The translations under genes and the position numbers were made by a program. Below the pieces are notes generated by a model, which did not search any database, was not told where the DNA came from, and saw only the letters and a program-made list of their open reading frames with translations. From Candidatus Rifleibacterium amylolyticum (GTDB lineage: Bacteria > Muiribacteriota > Ozemobacteria > Ozemobacterales > Ozemobacteraceae): 64,000 nucleotides of DNA. Below are positions 1-64,000 of the stretch, piece by piece. The DNA is taken from positions 248,001-312,000 of the forward strand of contig JAACJG010000002.1 of assembly GCA_009917695.1 (NCBI GenBank), given 5' to 3'. The number at the start of each line of letters is the position of its first letter. The first letter of the stretch is position 1.

Positions 1-1004
1 GCCGTGGCAGAAATATGCAGCGCCCAGGCATCATCATAGCGCGTATCGAAAAAGGCTTCTCTGGCATTGTCTGACAATGTGGCATACCAGCTCGACGATT
101 CCTTTGTATTGTCAGTTCTTTCAGATTTTTTACCAGGAACTATGCCGTAACCGGCAAGATAGCGTGAAATTGTCTGAAGAGCAGAATCCTTCTCCCAGTC
201 AAGATTTCTTACAGCGACACGCTCGATGAATCTTCGATACTTGTCAAGGTCCAGCTCGCCGGCATTCCACAACAGAAACTGCCGGATAGTCTCCTGATAT
301 GTGTCTTTGGCCGGATTTTGCAGTCGTTTCTGCAACATCGGCCAGCTGGCATCGGCCATAACTTCGGGCTTTTCAACGACTACCGCAAAAATTATCTGAA
401 TCGCGTTCTGGCTGTTGTTGTCGCAGTTTTCAGCGGCTTCCCTGATAATCAGCTCATACTTGCCTGGCGGCGAGCTGACCGGAGAAACTTCTGGCCGCTC
501 AGCAACAGCAGCTGAGCCAGTTGCAGCGCCCACGCTCATCGACGCCACAACTGGTTCTATGACAGTTCCAGAGGCATTCTCAGGCACAATGGAAATCTTC
601 GCCAGAAAATCCTTATAAACTGCCGCTTCTGGCGCAAGTTGAACTGCATATTGTGCCTGGGTTATCGCCTGCTCACGCAGACCGCCGGCCATAAGCGCTT
701 CGGCCAGAGCATGCCTGTAAACAGCGCTGGCGGGAACTTTATAATTCAGCCAGGTCAGGCGTTTGATTGCCGCTTCATGCTGTCCCTGCCTGGTTTCGGC
801 CAGAGCCAGCATAAAATGGCCTTCGAGATGTTCAGGTGAAGCGGCAAGAAGATCTCCAGCCGCGACTGTTACCTCATGCCATTTCTGCATCTGGTAAGCC
901 AGGCGTGTTTTTTCCAGCGCCACACTTGCCCGCGCATCAGTCGCAAAAGCAGGACAAAGAACTGAGGCAAAAAATAGAATTATTACCAGAACACCAGGTC
1001 GCAT
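1..1004 (-). CDS. Secreted helical-repeat (TPR-like) protein, 3' end cut by window edge
   Basis: The open frame runs from an ATG at 1004 off the left edge, so about 334 residues are visible and the C-terminus is missing. The first ~20 residues (MRPGVLVIILFFASVLCPAFA) form a Sec signal peptide, and an AAAGG lies about 6 nt before the ATG. Residues ~25-130 are amphipathic helices with TPR-like spacing (W..A...A..LL...P, then A.....G....A). A Ser/Ala/Pro linker follows, then a second all-helical region. The likely role is a periplasmic or surface scaffold. It is the last visible gene after a pilin-like operon on the same strand, about 80 bp downstream of its neighbour. No enzyme motif is visible. 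Confidence 0.75.
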   Translation of the reverse strand, partial: MRPGVLVIILFFASVLCPAFATDARASVALEKTRLAYQMQKWHEVTVAAGDLLAASPEHLEGHFMLALAETRQGQHEAAIKRLTWLNYKVPASAVYRHALAEALMAGGLREQAITQAQYAVQLAPEAAVYKDFLAKISIVPENASGTVIEPVVASMSVGAATGSAAVAERPEVSPVSSPPGKYELIIREAAENCDNNSQNAIQIIFAVVVEKPEVMADASWPMLQKRLQNPAKDTYQETIRQFLLWNAGELDLDKYRRFIERVAVRNLDWEKDSALQTISRYLAGYGIVPGKKSERTDNTKESSSWYATLSDNAREAFFDTRYDDAWALHISAT

Positions 1005-1085
1005 TAAAAACCTTTCGAACAGCCTGTTGTGTGACTGGGCATAGACTGCCCGATATACTATAAAGGTTTTACGACCCGGTGTAAA

Positions 1086-1700
1086 TCAGTTGTCGCCATT
1101 CACCGTTACAGTTGCGGAAGCCTGTTCCTGTAATGCTTTTTGAAAAACAGCAAAAAGCTCAGGAATCGCCTTGCCGACCTCTTCGTGAAGCTTGCCAGAT
1201 TCAACGACTTTTTCGCCGGGAACAGAAGCTTCGCCGGTTTCTTTATTTCCTTCAAGCATCAAATTGACGGCCCGGCCCAGTTTTTCAAGTTGCTCTTTGA
1301 TTTCCGGCAGGCCTTCAGGATTGGTCGTGAGATTGATGGCAAGATCAGCAAAGCTGATAGTCTGTTTGATAAAATGACTGAGCTGCTGAAGTTGCGGTTC
1401 AAAAAGAGATTCCTGCAGATTACGCCGGGCAGCGCGCATCGACCACGCAACATAGCCATAGGAATTATGGGCAAAATGCAATGCTTCAATGAGATAACCC
1501 TGCACATGAAGTTTGTGCTGAGGCTGTAAGCCGACGAATATATGCTGTACCGGCAAAACCGGCGAAGGTTCGACTGGAGCCGCCATCACAGAGGACTCAG
1601 GCACCGGCCCAGACTGCTCTTCAGCAGCGTAGCCAACAGTTATAGCGCCAGTCAGCGCAATTACACCAGAGATTGCAAGCAAAATGGTCTTTCTCAGCAT
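1086..1700 (-). CDS. Exported protein of unknown function (204 aa)
   Basis: I start this gene at the ATG at 1700 and not at the longest frame (1733), because a GGGGG run sits 5 nt upstream and the protein then opens directly with a Sec signal peptide (MLRKTILLAISGVIALTG, cleaved near YAA). The mature part has a short Pro/Ser-rich stretch and then mostly predicted helices without cysteines or catalytic motifs. It lies 19 bp after the PilW-like gene and is probably co-transcribed with the pilin-like operon. I do not recognise the family. A pilus-assembly accessory role is inferred from position only. Confidence 0.7.
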   Translation of the reverse strand: MLRKTILLAISGVIALTGAITVGYAAEEQSGPVPESSVMAAPVEPSPVLPVQHIFVGLQPQHKLHVQGYLIEALHFAHNSYGYVAWSMRAARRNLQESLFEPQLQQLSHFIKQTISFADLAINLTTNPEGLPEIKEQLEKLGRAVNLMLEGNKETGEASVPGEKVVESGKLHEEVGKAIPELFAVFQKALQEQASATVTVNGDN

Positions 1701-1719
1701 AACATCCCCCTGTTGTCTG

Positions 1720-2379
1720 TTAAAAAGTTTCAAGAACTGTCGAGATACGAAAGTTGCTCTGTTTGCGCACCTTCAGTTTATCCTGGAATGGGTAGCTCAC
1801 CACAAATTCGACGGTGAGAACGGTAACATTTTCATCTGGGAAAAATCTGCTCGATGAATTGATCTCTTCAACATTACTCATCAGCTTCTGTTCGCCGATT
1901 ACCGCGCCGCCCTGAACAACCCGGCCATAAAACTCGATATTTGGCTTTGAACCCTTAAGAAAACCGGTTACCGTCGATTCGATATACTTACTACTGGCCG
2001 CTTCTTTTTCGAAGGTTTTGAATTCCCATACCGGCCACTCTTTGCCGTCTGCCGGATAGGCTGCCATCAGATTTCCACTGCCGCCACCGCGAATCATTAC
2101 GGGTTCTGTCGCAATGACTGCCGGCGTAGTTATGACACCATTTGCATCTACCACCAGCGATTCTATGCGACTCGTCGCACCAGTAAAGTGCTTTTGCCAG
2201 AAAATCTCGTTGAGGCGCTGCTCATCTACCGCGCTCTGCTTCCAGCCCGTGATTTTCTGGGCATTTGTCATCCAGCTGGTAAACTGCATCACAACTACAG
2301 AGATAATAGCAACCACGCTGACCGAGATTAAAATTTCGATCAGGGTAACACCCTTTCTGTTCAATACCTGATTTTTCAT
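1720..2379 (-). CDS. Type IV pilin-like protein with prepilin methylation signal (PilW/GspJ-like)
   Basis: The N-terminus has a class III prepilin signal: a short basic leader ending in Lys-Gly, then VTLIEILISVSVVAII, with Glu at position +5 of the mature protein and a hydrophobic helix. Such proteins are cleaved and N-methylated by PilD-type peptidases and are built into type IV pili or type II secretion pseudopili. The 219-aa length and the position after PilV-like and PilX-like genes suggest a PilW/GspJ-type minor pilin. Its ATG overlaps the stop of the preceding gene (ATGA), so translation is probably coupled. The globular part beyond residue ~45 is not diagnostic. Confidence 0.85.
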   Translation of the reverse strand: MKNQVLNRKGVTLIEILISVSVVAIISVVVMQFTSWMTNAQKITGWKQSAVDEQRLNEIFWQKHFTGATSRIESLVVDANGVITTPAVIATEPVMIRGGGSGNLMAAYPADGKEWPVWEFKTFEKEAASSKYIESTVTGFLKGSKPNIEFYGRVVQGGAVIGEQKLMSNVEEINSSSRFFPDENVTVLTVEFVVSYPFQDKLKVRKQSNFRISTVLETF

Positions 2380-2903
2380 CTGTCTTCCATTTTCAGCATC
2401 TGAATGGTGACCGTCATCGTCACGTCGCTCTTAAGACCGCCAGCCTGCAGAGTCTGTGAAGTCGCTTTGGCGGTAATACGAATATAGTCTTCGGTATAGC
2501 CTGGTTCAAGCGCGTTCTCACGCTTGGTCAGGCCAATGCGCTCGATCGCAGTTACTCTCGCCGATCTGCCGACATTTTCAGCGTTAAAGCGATTATCGAG
2601 TGTCTCCAACTTGAGATCGTCCAGAAAGGTTTCGTATAGAGCTTCAGTTCTTTTTTCCAGCGGCACATCATGTTTGTAACGAAATGCCGTGTAAAGCTCA
2701 GTCGGATGCGCGCGGATCTTGAGTTTGGCCGCTTCGATAGCTGAAATGCACAATAATTCAAGTTGGGTTCGTTCGCTGGTCGCTATTTTTTCAAAATTCT
2801 GGTCGATCGAGCGGTTCAACAGAAATGCAGCAAAAATCAGCGAAGTGGTCAGAGTTGCCACGACAAGAACAATCACAACTCCACGGCGGCTGTTCATATT
2901 CAT
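2376..2903 (-). CDS. PilX/GspK-like minor pilin (175 aa)
   Basis: The N-terminus (NSRRGVVIVLVVATLTTSLI) resembles the PilX/GspK N-terminal helix: RRG cleavage site, Val-rich hydrophobic segment and no Glu5. GspK and PilX proteins also lack Glu5 or use it variably and sit at the tip of the pilus or pseudopilus. The rest is helical and polar. It overlaps the genes on both sides by ATGA junctions (2900-2903 and 2376-2379), a sign of a tightly coupled operon. Assignment to PilX/GspK is by N-terminal pattern and gene order, not by full-length similarity. Confidence 0.75.
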   Translation of the reverse strand: MNMNSRRGVVIVLVVATLTTSLIFAAFLLNRSIDQNFEKIATSERTQLELLCISAIEAAKLKIRAHPTELYTAFRYKHDVPLEKRTEALYETFLDDLKLETLDNRFNAENVGRSARVTAIERIGLTKRENALEPGYTEDYIRITAKATSQTLQAGGLKSDVTMTVTIQMLKMEDR

Positions 2904-3418
2904 CCGAGATCCGCCTTGTAGACATGAAGATTGAGTCGTTCAGTGTTGCCAGAAATTTTCGAAGTCCAGCTCACTTCGAACTCCAGTCGAAAATAGCGCT
3001 TGTAAGCAGTCAAAGTGGCTGTAGTATCGGGATCAGGCATGGTGACGAACCAGAAATCCTTTTCATCAGGATCTCTGGTAACATAGCGAATACGCAGACG
3101 ATAGCTGAATTCAGTGCCGTTGATCACAGCGCTGGTCGGTATATGAACGCTGTTAGAAGGGTCTGAGCCAAAGGTTTTACCGAGTTCTACCGGGCTGCCC
3201 AGCGGAATATCGCGCCCGGGCAATCCCAGCAGCGCCCGCAGATATGAAGAACTGCTGTGCATTGCTGCCAGATGATCGGCATTAACCTGGGTGAAGGTGG
3301 TGCCGCGACCGAACAGGCCGACAAGAGGTATTACCGCAAAAGCAAAGATGGTAATACCGATAATCACTTCGACAAGCGTCACGCCACGCCGTGGCGCGAC
3401 ACCACCACAGGACATCAT
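2900..3418 (-). CDS. PilV/GspI-like prepilin (172 aa)
   Basis: The start chosen is the first of two adjacent ATGs (3418 and 3415), just after the stop of the large upstream gene. A GGAG lies 9 nt before it, and the longer frame only overlaps the neighbour. The protein starts with a short leader and RRGVTLVEVIIGITIFAFAV, a textbook class III prepilin signal with Glu at +5. The position directly after the giant exported protein and before the PilX-like and PilW-like genes matches minor pilin operons. It should be processed by a prepilin peptidase that is not encoded in this window. Confidence 0.85.
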   Translation of the reverse strand: MMSCGGVAPRRGVTLVEVIIGITIFAFAVIPLVGLFGRGTTFTQVNADHLAAMHSSSSYLRALLGLPGRDIPLGSPVELGKTFGSDPSNSVHIPTSAVINGTEFSYRLRIRYVTRDPDEKDFWFVTMPDPDTTATLTAYKRYFRLEFEVSWTSKISGNTERLNLHVYKADLG

Positions 3419-3419
3419 G

Positions 3420-6400
3420 TTACTTAGCTCCAGTTCCGGTTCTTTCTGCTTCGGTCGTCGACTCAAGAACGCGTATCTGGAAACGGCTCGGAATAATCGG
3501 GAAATCGATATCGAGTTCCCGTGAATTACCACAGAGGTCAACCACTTTGAGATAGAACGAGTTAGTGCCACTTGAGTTACCGTCTTTGTTCTTCAAGCCT
3601 GTTTTGACATCGGCATTGCCGACGCGGAATACGTATGAAAGCGGAGTTCCGTCTGCATTGAGCAGTCGCAGCGGCGCTTCATCGTCCATCGACTTAACCG
3701 GATTGTCTTCGAACTCCTTGGAGTATAACACTCCATGCTCATCTTTTACATCTTCCTTGAATTTGTAGTAGATGCTCTTGAAGTTGTTGCTGCCGACGAT
3801 TTTTCCGAATGGCGCCTCGGCATCGTTCTGCCAGAACAGAATATTATCACGCACCGAAAGATCGAAAACTATTGTTTCGTCTTCGGCAAATCCTGGCGCT
3901 CCCGGATTTGCGGTAATGAATGCCGCCTTGACGTCGCTGTCTGCCAGCTTGATCATCGGGTCGTCACGGCGACTGATATTCTTTTCGGTAATCGTCAGAT
4001 TGGCGCCTGAATTCAGCGAAGCTCTGCGGTCATAATTATAACCCGGCAGAGTGAATGTGCTGCTGAAACTGCCACTGACAAACTTCTGGTCGGGATCTCT
4101 GTAAGCATGCCTCCAGTCGCTCAACAGACCGGCGCGCGAACCCTTGACCCGATCTTTAAGAGCGCTGCTGGCCCAGAGAAGAGAGCCAAATGGCTGAGCA
4201 GCAGGTCCAAGCGGAGTGTCTTTGGCAATGTCAGACAAAAGTTTGAGACTACCGTCATCTGGCAGAGGCTTGTATTTAGCGGTAGCCAGCCGCAAATCGA
4301 GATTTGGCCGCTTGTTATCGGTTACGTTGAAATAGCCTTCAAGGCGGGTGTAGTTTCTCGAACCATCTTCAATCTCAAGTACATACTTGATCTTACCGGC
4401 AATATAGTTCGAGAACTGGTGTTGAATCGTCATTTCACGATTATCCGGGGTGCCCAGCTGATCTTTAACTTTCGGCTCGACCAGCGCCAGGTAGTGCCCG
4501 TCGATACGCTCGAGATTGAATTTGTCGATATCTGGCGACAGATCGCCGTCGTAAGCAGTAGAAAGTTTGTCTTTAACTGCCGGCAGAATCATCGGAAACT
4601 CATAGCCGTTCTGCGGCTCAAGAGTGAAGCGACCGGCGGCGCCGTCGATCTTCTGGAACCAGAGGCGCGGATACCAGGTGCGGCGTGTGCCACCATTTTT
4701 GAGGCCGTCATTGGGGCCGAAACCAGGGTGATTATCTTCGACCCCGATCTGGTATCTGGTCTGGTCGCCACTGTTGCCATATATGGTGTTGTTCACGACA
4801 GATGTCATGTCGCTGCCGTTGAATTCCAGGAATTTCGGGATGCTCGGCGGTGTGATATCGACAGTAAAGGCTTTTCGCCGCCAGATACTGGTCATGTCGC
4901 GATCGAGATACCTGATCTTGCCGTCATTATTGAGCACAAGACGACTGTAGTCTGCGCCAAAGCGAGACTTATTGGCAGACTCCTGGCTCGGGTGGTCCAG
5001 ATAAAAATCACGACGCGTGCAGACCAGCGTCACTATGGTTTCATAACCCTCGTTCGGGAAAGTTGGAATCGGGAGATCCCATGAATATTCAGAAGAGAAT
5101 GACACCGTCTTCACTTCGAGATAGCGACTGCCAACACGCACCAGGTAGGTTGCCATCGCCGACTTATCGATGGCGAGGTTCCCCTGGGCGTCGCGGTCGG
5201 GGCGATAGGTGAAACTGCGCCAGTTCTCGATAGCGCCACCCGGCTGCTGGCGCTTGACTTCGACGTTCATGCTGATCGGCTTTTCAAGCAGAATGCCGCT
5301 GAATGCCTCAAGATGACCAGCACCGGCCAGATTGCCCTCGTTCAGGTCAGAAGTTTCGTTAACATTACGGGCAAACTTCAGTTCGAGCTTCGCCTTGTAA
5401 TTGTGAAGCTTGCCATCGGCATTAACCAGGTCGAAATTCTGGTCGAGCTGTTCTTTACCGTTAACAGCAGCACGCAGATATACCCAGTCGTTGTTGCTCA
5501 TGGCTGGAACACCGACAGCTTTGATGTCAGTGGCCCGGGTTTCGGGATATGCCTTGAATGCGCTGGGGAAATCACGACTGCGCAAAGCAGCCGCGTCGGC
5601 GCCCCACTGCGGCGCATAGGTCGTTGTGTTGCCAGGGCCGTTCAGCGTAAGCTTCGGTTCGTCGAAATCAGCAGGGGTGTGGTCATAGACGCGCACTTCA
5701 TAAGTCAGCGTTCGTGTCTGCGGAATGTCGGTAGCCGCGTAATAGACGATGATACCGAGACCATCTGTGACTGCAGTTACGATACGCTGAGTATATTTAA
5801 CCGTATGAATGATCGTGTATTTACCGGCCTGAAGAAACTCATAGGTAAAGCTGGTGCCGGCACCGGTGCCGCCCGGGACTTCGGGTGAAATGCGCCAGGT
5901 CTGCGACCAGGTATCGGGTTTGATGATCACCATTTCTGAGCCAGAAAGGCTCCAGGTCTGCGGCATATCTTCGGGAATATCATTCGGCCCGATGATATTG
6001 GTCGGCAGATATCTGACTTCAGTCGGCGGCTGCGGCGGTTCTTTGGGCTTCTCAGGATCGCCTGATCCGCCCTCCAGCACAAAGCGGCGCCCTAACGAAA
6101 ACTGGTTGCCTTCGCTTGCATCATAAGCCCATATCGTCGGGTTGATAAACTTGTAGTTGTAAGATTCTTTGTGAACGAAATCGGTCTTGCCATCTGGCGG
6201 ATAAACCGAGAACTTGCCACCGGCGATGACTCTAAAAGTTTTGTCGTTATCAGTCTGAACGGCATGCAGAGGCGCCATACCAATCTTATGCTGATACACC
6301 GTCGACAACAGAAAACCGTCTCTGGCTTTGATTTTATCCCAGTCGGCCATGTCTTTCAGGTCGTAATACCCGTTACCATCGGCATCGCCGTAGATAAAAA

Positions 6401-8465
6401 TGTTGCCCATCCAGCCCGATTCAACCGATTCAAGCTGGCCAATACCCCAGGGGTCGCCCAATGCATGCACAGACGCGCTGGTATTGTTAACTTTGTTGTA
6501 GAAGCAGCCTTTTGGGTAAACCTGAACGGTCAGTGTTTTAAGGCGTCCCAGCAGGGTTCCATCAGGAAAATCTATAGTTGTCTTGCGATAAAGCTGTGAA
6601 AGGCTTGGCTGCGGCTGTGGCCCAAGGTTCGCCAAAAAGTTCGCGCCAGTTACGCCAGGGTCGCTCTTTGGGTTATAACTCATAACAGTTGGAGCAAACT
6701 TGAAATTTTTCGAACTGGCTCCCGGAATCGGCTGAACGAAAAATTCGCCCTCGAAGGCATTACCGCGCCAGCCGATCTGCACGTATTTGTTGGTAGCGCC
6801 AGAGCCCTGGTAAACTTCAGGAATAACAACCGGGCCGGCAGTTGCCATAAGCATCCTGTTTGTTGCCAACGCCGGATTTGCTGCGAATCTGGCTTTTATC
6901 TGAGCAGAGAGCTCATTAAATGCGTTCGGGAAGCTGACAAAAGCGTGATGCCAGACGCTTCCGCAGTCGTTGATATCAATTTTTCCATTCTCATCAAAGT
7001 CGGCAGTCGGAAAAACCTTGTCAAAGAAGGCCTTGTCGGCGTTATCGACCTTGTCGTCATTGTTGACATCAAAAATTTTGTTAAACACATACTTTACCGG
7101 CCCGGCCTTGGGTTTACCATCAGAACCGAAAACCGGCGGATTGGCGCACTCTCTGATATATCCGCGCGATCTTGTCTGTGTAGTCGGATGCAGTGTATAG
7201 CCAGGAATCACTCCGGCGCCAGATAACCAGTTAGATTGATCAATCGCCGTGTAAGGCATGGGTGCGATTCTCTGACCTTTAACTATAGTAGGTGTCGTGA
7301 CCAGATAAAGTCTTGGTTCTGGGCCTTCAAGAGCCATATATACCGGCACATCGACCTGGCCGAAGCCAAGGTTGGCAAGCATCTTGATGACGTCTTTCAT
7401 CTTGATCATGCCGTCAAAAATCTTGCCATATTCGATATAGTATTTTTCTTTGTTGGTGTTGAGTGAATCCTGATTCCAGCGAAATCTGATATTAACTTTG
7501 GTATCGCCGATGGTTGGATACCAGACGCCACTGACATCGACGCGCCAGGTCGGATTGATGGCCGGTTTGGGATGCACTTTCGCGACCAGCGATTTCGACA
7601 CATCAGGAGGTTTGATCGGGCCAAACGAATATTGATACCATCTTAGATAAACCTGGTAAAAGTCGGCCTTGTAATCAAATTTTCGATCGCTTATGCCAAC
7701 GATGTTCGAGTTGAAAAAATTGCCAGACTCCGGGTTGGGAAAAAGCTTGTCGGTCTGCTTGACAAAAGACTTGGTTATCGGGTCCCATACCCATGAGAAA
7801 GTTCTGACAGGAAAGTTTTTAGATTCAGGCTGCTTCAATTTGCGTAAAAACGAACCGCGATCCCAGTAATAGACTTCATAGTTGTTGTAGCAGACATAAT
7901 AAGTGGAACACCCACCGGACCAGCAATAGCTCCCTGGAGGAGGGCCGGCCCAGGAAGTGCAGCCACCTGACCAGCAGTAGGTGGCAGTGCGGTGACCTAC
8001 CGAATACCAGTAATTGATAAGGTTCCAGTCGTATTCATTGCGCCAGTGCCAGTAATCGAGCTTTGAGCCGACATTGTAGGGGACTTTGAGGTTATAGCCA
8101 GGAGTCATACGAACGCCAGGCCCGTTAAGCAGTTCATAAGACCCAATCTTGTTAGGCCCGAAGTAAATATAAACCAGTTTCCCGTAGTTCATCGGAGCAA
8201 ATGGTATATTGCGTGATCTGCCCTCTTCGCTGCCAAATTCTGCGGGCGGCAAGGTAAAGTTCGTGACCAGATTGACATCGAACCAGTGAGAAGGCTTGAA
8301 TGGATTTGCATCTGGTGCTGTATAGATTATGTAAGGACCAGACGGCTTTGGAGTATGTGGCACCGGATATGTATAACAGGCAAACAATTGCGGCGCTGCC
8401 AGAAGCATCAGCACAACCATCAGCAAAAATAAGCCTGATCGCAAACAATTTGAGGTTCTCATCAT
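3420..8465 (-). CDS. Giant secreted surface protein with EF-hand/dockerin-like calcium loops (1681 aa)
   Basis: Two adjacent ATGs (8465, 8462) follow an AGGAGG. Either gives a Sec signal peptide (RSGLFLLMVVLMLLAAPQLFA) with cleavage before CYTYP. Two CWSGGC motifs occur near residues 175-197 (counting from a frame start 11 codons upstream). Three Asp-rich loops that fit EF-hand/dockerin calcium sites lie near 477-488 (DVNNDDKVDNAD), 500-511 (DFDENGKIDIND) and 705-716 (DADGNGYYDLKD). The remainder is rich in beta-strand-like Tyr/Thr/Gly sequence, with a PKD-like stretch around the middle. It heads the minor pilin operon, where PilY1-type tip adhesins are found in other bacteria, so a pilus-tip adhesin is a reasonable inference. 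It has no recognisable PilY1 propeller sequence. Confidence 0.85.
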   Translation of the reverse strand: MMRTSNCLRSGLFLLMVVLMLLAAPQLFACYTYPVPHTPKPSGPYIIYTAPDANPFKPSHWFDVNLVTNFTLPPAEFGSEEGRSRNIPFAPMNYGKLVYIYFGPNKIGSYELLNGPGVRMTPGYNLKVPYNVGSKLDYWHWRNEYDWNLINYWYSVGHRTATYCWSGGCTSWAGPPPGSYCWSGGCSTYYVCYNNYEVYYWDRGSFLRKLKQPESKNFPVRTFSWVWDPITKSFVKQTDKLFPNPESGNFFNSNIVGISDRKFDYKADFYQVYLRWYQYSFGPIKPPDVSKSLVAKVHPKPAINPTWRVDVSGVWYPTIGDTKVNIRFRWNQDSLNTNKEKYYIEYGKIFDGMIKMKDVIKMLANLGFGQVDVPVYMALEGPEPRLYLVTTPTIVKGQRIAPMPYTAIDQSNWLSGAGVIPGYTLHPTTQTRSRGYIRECANPPVFGSDGKPKAGPVKYVFNKIFDVNNDDKVDNADKAFFDKVFPTADFDENGKIDINDCGSVWHHAFVSFPNAFNELSAQIKARFAANPALATNRMLMATAGPVVIPEVYQGSGATNKYVQIGWRGNAFEGEFFVQPIPGASSKNFKFAPTVMSYNPKSDPGVTGANFLANLGPQPQPSLSQLYRKTTIDFPDGTLLGRLKTLTVQVYPKGCFYNKVNNTSASVHALGDPWGIGQLESVESGWMGNIFIYGDADGNGYYDLKDMADWDKIKARDGFLLSTVYQHKIGMAPLHAVQTDNDKTFRVIAGGKFSVYPPDGKTDFVHKESYNYKFINPTIWAYDASEGNQFSLGRRFVLEGGSGDPEKPKEPPQPPTEVRYLPTNIIGPNDIPEDMPQTWSLSGSEMVIIKPDTWSQTWRISPEVPGGTGAGTSFTYEFLQAGKYTIIHTVKYTQRIVTAVTDGLGIIVYYAATDIPQTRTLTYEVRVYDHTPADFDEPKLTLNGPGNTTTYAPQWGADAAALRSRDFPSAFKAYPETRATDIKAVGVPAMSNNDWVYLRAAVNGKEQLDQNFDLVNADGKLHNYKAKLELKFARNVNETSDLNEGNLAGAGHLEAFSGILLEKPISMNVEVKRQQPGGAIENWRSFTYRPDRDAQGNLAIDKSAMATYLVRVGSRYLEVKTVSFSSEYSWDLPIPTFPNEGYETIVTLVCTRRDFYLDHPSQESANKSRFGADYSRLVLNNDGKIRYLDRDMTSIWRRKAFTVDITPPSIPKFLEFNGSDMTSVVNNTIYGNSGDQTRYQIGVEDNHPGFGPNDGLKNGGTRRTWYPRLWFQKIDGAAGRFTLEPQNGYEFPMILPAVKDKLSTAYDGDLSPDIDKFNLERIDGHYLALVEPKVKDQLGTPDNREMTIQHQFSNYIAGKIKYVLEIEDGSRNYTRLEGYFNVTDNKRPNLDLRLATAKYKPLPDDGSLKLLSDIAKDTPLGPAAQPFGSLLWASSALKDRVKGSRAGLLSDWRHAYRDPDQKFVSGSFSSTFTLPGYNYDRRASLNSGANLTITEKNISRRDDPMIKLADSDVKAAFITANPGAPGFAEDETIVFDLSVRDNILFWQNDAEAPFGKIVGSNNFKSIYYKFKEDVKDEHGVLYSKEFEDNPVKSMDDEAPLRLLNADGTPLSYVFRVGNADVKTGLKNKDGNSSGTNSFYLKVVDLCGNSRELDIDFPIIPSRFQIRVLESTTEAERTGTGAK

Positions 8466-8646
8466 CCAGCCCTCCTGGCAGCAGAATACAAGGCGCAAAT
8501 CGCAGATTCGAAACGCAGCACAAATTTACGCAGGACTTTCCTCTAATAAAGTTATACCTGACTTGCTACTGATGCGGCAACGCAAACTTTTTTTACACAC
8601 TCATAAGAGAATATCCAAAATGTCAGCATCATCCATTATTTGCGTA

Positions 8647-8684
8647 ATATCACGCGGGCAGCCGTTCGACTGTCCGCGTGATAT
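8647..8684 (-). terminator. Hairpin terminator after the W-repeat protein gene
   Basis: Two 15-nt arms (8647-8661 and 8670-8684) pair with a single G-U wobble around an 8-nt loop. The hairpin begins 4 bp past the stop codon of the 8689-10281 gene. No clear U-tract follows, so termination strength is uncertain. Confidence 0.65.
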
Positions 8685-8688
8685 GAAT

Positions 8689-10281
8689 TCAGTTTCCGCT
8701 CACCCCGAGAGTTCCCTGTCCAGACTGCTCGGTAGAAGAAGCACCAACAGGTTGTTCGCTTCCAGTCATTATCTTCAGCCCTTCCTGGAAACGCTCAAGA
8801 GTTGAACCAATTCCAGGCCAGGTTTGCTCGGCTATCGCAGCAGCCTGTTTGTGATTCTTCAGATAATCATCCCAGACCTTGATTATATCGAGGGCTCCCT
8901 GCAGGTTGCCTGACCCCAGAGCAGAGTTGAACTTTGCGGCTGAGTCATTGACCGTGGCCTGTAGCAACTGCTTCATATTATCGTCGGCATCTTTAGGAAG
9001 GTTGATGCCAGTTGCCTTGAGAATTTCAGCGGCAAGAGAAGGATTGTCAGCAGCAATTTTACTCCACTTGTCAGCCAGTTCAACCGCCCTTGCAATATTG
9101 TTGTACCATTCATTTGAACCAGGTTCAGCCTGTGCAAATTTTTCGCTGCAGGCGCCGTGCTCGGCAAGGTCCTTCTTGAACGATTCAACATTTTCGCTGC
9201 TGACAAACGGATCGACACTTTCGAGTTGCATACGGGCAGCCACCAGATTGGCCACTGCCTGCGCTTTGTCGAAACCGAAATTAAGATCGCGGCAGAGTGC
9301 ATCACCGTATTCGCCGGCAAAAATCGCTTCCCATTTCTTGATCAGGGCGATGGCATCGGCCAGACGACCTTCGGCTATCGCGCGCTCGTATTCTTTAACG
9401 TCGAAAGCCCAGAGCTGAACGTAGGTCGCTACAGTAAAAACGGCTTTCCAGTTGGTCTTGTCAGTGGCTTTCGCTCCGTCAAAAGCATTGTAAAGATACT
9501 GCATCGCCGAAGCCCGCTTCGGATTGTCTTTTTCAAAAGCCAGCCATTTTTCGACAAGCGCGAATGCTTTGGTCGCGTCACCCAGTCTGACCGCCTCGCG
9601 CCATTCAGCATGATCTCTTTCGAATTCCTTCATATCGGTCACGGTAGTCTGCGGATCGACACCGGCAAACGAATTGAATGCTTCCGGAATCGGGCTGTTA
9701 GTAGCGTTCCATGCCGACACCACTTTCTGCCATCCGGCGCTTACTTTGGCGGCCTCTTCAAGTTTGCCTTCCCTGGTGAGCCGACTATAGTCCTGGGCAG
9801 CTGTGGCATAGGTTTTCATGATGCCCTCTTTTATGGCCTGATCCATGACCTGCCTCATCACAGCAACCGATGAATTGTTAGCTGCAGCGAATTCCTCAAA
9901 AATTGCCGGGTTATTTCGAAAATAACCCTGTATGCCAATTGCAAATTCGGCGGCCTTAACCGGGTCGCCGCCCATCAGAGAATTGTAGTCATTACAGATA
10001 ACTGCACATGCTTCGCGATAAACATTATTCAACGCGGCCGTCAGCGACTCTTTTGTCACGCCTTCGCCGGCTGCGGCAGCGACCCCTGCTGCATCCTGAC
10101 CGGCATACTCTACCCATTTCCGGGTTATATTGACCGCCGCAGCATAATTCTTAGGCGTCGAATTCATGTAATCCTGAAACAGCGAATAGTCGGCCGCCCA
10201 CTGATCGGCCGTCACAGCGGCTGCAAGCGCACCCGAAAACATCACACACAGCAAACACAGCAGAAAAACTCTTCTCTTCAT
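8689..10281 (-). CDS. Secreted helical-repeat protein with conserved Trp (530 aa)
   Basis: A clear AGGAGG lies 4 nt before the ATG. Residues 1-21 are a Sec signal peptide. The mature protein consists of helical repeats of the form (E/K)(Y/F).....(G).(L)..A..(L/I)..KW, with the tryptophan near residues 56, 184, 246, 317, 405 and 470. They look like TPR-type or solenoid repeats and suggest a periplasmic scaffold. The C-terminus is TLGVSGN, nearly identical to the end of the neighbouring anti-sigma protein (TLGISGN). The gene has its own leader (67 bp from the anti-sigma stop) and terminator. No family is recognised. Confidence 0.8.
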   Translation of the reverse strand: MKRRVFLLCLLCVMFSGALAAAVTADQWAADYSLFQDYMNSTPKNYAAAVNITRKWVEYAGQDAAGVAAAAGEGVTKESLTAALNNVYREACAVICNDYNSLMGGDPVKAAEFAIGIQGYFRNNPAIFEEFAAANNSSVAVMRQVMDQAIKEGIMKTYATAAQDYSRLTREGKLEEAAKVSAGWQKVVSAWNATNSPIPEAFNSFAGVDPQTTVTDMKEFERDHAEWREAVRLGDATKAFALVEKWLAFEKDNPKRASAMQYLYNAFDGAKATDKTNWKAVFTVATYVQLWAFDVKEYERAIAEGRLADAIALIKKWEAIFAGEYGDALCRDLNFGFDKAQAVANLVAARMQLESVDPFVSSENVESFKKDLAEHGACSEKFAQAEPGSNEWYNNIARAVELADKWSKIAADNPSLAAEILKATGINLPKDADDNMKQLLQATVNDSAAKFNSALGSGNLQGALDIIKVWDDYLKNHKQAAAIAEQTWPGIGSTLERFQEGLKIMTGSEQPVGASSTEQSGQGTLGVSGN

Positions 10282-10348
10282 ACTTCCTCCTGTAATTCGG
10301 TTCTAACTTTATTCATTCAAACATCAGCATCTCCTGACCTGTCTACCT

Positions 10349-11512
10349 CTAATTCCCTGAAATCCCCAACGTGGAGTTAAATCCAGAACCAGGAACATTG
10401 CCATCTTCTATTTGCTCTTCATCTGTATCATCGCCTTCGGCGGGATCAGAAGATTTATCTTCGGGAAACGCTTCTGCCGGCTCAGCATCAGGAACAGGCC
10501 TTATCGGGCTTGCTGCCATACTCTCATCGACTTCTTCTTTCGCCGGATGCTGAGATGAAGCATCACTTTCACCTGCAGGCGATTCGGCCGCGCCCTTGTC
10601 CAGCCTGTCCAGAGCCTCAACAGGCAGAAGTCTTTTCAGGTTCATCAGTGAAGATACCTTATCCCGCCCGGGTTCTTTAACATCGAGAATCTTGCCCGAG
10701 CTGGCAATCAGCAGAAGATGTCCGGCCCGCAACAACTTTCTTTCAAGTGTCTTTGACCTGAACTCCACCACTCCCTCCAATACTCCGACAAAACTTGTAT
10801 CTGAGGAGATTTGCTGAACGAAAACAGTTCCAAGCACCCCGGTTGTTCCAATGGGTGTTGATATTTCGACAGGCACTGGCGGGGTCTGAGACTTGATTTG
10901 AAAAATAGCACGACCTTGTTGATGATAGCCTGAACTGTAGTTGTCGCTGACCTGAAAATAAGCATCCGGACCAAGTGAAACAGTTGAACCACAAGAAAAT
11001 GTCAGCTCGACCTCAGCAGAGTCGCCTGTTCGCACCGAATCACCCTTTGCGAGAGCATCAGACAGTGACGCCAGAACATAACCGTCGGCGCCGGCAAGAC
11101 GCTTTTCTACTTCCCGATCGATTCTGGTAATGGTGGCGACAGTCTCTTCAGCAGCCGTAATCTGCGCTTTTTCGAGGCTGGGAGAGCCCGGTCTGATGTA
11201 GAACATCACCAGTATCGCAAAGCCGACGAGAGACAACCAAGCCAGCTTCCAGAGCGACGGCAGAATACTGACAGACTCTTCAGCGGACTTTCTCCCGCTG
11301 CCAGAGCACTGCAGCATTACCTTCTTCTTAATATCTGGAATAGCTGCTGCCAGCCCAGGAGACAACCGCGGGAAACACTGCTCAGTCAGCTTTTTCAGAA
11401 GAGCCGAACAGACCGGGCAGCTTTTGACATGCGCCTGCAACACTGCCGGAATATCAGCCAGTCCGGCGTCAGGGCTGTTCTCAAGCCACTCTCTGAATTC
11501 ATGACAATTCAT
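10349..11512 (-). CDS. Membrane anti-sigma factor with zinc-finger N-terminus and FecR-like periplasmic domain
   Basis: Residues 1-40 hold the H-x3-C-x2-C motif (H28, C32, C35) of zinc-binding anti-sigma domains, which clamp ECF sigma factors in the cytoplasm. A single membrane helix lies at about 88-106. Residues ~150-275 resemble a FecR domain (GDSVRTGDSAEVELTF, then a STPIGTTGVLGT stretch), here periplasmic. The C-terminal ~100 residues are acidic, Pro/Ser-rich and end in TLGISGN. The start overlaps the sigma gene stop by 14 bp, so the pair is translationally coupled. FecR domains usually sense a signal passed from the outer membrane; the signal here is unknown. Confidence 0.88.
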   Translation of the reverse strand: MNCHEFREWLENSPDAGLADIPAVLQAHVKSCPVCSALLKKLTEQCFPRLSPGLAAAIPDIKKKVMLQCSGSGRKSAEESVSILPSLWKLAWLSLVGFAILVMFYIRPGSPSLEKAQITAAEETVATITRIDREVEKRLAGADGYVLASLSDALAKGDSVRTGDSAEVELTFSCGSTVSLGPDAYFQVSDNYSSGYHQQGRAIFQIKSQTPPVPVEISTPIGTTGVLGTVFVQQISSDTSFVGVLEGVVEFRSKTLERKLLRAGHLLLIASSGKILDVKEPGRDKVSSLMNLKRLLPVEALDRLDKGAAESPAGESDASSQHPAKEEVDESMAASPIRPVPDAEPAEAFPEDKSSDPAEGDDTDEEQIEDGNVPGSGFNSTLGISGN

Positions 11513-12038
11513 CCGGATTGTCCTCCTGAATGCGCCTGATCGATCGGCATACTACATTTCTCAGGCTTCCCTCTGACATTCCTGTGATTTCGGCAATTTC
11601 CCCGTATGATAAACTTTCCAGAAATCTCAGCTGCAAAATCTCGCGATCTCTTGCCGGTAGACTCTTCAACAATTCCGGCGCATTACCAATACCATCCTGA
11701 GCCGGAATGGCAGGCTCATCGACCTCCTGACTGTCAAATGAAAATGTCTTGATCTTCTTCTTGCGGTAACAATCGATCAAAGTCCGGCGGGCAATCGTAA
11801 AAAACCAGCTTTCAAACCTGCCTGTAGATTTAAAACTGCCGAGTGCCTGAAAAATCTTGACCAGAATATCCTGCGTTATATCTCTTGCTTCTTCGTTACT
11901 TTTGACAAACAGCACTACATAACGCAAAAGCCTTTCAATGTAACGTTCGAACAGAACATCGAGCATCTTTCTTTCGCCACGGATAATCCTGGCAACGATC
12001 TGTTCATCAGTAATTCTATGCTTGTCTAAAGGCGTCAT
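11499..12038 (-). CDS. ECF-type RNA polymerase sigma factor (179 aa)
   Basis: Region 2 is visible around residues 20-95 (ARDITQDILVKIFQAL, then RFESWFFTIARRTLIDCYRKKK). Region 4 lies at ~125-170 (LPARDREILQLRFLESLSY, then a helix-turn-helix with GEIAEITGMSEGSLRNVV). The length is typical for an ECF sigma factor. It is followed by its anti-sigma partner with a 14-bp overlap. About 24 bp upstream of the ATG lies a TGACAA-N10-ATATCGTT motif that also precedes the pilin-like gene at 16053. This suggests the factor controls itself and the adjacent pilin-like operon. Confidence 0.95.
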   Translation of the reverse strand: MTPLDKHRITDEQIVARIIRGERKMLDVLFERYIERLLRYVVLFVKSNEEARDITQDILVKIFQALGSFKSTGRFESWFFTIARRTLIDCYRKKKIKTFSFDSQEVDEPAIPAQDGIGNAPELLKSLPARDREILQLRFLESLSYGEIAEITGMSEGSLRNVVCRSIRRIQEDNPDELS

Positions 12039-12061
12039 ACTTAAGTTGTTCTAATTGTTAA

Positions 12062-12085
12062 AACGATATTCATACCAATTTGTCA
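12062..12085 (-). promoter_or_regulatory. Putative ECF-type promoter of the sigma/anti-sigma operon
   Basis: Read on the minus strand, TGACAA is followed by 10 nt and then ATATCGTT, ending 24 bp before the sigma ATG. The identical two-block motif with identical spacing occurs at 16082-16105. CGTT/CGTC-type -10 elements are common for ECF sigma factors. Autoregulation is an inference. Confidence 0.55.
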
Positions 12086-12093
12086 TCGCAAAT

Positions 12094-12846
12094 TCACGGA
12101 GTGCCAAGAGCCGTTGCTCCGGCAAGCGACAGGGGAACACCCAGCGCGGTATTGCCGGTCAACTGTATCATGCCGCCTTGAAACAGCTTGATCGGAGCTC
12201 CCGGAGCATATTCGGCGAACATGTAATTCGGGCACCAGAGGTCGCCCGGGCTGGTGGTTCCCGATGCCGGGACATAAGGTGAATACACGCTGACCGTTGT
12301 TGCCAGCAGTTCGCTGCCTTTGCTTTCCATGGCCAGACGAACCTTTTTCAGACTGGCAGAATCAGCCGCGTTGCTGATCGGCGCGCCGGTGGCGTCGAGC
12401 AGGTCTATACGAAAGCTTGCCAGCATTCCCTGCAGGTAATTACGCTGCAAAACCGGCCCAACTTCGCAGATCCGCATTACCCCGAAAAGACTGCCGGCCG
12501 GAGCATCTGCTGGCTGCTTCTGGTATGTGACTTTTTCGACGAGAGGGCGGCCGTTCACATCTATGCCATATACCTTGTTGAATTCAAGCCTGGTTGTCTG
12601 ACCGGTGGCATCGTAGATAACCGATGGAACAGGTATGTTATCAGCACCGGCGAATATCAGAGTGCGTAGATCCTGTTTGAGCACCGCTATCAGACGCGAT
12701 TTTTCCTGCAGTATCGACAGGTTGTCATAGCCTCTGGCCGCGCCGGTAAAGGCGCCGCTCAGCAGTTTAAGCACCACTGCCATGACGACCGCCGTCACCA
12801 GAGTGACGATGATCATTTCGATCATGGTGAATGCACGTTTTTGCAT
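12094..12846 (-). CDS. Pilin-like protein (PilW/GspJ-like, 250 aa)
   Basis: The N-terminus (QKRAFTMIEMIIVTLVTAVV) is a prepilin signal with an unusual Ala at the position before Phe, and Glu at the conserved +5. The hydrophobic helix is followed by a region with the GspJ/PilW-like spacing (LSILQEKSRLIAVLKQDLR). It is the third gene of a pilin-like operon, 1 bp after the PilV/GspI-like gene. The C-terminal ~40 residues are low-complexity Ala/Gly/Leu. Processing at Ala instead of Gly would be atypical and deserves a check. Confidence 0.8.
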   Translation of the reverse strand: MQKRAFTMIEMIIVTLVTAVVMAVVLKLLSGAFTGAARGYDNLSILQEKSRLIAVLKQDLRTLIFAGADNIPVPSVIYDATGQTTRLEFNKVYGIDVNGRPLVEKVTYQKQPADAPAGSLFGVMRICEVGPVLQRNYLQGMLASFRIDLLDATGAPISNAADSASLKKVRLAMESKGSELLATTVSVYSPYVPASGTTSPGDLWCPNYMFAEYAPGAPIKLFQGGMIQLTGNTALGVPLSLAGATALGTP

Positions 12847-12847
12847 A

Positions 12848-13309
12848 TCAGTAGCGCCCCTTCAACGTCATCAGCTGAATGCGCCGGTTACGCGCGCCCC
12901 AGCTGACGGTGACTGCAATGCGCAACATGGCTGAATCTTTGACCAGCACGCCTGAGACAGGGTAAGAATCGACGAGTACATGCGTCGAAAACTCCGGCGG
13001 CAGCGGGCGGCTGCTCATGCCGTGCCGGTTTCCGTTCAACGCCGCCGTAGCAAAAGGATCAGGCGCAAAAACATCATTGTTGAACGCTACCTCGGCATCC
13101 ATAAGACACAGCTGGTCGAATGGCAGTGCCTGCAACGCCTCTATCAGCTCAGATGCGAAGTTTACCGAAGTGACCTCTTCGAGAGTGGCGCGCGTATTCT
13201 GATGCGACGCTGAGTAGGTCGAGAGAATCGGCAGCAGTGCCAGCCCGATCACTACCAGCGCCAGCACCAGCTCAATATAACTGAATGCTCTTTGGGCATT
13301 GTTGTTCAT
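12848..13309 (-). CDS. Pilin-like protein (PilV/GspI-like, 153 aa)
   Basis: The N-terminus (AQRAFSYIELVLALVVIGLA) has the basic leader, Phe, Glu at +5 and hydrophobic helix of a class III prepilin, again with Ala before the cleavage site. The small size and the following segment (EEVTSVNFASELIEAL) fit PilV/GspI minor pilins. It starts inside the stop of the 915-aa upstream gene (4-bp ATGA overlap) and is followed 1 bp later by the next pilin-like gene. Confidence 0.82.
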   Translation of the reverse strand: MNNNAQRAFSYIELVLALVVIGLALLPILSTYSASHQNTRATLEEVTSVNFASELIEALQALPFDQLCLMDAEVAFNNDVFAPDPFATAALNGNRHGMSSRPLPPEFSTHVLVDSYPVSGVLVKDSAMLRIAVTVSWGARNRRIQLMTLKGRY

Positions 13310-16053
13310 GGCTGGTCCGCCTTTTCATCTGCCCAGTAAACCAGCGATTTGCCGAGATGCACACGAATACCGGCCGAATAGCGGTCAGGATCGATCACAT
13401 TGAACTTTTCGTTCCAGACAATTGTCTGCCTCTGGGATCCTGAGTCTGGATAACCATGAAACAGCGACGAAGCATTCTTATTAAAGTCGAGATAACTGAC
13501 GGCAACGCCGCCGACGATGTGTATTGCACCGGCGGCCGCGCGACGCAGGGTTCCAGACGAGATGAAAAAGGCTTCATAGCGACCAGGCCTGAAATGAATA
13601 TCTTTACCTTCAACTGCGGTGGCGATGACCAGACTGTCCTGCGGGTTCTGCAGACGAAGAGAATTTTCGAGCAGAATCTCTCCACCTGAAGCTATCAGCA
13701 TGCCACCATTGCGCACGATTATTTCGTTGCCGCTGCTCGCGCTCAGCTTTATCTGGTCGTTGAGAACGGTTACCACGCCGCCGCGCAGGTCGAGAACTGT
13801 TTTTCCGTTTTCCTCGCTGAGAAAATTCTCTGCAAAAATAGCAGCGGAGGATGCCACGAAGGTTGTTTTCTGACGCAGGTCATAGCCGGTGATACCGCTG
13901 CCGGCATTCGCGGCAGCCGGCAACGAAAAGGCCGAAGAAAAGGGCCAGAGCACACCGAGAGAGCCCAGTGCCAGCTGGCGGCCGTCCGTATCTTTGATCG
14001 ATATGCATTCGCCGCTGATCCCGCGGCCATTCTGCGAACTGTCAGGATTCTTGTAAAAAAAACTGTTGCCAAAATCAGCGATCGCACCTGAAACTGGCGT
14101 GCCACTGCTGCTGTCAGCGCCGTGCAGCACGTCGGCCAGTTGAGCCGGCAAGGTTTTAAGCCGCAAGGGCGGATCGCTTGGCGCACTTCCGCCAGGCACA
14201 AACAGGCTTACGGCAGTTCCCCGCATGTTGTCGTTGATCATCTGCTCAAAAATAATCATACCCGGATAGATCAGCATCTTCGTCATGATGATGTCGCATA
14301 TTTCAAGCGGGTTCCCGATTTTTTCGAAAACATGGGTGTACACATTATAGGCAACCTTGGCGAAGTCCGCCGTGGCCGTTCCGATGTCATCATCGACCCG
14401 CCCCCAGACAGGATAATTTGCCCAACCCACCCTGTCGTTACTGAATTCAAGCGAGAAGGTTGGCGGACTTGCCTGACGGTTGGCAATAATCGGAAAGAAC
14501 GGGAAAAAATATTTGGCCGGCTTAACTGTATTGGCCGGGCTGTCAAGCTGACGCAACCAGTCACCGGGCGGAGTCTGGTCGAGAGCCGTTTTCATGTCAT
14601 CGTCGATCTGCGCAATGTTACCGACCTGCATAAAGCGCAACCAGGCGCCGAGCATGATGGTAGGTGAACGACGGTCGGCTATCTGCGAAGAACTGAGCGG
14701 AAACATGTCGCCCATCGGCAGTATCAGCGAAGAATGCACCGATTCAAGACTCGCCGCAGTATCGCCAACCTGGTGTTGCGGATGCTCGTAGTAGCTGACG
14801 AGCAGGTGATATAGCGACACCGCTTCGAGCAGTTCTCGGCTCATCGACATCAGGCCGAACCTCGTCTGCCAGGCCATCCAGCCGCACAGATTCGTGCCAT
14901 CGCCGTCAGCCAGACCAGAGGCCGGCATATTTATACCTCCGCTGTTCGGAAAAAAATTGCTCCAGGCCGGACTGGTCGGCGAATCGTCGCGCAGCAGATA
15001 ATAAAGCTTGCTGCGGTCAGAAAGCATGTAGCTGCCACCATAGAAGAGATGAAATTTGTTCTGAAAAGCAGGTGGCAGGGTCGCATGATTGGCGGCAATC
15101 TTAACATCGCCATGCATCGGCTGAAAAATGTAGTATTGCAGAGGGCCGCTATCAGGGCTGCGACCCAAAAACACCCAGCCGCGCCTGAGCAGGTCGATAT
15201 TGGCCCAGTCAGCCGGAATCGGTGGTGCCACCGAATCTTCGGGAATAGCTGACGAATTACACACTCTCGCCTCGTCATCCGGGTGATGAATCAGAGTCAA
15301 CGGGTTGTTCAGCCCATTTGAATCTGGTTCGACAAAGCCGAAAGAGTCGAGAAAAGGCGGATTCACGCGCGATGAATTGCGCAGCCTGTTCCAGTCGTAG
15401 TCGATGCCGTTCTTTTTTTCTCTGACAAAGAGCGTGAATTTGCCGAACACACCCGGCAGAATGTTGATCGCCTTGATATCGCGCACGACCACGAACTTGC
15501 GGCGAAAACCACGAAAATCAGCTTCGATTTCTGCCTTGAGCAGCCCGAAAACATCAGTCGGATCTGGATATATCTGTCCCTGCGTTTTCGGGTCGAAAGA
15601 GGTCGGCGGCACAGCTACCGCTGTAAAAAGAGGCTTTATGCCAGACAGCGTCAGCGTGACCTTTCTGATGACATCGATTCCATCATAGGCATCACGCAAC
15701 AAGTTGATAAAAGGCAGCTGCGCAGCCGTCAACTGCATGCTGACCGTATCAGGGGCTGAAGCGCCAGAATCGCGCAACCGCACGAAAATCAGGTTAGCTG
15801 GGTCGTCTGGGTTGTCCTGCAGCCAGCGGAAAGCTTCTTCGGCGACTCCTTCGGAGGCTTTGGTAACCAGATCGTTCCAGTATACCCGGTGAGCTCGCAG
15901 CGCTTCCTGCCTGACATGCGACTGATAAGCCACCACCATGACGATCATTATCGGAATCAGAGCCGCCGCCAGGCCCAGCAGAAAGCCTCTGGACCCCGAC
16001 ACCCCCCTTCTAAAACCCGCTAATAAACAACTCAACAAAATACCTCGCGCCAT
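13306..16053 (-). CDS. Large pilin-associated membrane protein, PilX/GspK-like N-terminus (915 aa)
   Basis: After a 22-residue basic leader comes a hydrophobic helix (GFLLGLAAALIPIMIVMVVA) and then a helical stalk, the layout of PilX/GspK-type minor pilins but with a far longer extracellular part (~870 residues). The exported part has no recognisable domain. The last third contains a beta-rich stretch (IFAENFLSEENG, LDLRGGVVTVLNDQIKLSASS) resembling right-handed beta-helix or adhesin sequence. It is the first gene of the second pilin-like operon and sits behind the ECF-like promoter motif at 16082-16105. Assignment to PilX/GspK rests on the N-terminus and operon position. Confidence 0.75.
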   Translation of the reverse strand: MARGILLSCLLAGFRRGVSGSRGFLLGLAAALIPIMIVMVVAYQSHVRQEALRAHRVYWNDLVTKASEGVAEEAFRWLQDNPDDPANLIFVRLRDSGASAPDTVSMQLTAAQLPFINLLRDAYDGIDVIRKVTLTLSGIKPLFTAVAVPPTSFDPKTQGQIYPDPTDVFGLLKAEIEADFRGFRRKFVVVRDIKAINILPGVFGKFTLFVREKKNGIDYDWNRLRNSSRVNPPFLDSFGFVEPDSNGLNNPLTLIHHPDDEARVCNSSAIPEDSVAPPIPADWANIDLLRRGWVFLGRSPDSGPLQYYIFQPMHGDVKIAANHATLPPAFQNKFHLFYGGSYMLSDRSKLYYLLRDDSPTSPAWSNFFPNSGGINMPASGLADGDGTNLCGWMAWQTRFGLMSMSRELLEAVSLYHLLVSYYEHPQHQVGDTAASLESVHSSLILPMGDMFPLSSSQIADRRSPTIMLGAWLRFMQVGNIAQIDDDMKTALDQTPPGDWLRQLDSPANTVKPAKYFFPFFPIIANRQASPPTFSLEFSNDRVGWANYPVWGRVDDDIGTATADFAKVAYNVYTHVFEKIGNPLEICDIIMTKMLIYPGMIIFEQMINDNMRGTAVSLFVPGGSAPSDPPLRLKTLPAQLADVLHGADSSSGTPVSGAIADFGNSFFYKNPDSSQNGRGISGECISIKDTDGRQLALGSLGVLWPFSSAFSLPAAANAGSGITGYDLRQKTTFVASSAAIFAENFLSEENGKTVLDLRGGVVTVLNDQIKLSASSGNEIIVRNGGMLIASGGEILLENSLRLQNPQDSLVIATAVEGKDIHFRPGRYEAFFISSGTLRRAAAGAIHIVGGVAVSYLDFNKNASSLFHGYPDSGSQRQTIVWNEKFNVIDPDRYSAGIRVHLGKSLVYWADEKADQP

Positions 16054-16081
16054 TTTATTCTTAGTTCTACCAAACTAATAT

Positions 16082-16105
16082 AACGATATTTGTCTGGAAT
16101 TGTCA
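16082..16105 (-). promoter_or_regulatory. Putative ECF-type promoter of the second pilin-like operon
   Basis: Minus strand TGACAA-N10-ATATCGTT lies 29 bp before the ATG of the 915-aa protein. Both blocks and the spacing match the copy upstream of the ECF sigma gene at 12062-12085. The flanks of the two copies differ, so the match is not a simple duplication. Confidence 0.55.
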
Positions 16106-16430
16106 TTATATTGTGCAATCACTCTTAAACAGAGCATTGGCGACCCTTTCATACCACCCCGCCTGGCAATGCTTAGTCTGCAAGATCATTTTACTTGGCC
16201 GGGGGTGACAGCTGCACATTTTATGCCATTCAGTCCGAGGCCGTGAGGCGCTGTCGCATAATCCACAGTGCAAGGCGGCTGAACTGTTTAAACATCGGTG
16301 TAAATCAGCAAATCTGTGGATTCTGCACTTCTGGTCGAAAACAACCAACCGTTCACAGTGTACTGGATTTTAGTTGGAGTTACTGCTATCCTTTCTGCTA
16401 ACTCAAAAGATAAGGGAAAGGCCAAAATAG
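16106..16430. other. Intergenic region between divergent operons
   Basis: The gap contains no convincing open frame. Its left end carries the minus-strand promoter motif. Its right end has a purine-rich Shine-Dalgarno region (AAGGGAAAGG) before the amidohydrolase ATG. I could not identify a convincing plus-strand -35/-10 pair. Confidence 0.5.
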
Positions 16431-18401
16431 ATGAAAAAAGTAGACAAGCTGTTCAAGAACGCTACAGTTCTCACTGTAGACGAAAAGTTCAATCAGTATT
16501 ATCCCGGTGCGGTGGCCGTGTCTGGCGATTCGATCGTCGCCGTCGGCAACCAGGAAGAAATCTGCAAGGAATATGAAGGCGCCGAAATCATGGACTGCCA
16601 CGGCAAGATCCTGATGCCCGGCCTGATCAACGGGCACACGCATGTGCCGATGACCCTGCTGCGCGGCCTTTCAGACGACCTGCGCCTCGATGTCTGGCTG
16701 ATGGGTTATATCATGCCGGTAGAGCGCGAATTTGTATCGCCTGAATTCGTCACGCTCGGCACCAAGCTCGCTTGCGCCGAAATGATCAGATGCGGCACCA
16801 CTACTTTTGCCGACATGTATTATTTTGAGGAAGAAATCGCCAAAGCGACTGCCGACGCCGGCATGCGTGCCATCTGCGCCGAGAGCGTTCTTAAATTTCC
16901 TGCTCCCGACGCGCAGTTCTACGAAGAAGCGCTTACCCGCACCCGCAGCTTCATCGAAGAGTGGAAAAATCACCCGCTCATCGTTCCGGCTATTGCGCCG
17001 CACGCCCCCTATACCTGTACTCCAGAAATTCTACAGGCCTGTTCATCAATAGCTCGCGAATTCGACGTGCCCCTGATGATTCACATCGCTGAAACCGCCT
17101 GGGAAGTAGACCAGCTGCGAGAAGAGCATGGCGTGCCGGTTGTACCTTACATCAAGCGCCATCACCTGCTCGACGCCAAACTGATCGGCGCCCATCTCGT
17201 TCATATCGATGAAGGCGAAATCCGTGATCTCGCCAAATACGGTTGTGGCGGCGTCCACAATCCGTCTTCAAACCTCAAGCTCGCTTCGGGCGCGGCACCT
17301 GTCGCCAAGATGATAGAACTCAACATGAACGTAGGCATCGGCACCGATGGCCCGGCTTCGAACAACGACCTCGACATGTTCGAAGAAATGCGCCTGACAT
17401 CGTTCCTGGCCAAGCTCAAGTCTGGCGATCCCACCACTCTGCCGGCAAAAACTGTAGTTTACATGGCCACCCGCGGCGGCGCCAAAGCATTGCACATGGA
17501 CAAAATAACCGGTTCAATCGAACCCGGCAAGCGCGCGGATCTCATTCTTGTCGATCTGCAGCCCGTTCACAATGCTCCCCGGTTCATGCGTGACCCCGAT
17601 GGCGCATACGCCCAGATCGTTTATGCCAGCAAATCTAATGACGTAACTCATGTCATGGTCAACGGTAAATGGCTGATGAAAGAGCGCCAGCTGCTTACCG
17701 TCGATGAATCGTCGCTGCTCGAAGAAGCCAAAATTTTCGCCGCCAAGGTCGATAAATTCCTGAGCGAACGCGAACAGTCGCTGCTCTCCAAGCTTGTTGC
17801 CATCGGCGGCGCCACTCAGGAAGAAAGCTTCGAAGTGCAGACCAAGGTCAAAGTCGATGATATCAACCCAATTCTCGAAAAGATCAACCTGCCCGAAATC
17901 ATTATCGAACAGAAGAAGCACTACAAGCAGTTCGATACTTATTTCAAGTTCAACAATACCGACGAGATGATCCGCTACCGCGAAGACGAACTGCTCGACG
18001 ACAAGGGTAACGTCAAAAGCGTGCGCCCACGCCTGACCATGATCGGCGAAGGCAAGAGCGGCGTTCACCCCGAAAGCAAAGTTCTGCTCTCGCGCAGCCG
18101 CTACATCGCCCAGGCCGGCAATTCGCTGCGCTTCTACCGCGAATATTTCCGCCCCGACTCGATGTTTGAAATTCAAAAAGACCGCCTGCGCTTCCACGTG
18201 CAGTTCAAAGGTATCAAGTTCTTCATCAATGTCGATACCATGGTTCAGCCTGAAATCGGAAAATTCGTCGAAATCAAGAGCAAGACCTGGAGCAAGATCG
18301 ACGCCGAACAGAAAACCCGCCTGATCGCTTCGTTGCTCGCCTTCCTCGGCCTCGAATCACAGTCAGCCATCCATCAGGACTACCACGAGCTCAAAAACTG
18401 A
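16431..18401 (+). CDS. Amidohydrolase (MtaD-like deaminase) fused to a CYTH domain (656 aa)
   Basis: Residues 1-440 are a complete metal-dependent amidohydrolase of the methylthioadenosine/S-adenosylhomocysteine deaminase group. The visible active-site elements are GHTH with H69/H71, HIAET with H218 and E221, AHLVH with H255/H258, and GTDG with D306. Residues ~466-642 are a CYTH domain (fold of class IV adenylate cyclase and thiamine triphosphatase). It opens with EVQTK in place of the usual ExExK, continues with RPRL near 532-535, and ends with the characteristic NVDTMVQPEIGKFVEIKSK near 600-618. The first half should deaminate an adenosine-type thioether; the second half should bind or cleave a phosphorylated ligand. 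The gene stands alone before a strong terminator. Confidence 0.88.
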   Translation: MKKVDKLFKNATVLTVDEKFNQYYPGAVAVSGDSIVAVGNQEEICKEYEGAEIMDCHGKILMPGLINGHTHVPMTLLRGLSDDLRLDVWLMGYIMPVEREFVSPEFVTLGTKLACAEMIRCGTTTFADMYYFEEEIAKATADAGMRAICAESVLKFPAPDAQFYEEALTRTRSFIEEWKNHPLIVPAIAPHAPYTCTPEILQACSSIAREFDVPLMIHIAETAWEVDQLREEHGVPVVPYIKRHHLLDAKLIGAHLVHIDEGEIRDLAKYGCGGVHNPSSNLKLASGAAPVAKMIELNMNVGIGTDGPASNNDLDMFEEMRLTSFLAKLKSGDPTTLPAKTVVYMATRGGAKALHMDKITGSIEPGKRADLILVDLQPVHNAPRFMRDPDGAYAQIVYASKSNDVTHVMVNGKWLMKERQLLTVDESSLLEEAKIFAAKVDKFLSEREQSLLSKLVAIGGATQEESFEVQTKVKVDDINPILEKINLPEIIIEQKKHYKQFDTYFKFNNTDEMIRYREDELLDDKGNVKSVRPRLTMIGEGKSGVHPESKVLLSRSRYIAQAGNSLRFYREYFRPDSMFEIQKDRLRFHVQFKGIKFFINVDTMVQPEIGKFVEIKSKTWSKIDAEQKTRLIASLLAFLGLESQSAIHQDYHELKN

Positions 18402-18428
18402 CCTTCATAAAACCAACAGGGAAATGCC

Positions 18429-18473
18429 ATCCCGTAGTGATCGGTCGCGACCGATCACTACGGGATATCTTTT
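18429..18473 (+). terminator. Strong bidirectional hairpin terminator
   Basis: A perfect 38-bp palindrome (arms of 19 nt, 18429-18466) is followed by a T-rich run. It lies between the convergent amidohydrolase and HAD genes and probably ends both transcripts. Confidence 0.88.
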
Positions 18474-18477
18474 TCTT

Positions 18478-19107
18478 CTAATTGATGTCCTGCAAATGTT
18501 TGACTACTGCTGAAAATGATGGGCAACTCACCGTTCTGGCGATCGGCGGTCCGAAGCCATATGCGACATGGATAAAGTCTATGCCGGCAAGGCGGGCGGC
18601 TTTTTCATCGCCGACAGTGTCGCCCACATAGACCGGTTTTATTAAGCCAAACCGGCTTATCAACCTGGCGAACATCTCATGCTTCGGTTGCCCTGACATG
18701 CCATGGCAGTCGTAGCCAGTCAGCAATGGCTTCAGGCCTGAAAACTGTAGAAAAAGCTTCATATACCAGTCCTGGCAGTTGCTCACCAGAAAAATTCTGT
18801 GTGAGCCGGCAACTGTTTGCATTCCTTCGAGGACGCCAGCATAAAAGGTTCCGCCGACTGATTTAACAACCTCAACTTCGCAGTCATTCAGTGTTTCCAG
18901 CAAATCAGGAAACTTCTCGCGCAGCCCGGGTAGAAGAATGTCCACGCACTTTTCGTAGGGATTGCCGGCTACGCTTTCTATCTGCTCTACGGTTATCTCT
19001 ATATCGATGCCCAGTTTTGCAAGACCGGCATTCCAACCGGTTGCGCTCGCCTGACTCGCGTTCCAGAGGGTTCCGTCAATATCAAATATTACTGCATCAT
19101 GTTTCAT
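18478..19107 (-). CDS. HAD-superfamily phosphatase (phosphoglycolate phosphatase-like, 209 aa)
   Basis: HAD motif I is DIDGT near residues 9-13, motif II the LVSNC segment, motif III the Lys in GQPKHEMFARLI, and motif IV GDTVGDE with its acidic pair. A helical cap lies between motifs I and II, as in phosphoglycolate phosphatase-like (PGMB/GPH) enzymes of this length. The reaction should be hydrolysis of a small phosphate ester with Mg2+; the substrate cannot be told from sequence. It converges on the amidohydrolase gene across the terminator and diverges from the YwbE-like gene. Confidence 0.9.
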   Translation of the reverse strand: MKHDAVIFDIDGTLWNASQASATGWNAGLAKLGIDIEITVEQIESVAGNPYEKCVDILLPGLREKFPDLLETLNDCEVEVVKSVGGTFYAGVLEGMQTVAGSHRIFLVSNCQDWYMKLFLQFSGLKPLLTGYDCHGMSGQPKHEMFARLISRFGLIKPVYVGDTVGDEKAARLAGIDFIHVAYGFGPPIARTVSCPSFSAVVKHLQDIN

Positions 19108-19232
19108 TTTGTGTAGAAACTCTATATTACGAATTCTCTGAAATGTAAAGTAAGCGCATGTCGTGTTTGCCTATCTGTGTTATATTTGGCGCTGATAAAT
19201 GACAAGAACGAATGCAGACAAAGGGAACACAA

Positions 19233-19433
19233 ATGGCCGGAAAAAAAAGAGCAGATGTAAAACCGGGGCAGACCGTCAAAATTATTCTGAAACAGGACCA
19301 GCGCACAGGGAAGCTGACGGAGGGTATTGTACAGGACATTCTGACCAATTCCCCGTCGCATCCCTATGGCATAAAAGTTCGCCTGACCAGCGGCGAAGTC
19401 GGCCGCGTTCAGGAAATCTGCCCGGCAGAGTAA
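19233..19433 (+). CDS. ywbE: YwbE-family small protein (66 aa)
   Basis: I start at the second in-frame ATG (19233), which follows AAAGGGA at good spacing and gives the usual family length. The sequence carries the family hallmarks DVKPGQTVKIILKQDQRTGK, LTNSPSHPYGIKVRL and GEVGRVQEI. This is a small, widely distributed beta-strand protein (DUF2196) of unknown biochemical function. It is a single gene between two minus-strand genes. Confidence 0.92.
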   Translation: MAGKKRADVKPGQTVKIILKQDQRTGKLTEGIVQDILTNSPSHPYGIKVRLTSGEVGRVQEICPAE

Positions 19434-19440
19434 TCCTGAT

Positions 19441-19980
19441 TTACAGGGGTTTCATCTTGCGGGTTTCGGGCTTTGATTCTCCGGCGGCCATTGATTTTTC
19501 ACGTTTGAAACTGTTGAGGAAATCGGCAATCTTGTCTTCAAAGATGCCAACCGGGCGTTTTTCCATCGAAGGTACCCGATCGCTTTCGTTACCGATAAAA
19601 TAAAGGGCAGGATGAAATTCATAGCGGGTGCGGGTCAAAGTGACTGCAAAACCGACAACTTCGTTTTCGTCGTAAGTAAAGTCGGTTGCAGAAGGAGATG
19701 CCTGCAGCTGAACGCGGGTGCCGTCGGCACAGCGCACAGGTTTGCCTTCATTCGGCTCGGCGAAGGGAAAAAACAGCTGCTGCCCGTCTTCGAGTTCGGC
19801 CAGCAGATCTTTCCAGGTCGGGGCTTCCGGGTTGCCACGCTTCGCAATATTGTCTTTTTCGCGCCAGATATAATCTGAAAGCACCATGTCGGTAGTGGCG
19901 ATGCGCTTAAAATGCGCCAGCATGCTCTTAACGAAATCCTGAAAGTCAAAATCAGCCTTTTCATATTTCCAGGTAATCAT
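19441..19980 (-). CDS. Unknown cytosolic protein (179 aa)
   Basis: The start at 19980 follows GGAGG at 5-nt spacing; the longer frame to 20031 has no such signal. The protein has no signal peptide or membrane helix. It is a mixed alpha/beta sequence with a helical N-terminus (FQDFVKSMLAHFKRIATTDM) and a strand-rich middle (ATDFTYDENEVVGFAVTLT), and its C-terminus is basic and probably disordered. I do not recognise a family, and its neighbours give no functional clue. Confidence 0.75.
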   Translation of the reverse strand: MITWKYEKADFDFQDFVKSMLAHFKRIATTDMVLSDYIWREKDNIAKRGNPEAPTWKDLLAELEDGQQLFFPFAEPNEGKPVRCADGTRVQLQASPSATDFTYDENEVVGFAVTLTRTRYEFHPALYFIGNESDRVPSMEKRPVGIFEDKIADFLNSFKREKSMAAGESKPETRKMKPL

Positions 19981-20183
19981 GTTTTCCTCCGTTACTTGTG
20001 GCAAAGCTTCCGTCGCCATGCCCTCTCGCAAATTTTCTGCCGCCGGCGTTTAAACCCGGTCGCTAAATACAATTTACGCCGCTTCTGAACTCTTTGCAAT
20101 CACCTGTTGTGTTTTCGTCTTTTTCAGTGAAAAGCCAGAGCTGGATACTGCGGCTACGCACATGACGATTGCACCTTATCTGG

Positions 20184-20219
20184 TCATTCTGCGCGTAGCA
20201 AAGCGAAGTCGCTGAATCC
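20184..20219 (+). repeat. Copy 1 of a ~36-bp dispersed repeat
   Basis: The copy begins TCATTCTGCGCG and ends GCTGAATCC, with a GC-rich centre. Related copies lie at 32833-32870, 58432-58468 and, inverted, 58487-58522. All copies are intergenic. Confidence 0.7.
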
Positions 20220-20248
20220 ACTTTTCGATGCCCGGTAAATCTCTCAGC

Positions 20249-20737
20249 TCACCAGGCGAAGTCGTGGCGTTGGGGGTAGTCGAATTTGTGTTCGTAGTGC
20301 CAGGGTGAGTTCTTTTTGGGGCAGAAGACCTGTTCGACTTCGGCGGTGATCGTCGCGTCTCGCGGCAGGCCCTTGAGGGCCATCTGGCTCGAGCCGCGTG
20401 GATAAAATTTCCAGACGTCACTGGTGTATGGGCGCAGACCACCGTTGGCTATATGTCTGAAGCGATCGGTAAAAAGTCTGAAACGGCCCTTGTCGGCGCT
20501 TACCGTAATTTTTATATAGGCTTGAGTAATCGTCTCAGGTGAGTTGTTGAACACCTTTATCTTGACAAATGGGTCGTAGTTGGCGCGCGAATAAGGGTCG
20601 GCGGCAAACTCGACGCTGATAATCTCGAGCAGGGAAGGTTCGACGAAACCGTAACGCGTATCGGCATCAGCCGCACGATAAGTCCAGCCGACCGCTATAA
20701 CCAGCACAGAAAACACGATAATCAGCAATTTGTGCAT
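20249..20737 (-). CDS. Membrane-anchored or exported protein of unknown function (162 aa)
   Basis: The start at 20737 removes 13 upstream codons without signal and places the hydrophobic segment LLIIVFSVLVIAVGW at the N-terminus. A GGGTGG lies 3 nt before it, a weak ribosome site. The rest looks like a small beta-sandwich (ISVEFAADPYSRANYDPFVKIKVF is split by acidic turns) with late aromatic residues. This resembles FxLYD-type or other extracellular single-domain proteins, but no family is certain. It is transcribed divergently from the M30-like peptidase. Confidence 0.7.
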   Translation of the reverse strand: MHKLLIIVFSVLVIAVGWTYRAADADTRYGFVEPSLLEIISVEFAADPYSRANYDPFVKIKVFNNSPETITQAYIKITVSADKGRFRLFTDRFRHIANGGLRPYTSDVWKFYPRGSSQMALKGLPRDATITAEVEQVFCPKKNSPWHYEHKFDYPQRHDFAW

Positions 20738-20860
20738 AAGCCACCCGTTTTTGTCAGAAAATCCACGAACGCTCAACTATTTCACGCCAATTATCGGCTC
20801 ATCCCGACAATTCTTTTACCCGATCCTTGTCTGGGCGTTTCGGGTTGTTGAATTTTTTTG

Positions 20861-20866
20861 TATAAT
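20861..20866 (+). promoter_or_regulatory. Consensus -10 box (TATAAT) before the metallopeptidase gene
   Basis: A perfect TATAAT lies 21 bp before the chosen ATG (20887). The upstream -35 is poor, with only TTTCGG at 17-nt spacing. The start site would fall near 20873, giving a very short leader that includes the GGAG ribosome site. Confidence 0.45.
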
Positions 20867-20886
20867 GTATGGGTATGGAGAAAACT

Positions 20887-22740
20887 ATGTACATAATCAG
20901 ATCAGTCAGATGTATTCTTCCCGCGATAGTGCTGGCAGTTCTCGTGTGTGCGGCACCGGCCGAAGCCGCGCGCGGCAACCGCATCGACGCCACCCATATT
21001 CTCGCACGTGAGATCGAACTGCCCGAGCGCAGCAGCCCTGCTATGGGCCCGATATCAGGCGTTTCTTATGCAGACGTCAACCCAGAAATCTCTGTCAGCC
21101 GGGCGCCGGTAAAATCGCTCGGCCATAAAGAACAGTTCTGGGTCAGAAATATGGCCAACAACCAGTTCGACCGGATAACCGCTATTCTGCGTGCTGTCGG
21201 CAAAAGCTGCTACGTCTATGTTGAAGATACCCAGAGCGTCAAGCAATCCGCCATTGATCGTGTACAAAAAGAATTCGATCAGAAAATCTATCCGGTAACC
21301 ACCGGCCATTTCGGATACGAAGCACGCCCGGGCCTGGACGGTGAAGACCGCATCAACCTGTTGATGGTTGACATCCAGGATGGCTACCAGAACCCGGAAG
21401 ACGGCTACGTCGCCGGTTATTTCTTCGCCGGTGACCAGATGCTGCAGTCAGAATTTCCGACACACAGCAAGACAAAAAGCAATCAGCGCGAAATTCTGTA
21501 CATCGACACCTATCCCTGTGACCCCGAAGCCGACGACTATCTCGAAATCGTCGCGCACGAGTTTCAACACATGATTCATTACAACCAGGACAAAGACGAA
21601 GTCTCCTGGGTAAACGAAGGCTGTTCACAGATCGCCCCGGTTTTCTGCGGTTTCACGCCGCCAGGACACTATAAGCTGCTCAAAGAAGACCCTGACCGCA
21701 GCCTCAATAACTGGGCACAATGGAACCCGATGCCCGATTATGGCCAGGTCTACCTGTGGAACCAGTACATAGTTGACCGACTGTTGCACGACAGCAAAAG
21801 CCGCACCAGCTTTTTCAAGGCACTCGCCGGCTCGAAGCGCAAAAGCATTGGCGGTTATATTGACGCACTCAAGCCTTTTGAGGTGTCTTTCAGTGACCTG
21901 TTCACCGATTTTGCGATTACCAACCGCATCAATGATTCTAAGCTGGTAGATGGCCGTTTCGCCTACCGCCAGTCGGTGCTCAAAAAGTTCAAACTGCCGC
22001 CGACCCGGCATATAAATACAATTCCGTCCAAGGTCAGCGAAAGTGTTTACGTCTGGGGCTCAGACGCCTTCTTTACCGACATCGCCAATGTTTCAGGGAA
22101 GCTGAAAGTATCTTTCTCAGGCTACCGCAGATCGATTGGCCCAACCCACCCCTACTTCCGAGTCGCTGTGATCGAACAGGATTCAACCGGTATCAAAGCG
22201 CCAAAAATCGGCTTTTTTAAACTCGCGGTAAATCCGGCTGACAAAAACCGTCTGATTGGCAGTTTCGAAATCAACTGCAACAACGAGTATGACAGTCTGA
22301 CGACCATCGTCATGGCTCTCGCGCCTGAAAACGTCGAAGACAAAGAATATATGCCGGCTTCAGGCTTCATTTACGATCTGATTTTCGAAGCCGACCGGCC
22401 GATCAGCAATATAGCGCGAGCAGTGCACAGTGTCGATATGCAGGCATTTGCCGAGGCAATCACGCAGGTTTCTGACACCCAGAGCGAAGCGGCTTTCAGA
22501 TTACGTGAGCACTACGCCAATCTGCTGATCAGAACCATTCAACGCGATGCTGACCGTGGCTCTCTGCAGACCGTCGATAATTTTATCGAATCAGCCGGTG
22601 ACCAGAAAGCATTTGCGCCTTTCGCCCGCGACATCTCGGGCATGCTGATGTTTCTGAAAAACCAGCAGAGCAGCTCGATACCGGACGAAGACCTGCAGAA
22701 CCGCATCGACTTTCTCAATCAGCTGGTGCACCAGCGCTGA
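20887..22740 (+). CDS. Secreted M30 (hyicolysin)-like zinc metallopeptidase (617 aa)
   Basis: The start at 20887 has GGAG 6 nt upstream and opens a Sec signal peptide ending near AEAA. The zinc site is HEFQH (near residues 223-227), followed ~17 residues later by WVNEG, where the glutamate is the third ligand. HEFQH...NEG is the pattern of family M30 peptidases, which cleave proteins outside the cytoplasm. The stretch before it (DRINLLMVDIQDGY, then VAGYFFAGDQ) also fits the family. The C-terminal ~250 residues are of unknown fold. The gene ends exactly where the converging ternary-system operon ends (shared TGATCA). Confidence 0.85.
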   Translation: MYIIRSVRCILPAIVLAVLVCAAPAEAARGNRIDATHILAREIELPERSSPAMGPISGVSYADVNPEISVSRAPVKSLGHKEQFWVRNMANNQFDRITAILRAVGKSCYVYVEDTQSVKQSAIDRVQKEFDQKIYPVTTGHFGYEARPGLDGEDRINLLMVDIQDGYQNPEDGYVAGYFFAGDQMLQSEFPTHSKTKSNQREILYIDTYPCDPEADDYLEIVAHEFQHMIHYNQDKDEVSWVNEGCSQIAPVFCGFTPPGHYKLLKEDPDRSLNNWAQWNPMPDYGQVYLWNQYIVDRLLHDSKSRTSFFKALAGSKRKSIGGYIDALKPFEVSFSDLFTDFAITNRINDSKLVDGRFAYRQSVLKKFKLPPTRHINTIPSKVSESVYVWGSDAFFTDIANVSGKLKVSFSGYRRSIGPTHPYFRVAVIEQDSTGIKAPKIGFFKLAVNPADKNRLIGSFEINCNNEYDSLTTIVMALAPENVEDKEYMPASGFIYDLIFEADRPISNIARAVHSVDMQAFAEAITQVSDTQSEAAFRLREHYANLLIRTIQRDADRGSLQTVDNFIESAGDQKAFAPFARDISGMLMFLKNQQSSSIPDEDLQNRIDFLNQLVHQR

Positions 22741-23310
22741 TCAGACCGCAACCTCGATGCGGATGCGCGTCGAGCCGCCTTCGCTGCTTTCGCTGATATT
22801 CGTCACATTGCCGATCTGCGATGCCTTTGTTTTGATGGCTTCGCGGTATGTTTCCTTAAGCGCCGCATTCAGCACCTTGCGGGCATCCATGGCGAGATCA
22901 CGCAACCGCGGCGCCATCTCAGCGGCAACAAGTCTGTCGGCATGCTGACCCATTTTACCACCTATCTGTTCGCCTTTTGTCAGAGCATTAGCGATCTGCT
23001 CATTGACGCTCGAAATGACCTCTTCATAGACGCTGGTCTCATACTCTTTCGGCACCTCGATCCTGAGCCGCAAAGTGCGGTTTACCACATCAATAAGAGC
23101 GGTCTCGCCTTTCCGGCATGGCACAGCGATCTCGTCACCACTTTCGCTGCAACCAGCTGCCAGCAGTGACTTCTTTAACAGTTCCTGCATCTGATCGGCA
23201 GGAAGAATCTGCATGACGTCGAATGGCATCGAAAAACTGCCGAGCTTGTCGAGCCTGTCGTTACTAAGTAGTACTTCGATTGGAATTCTGATTTTGTATG
23301 ATCGACTCAT
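22741..23310 (-). CDS. Ternary-system accessory protein A (189 aa), last gene of the operon
   Basis: The start at 23310 follows GGAGG with 6-nt spacing; the longer frame only shadows the neighbouring gene. It has a strand-rich N-terminus (SYKIRIPIEVLLSND), a helical middle and a C-terminus (GGSTRIRIEVAV). Both ends look like beta strands of one small domain. It has no catalytic motif, membrane segment or cysteine cluster that I can interpret. It is the ninth and last gene of the FtsH/MoxR operon and overlaps the gene before it by 47 bp. It is probably one of the X domains reported for FtsH ternary systems, but I cannot say which. Confidence 0.75.
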   Translation of the reverse strand: MSRSYKIRIPIEVLLSNDRLDKLGSFSMPFDVMQILPADQMQELLKKSLLAAGCSESGDEIAVPCRKGETALIDVVNRTLRLRIEVPKEYETSVYEEVISSVNEQIANALTKGEQIGGKMGQHADRLVAAEMAPRLRDLAMDARKVLNAALKETYREAIKTKASQIGNVTNISESSEGGSTRIRIEVAV

Positions 23311-24235
23311 AAATTGCCTCCTCCGTGCCACGGCCTTCAAGATAATCGCTGACCAGCTGTTCGAACTCACGCACTTCTTCGACAAACCGGTATTGCTGTA
23401 TCGCGCCTCTGATGAATTTTTCGTCATCGAGGCCGACGTTGCCATCGCCGGCCCAGTATGCAAAAGCCTTTTCGGCGGCCCTGATGAATTTTCGAACAGC
23501 TTCAACCGTCTCGTTAAATCCACGCATATTAAACGCGACTTTGATCGGAACCGCATCTTCGCGCAAATCATTGACAACATCGACATGCTGACCTGGCGCG
23601 GCCGGGTTGATATGTCTCAGGTGCCCGCTGCTGGCGACCAGCAGATCAGCACAGCGTTCGATCAGATATTCGCGTAATGGCAACGCAACCTCAGCCGGGT
23701 TTTCGAGCAGATACTGCCAGGGAATGCGGTCGATCACAACCTGCTGCCAGGCGACGAACAGCGCCTGCGTCAACCAGTTTGCACGGTTTCGACACAACCA
23801 TGGAAATGAGTAACGCCCGAAATTGTTCGTGCAGATGCTTAACATCAGCCCATCATCAGGTGTTGCCACCAGAAACATCGGTTCTTCTTCGATGAACTCG
23901 CGCATGAGCAGTTCATAAAGCCTTTCGGCACCACGCTGCGAAAAAGAGAATTCGCAGGAATTCCAGAACTGTTCGTCGGCGCTGTTGAACCTTTTTGTAT
24001 AGCCATCGACATCGAAAAGAAATGGTCGAAGCTTGAAAGTATCGGCGACAAAGCGCTTAACCGCCGACTTTACCAATGCCTGCCAGCGCTCGGCAAATTC
24101 TTCTGAAAATTCGATCATGCGCGGCAGTCGATTGAGATACTGAGCATGTTTGACTACTGCCGCATCGATGCTGTTGGCAAAAGCCTTCTCGGCATATTCA
24201 AGCAAAATGTCTTCCGGGTAAAGCTGCAGCTTCAC
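23264..24235 (-). CDS. Ternary-system accessory protein B (323 aa), unknown fold
   Basis: It is an all-helical-looking protein with several Trp/Phe-rich stretches (FWNSCEFSFSQ, PWLCRNRANWLTQALFVAWQ) and an LPREYLIERCADLLV-like helix. No nucleotide-binding or hydrolase motif is visible. The ATG overlaps the stop of the preceding small gene (ATGA at 24232-24235), so the two are coupled. Its place in the operon and lack of relatives among housekeeping families suggest an adaptor or effector of the FtsH/MoxR system. Function is unknown. Confidence 0.8.
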   Translation of the reverse strand: MKLQLYPEDILLEYAEKAFANSIDAAVVKHAQYLNRLPRMIEFSEEFAERWQALVKSAVKRFVADTFKLRPFLFDVDGYTKRFNSADEQFWNSCEFSFSQRGAERLYELLMREFIEEEPMFLVATPDDGLMLSICTNNFGRYSFPWLCRNRANWLTQALFVAWQQVVIDRIPWQYLLENPAEVALPLREYLIERCADLLVASSGHLRHINPAAPGQHVDVVNDLREDAVPIKVAFNMRGFNETVEAVRKFIRAAEKAFAYWAGDGNVGLDDEKFIRGAIQQYRFVEEVREFEQLVSDYLEGRGTEEAIYESIIQNQNSNRSTT

Positions 24236-24537
24236 TGTTTGAGTTCCTGCTTTCTGACTGCTTCCTGATTTAGCAGAATACCGGCGTCACTCTCTTTGAG
24301 TTCGGGGTGATGATCGAGGCAGATGGCCTGAAGCCGGCCATCACGAACCTGCTGGGCGACTTCCTCGCCAAATATGGCGGCAGTCTGAGCGATGACTTCT
24401 TCGAGAATCTCGCCGCTGCGCACCGCCTCGTTAATTTCGACGTTGGTCATACTGTCGTCGTTAAAATCGACCACAATCGAACTGCGCCCGGTAGTCTCGT
24501 TATATTCAAAATCTATGATTAATTTTCGCATCGTCAT
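24232..24537 (-). CDS. Small ternary-system protein C (101 aa)
   Basis: This small acidic protein begins with paired strands (KLIIDFEYNETTGRSSIVVD), followed by a helix (SGEILEEVIAQTAAIFG). The layout recalls DUF2997-type small proteins that sit beside AAA+ ATPases and iron-sulfur proteins in cyanobacteria, but the resemblance is loose. It overlaps both neighbours by ATGA junctions. It may be a structural or substrate-like partner of the radical SAM protein upstream; this is a guess from adjacency. Confidence 0.75.
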   Translation of the reverse strand: MTMRKLIIDFEYNETTGRSSIVVDFNDDSMTNVEINEAVRSGEILEEVIAQTAAIFGEEVAQQVRDGRLQAICLDHHPELKESDAGILLNQEAVRKQELKQ

Positions 24538-25124
24538 TCCCCTTTCTGCATGAACAAACCGGCGAGCTCGTCGTCGGCAGCGAGTGGAGTCCCGTTGATC
24601 AGCATCTCATTATCGCCGATCACGATCTCAACTTCCTTTACAAACTGCGGCCAGTCTGCAACCAGCTCAAGATAGCGACCGGTAATACAATGCAGAGTCT
24701 GGTTGTCTGAGCCTATCCAGCGGCGACGACCCGGTGCGCCTGCGGTTTCGAACGGACCGGCAATGACAAGATCACAGAGTTCGGCGACACTGGCACGCTC
24801 TCGCTCGGCATTGACCTGCTCCCAGGTGTAGCCGGTAAACATTATGATGTCCTGATAATGCAGATTGCGAAGATGCAGCAACAACTGTCTGAGCTCATCC
24901 GACTGATCGAGCGGTTCGCCGCCAAGCAATGTCAGGCCTTCAGCTCGGGCGTGAACAATGGCGTCGGCCAGATCTTCCGGGGTCATTTCAATCCCTGCCG
25001 CCGGGTCATGCATTTCTGGATTGCAACACTGCGGGCAAACGATGCTGCAGCCCTGAAACCAGACAGCAGTGCGTCGACCCGGGCCTTCTACTCTCGTGTA
25101 TTCCTCAAGACGGGCTATCCGCAT
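24534..25124 (-). CDS. Small radical SAM protein (activating-enzyme type, 196 aa)
   Basis: The CxxxCxxC motif (C26, C30, C33) near the N-terminus binds a 4Fe-4S cluster and S-adenosylmethionine. GGEPLDQ near residues 68-74 is the SAM-binding GGE motif. The short length and the EGPGRRTAVWFQGCS stretch place it with NrdG/PflA-type activating enzymes, which make a glycyl or other radical on a partner protein. No glycyl radical enzyme is present in the window, so the target is unclear. It overlaps the vWA-like gene by 20 bp and the next small gene by 4 bp. Confidence 0.9.
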   Translation of the reverse strand: MRIARLEEYTRVEGPGRRTAVWFQGCSIVCPQCCNPEMHDPAAGIEMTPEDLADAIVHARAEGLTLLGGEPLDQSDELRQLLLHLRNLHYQDIIMFTGYTWEQVNAERERASVAELCDLVIAGPFETAGAPGRRRWIGSDNQTLHCITGRYLELVADWPQFVKEVEIVIGDNEMLINGTPLAADDELAGLFMQKGE

Positions 25125-26424
25125 TTTTTACCATCCTTTCAATCGCGTTGTTGATAAGGGTGCCGAGAATTCTTTCCTGTTCGTCCTGGTTGAGAGCGGC
25201 AAAATCATCGGTCTGCGGAAAATCAACGCTGACATGAATACCGTAACCGGTTTTCTGGCGCGAAAACACCCAGTTCTGCGAATTCGTGCGCAGTTCCTGA
25301 CCCAGCTGCTCATCGCTATAGCCGGTAACCAGACGGATTCGGCCGTCGAGGCGCTTTTCGTGCAGAAAGTGCCTGAAAAAGCCGCAGGCATCATCGAGCG
25401 AAGACGGCTTATAGCCATCGACAGCAATGATAACCTGCACCATATCTTTAACGAAGGTCTCGATAAGCTTTTCGGCAAAATTGAAACACCAGGCGAAAAG
25501 CATGCCGAGATGCCGCTCATGCTCGAAAAATTCGGTCAGACCAACCTTTAGCAGGACATCGCGGCGTATGCGAAAAACCGCACCCGAATCGCGTTTGAAA
25601 TAGGTCAGCTGATTCTCGATCAGCTTGTAATCAAAGAGATCGAATGCCATGTTTTCGTCGATATAAGCCAGTTCAGACGGCACCAGCGAAGAAAGCGTAC
25701 CCTTGTTCGACAACTCGTCATAGCCGCCAAGCGGCAACACCAGAGGCTCACCGAACTTCGCGACAACCCACGAGCTTTCTTCTTTCAGGGTAAACACACT
25801 GCGTGTCCAGAACGAGATGCCTTTCATGGTGCGCGTCATACGTCTGAAAAACAGGCGATCGGCCGGGCGTTCAAACAGGCCAGGATGACCGATTTCAAAA
25901 ATGTCATCGGCATAGAACCTGAAGTCGGTTCGAGCAAAATCATCGATAGCCCGGGCATAAATTTTTTCGAGCACGACATCGACGTCGATCCCACCTGGAA
26001 TAGCCTGAGCCTGGGCAAAAGACTTTTCGAGATCACTGTCAGAAAACACCAGCGCATCATGCTGAAAAGGCGGCAGGCGTTCGATGATCTGCTGAAAGAT
26101 GCCCTGTGCCACAACCGTATCACGATCGGCACCAGTCAGCAGAAAGATACCTTCGAGTCGATCGGCACCCTCGGCCGATCTTATTTTTTCGAGATATTCG
26201 TCTTCGCTGGGGAACTCAGGCCTTACCGGCACTTTTTCACCGATCGGCACCGACATGAAGCGCTCCATCAGGCGAGCGACGAAGCCGGGCGGTATCGCGT
26301 AACTACCGCGCCGCACCAGGTCTTTCCAGAAATCGCGGGCAAAGGCGTAAAGCTCTTTGTAGCCTGATCTCTGCAAAGATTTTTTATACCAGTAAGCAAT
26401 CTGATCGGGATGTAAGAAACGCAT
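25105..26424 (-). CDS. Degenerate vWA-domain protein of the FtsH/MoxR system (439 aa)
   Basis: The C-terminal half has the layout of the vWA protein of MoxR/FtsH ternary systems. It has the LVPSELAYIDENMAFDLFDYK lead-in, then a segment with a YFKRDSGAVFRIRR turn and alternating strands and helices. The metal-site motif DxSxS expected at the first strand is missing: the strand reads RRDVLLKVGLTEFFEH. It therefore probably binds partners without the usual Mg2+-dependent site. The N-terminal ~200 residues are helical. It lies between the MoxR and radical SAM genes and overlaps the latter. The vWA call comes from pattern and context and has not been tested by alignment. Confidence 0.7.
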   Translation of the reverse strand: MRFLHPDQIAYWYKKSLQRSGYKELYAFARDFWKDLVRRGSYAIPPGFVARLMERFMSVPIGEKVPVRPEFPSEDEYLEKIRSAEGADRLEGIFLLTGADRDTVVAQGIFQQIIERLPPFQHDALVFSDSDLEKSFAQAQAIPGGIDVDVVLEKIYARAIDDFARTDFRFYADDIFEIGHPGLFERPADRLFFRRMTRTMKGISFWTRSVFTLKEESSWVVAKFGEPLVLPLGGYDELSNKGTLSSLVPSELAYIDENMAFDLFDYKLIENQLTYFKRDSGAVFRIRRDVLLKVGLTEFFEHERHLGMLFAWCFNFAEKLIETFVKDMVQVIIAVDGYKPSSLDDACGFFRHFLHEKRLDGRIRLVTGYSDEQLGQELRTNSQNWVFSRQKTGYGIHVSVDFPQTDDFAALNQDEQERILGTLINNAIERMVKNADSPS

Positions 26425-26435
26425 CAGTGCACCTG

Positions 26436-27419
26436 TCAGTCGAGATTGGCAAGTCTTTCTTCGATATAATCCTTGATTTTGCGGACATCGGAGAAGTTAT
26501 TGCCGCAGTAACACAGAATTTTAAGCTCTTCGCGCGTTACGTTGCCGCCATTGAAAATGAAGGCCTGAGTCATGATCAGTTTATAGAGTTTGATCAGCTT
26601 GCGGTCTGTAATCTCGACCTTGAGCTCGTCAGCCAGAACCGAGATAATTGCCTTGAACGCCGTAGTTATGCGCTCATCACCAAGCAGCACACGGTCATCG
26701 CGCTCAACCGCCGAGGGCAAAACGGTTGAGACGATATAATCATGCACCAGCACGAAGTCCTGCAGCGTGCAGTCTGACTTCCAGGGCTTTTCCCGGTTGT
26801 GCGTGCGACTCTCGAAGCTGATACCGGTACGGATCAGTTCATGGAAGCAGGTATCGCGAACCGGCTGTGTTTCAGCCTTGATGATGAAGCGGTCCTTGAG
26901 CGCATCGAACTCACCGAAATCAGGTATTTCGTTGCTGGCGGCGAACATGCAGACGAGCGGCACCGACATCGGTTTGCCTTCCTGATAGTATTTGCGCTCG
27001 TTGATGACGGTCAGCAAGACGTTGAGAATTGCCGAATTAGCCTTGAATATTTCGTCGAGAAAGGCAATCTGTGCGGTAGGCAGATGCCCGGCTACTTTGC
27101 GCAGATAGCGGCCTGATTTGAGTTCTGCTATGTCAACCGGGCCCATTATTTCGCTTGGTTCGGTGAATTTTGTCAGCATGTATTCAAAGTATTCATCCTG
27201 CTTCATGCCGAGGCCCTGGCAGAATACCGAGACCAGCAGCGACTTTGCCGTGCCCGGGCGACCGATGAAAAGCATCGGTTCCTGGGCGGCGACCGCCACC
27301 ATCATCAGGCGCAGCAGCTCACTGCGCTTGAGAAAAAAGTCGTTGAGGCGGGTGTAATAGTCACAGATACGCGCTCTCGCAGCATTGATAACGTCTATGT
27401 TCTGTTCGTCGTAGTTCAT
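26436..27419 (-). CDS. MoxR-family AAA+ ATPase (327 aa)
   Basis: Walker A is GRPGTAKS (residues 53-60) and Walker B IAFLDEIFK (118-126). A sensor-type AASNE and LKDRF arginine region follow, then a small lid domain. This is the MoxR/RavA type, which acts as a chaperone-like motor that remodels vWA partners or their clients. AGGAG lies 6 nt before the ATG. The neighbouring vWA-like gene begins 11 bp downstream, the classic MoxR-vWA arrangement. Confidence 0.95.
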   Translation of the reverse strand: MNYDEQNIDVINAARARICDYYTRLNDFFLKRSELLRLMMVAVAAQEPMLFIGRPGTAKSLLVSVFCQGLGMKQDEYFEYMLTKFTEPSEIMGPVDIAELKSGRYLRKVAGHLPTAQIAFLDEIFKANSAILNVLLTVINERKYYQEGKPMSVPLVCMFAASNEIPDFGEFDALKDRFIIKAETQPVRDTCFHELIRTGISFESRTHNREKPWKSDCTLQDFVLVHDYIVSTVLPSAVERDDRVLLGDERITTAFKAIISVLADELKVEITDRKLIKLYKLIMTQAFIFNGGNVTREELKILCYCGNNFSDVRKIKDYIEERLANLD

Positions 27420-27445
27420 TTGTATCTCCTGTGATAATGCATATC

Positions 27446-29197
27446 TTAGCTGCTGCAGGCCTTCTGCCAGCTGTCAAAAGCCTTTTTACCCGCAGTCGAG
27501 AGCGAAAAGGCATGTTGTATCCAGAACACGCGCCGCTTTTCCAGCAGCTGATGGAGTTCGAGCTTTTCTGGCACCAGATCGGCCAGAACTCCTATTCCCA
27601 GAAAGCTCAACACGGTCAGAGTCTGAGCGTAATTCTCATAATCTCCCTTATTCACCCAGTGTGGCAGCCAGCGCAGAGCGCGGGCCGTCAGAACATCGAG
27701 CTGAAAGCGTCGCACCGGCGAACTGGTCAGCAAAAGGCACATGATGATCCACTCGGCCGAATCAATAAAATCTTTCCAGCCGCTCGGAGGCTGGGGAATA
27801 CGATTGATCAGGTAATTGAACAGCCTCTGCTCGTCTACACCAATACGGTAGGCAAGACAGAGCCTGAACATGTCGCAGTACATGGTCAGCGTGTAGATGT
27901 TCCAGTCCTGTCTCTGGGTGGCGTCGATGCGGGGTGAAAGAATGAATTCAGAAAACGGCTTGTGCGGCCCGAATTCAGAAACCATGAGCAGCAGAAGACG
28001 CTGCGTTTTTGAGATGGCAACGACATCGCCAGAGCGCATCGCCGACTTGAAAAAAGCATTCCAGTCCTTTTCGCCATCAGAATAGCGCCGGTAGATCGTG
28101 CGCGCAATCTGCTTGCCGTCACTGATTTCAGGGAAGTCGATGGTATCAGTTTCGCCCAGCCATTTTGCGGTATTGATCAGACCATATTTGAGTTCACTTT
28201 CGTCCTGCCGGCTGAACAGATAAGGAGGCCGGTAAAGCTCACCGGTAAAGAAATCGCGCAAAGGTGTCTCGCGGATTTTTTCCATGCTCAACAATTTCAG
28301 CCAGCGACTGACAGCTGACTCGGGCTGGTGCTCTTCGATTGAATTCGGCCAGCTTTCGATCTGATCGGCAAAATAGGACTGCATATTACTGGACGGAGAT
28401 GGTACCACCCAGTTTCTGGCGAAATTCATTTCGATTCTGCCGACCAGTGTCCTGGCGACTTCTTCGTTGAGATGAATCGACAGCATTTTACGCAGCTGCG
28501 TTCTGACGACACCGATCGAATAAATATCCGGGCAGCAGCCGATGTGCTGTAGATATTTCTTTACGTTTACTTTGATGCGTGGCAGATCATCGACGGTCAG
28601 CAATTCTACGCGGTTCTCATAGTTCATGCCGCCGCCATGCGCAACCCGCAGCTCGTTGAATCCATAAAACTGACGGTTGTCACTGGCAAAACCGGTTTTC
28701 ATGCCGGATACCGCCTGTGCAAAAATGTCGGGATCATTGAAACGCGCACCATATACCAGCAAAAGCAGATAATGAAATTCGGCGGTCACCGATTCGTCTC
28801 TTATCGCCTGAAGCAGTTTGCCTTTATCGAGCTCGCTCAGAGAATCCTGGGCGAGAGGGGCAAGCGCCGGGCGCTCTTTGACGTATGTCAGAGCACAGTC
28901 GATCATGAGTTCGACATTACTGGACAACACTGCCGAATTGAGCAAAGACGCCAGTGTCGAAACATTCATGCGCAGCTTTTTGGTAAGGTCGGCACGACGA
29001 CGCCACAGGTTTGCATCGGTAGCATTGGTGTTGAGCTGACGATCGATCTCTTCGATCTGCAGCCGCAAAGTTGCTGTTTCTGAATCGCTGGCAGCTTTGA
29101 CTTCGAGATTAATCCGGCTTTCACGCAGCTTTCCGGAAGCCATTTTGACCGCGCCAGTAGCGACCTGGCCGTCTTCAGAAGCTGCCTCCAGTTTCAT
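27446..29197 (-). CDS. Ternary-system protein G (583 aa from ATG), likely read in from the upstream gene
   Basis: No Shine-Dalgarno sequence precedes the ATG at 29197. The frame stays open upstream through QLIEIEVKAPVDMKLEA back to a run of ten A's near the end of the preceding gene. The first residues look like a continuing beta strand and echo a similar segment downstream (RINLEVKAASDS). The rest of the protein is helical, with many aromatic pairs and WLPHW/WIIMC-type segments but no enzyme motif. It may be made as a C-terminal extension of the preceding protein (combined 1003 residues) by -1 frameshifting or RNA polymerase slippage. It could also be a separate gene with a weak start, or the A-run count could be wrong. 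Function is unknown. Confidence 0.75.
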   Translation of the reverse strand: MKLEAASEDGQVATGAVKMASGKLRESRINLEVKAASDSETATLRLQIEEIDRQLNTNATDANLWRRRADLTKKLRMNVSTLASLLNSAVLSSNVELMIDCALTYVKERPALAPLAQDSLSELDKGKLLQAIRDESVTAEFHYLLLLVYGARFNDPDIFAQAVSGMKTGFASDNRQFYGFNELRVAHGGGMNYENRVELLTVDDLPRIKVNVKKYLQHIGCCPDIYSIGVVRTQLRKMLSIHLNEEVARTLVGRIEMNFARNWVVPSPSSNMQSYFADQIESWPNSIEEHQPESAVSRWLKLLSMEKIRETPLRDFFTGELYRPPYLFSRQDESELKYGLINTAKWLGETDTIDFPEISDGKQIARTIYRRYSDGEKDWNAFFKSAMRSGDVVAISKTQRLLLLMVSEFGPHKPFSEFILSPRIDATQRQDWNIYTLTMYCDMFRLCLAYRIGVDEQRLFNYLINRIPQPPSGWKDFIDSAEWIIMCLLLTSSPVRRFQLDVLTARALRWLPHWVNKGDYENYAQTLTVLSFLGIGVLADLVPEKLELHQLLEKRRVFWIQHAFSLSTAGKKAFDSWQKACSS

Positions 29198-29226
29198 ATC
29201 GACCGGGGCTTTTACTTCAATCTCAA

Positions 29227-30456
29227 TCAGCTGCTTTTTTTTTTCAGTTCTTTAAATTCGAACTTCCAGGCTGGTTTTAGTGTTTCGGCGCGGTGTGCGG
29301 CCCGCTCGACCTCGAGTGCGATAAAATCCTCGATTGTCAGCATGTCACTCTCTTTCAAAAGAGTGCAGCCAAGCATGCCTTCATCTTCTTCAATACAGAG
29401 AATATCTTTGGCGTCAGCCTCAAAAAAGGCATGCAGTCGCTCAGATGAGAGACGCGGCGAAAGCACTTTGCCCAGCGGCATCATGACCCTTTCTTCGGCC
29501 TCATAAAACGGCACGAAAGCATCAGAAAGCACGGTCGCGAGAGCGCGGTCGGCCTGCGCGCCACGCGCTGAAATGAACAGGCGACCATCGGCGCAGAACC
29601 AGCTGCGGTAATGTCTGAAGCTCTTGAGTGACTCATTGGCGACAATCGCTTTGAACTGCTGATGGTTCTGAATTTTCCAGAAAACCGGCAGATGATGACG
29701 ATCGGTCGGGCGTAGAAAAGGTTTTACCTTGATCGCGACGTCGTCGCTCTTCTGCGGCACCTTGAGTTCGGCAAAATCGACCTTGATGATGCTCTCACCC
29801 TTTTTCCATGACGGTTTCAGATTAACCAGGCGACCGTCTTTGTGAATCAGCAGCACGCCATTATCGACAACTCTGAACTGATTGAAGCAGTCAAGCCCGC
29901 TGATGTCGTGAATGCGCCAGCCGGCTTCGACAAAAATGCCAGAATGATTCTTGACGAGGTTGAACCAGGTAAAACCGTTCTGTTCAAGGGTATTGAAGAC
30001 CCACAGTGAAGGTCGCGTAATTCTTAGCAGGTGAAAATCGCGCCGACCCTCGAAGCTGGCGAATTCCATCTGGCCCTGCTGCAGCACAAAATGCTTCTTG
30101 ACCGCACCAAAGAAGGTTTCTTTGTTATCGGTCATCAGAATGACCTCATCGGCGACCTGGCGCGAGTCTTCCTTTTTGATGACAGCTTTGCGGAAAAGGT
30201 CGAGCCACTGCATCGACTTGAGCTGACTGCCGGGCGTGCCTTTTTCCCAGATCGTGTCGGGTGCTTCGAGCGAACCCTGAATCATGTTGCCAATACGGCT
30301 GATAAAACCCTGTTCGCCGGGGACTTCCCACCAGATAGTCCAGGGCGGATCGACTTCCTGAACGAAACGCCCCTTGAGCTGGCCGCTGGTCGCAAAAAAG
30401 TTGACCGCCAGCATGTCGGCAGGGGTTTTCATTTTCAGGTAACTGGCATTGCTCAT
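29227..30456 (-). CDS. Ternary-system protein H (409 aa), strand-rich unknown domain
   Basis: The start overlaps the stop of the FtsH-like gene (ATGA at 30453-30456). The sequence is rich in beta-strand patterns with Trp and Phe (PPWTIWWEVPG, PSLWVFNTL, FTWFNLVKN, YRSWFCADGRLFISARGA), which suggests a propeller-like or sandwich domain. No catalytic motif is evident. The C-terminus is basic and ends in KKKSS just past the A10 tract. Position and size fit one of the X-type proteins of FtsH-vWA-MoxR systems. The exact family is not recognised. Confidence 0.75.
   Translation of the reverse strand: MSNASYLKMKTPADMLAVNFFATSGQLKGRFVQEVDPPWTIWWEVPGEQGFISRIGNMIQGSLEAPDTIWEKGTPGSQLKSMQWLDLFRKAVIKKEDSRQVADEVILMTDNKETFFGAVKKHFVLQQGQMEFASFEGRRDFHLLRITRPSLWVFNTLEQNGFTWFNLVKNHSGIFVEAGWRIHDISGLDCFNQFRVVDNGVLLIHKDGRLVNLKPSWKKGESIIKVDFAELKVPQKSDDVAIKVKPFLRPTDRHHLPVFWKIQNHQQFKAIVANESLKSFRHYRSWFCADGRLFISARGAQADRALATVLSDAFVPFYEAEERVMMPLGKVLSPRLSSERLHAFFEADAKDILCIEEDEGMLGCTLLKESDMLTIEDFIALEVERAAHRAETLKPAWKFEFKELKKKSS
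29235..29244 (-). other. A10 tract at the junction of two ternary-system genes
   Basis: On the coding strand ten consecutive A's precede GCAGCTGA, where the upstream gene stops. One added A or a -1 ribosomal shift at the A run would continue straight into the downstream frame. Nearby codons in the alternative frame have no stop. Confidence 0.6.
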
Positions 30457-32549
30457 GCGCCCGGCACCGCCCCATCAAAGAACTTATCGATTTCTTCACG
30501 TGTCATCGTGCGCTTTTTGCGAAGTTCGGCGACAAGATCAGCCAGTCGGGTGCGATTGGTCTCAATAAAGCCGCTCACCGTCTGAAACACTTCGGAAATA
30601 ATCTTGTTGATCAGCGGCGACAGCTGCGGCAGATAATAGGGGTCGGGCCGTCCGTCGCTCATCGCGAATTCGCGAGGCACACCGGCCATACCATACATGC
30701 TGACCATGTCGGTAGCCACTGCGGTAGCCTTGCGCAGATCGCCGGATGCGCCAGTCGATACTTCGCCGAAAAAGATTTTTTCAGCAGCGTAACCACCGAG
30801 AGAAATGCCGATATCACTGCGCAAACGGCTCTCTGTGTAGAAATAGGGTCTCTGCGAAACTGATTCGACGAAACCGAGAGAATCACTGCCACCGCTTTCG
30901 ATAGTGATTCTGGTAATTTCCTGCTGGCGCCTGTAAAGATAAAACATCATCGCGTGGCCGGCTTCATGTGTCGCTACCACGGTTTCTTCTTCGTCAGAAA
31001 GTTTGGCCTGTTCGACCTGACCCTTGAGCCAGGTCTGCAGAGTTTCTTCGTCGGCAGTGTTCTTTTTATTGTTGATCAGGTAGCGTTTGAGATCTTTGAT
31101 CAGAGCGCTGAGATGGTCGCCGGTATGCGGCGTGCCGAGGTCGGTCGGGCGACCGGTCCAGCCGGCGAGTTTATCGACCTGCGCGTCATCGAGGCCGGTT
31201 TCGAATTTTTTGTTGTAGAGCGCCAGAATTGCTTTGCGGTCTTCCCATTCGGGGTATGGAATCTCGATCTGGTATTCGAAGCGCCCCGGACGCAGAAAAG
31301 CCGGGTCGAGACTGTCAACGAAGTTGGTAGTGCCGATGATCAGAACCATCTGTTCTTTGCGAAAGCCATCCATTTCGGTGAGCAGCTGGTTTACCATTGA
31401 ATGCGAGGCTTCTGAAGCGCCGTCAGAGACCGAACCGCTTCTTGCCCGGGCAATCGAATCGAGTTCGTCAAAAACGATGACTGAAGGCGCAGTAGCGCGC
31501 GCACGGGCGAACAGGCGGCGGATATTGGCTTCGCCTTCCCCTACCCACTTCGATTTGAGTTCGGGACCGCTGACGATATAGATCGCCGCGTTGAGCGCTT
31601 CGGCGATACCTTTGGCAAAAAGCGTTTTGCCGGTGCCGGGCGGACCATGAAAGATCAGGCCGCGCGGAATGATCGATTCGATCTTGCGAATCTCATTTTC
31701 GTCGGTCATCGATGCGGTTGATTGCAGCAGATTGAGCACGTTCTCGCGAATCTGCTTTTTGACTTTGCCGTAGCCGGCGATATCGCGATCGAGCTCTATT
31801 TCAGACAACGACACGCCGCCACAGGCGGTATAATCGCGCAATTCACGCATATAGTTGCCGAGCATATCCTTGATTGCCGGGTCGTAATCGGCCTTGCGCG
31901 AGAAAATACCCATAATTTCGCGAAAGCGCACGGGATTAAGACCGGAAACGAACTTGAAAATGCCCATGAGATTGATCTCACCAACAGCGAACTTGCGCGC
32001 CTCGATTTCGGTGATCAGGCTGGAAATGCGGTTGCGCGCGATACCAAGCATCTCGCAGCGAGCCGGGAAAGCCTGGGCAATCAGCTCGGGCAGAGCGAAA
32101 TCGGGGTCCTCGAAAGCGACAAGGCTCAGTGACGGGTTTTCATGAATGGTTGTCATGATTTCGCGGGCTTCCATGGTCAGGCCGCCCGGCATGGTCGAGG
32201 TGATGATATCGAGATAAGGCAGAAAGAAGACTTTGTTCGCTTCGGTGTTGTTTACCAGATCTCGCAGTTGAGAAACCATGCGGCTGAGCCTGGTGCCGGC
32301 ACTTCCGGCCGGGCCGGCTTCGCGATTTTCTCGGCCATCGATGATGGTGATACTCTTACCGTCGGTCGCCAGCCGGCGTTTGAGAATACTTTGCAGATAA
32401 GGAATCACCTGCTTTTCGCAACGGATAAGCACCGAAACTTCTTCTTTGAGGCGGGCGCAGACAAAGCGCAGCTGTTCCTGATAGCACTGTTCGACGGCAT
32501 CGAAAGGCGACAATTTGCGCGGCAGTTCATTCAGCTGGACTTCAAGCAT
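30453..32549 (-). CDS. FtsH-like AAA+ zinc protease without membrane helices (698 aa), first gene of the operon
   Basis: Residues ~250-500 are an AAA+ domain: Walker A GPPGTGKT (302-309), Walker B VIVFDELDS (357-365), a pore-loop KWVGEGE and RPGRFE at the second region of homology. Residues ~515-690 are an M41 metallopeptidase: HEAGH (528-532) and the third-ligand GASGDLRKAT with D604. The N-terminal ~245 residues carry a degenerate AAA-like domain (VFFLPYLDII, LVAFEDPDFALPELIAQAF) instead of the two membrane helices of true FtsH, so the protein should be soluble. It should unfold and degrade proteins chosen by the other system members. The ATG is 12 nt from an AGGAGG. Confidence 0.93.
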   Translation of the reverse strand: MLEVQLNELPRKLSPFDAVEQCYQEQLRFVCARLKEEVSVLIRCEKQVIPYLQSILKRRLATDGKSITIIDGRENREAGPAGSAGTRLSRMVSQLRDLVNNTEANKVFFLPYLDIITSTMPGGLTMEAREIMTTIHENPSLSLVAFEDPDFALPELIAQAFPARCEMLGIARNRISSLITEIEARKFAVGEINLMGIFKFVSGLNPVRFREIMGIFSRKADYDPAIKDMLGNYMRELRDYTACGGVSLSEIELDRDIAGYGKVKKQIRENVLNLLQSTASMTDENEIRKIESIIPRGLIFHGPPGTGKTLFAKGIAEALNAAIYIVSGPELKSKWVGEGEANIRRLFARARATAPSVIVFDELDSIARARSGSVSDGASEASHSMVNQLLTEMDGFRKEQMVLIIGTTNFVDSLDPAFLRPGRFEYQIEIPYPEWEDRKAILALYNKKFETGLDDAQVDKLAGWTGRPTDLGTPHTGDHLSALIKDLKRYLINNKKNTADEETLQTWLKGQVEQAKLSDEEETVVATHEAGHAMMFYLYRRQQEITRITIESGGSDSLGFVESVSQRPYFYTESRLRSDIGISLGGYAAEKIFFGEVSTGASGDLRKATAVATDMVSMYGMAGVPREFAMSDGRPDPYYLPQLSPLINKIISEVFQTVSGFIETNRTRLADLVAELRKKRTMTREEIDKFFDGAVPGA

Positions 32550-32578
32550 CGCAGACCCCGACCTCCTGTGTATATTCT

Positions 32579-32606
32579 GTTATAAAAAAAGTTCGATGTG
32601 ATGTAA
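32579..32606 (-). promoter_or_regulatory. Putative sigma70-type promoter of the ternary-system operon
   Basis: Minus strand TTACAT (-35) and TATAAC (-10) are separated by 16 nt, with transcription expected near 32572 just before the AGGAGG at 32562-32567. Both boxes deviate from consensus at one or two positions. Confidence 0.4.
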
Positions 32607-32690
32607 GGTTCGACCCAAGGGCTTCTGCCCGACATATATGATATACTACTACTCCCCCCCAAAAAAAGCAAAACCCCATCTATCCAAAAA

Positions 32691-32824
32691 ATCGCAATCG
32701 GTATCGGGATCGATCTTCTCTTATTCTTCGGGTCTTAGCGTCTCAGTGTGAGGTTTCGATTACGATTACGCGCACGACTGCACGCTTCTCCGTCATCACT
32801 ATCGCTATCGGGTTCGGGATCGAC
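32691..32824. repeat. Two degenerate TATCGG-type repeat units
   Basis: The units ATCGCAATCGGTATCGGGAT (32691 onward) and ATCGCTATCGGGTTCGGGAT (32801 onward) share 16 of 20 positions and are separated by about 90 bp. Function is unknown. Confidence 0.5.
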
Positions 32825-32832
32825 TTAGCTCA

Positions 32833-32870
32833 TCATTCTCCGCGGAGCCCGCGGCGTAGTCGCAGAATCC
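32833..32870 (+). repeat. Copy 2 of the ~36-bp dispersed repeat
   Basis: It begins TCATTCTCCGCGG and ends GTCGCAGAATCC. Compared with copy 1 the centre is GC-shifted, but both ends are conserved. Confidence 0.65.
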
Positions 32871-32910
32871 ATTAGTGATACAAAAGCACGTTGATTTTTG
32901 CTTTTCCAGA

Positions 32911-33053
32911 AGCTTCGGCCATCAGACGGGATGCTTTTTTGCTGACAGGAGGTCAGCTATACTTGGCAGCATCAGGATAGATGCTGCCGGGTACTCCAGC
33001 AATTCGCTTCGCTCACAAGCTTGCGAAAAAGCAAACCCGTCTTCTGGCCTCGC
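32911..33053. repeat. Hairpin repeat, copy 1 (with an internal insert)
   Basis: Inverted arms (GGCCATCAGACGGGATGCTT near 32917 and its near-complement ending near 33049) surround a TTCGCTTCGCTCACAAGCTT core shared with 48619-48708. Copy 1 also contains two short hairpins (CTGACAGGAGGTCAG and GGCAGCATC...GATGCTGCC) that are absent from copy 2. Confidence 0.75.
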
Positions 33054-33078
33054 GAAAAATTCAATGCTCGTTAATATA

Positions 33079-33708
33079 TCATTCAGCAAGGGTTTCACCG
33101 TGGTATTCGGCCTGGTTTTTATCGGTCAGGTAGACATAACCATAGTTGTTCCAGGCGTGCCAGGGAGTAAACTTACGGCCAGCGGAGTCGGCAATCAGAA
33201 CCAGATTATCAGGATAGCCAAACTTCTTGAAGAAATCGGGATCGCCGCTTTCAAGGGGATAAGAAGTAAACTCCAGAGAAAATGGTTCGGTATTTTCAGG
33301 GCAGATCCTGACGCCGCCGGTGAAATATATTTCTGTACCGTCATCGTCAGTTGTCGTTCGAAAAAGGCTCTCGAGGCGGCGAGGATGTGCTGGAGGAATG
33401 ATGGTCAGTGTGTAATAGTAAGAATTGCGGCAGCGCCACTCGCCGTTCTCCTCGACACAGAGAAACGCCGGCCAGTACCAGGACTTGTAAAAAGCAATAA
33501 AGAAAGGCAATGCGACAAGACAGCAAAAAATGAATATGCCGATATCGCTGTTGCGAAGCCCCTTGAGCATTTCAAGGCTGGCACGGAAATCCTTCTTAAT
33601 TTCCCAGGCAAAAGCGCCAAAGATCAGGCTGAACATGAATGTTGGCCAGAGTATGATGGCAGAGTATAGTATCGAGTTCCAGTCGATTATCCGCATTTTA
33701 TCGAACAT
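33079..33708 (-). CDS. Membrane protein of unknown function, downstream of tatC (209 aa)
   Basis: Two membrane helices are visible (ILYSAIILWPTFMFSLIFGA and IGIFIFCCLVALPFFIAFY). An extracytoplasmic-looking domain of ~120 residues follows, with two cysteines (FLCVEENGEWRC) that could form a disulfide. The start lies 6 bp after the stop of tatC, and AAGGA precedes it by 9-10 nt, so both are co-transcribed. It has no recognised family. A link to Tat export is inferred from operon position only. Confidence 0.75.
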   Translation of the reverse strand: MFDKMRIIDWNSILYSAIILWPTFMFSLIFGAFAWEIKKDFRASLEMLKGLRNSDIGIFIFCCLVALPFFIAFYKSWYWPAFLCVEENGEWRCRNSYYYTLTIIPPAHPRRLESLFRTTTDDDGTEIYFTGGVRICPENTEPFSLEFTSYPLESGDPDFFKKFGYPDNLVLIADSAGRKFTPWHAWNNYGYVYLTDKNQAEYHGETLAE

Positions 33709-33714
33709 CGCAGA

Positions 33715-34491
33715 TTATTCCTTGTGATCCGTCGGCTCATCTTGACTTTCATCCAGTTGTTCACCTGCAGGTGAGGATTTCGCGGCGCCGAATGAGGCGG
33801 CGAGAAGGCCTAGTTCGAAGAGCAGGTAGGTTGGAATGCCCATCATCAGCTGGCTGATTACATCTGGTGGTGTCAGGATTGCCGAGACGATTAGAATCAC
33901 GACGAAGATGATGGCACGCAGCGATTTGATGCGTTCGAGGCTGACCATACCGGTTTTGACCATCATGAAAACGCCGGCCGGGAACTGGAACATAACGGCA
34001 AAGCCGAGCAGGAGCATGCCGAAAAGACCGACGAAATGGCCAATGCCGATAGCAGCTTCGAGATAAGCTGTTTGAAAGCCCATAGAGAACTGCATCACCA
34101 GCGGAAAAATGACGATGACCGCGAAAGTGCAACCAAGCATGGCCAGCAGCCAACTGCTCAGCAGCAGCCAGCCAGCGCTTTTCTTTTCCCGCTCATATAG
34201 GCCGGGAGCGACAAAACCCCAGAATTGGCGCAAAATATAGGGAACGCAGCTAAACAGCGACAGGTAGAGCGCCATTTTAAGCTGTACCAGCAAAGGTTCG
34301 ATCGGCGAAAAGTAGCGCAGTTTCATGCCGGCCGGGCAAAAGCCGGCGACCAGCCACTCAATCAACGAATCAGACAGGTAGTAGGCAACTGGAAACATGA
34401 CGACAACGCTGGTCAGCGACCTGATTATCGCCCAGCGCAGGTCTTCGAGATGCTCGACAAAAGTGCCTTCTTTACGCTCCCCGGTTAACAA
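33715..34491 (-). CDS. tatC: Twin-arginine translocase subunit TatC (258 aa), TTG start
   Basis: The six membrane helices and the family signatures are present: EHLEDLRWAIIRS near the N-terminus, SPIEPLLVQLKMAL, FGMLLLGFAVMFQFP and LTPPDVISQLMMGIPTYLLFE. TatC recognises the twin-arginine signal of folded substrates and forms the translocon with TatA/TatB, which are not in the window. The start is TTG: GGAG lies 8 nt before it and no ATG occurs before the first conserved residues. It is divergent from a gene with a Tat-like signal (34586). Confidence 0.96.
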   Translation of the reverse strand: MLTGERKEGTFVEHLEDLRWAIIRSLTSVVVMFPVAYYLSDSLIEWLVAGFCPAGMKLRYFSPIEPLLVQLKMALYLSLFSCVPYILRQFWGFVAPGLYEREKKSAGWLLLSSWLLAMLGCTFAVIVIFPLVMQFSMGFQTAYLEAAIGIGHFVGLFGMLLLGFAVMFQFPAGVFMMVKTGMVSLERIKSLRAIIFVVILIVSAILTPPDVISQLMMGIPTYLLFELGLLAASFGAAKSSPAGEQLDESQDEPTDHKE

Positions 34492-34507
34492 ACAGTTATC
34501 TCCGTGT

Positions 34508-34535
34508 TTGACTTGAACACAGCGAAAATTATATT
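34508..34535 (+). promoter_or_regulatory. Putative sigma70 promoter of the DUF362 gene
   Basis: TTGACT (-35) and TATATT (-10) are separated by 16 nt, with the start site expected about 7 nt downstream and the ATG at 34586. It lies in the 94-bp gap between divergent tatC and the DUF362 gene. Confidence 0.55.
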
Positions 34536-34585
34536 CTTAAAAGGCTGAATTTGTAACTACATTTTTAATCTCGCGGGGGCAACAA

Positions 34586-35518
34586 ATGGACAGACGTAAC
34601 TTCATCAGAACAGTATCTGCACTGGCCGCTGCCTATAATTTCAAGCTGCCGTACCGGGCAAAGGCCGAGGAAATAAATCTGGCCACCGGCACAGCGAATG
34701 CGCAAGGTTTTCCTGATATAGTTGCTGTCATGGGCGGTTCGCCTGTCGAGATGCTTGACCGCGCACTGGCTGCGATTGGCGGTCTTGGCCGCTTCGTCAA
34801 ATCCGGTCAAAAGGTTCTGGTCAAGCCGAATATTGGCTGGGACAAAACTCCAGAAGAAGGCGCCAACACAACTCCCGAGCTGGTCAAGCATATCATTCAG
34901 CTCTGCCTGAAGCAGGGCGCCAAAGAAGTAAGCGTTTTCGACAACACCTGCAATCACTGGCAGGCCTGCTACAGTAACAGCAAAATCGAGCCGGCAGTCA
35001 AGGAAGCCGGCGGCACGATGCTGATGGCACATGAAGAAAGCTATTACACCGATATCGATATTCCGCGGGGGGTGGCGTTGAAGAAGGCCAAGGTTCACAA
35101 GGCATGGCTCGAAAGCGACGTTATCATCAATCTGCCGATTCTCAAGCACCACGGCGGCGCGCGCATGACCGCCGCGATGAAAAACCTGATGGGAGTCGTC
35201 TGGGATCGCCGCTTCTATCATCGCACCGACCTGCATCAGTGCATTGCCGACTTCACGACCATCGACAAGAAGCCGACTCTCAATATTATCGATGCCTATA
35301 ACGTGATGATGCGTAATGGCCCGCGCGGCGTCAGCACGGCTGACCTCGCCACCAAAAAGATGCTGCTGGTCTCGACCGACATGGTCGCCATCGACACGGC
35401 TGCGGCAAAAATTCTCGAGGCCCAGCCCGAAGAAATCGCCTACATCGCGATGGCCGCAGCCCACAAAACCGGCATTAACGACCTCAGCAAGCTTAAAATC
35501 GAGCGCATTACCATTTAA
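34586..35518 (+). CDS. DUF362-domain iron-sulfur-associated protein with Tat-like signal (310 aa)
   Basis: The N-terminus DRRNFIRTVSALAA matches the twin-arginine consensus. DUF362 motifs are visible (VLVKPNIGWDK, INLPILKHHGG, MTAAMKNLMGV, VSTDMVAIDTAAAKIL). The family is an unannotated partner of polyferredoxins in many anaerobes; some members carry ferredoxin motifs, but this one does not. It is probably exported and acts with the polyferredoxin encoded next to it, perhaps in electron transfer. GGGGG lies 6 nt before the ATG. Confidence 0.88.
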   Translation: MDRRNFIRTVSALAAAYNFKLPYRAKAEEINLATGTANAQGFPDIVAVMGGSPVEMLDRALAAIGGLGRFVKSGQKVLVKPNIGWDKTPEEGANTTPELVKHIIQLCLKQGAKEVSVFDNTCNHWQACYSNSKIEPAVKEAGGTMLMAHEESYYTDIDIPRGVALKKAKVHKAWLESDVIINLPILKHHGGARMTAAMKNLMGVVWDRRFYHRTDLHQCIADFTTIDKKPTLNIIDAYNVMMRNGPRGVSTADLATKKMLLVSTDMVAIDTAAAKILEAQPEEIAYIAMAAAHKTGINDLSKLKIERITI

Positions 35519-35548
35519 AAACCGTTACTCAACTCTTCCGCAAACTCG

Positions 35549-35672
35549 GGCTCCCGGCGGAATCTCGTTCACTACAACTCTCACCAGACGTAATTTGATT
35601 TAGATAGCTATGGCCTTGAGTCAATAGTGCCTGGCTCGAAGTTTTCGTTCACGAGAAACCCGCCTGCGCCCT
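35549..35672 (+). repeat. MITE-like dispersed repeat, copy A
   Basis: It shares a ~123-bp consensus with copies at 59297-59419 and, inverted, 52085-52206. Conserved blocks are ACAACTCTCACCAG, TAGCTATGGC and GCCTGGCTCGAAGTTT. Its ends are imperfect inverted repeats. It covers the N-terminal codons of the longest polyferredoxin frame, so I placed that gene's start downstream. Confidence 0.85.
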
Positions 35673-35716
35673 TCATGAAGCTTTTCATTGTCAAAATCCG
35701 TCAGAGAATTTTATCG

Positions 35717-37219
35717 ATGCACAATGTGAAAAAGATCAGGCTGATAATCGGGGTTACTGTTCTTGCTGCTTTCATAGCCGCGTGGTTGCGCTATGACACC
35801 TTTGGCAGGGCTGCGGCGTTTCTTGAAGAGACTCAGCTCGTCTACGCCGTTTTTGAGCTGCCGATGCTGGCGGCGGTTATTGCTCTGGCGATAATACTTC
35901 TGACCACTCTGCTGGCGGGAAGGGTTTACTGCTCGACCATCTGCCCGCTCGGCCTGCTGCAGGATCTGATCGCGCGCCTGACCCGGCGCTTCAACCGCAA
36001 ACCCTATCAGACGCTGGCACCGCATGGGCAACTGCATGCTGCCGTATTTGCACTGGTGGTCGGCGCGGCCTCAGCCGGCTTCATTCTGCCACTGGCGCTT
36101 CTCGAACCATTCTCTACGTTCGGCCAGCTGTTTGCCGGCATTTTTCAACCACTGGCGGCAAAATTCTTTTTAACAGCTGCACCAATGGTATCGACCGACA
36201 TTAACTGGTTCGGCCAGGCGGCCGACCGGCCGTTTTCAATGCTCAACAGCCTGATTGCAACTTTTCTGCTGGGCGCCCTGACCTTTGCTGTTTATAAAGC
36301 CGGGCGGGTCTACTGTAATACACTCTGTCCCGTCGGCGCCATTCTGCGATTTGTTGCAAAGTATTCGTTCTTTCGTCTCTCGATCGACGAAAGCGCCTGC
36401 ACCAGCTGCCGTCTCTGCGAAAAAGCCTGCAAAGCCGGCTGCATCGATGTCGCCAGTAAGACTCTCGATTTTTCACGCTGTGTCAGCTGTTACAACTGCG
36501 CCGCCAGCTGTAACTTCTCGGCGATAAAATTCGGCCGGGCCGCTGCGGCAACTTCTGCAAAGCCATCATTCATGCCGGGTCGGCGGGCGGCCATAGCAGC
36601 CGTAGCCGGAGCGGCTGTCGGCTATGTGTTGCCCAAAGCTTTATTTGCAGGCGCTGAAAGTCCGGCAAAGATTCTGCCACCCGGCGCGATGAATGCCGAA
36701 CGCTTTTATCAGGCCTGTATTTCATGCCATCTTTGCGTGACGGCCTGCCCTTCTTCAGTCATCCGACCTTCGGCCGCCCCGGAAAGCCCGCTGAGCCTGC
36801 TCAAACCATCGCTCGATTTCGAGCTCGGCATGTGCGAGCAGAACTGCAATCTCTGCTCGCAGATCTGCCCGGTCAATGCTATTCAGCCTGTCGACGCCGA
36901 CAAAAAGAAGCTCATGAAAATCGGCGAAGTTGAATACATAAAGCAGCTCTGTGTAGTCGAAACCGACGGTAACGACTGCGGCGCCTGCGCCGAGCACTGT
37001 CCGACCCAGGCGGTGCGCATGGTTCCTTATAAGAATAACCTGATGATTCCGCAGACTGACACTTCGATCTGCATCGGCTGCGGCAGCTGCGAACACATCT
37101 GCCCGGTTCGGCCCAACCGCGCGATCATCGTGCACCCGGTAAAACAGCAGACTTACATTGAACTGCCAGAACCCGAAGCGCTCCCCGACTCCGGTCAACC
37201 TGCCGAATTTCCATTCTAG
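35717..37219 (+). CDS. Membrane polyferredoxin, NapH-like plus NapG-like fusion (500 aa)
   Basis: I start at the ATG at 35717 (another ATG is at 35675), because codons before ~35672 lie in a dispersed repeat. The first ~225 residues carry four membrane helices and two CxxxCP loops (YCSTICPLG, YCNTLCPVG), as in NapH/CcoG-type proteins. A ferredoxin-like region follows (CTSCRLCEKAC...CVSCYNC). Near residue 289 comes GRRAAIAAVAGAAVGYVLP, a twin-arginine-like segment with a helix. After it are at least three more 4Fe-4S motif groups, like NapG. It should pass electrons across the membrane, probably to the DUF362 partner. Confidence 0.86.
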   Translation: MHNVKKIRLIIGVTVLAAFIAAWLRYDTFGRAAAFLEETQLVYAVFELPMLAAVIALAIILLTTLLAGRVYCSTICPLGLLQDLIARLTRRFNRKPYQTLAPHGQLHAAVFALVVGAASAGFILPLALLEPFSTFGQLFAGIFQPLAAKFFLTAAPMVSTDINWFGQAADRPFSMLNSLIATFLLGALTFAVYKAGRVYCNTLCPVGAILRFVAKYSFFRLSIDESACTSCRLCEKACKAGCIDVASKTLDFSRCVSCYNCAASCNFSAIKFGRAAAATSAKPSFMPGRRAAIAAVAGAAVGYVLPKALFAGAESPAKILPPGAMNAERFYQACISCHLCVTACPSSVIRPSAAPESPLSLLKPSLDFELGMCEQNCNLCSQICPVNAIQPVDADKKKLMKIGEVEYIKQLCVVETDGNDCGACAEHCPTQAVRMVPYKNNLMIPQTDTSICIGCGSCEHICPVRPNRAIIVHPVKQQTYIELPEPEALPDSGQPAEFPF

Positions 37220-37302
37220 TTTTTGTGAATCTCCCTCTTGCGCTTTGCGGCAAAAAACCTTTAAGATAGGCGCCGCAAATATATATGCATGGAGAGAGAA
37301 AA

Positions 37303-37785
37303 ATGAAGAAGATTGTTGCTCTGTGTCTTGCTGGAGTCTGCTTTACCTGCGTTTTAGCCGAAGCAAAGCCGAAAAAGAAAGATACCCCCCGATACGCCCG
37401 CCAGGAAATTGTCGATCCACGCACGACTGATGAAAAAGAACCCTGGCTCAAAGTCAAATTCGACATTCCAGAAAAAGGCATTCTTCTGCGCCATGCCGAA
37501 GAAATCATGGCACTGCAGAAGCCTCAGCATCAGAACCTGCCCCCCGGCCTAGCCAAAAAAGTGGCCCGTGGCAAACGTCTGCCACCAGGCTGGCAGAAAA
37601 AGCTGGCAATCGGCAGAACCTGCCCGGAAGACGTTTACGCGCACACAATCAAGCTGCCAGACCACATCCTTTATCAGCTTCCCAGGCAGCCAGAAGGAAC
37701 CATGCTCGTGGTGCTGGAAGGGAAAGTCATTCGCCTGATCGAAGCAACAAAAACGATTGCAGACGTATTCAACCTCAAGTGGTAA
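37303..37785 (+). CDS. CigR/RcnB-like exported protein (160 aa)
   Basis: The start at 37303 follows GGAGAG at 6-nt spacing and opens a signal peptide (KKIVALCLAGVCFTCVLA). The C-terminal half has the pair LPPGLAKKVARGKRLPPGWQ, then VLEGKVIRLIEATKTIADVF, the pattern of the CigR/RcnB-like family of small periplasmic proteins. RcnB affects metal homeostasis and CigR virulence in enterobacteria; the molecular role is not settled. The N-terminal ~50 residues are basic and polar. It stands alone between the polyferredoxin and the transporter. Confidence 0.82.
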   Translation: MKKIVALCLAGVCFTCVLAEAKPKKKDTPRYARQEIVDPRTTDEKEPWLKVKFDIPEKGILLRHAEEIMALQKPQHQNLPPGLAKKVARGKRLPPGWQKKLAIGRTCPEDVYAHTIKLPDHILYQLPRQPEGTMLVVLEGKVIRLIEATKTIADVFNLKW

Positions 37786-37835
37786 TTACGACCGCTGACA
37801 GGCAATCGGAATCTATTTAATCGGAAAGAGACTAT

Positions 37836-39254
37836 ATGGACGCAAATGTAACGCCCGGCAGAGGGCAATGGGGTTCGAAAATTGGCTTTATTCTGGCAGC
37901 AGCCGGCTCGGCGGTAGGCCTTGGCAATCTCTGGAAGTTTCCGTTTCTGGCCGGCCAGAATGGCGGCGGCGCCTTCGTTCTTGTATACTTCGTGATACTT
38001 CTGGTGGTCGGCTTCACACTGATGATGGCTGAAATCACGATTGGCCGGCATACTCAGCTCAACGCCATCGGTGCCTACCGAAAAATCAAGCCCAGCTGGG
38101 GCTGGGTTGGCAGTCTCGGCGTGCTGGCCGGGTTTCTGATTCTTTCGTTCTACAGCGTCATTGGCGGCTGGATCATTGCTTACATAGTAAAAGCGGCAAC
38201 AGGCACCTTCAATACTTCAGATGTAAAAATGCTCGGCGACATGTTCACTCAGTTCATTCAGTCAGCCGGCACGCCGATATTTTATCATGGTCTGTTCATG
38301 CTGATGACTCTTGGCATCGTCATCGGTGGTATTCAGCAGGGCATCGAAAAATACTCAAAGATACTCATGCCCGCGCTGTTCGTCATGATCGTTCTGGTCA
38401 TGATCCGCTCACTCACACTCGACGGCGCCATGGCAGGCGTGAAGTTCTTCCTCAACCCTGACTTCTCAAAAATCACCGGCACTGTCATCCTTTCAGCACT
38501 CGGCCAGGTGTTTTTCTCGCTCAGCCTCGGCATGGGCTGCATGATCACTTACGGCAGCTATCTCAGCAAGGACACTAATATTCCGGAGTGCTCATTGTAT
38601 ATACCTTTGATCGATACAGCCGTGGCTCTACTCGCCGGTCTCGCTATTCTGCCGGCAGTGTTCGCGTTCAATTTCCCGGCAGACGCCGGACCCGGCCTGC
38701 TCTTTATAACACTCCCGGCAGTATTCTCGAAAATGCCGATGGGTGGTCTTATGGGCGTAGTCTTCTTCACGCTCGCACTCTTTGCCGCTGTCACCTCTTC
38801 GATTTCGTTGCTCGAAGTCTGTGTTTCATACGTCGTCGATGAATGGAAGTGGACCCGCAAAAAAGCTACGGTTATAATTGCCACACTTATTTTCCTGATG
38901 GGTATTCCCTGTTCTCTGAGTCAGGGACCCTGGTCAGAAATCAAACTGATAAAGGGAAAATGCATACTCGACTCGGTCGATTTTATTGCAAGTAACGTGC
39001 TGCTGCCACTTGGCGGGATTCTGCTCTGCATTTTCATCGCATGGGTGTGGGGTCTGCGGCGTGTACAGAAGATAAGCAAAACCGATGAAGGCAAAACCAT
39101 CATCACCTGGGCACTCGAATATACCGATGCGCTTAAGGAAATTACCAACGATGGTCAGGTCAATTTTGCTCTTGCCCCGATCTGGGTATTTCTCATCAAA
39201 TGGCTGGCTCCGGTAGCCATTACAATAGTATTCATTCAAGGCATATTTTCCTGA
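37836..39254 (+). CDS. Sodium-dependent (NSS/SNF family) amino acid transporter (472 aa)
   Basis: The protein has about 11-12 membrane helices. It opens with the family signature GSAVGLGNLWKFPFLAGQNGGG, in the first helix where Na+ and substrate bind, followed by LMMAEITIGR. This is the LeuT/MhsT type, which imports an amino acid with Na+. The substrate cannot be read from sequence; the Trp/Phe-rich first helix fits many MhsT-like members. The gene has its own terminator at 39285. Confidence 0.94.
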   Translation: MDANVTPGRGQWGSKIGFILAAAGSAVGLGNLWKFPFLAGQNGGGAFVLVYFVILLVVGFTLMMAEITIGRHTQLNAIGAYRKIKPSWGWVGSLGVLAGFLILSFYSVIGGWIIAYIVKAATGTFNTSDVKMLGDMFTQFIQSAGTPIFYHGLFMLMTLGIVIGGIQQGIEKYSKILMPALFVMIVLVMIRSLTLDGAMAGVKFFLNPDFSKITGTVILSALGQVFFSLSLGMGCMITYGSYLSKDTNIPECSLYIPLIDTAVALLAGLAILPAVFAFNFPADAGPGLLFITLPAVFSKMPMGGLMGVVFFTLALFAAVTSSISLLEVCVSYVVDEWKWTRKKATVIIATLIFLMGIPCSLSQGPWSEIKLIKGKCILDSVDFIASNVLLPLGGILLCIFIAWVWGLRRVQKISKTDEGKTIITWALEYTDALKEITNDGQVNFALAPIWVFLIKWLAPVAITIVFIQGIFS

Positions 39255-39284
39255 TAAACCTCTGAATAGGCTTTCACAAAGAGT

Positions 39285-39313
39285 CGGCGGGTAACACCCC
39301 GCCGCTTTTTTTT
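39285..39313 (+). terminator. Rho-independent terminator after the NSS transporter
   Basis: A 7-bp GC stem (CGGCGGG / CCCGCCG) with a 6-nt loop is followed by a run of T's. It lies 30 bp after the stop. Confidence 0.9.
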
Positions 39314-39470
39314 CGCGATTTTCATTATATATACGCAAAAAGCGCCTTGGGCAATGATTTGGAAAGGAACAAAAAAAATTATGTACAGGGGGGTTACGGG
39401 TTGTACTTATTTTCATTAAGATTAGCAACAATAAGATTTCGATAAGCAAACCTTCAGGAGGTCATAAGAT

Positions 39471-39818
39471 ATGCGTAAATTATTCAAAAGCCTTTCAGTT
39501 CTTCTGGTAGCCATCGGCCTGTTCGCTGTATCAGGCGAAAGCAGTGAACTGCAGGCCGCCAAAAAGAAAACCTCTTTCATTAAAAAAGTCACCAGAACCA
39601 TTAAAAGAAAAGTTAAAAAGACTGTTAAAAAGACCAAACGCGCTATCGTCAAAACTGGCGCCAGCATTCAGAATGCTGCGGCCGACACCGCTGTAAAAGC
39701 GAAAAAAGCTATTACCGGCTGCAAAAAGAGCACCTTCGTAAAAGGCCACTACAAAAAAGGCAACAAAACCCTTACCAACGGCCATTTCCGCAAAGTCTGC
39801 AAAGGCTGCAAACGCTGA
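39471..39818 (+). CDS. Small lysine-rich exported protein (115 aa)
   Basis: AGGAGG lies 9 nt before the ATG. The first ~29 residues are a signal peptide (FKSLSVLLVAIGLFAVS). The mature part is strongly basic, with a (K/R)-rich stretch (KKVTRTIKRKVKKTVKKTK). The C-terminus has VKGHYKKGNKTLTNGHFR, like the VxGYxRKDGTxVxxHxR motif of other small exported proteins, and a cysteine pair (CKGCKR). Its high charge suggests binding to an anionic partner such as envelope glycans, nucleic acid or lipids. Function is unknown. Confidence 0.78.
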   Translation: MRKLFKSLSVLLVAIGLFAVSGESSELQAAKKKTSFIKKVTRTIKRKVKKTVKKTKRAIVKTGASIQNAAADTAVKAKKAITGCKKSTFVKGHYKKGNKTLTNGHFRKVCKGCKR

Positions 39819-39854
39819 TAAAAACCAGATCTCGAATCTGAGTTCCATGTTCAC

Positions 39855-39882
39855 GAAAACCCCGGCAGCCGCCGGGGTTTTC
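39855..39882 (+). terminator. Perfect 12-bp hairpin terminator
   Basis: GAAAACCCCGGC pairs with GCCGGGGTTTTC around a 4-nt loop, so the stem itself ends in T's. It lies 37 bp after the stop of the lysine-rich protein. Confidence 0.88.
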
Positions 39883-39960
39883 TAAATCCGGATTGCTGTA
39901 TAACAGACGAGCATGATAAAATTACGTGTAATATGAAAACCTGACTTTGGAGTTGATGAT

Positions 39961-41559
39961 ATGTCCAGATTATCGCGACTGATTCTGGTTCTGTCACTGA
40001 TAATATGCCTCAGCAGCGCTGCCAATGCAGAAAATGGAAGCAGCCTGCGCCAGCTTCTGCTGAGCCGAATTGCCGACAGCAATTTTGTCGAAGATATGCA
40101 GAAAGACCTGCAGGGTTTTGTTAACCGTGCAGGTAAGCTGCAACGCCTTTGTGAAGGCGCCTTAAAAGAAGGGTCTTATCTTGACCGCATCAGCAGCAGT
40201 GCAGATATAACCAACCAGAAACAGATGCGCCCGGCCTACCGGTTCTGGTCTTTGTTTTACAAGTTCATGAGCGATCTCGAAAAGATCAGCGAAAAATATG
40301 AAGTTCCGCTGGTTTTCAACCACAACAAAAAAGTCGAACGATATTATGCCGCCTATGTTCTTGGCGTTTCGGCGCGACTGGCACGACTGATTGCGGCTTC
40401 TGAGCTCATGATTTTTCTGGCCAGCCGCCCCAAACTTAACGAAGTGCTCAACGAAAATAACAGCGAATTTGGTTTTGCCGGCAACTCTCTGGTGAACACG
40501 GTAAAAAGTTCATTAAAGGCCGAAAACCTTGCTCAGCTCTACCGCTTCAGAATTTCGCACTTCGAAGAGCTGCGCAAACTGGTGAACAATGACCAGGCAC
40601 CTGATTTTTCAAACATGCCGGCAGTTTTTATACTGGCCAATCAGGAATTTTTAGACAACCTCAGCGATAAGATAGCTTCCGACCCCTCATGGAAATTCTT
40701 GAGCCGCAGTATTATCAAAGTCTCGCTTGACTTCGTACTGCCGGCGCAGAAAGCCATTTTCTCATGGGTTGGCGACACCCGTGTCAAACAGAAAAAAAAC
40801 CGGCTTATCACCGGCGAACAGATCAAAAAACTTGGTAGAATGCTGAAACCCGGCGATATAGTGCTTGAGCGCCAGGACTGGTATCTCTCGAATATCTTTC
40901 TACCTGGCTTCTGGCCGCATTCAATACTCTATGTCGGCACCCCCGAGGAGCTCAAAAGAGCTTTCGACTCAGATCGTGAAGTGCGCAAATGGGTACAAAG
41001 CCAGAAATGCACCAATTTTGCCGAGTTATTGAAAAACGACTTTCCAAAAGCTTACCAGGCCTGGCTCTCGCCCTCTTTCAAAGACCGTGAAACCTGTGTC
41101 GTCATCGAAGCCATCAGCGAAGGCGTCGTGTTCAATTCGCTCGCCTCGTCGTGCCACGGCGATTATCTGGCCGCCATGCGGCCGCGCCTGACTCCTTTAC
41201 AGAAGGCAAAAGCCATTTATACGGCATTTTCTTATTTCAGCCGCGAATATGACTTCAATTTCAGCTTTAATACTGAACAAACAATGGTCTGCACCGAACT
41301 TGTAACCAAAGCATACGCAGCCCCCGAAACAGGCGGCCTCAAGTTTCCAGTTGTTTTTAACTTTGGCAAACCCGGTGTTACAGCTGATTCTATGGTCGAA
41401 ACCTTCGCCAATGAGCGTGGCAAAACGAACCGTCAACTAGACTTCGTCGCTTTCGTAAGAGGCTTTCCGAGTCAGCGCAAAGCCGAGTTTGCCAGCGAAA
41501 GAGAATTTGCCGGATCACACAACTGGCAGGGCGGACTGATCAGCGCCAATTTGAAGTAA
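39961..41559 (+). CDS. Exported YiiX/YebB-like permuted papain-fold peptidase (532 aa)
   Basis: A signal peptide (RLSRLILVLSLIICLSSAANA) is followed by a helical region of ~260 residues. The catalytic part begins near LKPGDIVLERQDWYLSNI, with the catalytic His in WPHSILYVG. Further on, the catalytic Cys appears in MVCTELV. In this circularly permuted NlpC/P60-like fold His precedes Cys, as seen here. Such enzymes cleave amide bonds of envelope peptides or lipids; the substrate is unknown. GGAG lies 8 nt before the ATG. Confidence 0.85.
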   Translation: MSRLSRLILVLSLIICLSSAANAENGSSLRQLLLSRIADSNFVEDMQKDLQGFVNRAGKLQRLCEGALKEGSYLDRISSSADITNQKQMRPAYRFWSLFYKFMSDLEKISEKYEVPLVFNHNKKVERYYAAYVLGVSARLARLIAASELMIFLASRPKLNEVLNENNSEFGFAGNSLVNTVKSSLKAENLAQLYRFRISHFEELRKLVNNDQAPDFSNMPAVFILANQEFLDNLSDKIASDPSWKFLSRSIIKVSLDFVLPAQKAIFSWVGDTRVKQKKNRLITGEQIKKLGRMLKPGDIVLERQDWYLSNIFLPGFWPHSILYVGTPEELKRAFDSDREVRKWVQSQKCTNFAELLKNDFPKAYQAWLSPSFKDRETCVVIEAISEGVVFNSLASSCHGDYLAAMRPRLTPLQKAKAIYTAFSYFSREYDFNFSFNTEQTMVCTELVTKAYAAPETGGLKFPVVFNFGKPGVTADSMVETFANERGKTNRQLDFVAFVRGFPSQRKAEFASEREFAGSHNWQGGLISANLK

Positions 41560-41563
41560 ACGG

Positions 41564-42472
41564 TCAAGCTCCTACCATCACTGCCTGCTTTCGCCTGAAG
41601 CTCAGCAGAATGCGCCCATCTATTATCAGCAGCCCGGAAAAAATCAGCAGCATACCAAAAACATCATAGATCTTAAGCTGCTCACCCATGAGAAACACGC
41701 CGAAAAGCAGGGCACTGACAGGTATCAGCAGAGTCACCAGCAGAGCGTTGGTGGCACCTGCAGAAGCAATGACCCGGTAATAGATTATGAAGGCAGCACC
41801 GGTACAGAAAGCGGCCAGCACAGCGACAGCCATGAAAGTTTTCAGGTGAAGACTGGCAAGCTGCGGCAGGTCGAAATAAAGCAGACCCGGACTCAGAAAA
41901 ATACTGGCGCCAAGCAGGCTGATGCCAGAAACCACCATAGGGTGCAATGACTTGAAGCGGCGCGCATAAATCCCGCCAACCGCATAGTTGAAGGTGGCAC
42001 CCAGCATGGCTGCCTGCGCCATTCCCGCCAGCACTATTCCGTTGGTAATCGAAGGCAGAACCATAACCACGATGCCAGCAATGCCAAGGCTCACGCCGGC
42101 AATCTTGCGCATGGTAAGCTTTTCATCAGCAGTAAAAAAATGAGCCAGAATCATGACAAACACTGGCGATGTCGCGTTTAAAATAGACGCCGTTGCGGTG
42201 TCAATGTGCTGCTGCGCCCATGCCACCAGAAAGAACGGCAGAGCTGTATTAACCACCCCGAGAAAACCGAGACTCAGCCAGAGTTTACGCTCAGAAGGCA
42301 GCTGCGCACCGGCGACCCGGCAGGCCAGCAGCATGATAACCGCTGAGGCAACAAGCCGGCCAAAAACGATCATGAACGGCGACAACTCACGCAGCGCGAT
42401 CTTGATGAACATGAACGCGCTGCCCCAGATTATCGAGAGTATTATCAGCCAGAACCAGTCTTTATTCTGCAT
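41564..42472 (-). CDS. EamA/DMT-superfamily transporter (302 aa)
   Basis: It has ten membrane helices in two repeats of five, each starting with the EamA pattern (IIWGSAFMFIKIAL in the first half and GGIYARRF/ILSASL-like in the second), with the usual length. Members move amino acids, sugars or purine compounds as exporters or importers. It converges on the YiiX-like gene with only 4 bp between the stops. The substrate is not predictable. Confidence 0.93.
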   Translation of the reverse strand: MQNKDWFWLIILSIIWGSAFMFIKIALRELSPFMIVFGRLVASAVIMLLACRVAGAQLPSERKLWLSLGFLGVVNTALPFFLVAWAQQHIDTATASILNATSPVFVMILAHFFTADEKLTMRKIAGVSLGIAGIVVMVLPSITNGIVLAGMAQAAMLGATFNYAVGGIYARRFKSLHPMVVSGISLLGASIFLSPGLLYFDLPQLASLHLKTFMAVAVLAAFCTGAAFIIYYRVIASAGATNALLVTLLIPVSALLFGVFLMGEQLKIYDVFGMLLIFSGLLIIDGRILLSFRRKQAVMVGA

Positions 42473-42634
42473 AAAAGTGAGATGAGATATTACACCAGAC
42501 CGACCCGCCCGACAATCAATTTGTGCGAAGAAGCCAAAAAGATTCTGGCGGCAGGAACAGCTTGCTGCTGTATTGCTCTGGTGATATGCTCACGAGAGAC
42601 GAGTTGATTGTTTCGAGCACAAGGAGAAAAGAAA

Positions 42635-43624
42635 ATGAAGCACCTCGAATTACCACGGCAACCGCTTGGCTTTTTTCCGACGCCGCTACATGAGCTGGCG
42701 AATCTTGGCCGGGTGCTTGGCGGGCCGCGCATTTTCATCAAGCGCGACGACCAGACCGGCCTGGCCCTTGGCGGTAACAAAGTGCGCAAACTCGAATACA
42801 TCATCGGCCGGGCTCTGGCGCAGGGTGCTGACACCCTGATTACTGCCGGGGCGGCGCAGTCCAATCATTGCCGCCAGACGGCCGCGGCAGCAGCAAGCCT
42901 GAACATGGCCTGTCACCTGATTCTTGGCGGCAGCGCCCAGAAAACCGCCAATGGCAACCTGCTGCTCGACCAGCTGCTTGGTGCGGAAATTCACTGGGCC
43001 GGCAGGCATCGCAAGGGTGAAGATATTCCGAAAATCGAAGAAGAGCTACGTAACGCCGGTCTACAGCCTTTTGTCGTGCCCTATGGCGGTTCGAACGAGC
43101 TGGGCGCAACCGGGTTCGTCGAGGCTCTGCGCGAGCTTGACAGCCAGACTTTTGCAATGCAGATCGACTTCGATCATATCGTCTTTGCGTCGAGTTCCGG
43201 CGGCACGCACGCCGGCCTGATGGTCGGCAAAAAGCTGCTGAAAAAAGACTACGAAATTACCGGAATTGCCATCGACAAGGTCGGCAGCGCCGAAAAGTCA
43301 CTGCCAGAACTGATATTAGACCTGGCCAACGCAACGGCAAACTATCTTGAAACTGGCTTTCAGATCGATACATCAGACCTGATTCTAAATGAAAACTATA
43401 CCGGTGCTGGTTACGGCATTATCGGCGAGGCCGAAAGAGAAGCGATCAGACTAACGGCAAAACACGAAGGAATTCTGCTCGACCCGGTCTACACCGGTCG
43501 CGCCATGGCAGGCCTGATAGGCCTGATCCGCAAAGGCCGCTTCAAAAAGAATGAATTCGTGCTGTTCTGGCACACCGGCGGCGCCCCGGCCCTGTTCGCC
43601 AGCGCCGACGAACTTTCGATGTAA
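42635..43624 (+). CDS. PLP-dependent deaminase/desulfhydrase, DcyD/ACC-deaminase family (329 aa)
   Basis: The start at 42635 follows AAGGAG; the frame start at 42608 is not ATG. The PLP lysine lies in LGGNKVRKLEYI, and the substrate/PLP loops are GAAQSNHCRQTAAAAA and SSSGGTHAGL. The C-terminus carries WHTGGAPALF. The family includes D-cysteine desulfhydrase and 1-aminocyclopropane-1-carboxylate deaminase, which release ammonia and pyruvate or 2-oxobutyrate. The sequence favours the D-cysteine type, but the substrate is not certain. Confidence 0.9.
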   Translation: MKHLELPRQPLGFFPTPLHELANLGRVLGGPRIFIKRDDQTGLALGGNKVRKLEYIIGRALAQGADTLITAGAAQSNHCRQTAAAAASLNMACHLILGGSAQKTANGNLLLDQLLGAEIHWAGRHRKGEDIPKIEEELRNAGLQPFVVPYGGSNELGATGFVEALRELDSQTFAMQIDFDHIVFASSSGGTHAGLMVGKKLLKKDYEITGIAIDKVGSAEKSLPELILDLANATANYLETGFQIDTSDLILNENYTGAGYGIIGEAEREAIRLTAKHEGILLDPVYTGRAMAGLIGLIRKGRFKKNEFVLFWHTGGAPALFASADELSM

Positions 43625-43672
43625 ATGACATAACAGAACAGGTTCGCTCATCCAACAATCAGCAGGCGTTTG

Positions 43673-44398
43673 TCAAAATCGGCGAAACATCGGGTAAAAC
43701 CGGAAAGAAAAACCTTTTCTCGAGCCTCTGAACTCATCGCCGGCGCGGCCCATTTCGGCGCCAAACTCGTAGTCATCAGTCTCCCGCCAGGTGACCATGA
43801 AATAAAATGGCAGCTTTCGCTTATTACCGCGATAGGAGTATTTGACATTGAATACCTGATAAGCAAGAGAGATCGATTCATTCACAATGTTTTCGCTCGC
43901 AATTTTTCCGCCCTGCGAAGCAACATAGGCTTTGGTTTTTGAATCAGGATCAAATGAATTCAAGCCAATACCGAGCTCGTAATAAAATCTTGGCCTGATG
44001 CGGTTTCTGAATTTCAAAGAATATGATGTCAGCTTCAATCCACCATCAACATCGCGAAAGGAAACCGGCAGATGAGATGCTGAAAACAGAAGAGATTTCT
44101 GCGAATCCAGTTCTCTTCTTATGTTGAGCTTGGGGCCGACACTGAAGTCATATCCTTTGCCAAACTTAAAAGCCAGCCCGGGAGCGACTTTCCAACCGCC
44201 AATAGAAGTTTCAAGAAATTTTTTGCGGCCAGATTTGCTTTCATCGACCTTAGTCTTAGCTGGTTGAGTTTCAGCCTGGCCTTCGCCTGCGATGGCCGGA
44301 GGGGAAATTTTTGCTACGTCTGAAGAAGCAAAAGACAATCCAGAAGATATCCAGAGAAATGCGAAAACCAAACCTAACCTTCTGCTTTGTCTTATCAT
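43673..44398 (-). CDS. Exported outer-membrane-barrel-like protein (241 aa)
   Basis: A signal peptide (LGLVFAFLWISSGLSFA) is followed by a polar linker and then about ten amphipathic strands with alternating hydrophobic residues. Aromatic belts are visible, such as GFSFRFYPMFRRF at the C-terminus, and the protein ends in Phe, the usual barrel signal. The function could be a porin, receptor or structural barrel. No family is recognised. It has no clear operon partner. Confidence 0.75.
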   Translation of the reverse strand: MIRQSRRLGLVFAFLWISSGLSFASSDVAKISPPAIAGEGQAETQPAKTKVDESKSGRKKFLETSIGGWKVAPGLAFKFGKGYDFSVGPKLNIRRELDSQKSLLFSASHLPVSFRDVDGGLKLTSYSLKFRNRIRPRFYYELGIGLNSFDPDSKTKAYVASQGGKIASENIVNESISLAYQVFNVKYSYRGNKRKLPFYFMVTWRETDDYEFGAEMGRAGDEFRGSRKGFSFRFYPMFRRF

Positions 44399-44494
44399 GT
44401 TAATCCTTAATTATCAGCTGATTTAACTATCGTCATTTCTCCGGCAATAAATAGAGTCTGTTTATCCCACCGCCCTCACTTCGACAGAATGTGG

Positions 44495-45496
44495 TTAAGA
44501 CTGCGTTTTGCTATAAGGGCAAGGTTCGGTTACACAAACGTGGATTTCTATCGTTGTGTGCTTGAGCCTGGTGACATGCGAAAGTCGCGAACTGTAGACT
44601 GACGGACAGCAGCTGTCTCTGGCTACAACAGTTAGAGCAGCGGCAAAAAAGTTGGAATTGAGCGGCCAGATGTGCAGATCTTCCACTTTGCTGCTGCCAT
44701 CAGATTCGATGGCGGTTATGACTGCGTCCTGAATTGCTTTGTCATTGCCGTCGAGCAGAATATAAGCGGTTGATTTTACCAGATCATAAGCCCATTTTAT
44801 AATAAGTCCGCCGCCGATGATCCCCATGAATGGGTCGAGAAAAGACCAGCCATAAAATTTGCCCGACAGCAGTGCGAAAATAGCCAGAATCGAGGTAAGT
44901 GCATCAGCGACAACATGCAGGTAGGCAGCTCTGAGATTGTGATCATGCGCGTGATGGTCATGGCTATCATGGTGATCATGCTCTTCGTGGTCGTCGTGAC
45001 CGTCGTGGTCATGATCAGCATGACTGTGCGAATGGCCGGCATGCCCACCATGTAGAAGCCAGATGCTGAAAACGTTTACCACCAGCCCGATAACAGCGAC
45101 TAAAATAGCCTGATCAAACGCTATTGCAACCGGATTCATCAGGCGAGCTACCGATTCAACAATCATGTAAACAGCTGTGGCCCCGAGAAACAACGCGCTG
45201 GTATAGCCAGATAAGACGCCAAATTTTCCGGTTCCGAAACCGAATTTTGCTGAGCCGGTAAATCTTCTGGCCATGACATAAGCAAAATAAGTGATACCGA
45301 GGGCAAAAGCATGGGTGCTCATGTGCCAACCATCGGCAAGCAGCGCCATAGAACCTGTCAGAACCCCGGCGACTATCTCAACGAGCATGGTAATTCCCGT
45401 CAAAATGATCACATTCAGAGTTCGTCTTTCATTTTCATGAGCATGCTCGCCAAAATCGTGACTGTGAAATTCATTATTGATATTATCTGCTGTCAT
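44495..45496 (-). CDS. CDF-family metal exporter, DmeF-like (333 aa)
   Basis: It has six membrane helices with the CDF signature ADGWHMSTHAFALG in the second, where Asp and His residues bind metal. Residues ~150-190 form a very His/Asp-rich cytoplasmic loop. The C-terminal domain has the usual alpha/beta layout (VEDLHIWPLNSNFFAAALTV). The GWHMSTH variant is typical of DmeF-type exporters of Co, Ni, Zn or Fe. It follows the CsoR-type repressor gene after 24 bp and is surely controlled by it. Confidence 0.93.
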   Translation of the reverse strand: MTADNINNEFHSHDFGEHAHENERRTLNVIILTGITMLVEIVAGVLTGSMALLADGWHMSTHAFALGITYFAYVMARRFTGSAKFGFGTGKFGVLSGYTSALFLGATAVYMIVESVARLMNPVAIAFDQAILVAVIGLVVNVFSIWLLHGGHAGHSHSHADHDHDGHDDHEEHDHHDSHDHHAHDHNLRAAYLHVVADALTSILAIFALLSGKFYGWSFLDPFMGIIGGGLIIKWAYDLVKSTAYILLDGNDKAIQDAVITAIESDGSSKVEDLHIWPLNSNFFAAALTVVARDSCCPSVYSSRLSHVTRLKHTTIEIHVCVTEPCPYSKTQS

Positions 45497-45520
45497 GCAA
45501 TCTGTCCTTTTTGCCTTATC

Positions 45521-45799
45521 TCAGCGAATCTTGTTCAAATGATCGATGAGCTCATCGATGAGCTGAGATTGATTTTCATTTTCCATAGCCGATCGTTGAA
45601 TGCAGCCCCTGAGATGGTCGCTGACGATCTGCAGCCAGACGCCACGCACAGCTCCTGAAACCGAAACGACCTGCCTCAGGACTTCAATACAGTCGCGGTC
45701 GCTTTCCACCATTCGACTCAAGCCCCTGACCTGGCCTTCAATACGGTTAAGACGTTTTATCAGTCTTTTCTTATTCTGATCTGTGCCACAAAGACTCAT
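45521..45799 (-). CDS. CsoR/RcnR-family metal-sensing repressor (92 aa)
   Basis: The helical family pattern is clear (KKRLIKRLNRIEGQVRGL, then DRDCIEVLRQV). The ligands are C37, H62 and C66 (in SDHLRGC), the Cys-His-Cys set of CsoR copper sensors, plus an extra Cys4 at the N-terminus. RcnR Ni/Co sensors instead use His3, Cys35, His60 and His64. The downstream DmeF-like exporter points to divalent metals, so the sensed metal is uncertain. It represses its own operon through the G-tract operator at 45817-45840. GAAAGG precedes the ATG. Confidence 0.92.
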   Translation of the reverse strand: MSLCGTDQNKKRLIKRLNRIEGQVRGLSRMVESDRDCIEVLRQVVSVSGAVRGVWLQIVSDHLRGCIQRSAMENENQSQLIDELIDHLNKIR

Positions 45800-45816
45800 A
45801 ACTGCAACCTTTCAAA

Positions 45817-45840
45817 TATAGGGTATGGGGGTATATACTA
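45817..45840 (-). promoter_or_regulatory. G-tract operator of the CsoR-type repressor with overlapping promoter
   Basis: TATAGGGTATGGGGGTATAT (plus strand) holds two G-runs flanked by A/T, the typical CsoR/RcnR operator form. It sits 18 bp before the repressor ATG, and minus-strand TATATT -10-like sequence overlaps it. Confidence 0.75.
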
Positions 45841-45972
45841 TATTGCGCGGCAAAAGTCAAAAACAGCCGACCAGCCCTCAATCAGCTGAATGCAGACTTC
45901 TTGATCGAACGTCTTGGGCAGCACAGTAGGACAAGCTGACAATGGCAGGCAAACCGCGGTGTCTGCCAGAAT

Positions 45973-47013
45973 TCAGTCGGCGCAATACTCCTTAAGGATA
46001 AACTGCTCGATCTGCTGCGTGCTCATGATAGCTTCGGGCTGCGGCCAGGAATCAATGTTTTCTGAATCCAGTTCGCCAGAAGCCCGATTGGTTGGAACAT
46101 TGCCGTCCGAAGATTTTTGCGCCGGCGCGGCTGTCGTGGGCTGAGCTGCTGGTCTGCTCGCCTGGACAGCTGCCGACTTCGACGCTTTCCAGGGTTCGCT
46201 TACTTTCCAGGCCTTTGCGCGACGCATAGCTTCTTCGTATTGAGCGACCGAGAGGCTCCTTTTCAGATTCTCAAGCGCAGCGACAGATTTTTCCAGGGGC
46301 GTGGCAAGAATATAGTTTTTGGCAGCCTCGACCAGATCTTTTCTACCATACAGGCCCTTTTCGCTTATATAGCCCAGAAGGTGAAAGGCAGGGGCGTTGC
46401 CGGCGGCCGCTGCTCGATTCAACCAGGTCATCGCCATCTTCTGATCTTTTCGACCACCATCACCATCGAACATCATCAGGCCAAGCCGTTCCTGAGAGCC
46501 GGGATATCCGAGATCCGAAGCGATTGAGAAATATTCACGTGCTTTTTTCGCATTCTTCGGCAGGCCAATACCGTCGTAGTGCATTCTGCCCAGCATGTCA
46601 AAACCGACCGGGTTGTTTTTTGCCGCAGCCATCTCAAGGTATTTAACGGCTTTTTTGTAATCAAGAATAGCCTTGGGGCCATCGCAGAGTATCGCGCCAA
46701 GCACGCCTGCCGCCTGATCGCAGCCTGAATTGGCGGCCTTTTCCATATAGACAACGGCAGCCGGCCAGTCGGCCTGGGCGCCAAAATTGCCCATCAGAAG
46801 AAGCCCGGCAATGTAATGCCCATAGGGGTCGCCCTTTTCTGACAAAGCCTTCGAATCCTTAAGGGCTTTTTCGAATGAATTGGTCTTGAGCAGTTCGCGA
46901 ATCGCGAAATGCTCTGGGCGCGTCGGTTCTACCGCATCAGCATGACCGGCAACAAAGAACGTCAGCAATAAAATTACCAGTGATTTTGCAGAAAATACTT
47001 TGTAGCTGTTCAT
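45973..47013 (-). CDS. Secreted Sel1-repeat protein (346 aa)
   Basis: A signal peptide (LVILLLTFFVAGHADA) is followed by about five Sel1-like repeats (A...L......G......A..YL..AA..N.P.......), e.g. AVKYLEMAAAKNNPVGFDML and AMTWLNRAAAAGNAPAFHLL. Sel1 proteins are TPR-like adaptors. The C-terminal ~80 residues are Pro/Ala/Ser-rich with an acidic end. It overlaps the 516-aa gene upstream by an ATGA junction, so the two are coupled and probably act together in the envelope. Confidence 0.9.
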   Translation of the reverse strand: MNSYKVFSAKSLVILLLTFFVAGHADAVEPTRPEHFAIRELLKTNSFEKALKDSKALSEKGDPYGHYIAGLLLMGNFGAQADWPAAVVYMEKAANSGCDQAAGVLGAILCDGPKAILDYKKAVKYLEMAAAKNNPVGFDMLGRMHYDGIGLPKNAKKAREYFSIASDLGYPGSQERLGLMMFDGDGGRKDQKMAMTWLNRAAAAGNAPAFHLLGYISEKGLYGRKDLVEAAKNYILATPLEKSVAALENLKRSLSVAQYEEAMRRAKAWKVSEPWKASKSAAVQASRPAAQPTTAAPAQKSSDGNVPTNRASGELDSENIDSWPQPEAIMSTQQIEQFILKEYCAD

Positions 47014-48560
47014 TTGCCGGCCTCCTTGAGCTTGCCTTCTTTTTCGAGGCGATGATACATCTCACAGAAAATCTTGTTGTATTCAGCCTTCGGCCAGACT
47101 TCGCTGAAATTTCCGCGCTCAGCTTTGTCGAGAGCAACCATGATAGAGTTGATCTGTCGCTTATCCTCGAGATAACGCTTCACGCTCAATTTTCTTGCAC
47201 GTTCCGCTTCTAAATCCATTAGAAACACCTGTTCATAAGCCTGAAAAAGAGCGGCCAGAACTGTTGCATCCTCGCGGGTTGCCATAACCAGCTTACCCTT
47301 TTTTTCAACAACTTCGAAATCACTGCGATTTTTGCTCAGGCCCAGCTTGTAATAGGCAAAATCCATGAGCATTTTACGCAGCTGGGCGCCATGACCGCCA
47401 CCGGCGCTCAACCACTCCATGCACTCGTCCATGAATTCTTTAAGACGCCCCTGAGCACCTGCTCTTCCTATTTTTTCAGAAGGTAGCGAACTATCTTCGA
47501 AATAGATTCTTTTATAGAAGCGTCTGAATTCGCTCTCGTAATTGGTCTCACAAAAGCCGTCCCAGTCGGCCTTGGCAGCTTCGCCAAAAGCAACAACCAG
47601 TCCGGCCAGATTGCTGTATGCACCCACTGCGGCCGCGGCCGCGGTATAACTGGCCTCGGCATAGGCTCCGCTGGAAGCTGCTTCAGCAACTTTGAGCAGC
47701 TCGTAGCATTTGTCCATGTTGGTTACGATTCCGTCGATCAGAGAAGATACTAAACCCGAATTGCGCTGTTTCAAAGCGACATTAAAAGCGTCTTCAACCT
47801 TTTTTGCAAAAGCCGGGTCGAGCTTCATCGGTGGTAAGGAAACCCGGCCGGCGGCAAATTTGTTAAACTTCACCCGGGCAGCTGAATACATGGTTTTTCC
47901 AGCTTTGGCAGCCCGTTCTGTCATCTTGTAGCCAAGGCGCATGCTTGTTTCCATGATTGTAACAAGTTTTTTGTGCAGGTAAGGCGTGGCAATTCTAAGA
48001 AGCTCCAGTTCCAGCATTTCTTGTATCTTATCGGAATAGCTGTTGAGATCCTTGTTGCAGCATTCGCCAAAAGGAGTGAAGGTAACGTCGAACTTGCTGT
48101 CTCCAACAGTTATGACGCCCTTTCCATTGGCCCAGAGTTTGCCGGAAAATGGACCGCCCTGGTTGTGTTCAGTGACCTTGTCTTCGGGAATTATGCGCCC
48201 GTTTACGGCGCCGCCATCGCCACCGCTGAAAGTCCCTTCGAGACGATAGGTATAAGTCTGCTGACGCTTTTCATGTTTGGTCGCCTGAGCATTGCTGTCA
48301 AATTCTACGGGCACGAGAAAGTGATAAGTTTCTTTACCTGTGCCGCTTATTGCGCCACCATTCATCGGAAAATTCATGCGGTATTCTATGTACTGGCTGT
48401 TATAAGCGGGCCAGTTCTTAGATACGATCTTGATAACAGCAGTGCGGATGTCTTTTGCGCCCTGGGCAGAGAGACTGCTGCCTCCTGAAATAACCAGCAG
48501 CAACGCGATGAATAGAGACAAAAAAGTACAAGAACGGCGAAAACACATGAAATTTATCAT
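47010..48560 (-). CDS. Exported protein of unknown function, partner of the Sel1 protein (516 aa)
   Basis: GAGG lies 7 nt before the ATG, and the first ~35 residues form a signal peptide (FLSLFIALLLVISGGSSLSA). The N-terminal ~150 residues look strand-rich (YHFLVPVEF, TYTYRLEGTFSG). The remainder is helical, with a small Ala-rich membrane-like stretch (AEASYTAAAAAVGAYSNLAGLVVAFG). No known domain is visible. It is the first gene of a two-gene operon with the Sel1-repeat protein. Confidence 0.78.
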   Translation of the reverse strand: MINFMCFRRSCTFLSLFIALLLVISGGSSLSAQGAKDIRTAVIKIVSKNWPAYNSQYIEYRMNFPMNGGAISGTGKETYHFLVPVEFDSNAQATKHEKRQQTYTYRLEGTFSGGDGGAVNGRIIPEDKVTEHNQGGPFSGKLWANGKGVITVGDSKFDVTFTPFGECCNKDLNSYSDKIQEMLELELLRIATPYLHKKLVTIMETSMRLGYKMTERAAKAGKTMYSAARVKFNKFAAGRVSLPPMKLDPAFAKKVEDAFNVALKQRNSGLVSSLIDGIVTNMDKCYELLKVAEAASSGAYAEASYTAAAAAVGAYSNLAGLVVAFGEAAKADWDGFCETNYESEFRRFYKRIYFEDSSLPSEKIGRAGAQGRLKEFMDECMEWLSAGGGHGAQLRKMLMDFAYYKLGLSKNRSDFEVVEKKGKLVMATREDATVLAALFQAYEQVFLMDLEAERARKLSVKRYLEDKRQINSIMVALDKAERGNFSEVWPKAEYNKIFCEMYHRLEKEGKLKEAGK

Positions 48561-49097
48561 TTACAAACCTCGCCAAATAGATCTTATATAAGAGCCCGTT
48601 GATCAATTCGCTTTCTGTAGCTTCGGCCTTCAGCCGGGTTGCTTTTTCTCCAGCGATTCGCTTCGCTCACAAGCTTACGAAAAAGCAATCCCGTCTTCAG
48701 GCCTCGCAATTTTGAATGAGCTTTTGTACAGCTCTGCAGTAAAGCATTCTGCTGACAGGCAGTCTGTTTTTCAGATATTCCAGGCGCCAGGTTTTTCAGA
48801 ATCTATAGCTGCACCCGGCAATATTTTACATCATATTCATTTCTAAAAGATGCCAAAGTTACAATAAGCGACACATTTTTTCATGCATCTGGTATTAGAA
48901 AATGTGTCGTTAAAGAACGCGAAAAAAGAGACTGAGACAAGACCTTTTACGCAAACCTGTGATAAGATTTTTTTGCTATGTAACAGCCCATTGATTTATT
49001 CACGTTCTAAGGCTTCGCTTATCAACCGGATTGCCTTTGTTTAGCCGCATTATATTACTTATACAGCAGACTCACAAAGGTTGGAGGAAACGCAAAG
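48561..49097. other. Intergenic region with hairpin repeats
   Basis: There is no convincing open frame. It contains copy 2 of the long hairpin repeat (48619-48708). An 11-bp inverted pair (CGACACATTTT near 48869 and AAAATGTGTCG near 48899) has a 19-nt spacer. A degenerate third piece of the hairpin repeat (GGCTTCGCTTATCAACCGGA) lies near 49012. A GGTTGGAGGAAA ribosome region precedes the next gene. Confidence 0.5.
48619..48708. repeat. Hairpin repeat, copy 2
   Basis: The arms GGCCTTCAGCCGGGTTGCTT and its near-complement ending in AGGCC flank ATTCGCTTCGCTCACAAGCT. The same elements in the same order make up copy 1 at 32911-33053. Confidence 0.75.
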
Positions 49098-50858
49098 ATG
49101 ATTAATGTCTGCCACAAATTATCAAGTCATGGCAAATCCATAAGGAACCTTGGCTTTGTCTCGTTTATCCTTTTGATTGTTTTTGCCTTTTCAGGCTTTT
49201 CTGCTCAGAATCTGTGTGCCGAGCCTTTTTACATTTGCGAAAGAGATGTTGCAGGTGACGATATTATCGAGTTGCCCAAGCCTGGAGAGACGGTTTACCC
49301 AAGTCTTGAAAATCTGCCCGATAAACTTTGGCTGGGAGACGAAGATGATGAAACTTCTTCACCGGCACCTGCAAAAAGTGGCGAAACATCGCAACCTTTT
49401 GTAGGCAAAGGTCAGACTGTTCTTGAAGACCTGAGAAACATCTGCGATCATCGGCAACTGAGATGGGAATGCGAAATCTGCGGCCCATTATGGCGTAAAT
49501 CGCAGCAAAAAAAGCCTGCTCAGACTACTAAAACGACTAAGCCCGGACAGGTCAGAAAAACTCCGCCGCCAGCAAATAAATCTCAGCAGAAAGCGGCAGC
49601 ACCGGTTAAACAGCCGCGGCATCCGAATGATCCGCTGCCGATTGAAGAGCCGGAAGAGTTCTGGTCAGCCGAAGAAAAGGAAGTTATAGAAAATCTCGTC
49701 GGAGGCGTTGCTGTTCTCGGCGGAGCCGGTCTCGGGCTTTATGCAATGCTCAGCGGCCTTGGCCTTATTGGCGCAAAGACTGGTGCCGGGGCTGCTGTAA
49801 CAGCTGGAGTTGCCGGCACCGCCGCAACCGGTGCGACAGCCGCCAGCACCGTCTCTGGCACTTCAGCCGGAGTTGGAGCTGCAGAAGCAGCAATTCCGAA
49901 GTCAGGAGACGCACGCAGTTATCTTGACGAGCATGGCACACGCTGGGTCGAAGTTTTCGACGGCAACAACTGGGTCGATAGCGCGACGAACTCGGCGAAT
50001 CAGGCACAGGTCGCTGATAATCAGGCCTGGCAACAGAGAGAATTCGAACGTCAGAGCAGCGGCGACAACGCTTTTAACCGTGAAGTTCAGGCCAAGGCGC
50101 AGGCAAGAGCCGAAGAGTGGCAGGCGAAGCAGGCAGCAACCCGCCACGAAATCAGAAAAATCAGCAAATTCCTGCAGAATATGGCAGAAGGCGACCGAAG
50201 TCTTGCCGAAATCGAACTTGCCGGCAAAGAACTCGGACTTGCCTATCTTGAAACGACCAAAACGGTCATAGATTGTGTTGCTCTGCCCGTGGTCGGGGCC
50301 ACACTCGGGCCGGCCGCGACTCTGGTTTCAGCCGGTTACAGCGTTGCCAGCGAAGCTGTTGCCGGCGCGACCGAAGGTTTTATAAATGCTGACTCAATCA
50401 GTAAAGGCATCGTCAATGCCGTTAAAGGCGGGGCGAAAGGCGCTGCACAGGGAGCCGTCAGCGTGGTTGTCGGCGAGGGCCTCAATGCAGCAGCAGCAGT
50501 TGGTTCAACCGCCGTAAGAACTGTATTCAGCAAAACTCCCTTAAAGGTGATCCATAATGATTCTTCCGGTGCTGAGCTGGTAAAAAAACTCTGGGGCAAT
50601 TTTAAAGGCGGTAAAGGGCTTACGCATGGTCTGGTAAAAACGCCCCCACAGATTAATCCGCCACAGAGAATGCTCCGCATTACCCCTACCAACGCTATTC
50701 TTGTCGAAAAGTGGGCCGTGCAGATGTCCAACCTGAAAGAGCTTATAAAAGCCGAACGTATTCAGGATACGGCATGGGGTGTGGCATCCAGTTACAAGTC
50801 ATACTATATAGACAGTTCTGTCGCCAATGATGTGAACAGCGCCCTATTCGCAGAATAA
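49098..50858 (+). CDS. Secreted protein with glycine-rich hydrophobic regions (586 aa)
   Basis: GGAGG precedes the ATG by 10 nt. The N-terminus has a signal peptide (GFVSFILLIVFAFSGFSAQNL). A Cys/His cluster near residues 115-128 (CDHRQLRWECEIC) could bind zinc. Then come a Pro/Lys-rich linker and a Gly/Ala-rich hydrophobic region (AVLGGAGLGLYAMLSGLGL). After a helical coiled segment comes a second Gly/Ala-rich region (~400-480) like the membrane-active or pre-toxin parts of polymorphic toxins. The C-terminal ~100 residues have no toxin motif I recognise. It is followed 12 bp later by a zinc-ribbon protein. A delivery or toxin role is a guess. Confidence 0.75.
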   Translation: MINVCHKLSSHGKSIRNLGFVSFILLIVFAFSGFSAQNLCAEPFYICERDVAGDDIIELPKPGETVYPSLENLPDKLWLGDEDDETSSPAPAKSGETSQPFVGKGQTVLEDLRNICDHRQLRWECEICGPLWRKSQQKKPAQTTKTTKPGQVRKTPPPANKSQQKAAAPVKQPRHPNDPLPIEEPEEFWSAEEKEVIENLVGGVAVLGGAGLGLYAMLSGLGLIGAKTGAGAAVTAGVAGTAATGATAASTVSGTSAGVGAAEAAIPKSGDARSYLDEHGTRWVEVFDGNNWVDSATNSANQAQVADNQAWQQREFERQSSGDNAFNREVQAKAQARAEEWQAKQAATRHEIRKISKFLQNMAEGDRSLAEIELAGKELGLAYLETTKTVIDCVALPVVGATLGPAATLVSAGYSVASEAVAGATEGFINADSISKGIVNAVKGGAKGAAQGAVSVVVGEGLNAAAAVGSTAVRTVFSKTPLKVIHNDSSGAELVKKLWGNFKGGKGLTHGLVKTPPQINPPQRMLRITPTNAILVEKWAVQMSNLKELIKAERIQDTAWGVASSYKSYYIDSSVANDVNSALFAE

Positions 50859-50870
50859 GAGAGGATACCA

Positions 50871-52016
50871 ATGAATCAGAGTAATCACGAAATCACACTG
50901 AAACCTCAATGGTTCGCCCACCTGCCATCACTGCTCGGCATAAATGGCTCACCGCTGCTGCCGGCCTTCGACATCGATCAGATTTCGGCTACTGTAGCTA
51001 TAAGAGAAATGCAGCAGGCAGGAATTCTTGAAGCAGGCGGAAAAGTCAAAGCTGCCCTGGCAAAGCCGCTGCAGACAATTGCGCAGGCAAAAGCCTGCTG
51101 CCGACTGAAGATGTTGTGCGAAGGAGATTTGATTGAATATCAGGTGTTCTGGATAGATAAAACCAGCGAACCAGCAGCTCTTAAACGTGGTGAAGACGGT
51201 TTTGTGCTTTCTGCCACTGCCGACTCACATTCTCTGCTCGAACTTGTCGCTGAATATACCGGAATTGGCACCTTTGCCGTAATTCCGCCACTCGGTGCCA
51301 TGAGCAAAGCTGAAGCAGTTGTATTTGCCGGGTGCCACGACCTGATCCGCAAAACCATGTTTCTGAGTATGGGCGGCTCTGCTACCGAATCGGCATTTAC
51401 AATCGAGCAACTGCAACAACATATCAGTCAGTCGAATCTCGGCAGTTCCAGCCTGTGCTGGGCCATTCAGGCCCTGCTGCCAGAGCCTGTCACACCTGAT
51501 CAAAATCAGATTCAGCAGGCACTGAGGCTCTTCGAAAACAAGGGCTATATTTCCGCTTCAGGCGCTGGCTACGTCGCAGAAGAAGGCCTGCTTTTTCTTT
51601 GCCGCCGCATGCTTCTGTTCAACAGCCTTATAAAGGTCGATGCAATGCGGGTGGCGGGGAGCAGCATCGAAGCTGCCAGTTTCACCAGCATTCAGTGCGG
51701 ATTGCGCGACAATGTACTGATCGAAGTCACAGATGACAAAGTCAGTTTCAACGGTCTTTCTGGCCAGCAACTCATGCTGACGCTACAAAAATTTCTTACT
51801 GATCCCGAAACGGTTAAAATCGGCAAAACTCAAACCAGCGAAGAACTCTGCGAGTGCGGCAAACCGTTTGCTGCCGACGCAAAGTTCTGTAAATTCTGCG
51901 GCAAACCCAGACCGGCCGGCGAAACCGAAGAGACACCCAGATTCTGCTCAAAATGCGGAGCAGCACTGAAGCCCGGCAAAACCTTCTGCACCAAATGCGG
52001 CAACAAAGCCGTCTAG
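50871..52016 (+). CDS. Cytosolic protein with two C-terminal zinc ribbons (381 aa)
   Basis: It lacks a signal peptide and membrane helix. Residues ~1-320 are mixed alpha/beta (an ISATVAIREMQQAGIL helix, then VKAALAKPLQTIAQAKACCR). The overall layout resembles ESX-type EspG chaperones, but this is weak. Two zinc ribbons follow at the C-terminus: CECGKPFA...FCKFCGKP and FCSKCGAALKP...FCTKCGNK. It is co-transcribed with the preceding secreted protein. A cytosolic chaperone or partner for that protein is a plausible reading. Confidence 0.78.
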   Translation: MNQSNHEITLKPQWFAHLPSLLGINGSPLLPAFDIDQISATVAIREMQQAGILEAGGKVKAALAKPLQTIAQAKACCRLKMLCEGDLIEYQVFWIDKTSEPAALKRGEDGFVLSATADSHSLLELVAEYTGIGTFAVIPPLGAMSKAEAVVFAGCHDLIRKTMFLSMGGSATESAFTIEQLQQHISQSNLGSSSLCWAIQALLPEPVTPDQNQIQQALRLFENKGYISASGAGYVAEEGLLFLCRRMLLFNSLIKVDAMRVAGSSIEAASFTSIQCGLRDNVLIEVTDDKVSFNGLSGQQLMLTLQKFLTDPETVKIGKTQTSEELCECGKPFAADAKFCKFCGKPRPAGETEETPRFCSKCGAALKPGKTFCTKCGNKAV

Positions 52017-52017
52017 T

Positions 52018-52259
52018 CCTCTGTCACATTTGAATTATGGGGTTGATTGGCGAAGAATATACACTTGGTAGAAAAATCATGCTAGGGCGCAGGCAGGCTT
52101 CCCAAAAGCGTAAACTTCGAGCCAGGCAGCGTTGACGCAGAGCCATAGCTAGCCAATATTTCTCTCGTCTGGTGAGAGTTGTAGCGTTGGGATCCTGCCG
52201 AGAGCCCGGTATAAGCGGAGACTCTAAGATTTAATTCTTGAGCTCTTATGTGACAGAGG
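52018..52259. mobile_element. Small non-coding element bounded by 12-bp inverted repeats (MITE-like)
   Basis: CCTCTGTCACAT (52018-52029) and its exact complement ATGTGACAGAGG (52248-52259) bound a 242-bp region. It contains repeat copy C (52085-52206) and no open reading frame. It lies between the zinc-ribbon and RDD genes. Sequence TGACAGAGGG also occurs ~100 nt downstream of copy B. A clear target-site duplication is not visible. Confidence 0.6.
52085..52206 (-). repeat. MITE-like dispersed repeat, copy C (inverted)
   Basis: In reverse orientation it aligns along its length with copies A and B, with conserved blocks ACAACTCTCACCAG, TAGCTATGGCT and GCCTGGCTCGAAGTTT. It is embedded in the 12-bp-TIR element. 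Confidence 0.85.
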
Positions 52260-52281
52260 GCTTGTGTTCTGCCAAGCTACC

Positions 52282-53427
52282 TCAATTGATAACGACTTCG
52301 CCGTCATCTATCGGCTGCAATTCTGCTCCTGATGGCAGTTTAACCATATGACCCGGCAGCATATCCATGCGCTGCCGCGCAGCAAAAATAGAGAGCACCA
52401 GCATTACCAACCAGAGAATTTTGCCAAGAATACGCATTATGCTGATCTTCGGCGAGGCTGTATTACCGTATTCATCGACAACACGCAAGCCCATCAGCAA
52501 ACCGCCGGGTGAAGCTCCGAGAATTGATTCAAACAAAGCATAGTATCCAACCGGAGCAATCACAAATATCCAGGAAAGAGCGAGAATTCCAGTCAAAGCG
52601 CTGTCAGCGTCAAGATTCAATGTCTCACCAAACTTGGCTCCGGCCACAATCAGCACGAGAATCATTGGAAAATCGACAATTCCGGTAAGCATACGTCTGA
52701 AAAACCCAGGTTTGCGAATAGCCCAGTTGCGAGGCGGCATGGTAAGACGGGTATGCACCTGTGGCGGCGGGTCAGCGCGAAACATGGAATCGATAAGTGA
52801 CCGAAATTCCTCGCCTTTCGGACCCTTCTGCAAAACCGGAAACTGCGAACGATATTCGCGCAACGAGATCGGGTTAGCCATCAGGCCAACAATTGAATCG
52901 TATGTCTGCTGATCCACCTGAGCTTTTTTACCAGTCTTGTGCGCAGACCTTTTCTGCGACGATGGCGCTGATGGCGGAGGTGGTGGCGCATGACGCACAA
53001 CAGCCTGCCCGCAGTTTCCACAAAACGCTTCGTCGGGTTCGATCTTTGCCTGACAATTTGCACAGACACTCGCAGAAGCCACTGAATTAACCTGCGGTGG
53101 CCCGGAAACTGCGAAATCAGGTTTATGCCCGGTAATCATTATTATCGCCTGCTCAATGGTCACAACACCTTCAGGCTCAGCGCAATAAACCTGACCACTG
53201 TCGTCAAAAACAGTAAAAGTGCGATCTCCGCAAGCGCCAGTCACCGTAAGGTTGATCGGGCAGATATCATCGCCATCAGGCGGACAGAGTTGCGAAATTA
53301 TCTGAAGAATTTCGGCAATGCGCTGCGCGCTGAGATTTTTAAAAGCCACCGCATCATAACTGCCATTAGCCTGCATCAAATCGGGAGTAACTCCCTGCAA
53401 CTCAACATTAAACCGCTCTGATCCCAT
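52282..53427 (-). CDS. RDD-family membrane protein with a zinc ribbon (381 aa)
   Basis: An N-terminal ~100-residue region with two Cys (LCPPDGDDIC) precedes a zinc ribbon near 122-140 (CANCQAKIEPDEAFCGNC). A Pro-rich linker follows. The C-terminal ~150 residues hold three or four membrane helices and the RDD signature (FFRRMLTGIVDFPMILVLIV; GGLLMGLRVVD). RDD proteins are small membrane modules of varied roles. It is convergent with the zinc-ribbon protein at 50871, and the pair may belong to the same system as the secreted protein at 49098. Confidence 0.85.
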   Translation of the reverse strand: MGSERFNVELQGVTPDLMQANGSYDAVAFKNLSAQRIAEILQIISQLCPPDGDDICPINLTVTGACGDRTFTVFDDSGQVYCAEPEGVVTIEQAIIMITGHKPDFAVSGPPQVNSVASASVCANCQAKIEPDEAFCGNCGQAVVRHAPPPPPSAPSSQKRSAHKTGKKAQVDQQTYDSIVGLMANPISLREYRSQFPVLQKGPKGEEFRSLIDSMFRADPPPQVHTRLTMPPRNWAIRKPGFFRRMLTGIVDFPMILVLIVAGAKFGETLNLDADSALTGILALSWIFVIAPVGYYALFESILGASPGGLLMGLRVVDEYGNTASPKISIMRILGKILWLVMLVLSIFAARQRMDMLPGHMVKLPSGAELQPIDDGEVVIN

Positions 53428-53545
53428 ATACTACCTCAACAACTTTATTTGATCATGCAATTGTAACAACTCAGTTACAGTTAAGCCATAGTTACAGACA
53501 AATAAAAATCTCAGGATGCCGTCATCAATTCGGCAAATAAAGGCT

Positions 53546-55177
<1,632 letters not shown>

Positions 55178-55381
55178 ATTGACCTCCTGAGCAACTCAAA
55201 GCCCATAAAACGGGCACAAAACAAAGTTTTCAGCGTTAAGGTCAGTTGATTTTCATCTTATATTGCATCTCCCTGAGCATACGACGGTCTCTCGAACCGA
55301 CATCCCAATATAGCATACAATCATGGCAGTCTGCAAAATTTTAGAGCGTCGATGCGGCACCTGCGGTAGAATGTCTTCGAC

Positions 55382-55828
55382 ATGACAAACCAGGCAGAAG
55401 ACAGCAACAATCACTTTGCCGGCAGAAAGTTTCTGCTGCATAACCGTATGACCAATGACGCGCTCGGGCCTTTCAGCTGGCAGGAACTGGTAGAACTGGC
55501 CCGAAATGGCGACCTGCGCCTGGAAAATCGCATAGCCGACGTCCGCACGCCCGAAAACTGGCTGAAAGTAGCTGACACTCCCCTGGTTTTCGAACTGCCG
55601 CTGAGCATCGAAGAACCTCGCTACATGCCGACCGAAAAGAAGCCTTTCAGGCTGTCGAATCGTGCAAAGGACTTTCTTTATCTGCTTGTTATCGGCAATC
55701 TGCTGATCAGCTGTCTGCTTTTTTTTATAGCGGTGAATCCGATGAGCCTGATGTTCCTGCTGGGTCTGATGGTCATTTACAACACTGGCCTGATATGGAT
55801 TCTGCTTTTCGTCCTGCCGCCATATTGA
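55382..55828 (+). CDS. Small membrane protein with a GYF_2-like N-terminal domain (148 aa)
   Basis: Residues ~15-70 (KFLLHN, GPFSWQELVELARNGDL, NRIADVRTPENWLKVADTP) match the GYF_2 pattern of an aspartate-poor GPF.W module that binds short peptides. Two membrane helices occupy the C-terminal half (LYLLVIGNLLISCLLFFIAV and MSLMFLLGLMVIYNTGL). The same domain-plus-membrane layout occurs in many bacteria. The role is unknown. It converges on the DsrE-like gene. Confidence 0.78.
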   Translation: MTNQAEDSNNHFAGRKFLLHNRMTNDALGPFSWQELVELARNGDLRLENRIADVRTPENWLKVADTPLVFELPLSIEEPRYMPTEKKPFRLSNRAKDFLYLLVIGNLLISCLLFFIAVNPMSLMFLLGLMVIYNTGLIWILLFVLPPY

Positions 55829-55831
55829 GAG

Positions 55832-56180
55832 CTACATGCTGATGATTTCGTAGCCTTCGGCGATCAAGCTGGCAAAGCCCGGGTGGCCCTGCATTTCGCC
55901 GAGCAGCGTCAGACCCTGACGTTCAGCTTCGGCGAGACTGCCCATTTTGCCGGCACAGGCTTTGCAGATCCCGCCAAGCAGGCCTTCTGATTTCACTTTT
56001 GCGTATAGCGGGGCGAAGGGCGTGCCTTCTTTGGCAAGCTGCTCGATCAGAGCAGTAGCACTGCCCTCGATAATGAGTTTAACTTCATGGCCTTTCGCCT
56101 TGAGGTCGATGACGTTGAGAAGTGCATGGGCAAAGCACATAAGCTCGCCCTGAAAGGCAAATATCGCGATTTTTTTTCAT
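55832..56180 (-). CDS. DsrE-like small protein, frame broken at an A8 tract near its start
   Basis: The frame from 56140 encodes 102 residues beginning MCFAHALLNVIDLKAK, but no ribosome site precedes that ATG. The ATG at 56180 overlaps the Mrp stop (ATGA), and GGAG sits 7 nt before it. It starts a run of eight A's, and removing one A gives a smooth MKKIAIFAFQGELMCFAH lead-in of a DsrE-like cytosolic protein (115 residues in all). As written, the 56180 frame fails after a few codons. Either transcriptional slippage restores the frame, or the sequence count is off by one. DsrE proteins handle sulfur groups; C57 and C60 (...ICKAC) could do so here. They fit an Mrp Fe-S neighbour. Confidence 0.72.
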
Positions 56181-57091
56181 GCGGCCGCTCCAGTTTTAGT
56201 TTCGGCGCGTTTTTCGCTGTGTTTGGCGTCTTCGAGCAGACGTTCGACGATCTGTTTGAAAAGCTGAGCAGTAACCGTTTTCGAATAGGCTACGACATAG
56301 GGAGTGCCCTTGTCGCATGAAGTGCCGATACCAGGTTCGATTGGCAGGCTGCCAAGAAAGTTCACGTTGAATTCATCGGCGGTTTTTTCGCCGCCGCCAC
56401 TGCTGAAAATCTCGGTGCGACAGTTGCAGGAAGGGCAGACAAAGCCGCTCATGTTTTCGACAATACCTGAAATCTCGACACCGAGCTGGCGGCAGAAGTT
56501 GATCGACTTGCGCACGTCGGCGGCCGCTACTTCCTGTGGAGTGGTGACGATGAGAGCTGATTTTCGCCCTTCGATCTGCTGGAATATCGACAGTGGCTCG
56601 TCACCGGTGCCTGGAGGCGCGTCAACGATCAGATAATCGAGTTCGCCCCACTTAACTTCAGTGATGAACTGGCCGATCACGCCGTGTTTCATCGGCCCGC
56701 GCCAGATTACAGCATCATTGTGATTTTCTAGCAGAAAGCCGATTGACATGACTTTGAGATCACCGAGTTCGATCGGCAGGATTTTTTTGTCTTCGCTCAA
56801 CGTGCGTTCGTGCTGAAGCCGCAGCATTGTCGGAATGCTGGGACCGTGAATATCTATATCGAGAAGGCCGGTGCGGTAGCCTTCGGCTGATAATGCAACG
56901 GCGAGATTCACCGCGACAGTGCTCTTGCCGACACCGCCCTTGCCTGACATGACAACTATGGTGTGATGAATGCCACTGCCCGGAGCAGCCGAATCAGTAG
57001 TTTTTGAACTGCAGGTAGAACTGCTGGGACAGCCTTTGCAAGATGATCCCGGAGAAGAACATCCGTTTTCAGCGTTTGAATTGTTGCTCAT
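56177..57091 (-). CDS. mrp: Mrp/NBP35-type Fe-S cluster carrier ATPase (304 aa)
   Basis: The deviant Walker A GKGGVGKSTV opens the ATPase domain after a Cys-rich N-terminus (C11, C18, C21, C27; CX6CX2CX5C). Further motifs are DIDIHGPS, PPGTGDE and the CPSC motif (FVCPSCNC) near residue 220. Mrp/ApbC proteins are homodimers that carry and hand over Fe-S clusters. The N-terminal cysteine cluster resembles that of Nbp35, though with different spacing. The gene overlaps the frameshifted DsrE-like gene by ATGA. Confidence 0.94.
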   Translation of the reverse strand: MSNNSNAENGCSSPGSSCKGCPSSSTCSSKTTDSAAPGSGIHHTIVVMSGKGGVGKSTVAVNLAVALSAEGYRTGLLDIDIHGPSIPTMLRLQHERTLSEDKKILPIELGDLKVMSIGFLLENHNDAVIWRGPMKHGVIGQFITEVKWGELDYLIVDAPPGTGDEPLSIFQQIEGRKSALIVTTPQEVAAADVRKSINFCRQLGVEISGIVENMSGFVCPSCNCRTEIFSSGGGEKTADEFNVNFLGSLPIEPGIGTSCDKGTPYVVAYSKTVTAQLFKQIVERLLEDAKHSEKRAETKTGAAA

Positions 57092-57189
57092 GGTCTGACT
57101 CCTTATGTCGGTTTCGACACTGGTATTTTAAAATAACACCGACCAAAGCGCAACCAGTTTTTAGCCTATGCCAGAATGCCGACAAAATA

Positions 57190-57226
57190 AAAGACGCGGC
57201 GAAGTGGTGTGCTTCGCCGCGTCTTT
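57190..57226 (-). terminator. Perfect 15-bp hairpin terminator
   Basis: AAAGACGCGGCGAAG and its complement (57190-57204 and 57212-57226) flank a 7-nt loop. On the minus strand it is followed by a T-rich run, ending the DUF4105 transcript. Confidence 0.9.
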
Positions 57227-57234
57227 GCTTAAGC

Positions 57235-58317
57235 TTACTTTATGCGGTTGAAGTCGGTGACGAAATTGTCTTTGGTGATGGTGAGAGCGGCTTCGCCAAT
57301 CAGGCCCCTCTTTTTGAGCAGCTTGACGACTGCGACCGGCATGGTGGCCTTGAGATTGTAGATCATGCTTGGGATTTTCCAGAGTTTGATCTTCTTTTCG
57401 GCCGGCAGCACGCGATTGAGCAGGATGACGAGATTGTTGGTGCAGTTGTTGCGAATAGTATGATAATACTCGCCCTGGCGGTTTACACAAGCCTGTCTGA
57501 CCGTCTCTATCAGCAGCGAACGCGTCTGCTCGCGGGTCAGGTTGATCGGGTAAATGATGATTTCCTTGTCGGTATCATTGTTGTAGTTGACGTTGAGCTC
57601 GGCATAGTTGTGAAGAGTTGTGAGAATCCATACTATGTCGAAATTCTTCTTCATTGTCTTAACCAAACCGTAGGTCTGGCCAAGCTTTTTGAAAGCTTCG
57701 ATGGTAAGAAAAATGTTGTCGGTTTCGCGACCGTCTTTGCCCACAACCCCACCCTGTTCAAAGGAAAAGCCGAGCAGAGTGTGTGCTGCCAGAAACTTGG
57801 GTGCGAATGGCTTGACCAGAAAGTATGCCTTAATAACCTTGTCAGGATTTATGGTAGCGGTTTTCCACGAGTGGAGTGCTTTTTTCTTTTCGCTGTTCGG
57901 GTCTGGGGTGATATCCCATCTGAGGTTGCCGACGGTCATGGTTCCGGCAGCTTCGAAGAGCATTTTGGCAGGACGCTGATAGGCTTCGTGCTCGACTTCA
58001 GGAACCTGAACGTCTTCTTCATCGATTATCTCGATTTTTTTGACTTTGACGTTCTCGACTTCATCTGACTGCGCGACTTTGCCGTCGATTCCAACAGCTT
58101 TGCCGTTATATTTTCTGGCGTCATCCTTGTCGATGAGAAGGCGAAAAATGCGACCGTCAGCCGTATACAGACAGGGAATTCCTTCTGTAATCTGCACTAT
58201 GCCCCTGAGCGCATAATTAACCGCGAACGGTTTGGCAACAGCCGGGTTAAGCGGCGCTGTAACAATATACGCAATCAGAACGAAGATAAACAGAGACCTG
58301 ATCAGTATCTTTTGCAT
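57235..58317 (-). CDS. Exported DUF4105-domain protein (360 aa)
   Basis: The start at 58317 (AAGGATG 5 nt upstream) opens a hydrophobic signal or anchor (ILIRSLFIFVLIAYIVTA). Residues ~40-110 are a small strand-rich domain (ADGRIFRLLIDKDDARKY) with OB-like pattern. The C-terminal DUF4105 domain has the family hallmark YHTIRNNCTNNLVILLNRVL with the conserved Asn-Asn-Cys. DUF4105 is linked by fold to papain-like cysteine peptidases of the outer surface; the Cys is a plausible nucleophile. It is a single gene with its own terminator. Confidence 0.85.
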   Translation of the reverse strand: MQKILIRSLFIFVLIAYIVTAPLNPAVAKPFAVNYALRGIVQITEGIPCLYTADGRIFRLLIDKDDARKYNGKAVGIDGKVAQSDEVENVKVKKIEIIDEEDVQVPEVEHEAYQRPAKMLFEAAGTMTVGNLRWDITPDPNSEKKKALHSWKTATINPDKVIKAYFLVKPFAPKFLAAHTLLGFSFEQGGVVGKDGRETDNIFLTIEAFKKLGQTYGLVKTMKKNFDIVWILTTLHNYAELNVNYNNDTDKEIIIYPINLTREQTRSLLIETVRQACVNRQGEYYHTIRNNCTNNLVILLNRVLPAEKKIKLWKIPSMIYNLKATMPVAVVKLLKKRGLIGEAALTITKDNFVTDFNRIK

Positions 58318-58431
58318 TTTTACATCCTTAACACAGCAGAATTGAAGAATATTCTTTAATTGTACCCGTACACCCGCCAACCGTCAACCCGCCAAAAGCC
58401 TCTTTTCCGTATTCTCAGCCAACAGCAACCT

Positions 58432-58468
58432 TCATTCTGCGCGAGCCATAAGGTGAAGTGCAGAATCC
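58432..58468 (+). repeat. Copy 3 of the ~36-bp dispersed repeat
   Basis: It begins TCATTCTGCGCGAG and ends GTGCAGAATCC. It forms an imperfect inverted pair with copy 4 across an 18-nt T-rich loop. Confidence 0.7.
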
Positions 58469-58486
58469 AATTTTCAATTTTTTTCT

Positions 58487-58522
58487 GGATTCTGCGACTG
58501 CGCTTCGCTTCGCGCAGGATGA
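58487..58522 (-). repeat. Copy 4 of the ~36-bp dispersed repeat (inverted)
   Basis: GGATTCTGCGACTGCGC...GCGCAGGATGA is the inverse of copy 3. The pair may fold into a long hairpin and may act as a terminator for the cupin gene. Confidence 0.7.
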
Positions 58523-58600
58523 CGAACATAAAAGCAAGCCTCAATGCCATGGTGTCAGCTAATAGTTGTTTTCCAGCTCACCGGGAATTCCGGAAGTCTT

Positions 58601-59143
58601 TTAGCCGTTGGACTGATCGAGGTGACCTTCGCGGATCAGTCGGTATTCGCCAGTTTCAGTGTTGAGATCGTATATGTTGAAATTGGTGCGAATATTGAAA
58701 CCTTCGTAATGAACGGCAAAATTGACAGAAGCCGAACCTTTCTGCGGGCAGCTGCGGATACGATGAAAAACGTTGCATGGCCAGACCAGCATTCCCGGGC
58801 CATCGTAAGCCAGTTCGCCGTCGATCATGATTTTGTCGGCTGTCACATCAACTTTGACGATACGGCCATGCTGTTTCGTGTAGATTTCGACATGACGCTC
58901 ACCCGAAAGTACCATCAGATTATCAGCCTGGTGCGGGTGCATGTACCACGGGCGCTCAACGTCACCGACCGGGCCCGGCGACACCGCGCCGCCCACATGC
59001 AGCACCCGGTCTATTGCATCGATGCGCGGCAGTTCTTTGACGCTCAGGCAGTCAAAGCTGACACCCGGCGTACGCCGGAAAATCTTCATCGGAATAATTT
59101 TATAAAGACCATCTATCTGTTGAACAACACCGGTAGCGGTCAT
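58601..59143 (-). CDS. Cupin-fold protein (180 aa)
   Basis: The start at 59143 follows AAGGAG; the longer frame to 59170 only extends into the leader. The central HPHQADNLMVLSGERHVEIY carries the two His of cupin motif 1, and PGMLVWPCNVFHRIRS carries the His of motif 2, so one metal site is likely. Cupins of this size are often small isomerases, dioxygenases or binding proteins. No specific family is recognised. The N-terminal ~50 residues are an extension. Confidence 0.82.
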   Translation of the reverse strand: MTATGVVQQIDGLYKIIPMKIFRRTPGVSFDCLSVKELPRIDAIDRVLHVGGAVSPGPVGDVERPWYMHPHQADNLMVLSGERHVEIYTKQHGRIVKVDVTADKIMIDGELAYDGPGMLVWPCNVFHRIRSCPQKGSASVNFAVHYEGFNIRTNFNIYDLNTETGEYRLIREGHLDQSNG

Positions 59144-59611
59144 TGTGTTCTCCTTGATATGATATTTCAAACAATTTTACCACAATCGAACCAGCCCGCC
59201 TCATACAAATGTTCAGACTTAGCAAAAATTCAGCCTTAAGTGGGATTAACTATGTTCGTAAATTTATAGCAACAAGCTATGCCTTTTTTTACCCGTGCTC
59301 TCGACAGGGTCTCAACGCTACAACTCTCACCAGGCGCAATCTATGGTAAATAGCTATGGCTTTACGTCAATATTGCCTGGCTCGAAGTTTTCGCTTATGA
59401 GATCCCTGTCTGCGCACTCAAAATAGGATTGCACCCGTAACTGAATCTTTGCCATGCTCAGAGTTTAGGGCTGAAAAGCCGAAGATAAAAGTTGTAACCT
59501 GTTGAACTCAGGTGTGCTGACAGAGGGCATTTAAAATGTACCCTTCCCGCCCCCGGGCACTGATGATAGCCTGAAAGATACAGGAAATCGAGGTAACAGG
59601 AGAGTATCAGA
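59144..59611. other. Intergenic region holding repeat copy B
   Basis: There is no convincing open frame. The MITE-like repeat copy B occupies 59297-59419. About 95 bp after it is TGACAGAGGG, similar to the end of the 52018-52259 element. An AGGAGA ribosome site lies 8 nt before the next ATG. Confidence 0.5.
59297..59419 (+). repeat. MITE-like dispersed repeat, copy B
   Basis: GCTCTCGACAGGGTCTCAAC at the start and GATCCCTGTCTGCGC at the end form an imperfect terminal inverted repeat. The middle blocks match copies A and C. Confidence 0.85.
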
Positions 59612-60463
59612 ATGAATAAGTTCAAGCTCATGGCCTTTTGTCTGGTGGCATTGTTTGTCTCGCTGTCAGTCAGCGCTGAAGCCGGCCTTTATTTGAGTTC
59701 AGGCAAATACACCTTCAACGTGCAGGTTAGAAACAGCAGTTTTAAAGACGTACCTTTTGCCAGGGGCCGGGTCTACGTAACCGGCACTACTGCGCGCATC
59801 GACGTCGAAGCCGATGGCTACCGTTCAGGTTACGAATATGTCTATCTGCGCGACAACGTGACCAGCTACTATGCTCAGGTTCGTCTCGATGACCCGGCCG
59901 TCTGGGTTAACCTGCGTGATGATGCCAACAAACCAATAGCTAACAGTTACGTTTCGCACACATCACAGAGCATGTACTGGGGCGATGAATTCGGCATGCG
60001 CGGCTACTTTCCGGCTGAAGGGTTCGAGAGCCTGACAGTGAGAGACCTCGATATACTGGTAAACAACATGTATGCCTTTGCTCCCCGGGTTTATCTGACC
60101 CGCAGCGGCAACAACTGGAACTTTGAAATCATCGTCAAACGTCGCGACATGAACAGCATGTTTTCGAACCATTTCGAAATTATCGCAAAACGCGACCCGG
60201 TCAGCGAACCGGCACCAGCCGCCGAACTCATTGCCATGGCCGAAGACTATGTTGCAAACATGAGTGCTGCCGCTGAGACACGCAGTGAAGAAGAAATTCT
60301 GATCATGCACAACCGCCTCGAATCGACAGCGGCTTATCTGCTCAGCATCTGGCCGACAACTGACGCCGAAACCCGCAGTCAGATCATAGCGCTGCTTCCG
60401 GTCGAGAGTCCGCTCACAAGAGCTCTCAGATCAATCAGCCAGTTCGAAAACCTGCACAACTAA
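59612..60463 (+). CDS. Exported protein of unknown function (283 aa)
   Basis: The signal peptide (FKLMAFCLVALFVSLSVSAEA) is followed by a strand-rich domain with aromatic pairs (YEYVYLRDNVTSYYAQVRLD), suggesting a beta-sandwich such as a Big or CNA-B-like module. A helical C-terminal region follows (AELIAMAEDYVANMSAAAETRS). No family is recognised. It ends at a strong bidirectional terminator. Confidence 0.78.
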   Translation: MNKFKLMAFCLVALFVSLSVSAEAGLYLSSGKYTFNVQVRNSSFKDVPFARGRVYVTGTTARIDVEADGYRSGYEYVYLRDNVTSYYAQVRLDDPAVWVNLRDDANKPIANSYVSHTSQSMYWGDEFGMRGYFPAEGFESLTVRDLDILVNNMYAFAPRVYLTRSGNNWNFEIIVKRRDMNSMFSNHFEIIAKRDPVSEPAPAAELIAMAEDYVANMSAAAETRSEEEILIMHNRLESTAAYLLSIWPTTDAETRSQIIALLPVESPLTRALRSISQFENLHN

Positions 60464-60476
60464 TTTCTACAGATAA

Positions 60477-60513
60477 AAAAGCCGGGCAGTCGCAGATGCG
60501 CTGCCCGGCTTTT
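60477..60513. terminator. Bidirectional hairpin terminator
   Basis: AAAAGCCGGGCAG and CTGCCCGGCTTTT pair around an 11-nt loop. A and T runs on the two sides serve the converging genes. Confidence 0.9.
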
Positions 60514-60523
60514 ATTTGAGCTC

Positions 60524-60943
60524 TTACCCTTTCATGAGTCTGATTTCATAACCTGTTCCATCGACTACGACAACGACCCAGCCACTGCCATCATGCTCAT
60601 CGAACCATAGCATTTTAAGCTTGCGACCTTTGTAGAAATTGCTGCGCCAGTATTCAAGTACTTCGCCACGATAAGAATCGCTGGCATAGCGGTCGGCATC
60701 ACACAGCATCGGAAATCTTTGTCTGATCTGATCGACAGAAAGCCCCTTCACAATCCGGCTATTATGCGTGTCCTTTAATACAAACCTATGCAGATACTCT
60801 GCACTACAGGCTTTATTTGTCATGATCCACCACATGTATGACGGATTGTGAAGCTGAAGGGCTCCGAAATATATCCTGGCGGCGGAATAAAGTCCGATAA
60901 AGACCATTATCAGCAGCAATATCATTAACAAGCGTTTACGCAT
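60524..60943 (-). CDS. Small membrane-anchored protein (139 aa)
   Basis: An N-terminal hydrophobic segment (LLMILLLIMVFIGLYSA) forms an anchor or signal. The remaining ~110 residues, presumably outside the cytoplasm, contain a Tyr/Trp-rich stretch (YSAARIYFGALQLHNPSYMWW) and two Cys. No family is recognised. It converges on the 59612 gene and lies downstream of the ABC operon. Confidence 0.7.
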   Translation of the reverse strand: MRKRLLMILLLIMVFIGLYSAARIYFGALQLHNPSYMWWIMTNKACSAEYLHRFVLKDTHNSRIVKGLSVDQIRQRFPMLCDADRYASDSYRGEVLEYWRSNFYKGRKLKMLWFDEHDGSGWVVVVVDGTGYEIRLMKG

Positions 60944-61023
60944 TACTGACCTCTTTGCCTGTCTGACAGAGCATTATCTGAGCTTTTCCAGAACTGACCG
61001 GAGTGAACCAGATCATTACCAGC

Positions 61024-61911
61024 TCAGCTTTTTTCGTGGCGGGTGATAGCTTTGAAAAGCTCCTCAAGCGTCATCCCTGAACTGCTCTGCGACTTCACCT
61101 TGAAGTTGGCGAGAATTCTGGCAAGTCCTTCGTCGGAGCAGTCTTTGACTACCAGCTCGAGTTCGGCGCCGTTAGCTCTGGCAGCCAATATAGCCGGGTG
61201 CGTCGGCAAACTCTCAACCGCGTTTTCGAGCTGCAGGGTAACTTTGCGAACACTGGCGGCAAGATCATCTTTGCTGCAGTCGACAACGAACCGGCCGCCA
61301 GAAAGAATCAGCACATGATCGCAGACGCCCGATATATCTTTCAGCTCGTGCGAAGAGAGAACGACGGTAACACCTTTTTCGACAAGCGATTCGATCAGGC
61401 TGTTGAGAATTTCTTCGCGGGCCACGGCATCGACGCCGCCTACCGGCTCGTCGAGCAGTAGAACCTTTGGCTCGATCGCCAACGCAAAGGCGAGTTGCAG
61501 CTTTCGTCTGGTTCCCTTGCTGAAGGTGGCAATTTTCTGATCAGCAGCGATAGCGAAGTCGGCCAGCGTTTTTTCGTAGAGAGGCTGATTCCAGGTCGGA
61601 TATAACGAAGAGAAGGTGCGGGCAAGAACTGTCGGTGTCATCCATGGATAGAGATGGCACTCTTCATCGACCAGCACGCAGCTCTGCCGCAACAGAGCAG
61701 GATTCTGTTCTGAATCAACGCCAAGCAGCGAAGCTCTGCCAGCAATCGGCTTGAGGCTGGCATTAAGAATATTCAGCAGAGTAGTCTTGCCGGCGCCATT
61801 GCGCCCAAGCAGCGCAACCACTTTTCCCGACTCGATCGTCGTGCTTACGCCGTCGAGAACCTTGTGACCATTGTAAGACATGCCTATCTGGCTGATATTA
61901 ATAGCTTCCAT
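61024..61911 (-). CDS. ABC transporter ATP-binding protein (295 aa)
   Basis: Walker A (GRNGAGKTT), the ABC signature region (FSKGTRRKLQLA), Walker B (VLLLDEPVGGVD) and an H-loop (SSHELKD) are all present. The C-terminal ~70 residues are the extension common in ABC-2 exporters with a YtrB-type ATPase. It lies 1 bp after a GntR-type regulator, as in ytr-like operons. The likely partner permease is the protein encoded at 62290-64000. Confidence 0.95.
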   Translation of the reverse strand: MEAINISQIGMSYNGHKVLDGVSTTIESGKVVALLGRNGAGKTTLLNILNASLKPIAGRASLLGVDSEQNPALLRQSCVLVDEECHLYPWMTPTVLARTFSSLYPTWNQPLYEKTLADFAIAADQKIATFSKGTRRKLQLAFALAIEPKVLLLDEPVGGVDAVAREEILNSLIESLVEKGVTVVLSSHELKDISGVCDHVLILSGGRFVVDCSKDDLAASVRKVTLQLENAVESLPTHPAILAARANGAELELVVKDCSDEGLARILANFKVKSQSSSGMTLEELFKAITRHEKS

Positions 61912-61912
61912 A

Positions 61913-62293
61913 TTATTTTACCTCCTGTTGGTCGAGAACGGCATCGAAAATGCGGCGCACCTGCTGGCGATCGAGGTTCATGCTGCGGGCAATGGCGATT
62001 ATCTCGATAATGTGCTTTGCCATTTCCGCTCTGGCCTGTTCGAGAAGGTCATCGGCCGACTTTGGTGTCACGTAGGCGCCCTGACCGCGCTTGAAGTAGA
62101 TAGTGCCGGCGTTTGCCATTTCCTGGTATGCTCTGGCGATGGTGTTGGGGTTAACCTTCAGTGAGATTGCGAGATCTCTTATCGAGGGAAGCCGGTCATC
62201 GGCCGCGAAAACGCCCGAGAGTATTTCGCGCTGCATGCCTTCGATAATCTGTTGATAGATGGGAACCGGTGAGCTTTCGTTGATTCTTATCAT
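61913..62293 (-). CDS. GntR-family regulator, YtrA type (126 aa)
   Basis: The winged helix is clear: SPVPIYQQIIEGMQREILSG, then LPSIRDLAISLKVNPNTIARAYQEM and GTIYFKRGQGAYVT. The short C-terminal tail (~50 residues) places it in the YtrA subgroup, which controls ABC transporter operons by sensing envelope or antibiotic stress. The ATG overlaps the end of the upstream gene (ATGA at 62290-62293). Confidence 0.93.
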   Translation of the reverse strand: MIRINESSPVPIYQQIIEGMQREILSGVFAADDRLPSIRDLAISLKVNPNTIARAYQEMANAGTIYFKRGQGAYVTPKSADDLLEQARAEMAKHIIEIIAIARSMNLDRQQVRRIFDAVLDQQEVK

Positions 62294-64000
62294 GATTGAG
62301 CACCACCTTTCACCATGCGTGTATACAGAGATTCAAAAGAAGTTCGCCTGATGACCTGCATACTGGCAATATCGATTTCATGAATCTCGTGGGCGGTTTC
62401 GATCATAAAGCGGTTGCCGGAAAGATGAAAAGCGCGATCCATCGGCAGGCCTATTCTGCTCGAACTGTCATTTTTCGGGCTGTTAAAGCTTGTAAACTCG
62501 CGAATTTGCCCGCTGGTAAAATCCAGCGCCAGATGTTTGCAGATCAGTGGTTCGGTCGAATGTGAATTGTAATAGACAAATGCCTGGTCGCGATTTTCTG
62601 TCAGCATGACTTCTATACGACCAGGCTTTTCTGGCCTGAAAAGTTCATCAGCACTGCCGCCATTCGGGTCGATCTCGACAATACTTTGCATGGTTGAATT
62701 AAAATACGCGGCATCGCCAGGCAGGTACCGGGTGGCGACGATTTTACCGGCCGCATTTATACCGGCTACTTCAACTCTTTCGGTGATATGGTCAAGATAA
62801 CGGGTTCTTCCGTCAAGCCAGGCAACGACCAGCATGTGGCTACCAGTCTTGCTTTCTCGATCCCAGCGATAATCATCGAAAACAATGTAATCGCTGCAGA
62901 CGGCGACCACTTCAACTTCAGGATTAACCGGCAGAAGAACGCGTTTACCGTCTTTTACCGATACGAGAGTCAGTTTATCCTTTGCATCTTCAGATTTTCC
63001 GCAGATATAAACATCTGCGGGCCTGCCAGCTTCTTTTGCCGGCATGACGATGAATTCTCTGAAATTAAACCCCTTCTGTACACTGAACACGACCTTGTTA
63101 CCGCGCTCTTTTTCGTAAAGGTTGAATTCGGTAATTACGCTCGGACCGTTGATAATTCTCTCAACATAGACAAAGCGCCTGTCATCTATCAGTTTGCAGA
63201 ATTTGAGGTTGTCTCGTGCCGGTGAGGGCAGTTTTACCAGCGGATTGCCATTATGATCGTAGATCGTATCGTCAAGACCACGCAAAAGCCCGGCGAAAAA
63301 ACTTGCCGACTTGATATTGACGAAGCCTTCATTGGCAACTTTCTCATAACTCGTAAAGCTGCTCAGACGGCGACCGAGCTGTCTGACTTCGCCGGATTCG
63401 AGATCCTGCAACAACAGGCGACGCGAATAATAGCGGTCAGTATCGACGATATCCCACCAACGCGGAATCTCAGACACACGCCAGAGTATCTGACGGCCGC
63501 CGTTAAGAGGAACCCAGGTCGGATTGCTGACTTCATCCATCTGCCATGATCTTTCTGCGAAGGCACCAAGCAGCGACCAGCAGAGAGAAAGCGCGAAGGC
63601 AGCGGCAAGCAGCAGCAGAATTCCCTTGACTCCACGCATCTGTGAAGTCATGGTGCGGTCAGACATGAATACTATAATCGAGAGCGACAGAAAAATTACC
63701 ACCAGAAAAACCATCAGCAGGCCCAGATTGATAGTGGTTACCGTCAGAAGGCTGCTGGCAACGGCAACCGCCAGCGAACCGGTGATAAGAGTAGCGATAG
63801 TGGCAAAGCCTCTCGGCAACATGCTGGTAAAATAACCATAAGAAACGACAACCAGAGGCAGACCTATAGCCAATGCCGGGCTGGAGCGGAAAAACTTGAA
63901 AAAATCAATAGCAGACATACCGCACACCAGAGCCAGAATAAAATAGAAAACATAAAGGAGAACTGCATAAGCGACAGCAAAAAGAAGCTTGGCGAGCCAG
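62290..64000 (-). CDS. Membrane protein, likely ABC-2 permease with a large exported repeat domain (5' end outside window)
   Basis: The frame is open to the right edge, so the true start lies outside. The residues before the apparent start also read as membrane helix (LLFAVAYAVLLYVFYFILAL). About five to six further helices follow. After residue ~125 of the in-window part the protein is exported and strand-rich, with repeated aromatic-acid motifs (RQILWRVSEI, GEVRQLGRRL) like a propeller domain. The helix arrangement and downstream GntR/ABC genes suggest the permease of that ABC transporter. The exported domain has no recognised family. Confidence 0.78.
   Translation of the reverse strand, partial: WLAKLLFAVAYAVLLYVFYFILALVCGMSAIDFFKFFRSSPALAIGLPLVVVSYGYFTSMLPRGFATIATLITGSLAVAVASSLLTVTTINLGLLMVFLVVIFLSLSIIVFMSDRTMTSQMRGVKGILLLLAAAFALSLCWSLLGAFAERSWQMDEVSNPTWVPLNGGRQILWRVSEIPRWWDIVDTDRYYSRRLLLQDLESGEVRQLGRRLSSFTSYEKVANEGFVNIKSASFFAGLLRGLDDTIYDHNGNPLVKLPSPARDNLKFCKLIDDRRFVYVERIINGPSVITEFNLYEKERGNKVVFSVQKGFNFREFIVMPAKEAGRPADVYICGKSEDAKDKLTLVSVKDGKRVLLPVNPEVEVVAVCSDYIVFDDYRWDRESKTGSHMLVVAWLDGRTRYLDHITERVEVAGINAAGKIVATRYLPGDAAYFNSTMQSIVEIDPNGGSADELFRPEKPGRIEVMLTENRDQAFVYYNSHSTEPLICKHLALDFTSGQIREFTSFNSPKNDSSSRIGLPMDRAFHLSGNRFMIETAHEIHEIDIASMQVIRRTSFESLYTRMVKGGAQS

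Follow-up and report, generated by a model that had tools for sequence, protein, structure and literature searches.

Why is a deaminase of the MTA/SAH type joined to a CYTH domain, and what might that domain do there? The question is raised by a single uninterrupted frame in the window, the stretch of 64,000 nucleotides analyzed here, which belongs to a genome of 5.39 Mb in 35 contigs whose nearest named relatives are Candidatus Riflebacteria. The original prediction had read this frame as a genuine fusion of the two domains, and a related-locus search bears this out, as it returned 80 separate contigs encoding practically full-length fusions at 59-93% identity. An assembly join or a chance frame is refuted by these independent copies; with the same full-length frame present in dozens of genomes, we regard such an artifact as vanishingly improbable. 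The features discussed below are collected in Table 1.

Within the N-terminal half, residues 60-415 match Amidohydro_1 (Pfam, 1.1e-73), and the best relatives in the PDB are the MTA/SAH deaminases 4f0r (1.1e-91), 3lnp, and 4gbd. The top NCBIfam model scored 457 bits, which is under its own cut-off of 540, and no NCBIfam equivalog cut-off was reached. The metal-binding and catalytic residues H69, H71, H218, E221, H255, and D306 are invariant in the sequences covering them, and the earlier description of an MtaD-like enzyme with all its metal ligands therefore stands. With the known enzymes (4f0r/4f0s, PA3170 4gbd, and TM0936 1p1m/2plm), the fusion shares the amidohydrolase fold and the HxH...H...H...D site, together with the conserved E98, HNPxSNxKLASG, and GTDGxASNNDLDM; unlike them, it has an extra CYTH domain, a DDLRLDVWLxGY loop, and K/R155. 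We predict that the deaminase half is a metal-dependent enzyme of the MTA/SAH deaminase family with activity of the adenosine-analogue type.

In TM0936, the arginines R136 and R148 hold the homocysteine part of SAH. The fusion lacks equivalents of both, as they align with E/Q151 and a non-arginine residue in the fused family. Furthermore, position 155 is K/R in most fused members as opposed to D/E in the solved MTA deaminases (VLDFP and ILEFP). Because the homocysteine-binding arginines of TM0936 are absent, SAH as a substrate is not supported, and the coupling to SAH specifically that had been proposed is weakened. An SAH-specific role is ruled against not only by the missing arginines but also by AhcY, which is encoded in the window's genome. 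PNP-family phosphorylases and MtnA are encoded there as well, so that an MTA/MTI route is possible. We infer that the substrate is a 5'-modified adenosine, for instance, MTA or 5'-deoxyadenosine, rather than SAH.

Two genomes of the genus g11 (G021 and G022; loci L176 and L177), which belongs to the same family-level group as the window's genome, are without the fusion and encode a natural unfused deaminase of approximately 470 amino acids, with 49-51% identity to the fused enzyme. In the loop formed by residues 82-98, the fused members share a fixed LDVWLxGY, whereas this unfused relative has LDEWLNDY; it is thus without VWLxGY, and it has an Arg at the position of TM0936 R136. In 14 divergent Chloroflexota members (loci L136-L152, the most divergent branch), residue 276, the H of HNPSSN, is replaced by P, and in equal number, D82 is exchanged for A and R85 for Q in this branch. 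Judging from these exchanges, the members in question possibly have another substrate preference.

The C-terminal domain is less readily recognized. The last 200 residues of the window copy have no Pfam match alone and no PDB match by single-sequence search, and a PDB profile search with the domain also gave no match. In 14 of 53 relatives, however, the same domain is matched by PF01928 (CYTH; best, 1.6e-5), and more distant relatives score up to 34.9 bits (1.7e-8) over model positions 3-154 of 179. The PF01928 cut-off of 23.2 bits was passed by three of the seven relatives scanned and not by the window copy. An AlphaFold model of the whole protein, built with 53 sequences, reached a pLDDT of 88 and a pTM of 0.86, and that of the isolated domain reached values of 86.5 and 0.83, respectively. 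When the isolated-domain model was compared with the PDB by Foldseek, there were 49 matches at E values up to 1e-3 (best, 9e-9), with CyaB-like, archaeal TTM, and SaTTM structures at the top and plant TTMs, thiamine triphosphatase, Cet1, and Mediator Med18/20-type barrels at lower ranks; the predicted structure has the eight-strand tunnel fold. When profiles were compared with those of canonical CYTH proteins from related genomes, the match was weak, but the ExQxK-to-RxR stretch aligned as expected. The CYTH/TTM fold, identified only via relatives and structure prediction, is in our view confirmed at the level of a predicted structure, in agreement with the original assignment.

Table 1. Features of the fusion gene and its product (window coordinates)
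Feature	Position	Strand	Basis
Deaminase-CYTH fusion protein	16431..18401	+	Complete ORF, 656 aa; architecture repeated in 80 contigs
MTA/SAH-type aminohydrolase domain, residues 1-440	16431..17750	+	Nearest solved structures 4f0r, 3lnp, 4gbd
HxH metal ligands H69, H71	16635..16643	+	Invariant, 110/110 covering sequences
Loop DDLRLDVWLxGYxxPVE, residues 82-98	16674..16724	+	Sequence comparison
K155	16893..16895	+	K/R in 104/110 fused members
H218 (metal) and E221	17082..17093	+	Invariant
H255, active-site histidine	17193..17195	+	Invariant
D306, metal and catalytic aspartate	17346..17348	+	Invariant
Interdomain connector, residues 441-466	17751..17828	+	F443, R447, E448, K454 in 111/111 sequences
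CYTH/TTM-fold domain, residues 467-656	17829..18398	+	Pfam in relatives, AlphaFold, Foldseek
ExQxK (E468, Q470, K472), replacing CYTH hallmark ExExK	17832..17846	+	111/111
DxY (D502, Y504), cf. D38/Y40 of SaTTM	17934..17942	+	111/111; motif function, PMC8233210
RxRED (R515, R517, E518, D519), phosphate-binding RxR position	17973..17987	+	111/111
RxRLTxI, residues 532-538, with I/L/V at the lysine of canonical LTxK	18024..18044	+	Mapped by motif
RxR (R555, R557), strand 5, acidic in canonical members	18093..18101	+	R557 111/111; register approximate
KxRxR (K583, R585, R587), cf. K110/R112 of SaTTM	18177..18191	+	111/111
ExK (E614, K616), replacing second metal motif ExE (E135/E137 of SaTTM)	18270..18278	+	111/111
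C-terminal helix, residues 623-638, candidate plug helix	18297..18344	+	AlphaFold model

The tunnel of this barrel differs from that of known CYTH enzymes. SaTTM has the motifs ExExK (E5 and E7), DxY (D38 and Y40), RxR (R56 and R58), K69, K110/R112, and ExE (E135 and E137), with metal 1 held by E7 and E135 and metal 2 held by E5, E7, and E137 (PMC8233210). Mapped by motifs and strand order rather than by superposed coordinates, these correspond in the fused family to E468/Q470/K472, D502/Y504, R515/R517, I538, K583/R585, and E614/K616. On this mapping, the equivalents of E7, E137, and K69 are replaced, and hence two of the four metal-holding residues of SaTTM, while the substrate-binding DxY, RxR, and KxR are kept. 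A catalytic TTM triphosphatase has ExExK and a strand-8 ExE, both of which are missing here, in addition to the three motifs that are present. The fusion therefore resembles members of the CYTH/TTM superfamily such as SaTTM, the archaeal CyaB-like proteins, and YpCyaB in its eight-strand barrel, in DxY, RxR, and KxR, in the first E of each metal motif, and in the K of ExExK; unlike them, it has ExQxK and ExK, no TxK lysine, extra arginines, and a deaminase partner. The original prediction had quoted the altered first motif correctly (EVQTK) and had missed the second change, from ExE to ExK, within EIGKFVEIK. It took RPR and EIGKFVEIK for intact CYTH motifs, but RPR lies at the strand of the canonical LTxK and EIK is the substituted ExE. 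Its suggestion that CYTH catalysis may be lost is strengthened by the changes in both metal motifs and at the TxK lysine, and such a loss now appears probable.

In a set of 111 sequences with a domain identity to the window copy down to approximately 37%, E468, Q470, K472, D502, Y504, R515, R517, E518, D519, R557, R567, F568, Y569, E571, K583, R585, R587, D602, E614, K616, T619, and D624 never change, and residue 555 is R or K throughout. Invariance at this level of divergence argues for purifying selection on the changed site rather than for decay; strong purifying selection acts on the tunnel despite ligand loss at both known metal sites. Stand-alone canonical CYTH proteins with ExExK are present in the window's genome and its relatives, so that the change is a peculiarity of the fused family. 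Two known activities were rejected on the basis of motifs. AC-IV cyclases require HFxxxxExExK and ExA (PMC8233210), and here, EEESF precedes an ExQxK and the second motif is ExK, which speaks against a class IV adenylyl cyclase (CyaB). The W/YxRxR of thiamine triphosphatases is absent, position 513 being M in the window copy and mostly R in relatives.

We favor, with a probability of about 0.5, the reading that the protein consists of a deaminase, a connector, and a noncatalytic CYTH tunnel that binds a small polyanion and thereby controls or positions the deaminase. The barrel, joined to the deaminase by a short conserved connector, would no longer be a triphosphatase or a cyclase. Q470 and K616 would abolish both metal sites, with K616 possibly substituting for the charge of the metal, so that a small polyanion, such as a di- or triphosphate or a nucleotide, would be bound without turnover. 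The CYTH fold, the invariant altered motifs, the fully kept deaminase active site, and the fact that the domain is never found alone are points in favor. Because the metal-holding residues are exchanged identically in every relative examined, the barrel may be a sensor or a binding site rather than an enzyme, and it could plausibly act by allostery or by binding a ligand; control over the deaminase is suggested by the fusion and its conservation.

The main rival to noncatalytic binding is that the CYTH domain has retained enzymatic activity but with a different chemistry, for instance, as a pyrophosphatase-like or metal-independent phosphohydrolase, which would make the protein bifunctional. 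Catalysis of this kind is possible given the two-domain proteins AtTTM1/TTM2 (7z67), in which a TTM domain lacking ExExK and ExE is likewise attached to a second enzyme and which yet are reported to hydrolyze pyrophosphate (PMC8233210 and PMC8615392). Their partner, however, is a uridine-kinase-like domain, and the similarity of their TTM fold to that of the fusion is moderate (TMq, 0.54). The strict conservation of K616, Q470, and DxY suits an active site equally with a binding site, whereas the TxK lysine has been exchanged along with two metal ligands, and the literature searched showed no known CYTH activity with ExQxK and ExK; on balance, we consider this rival unlikely. It is also conceivable that the substrate of the deaminase itself has a phosphorylated tail that the tunnel holds, with both domains recognizing an anionic adenine derivative. 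Position 155, where the charge is reversed from D/E to K/R, and the DVWLxGY loop peculiar to the family hint that the substrate is not simply MTA or SAH, which would fit this idea, but the role given to K155 is itself inferred, and we judge a shared substrate to be distinctly unlikely. More doubtful again is a merely structural or oligomerization module. Deaminases of the same family do exist without the domain, including the natural unfused relative at approximately 50% identity, and the connector is conserved, but a scaffold would not need the invariant charged positions of the tunnel motifs.

The fusion is not confined to the window's lineage. Among 40 genomes of its own phylum (Riflebacteria), 15 contain the domain, all within the window's family-level group and always in frames of 654-711 amino acids, and 40 of 201 sampled Chloroflexota genomes contain it in long frames, except for one frame ended by a contig edge; with the coverage being these two phyla, the distribution is a minimum. 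None of the 16 Riflebacteria matches and none of the 40 Chloroflexota matches, one of them cut by the contig end, is a stand-alone CYTH domain of the fused type. In a tree of 65 sequences, the Riflebacteria form one clade (99/97) adjoining Anaerolineaceae, with deeper Chloroflexota lineages outside. With a root placed by midpoint only, this suggests one transfer from Chloroflexota to Riflebacteria. Copies on viral contigs and plasmids were looked for, and none was found.

The surroundings of the gene point to no particular pathway. No conserved genomic context of the fusion was found in Riflebacteria, and no credible RNA switch was found upstream of the gene in the window. Past the gene lies a terminator-like element (18429..18466, +) with a perfect 17-bp stem, a tetraloop, and a T tail; this likely terminator separates the fusion gene from a HAD-hydrolase gene that converges on it. 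Two neighboring frames, 19441-20031 (-; 196 amino acids) and 20869-22740 (+; 623 amino acids), are without any Pfam match, as is that at 13306-16053 (-; 915 amino acids), which stands in a row with two prepilin-like proteins. At 10349-12038 (-), a FecR-domain protein adjoins an ECF sigma factor, with no obvious receptor gene beside them. In Chloroflexota (loci L032-L100), a CinA-like gene precedes the fusion in 57 of the 100 loci compared, mostly at a distance of one or two genes upstream; its product has MoCF and CinA_KH domains followed by a C-terminal part of approximately 130 amino acids without a Pfam match. Further neighbors are an M14 peptidase, a membrane protein, starch synthase, or CoaE; seven loci belonging to the divergent branch have CoaE downstream of the fusion. 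No clear pathway emerged from these 100 loci.

We found no description of a CYTH-amidohydrolase fusion in the literature searched, which mostly did not extend to subscription journals; domain databases may list the architecture uncommented, as Pfam finds CYTH in some members. The group is large and old, and both metal motifs have been replaced in one fixed way, always on the same deaminase. CYTH domains are known as enzymes, and if the favored reading of a noncatalytic tunnel is true, this family would show clearly how the fold of an enzyme can become a domain for ligand binding. Since cultured Leptolinea carry the fusion, it is open to study in cultured organisms. More tentatively, these domains might form a previously undescribed class of CYTH domain, a metal-free sensor that recognizes a small polyphosphate or a nucleotide and sets the rate at which by-products of S-adenosylmethionine are salvaged; if so, an energy or alarm signal would control the turnover of MTA or 5'-deoxyadenosine in Chloroflexota and Riflebacteria.
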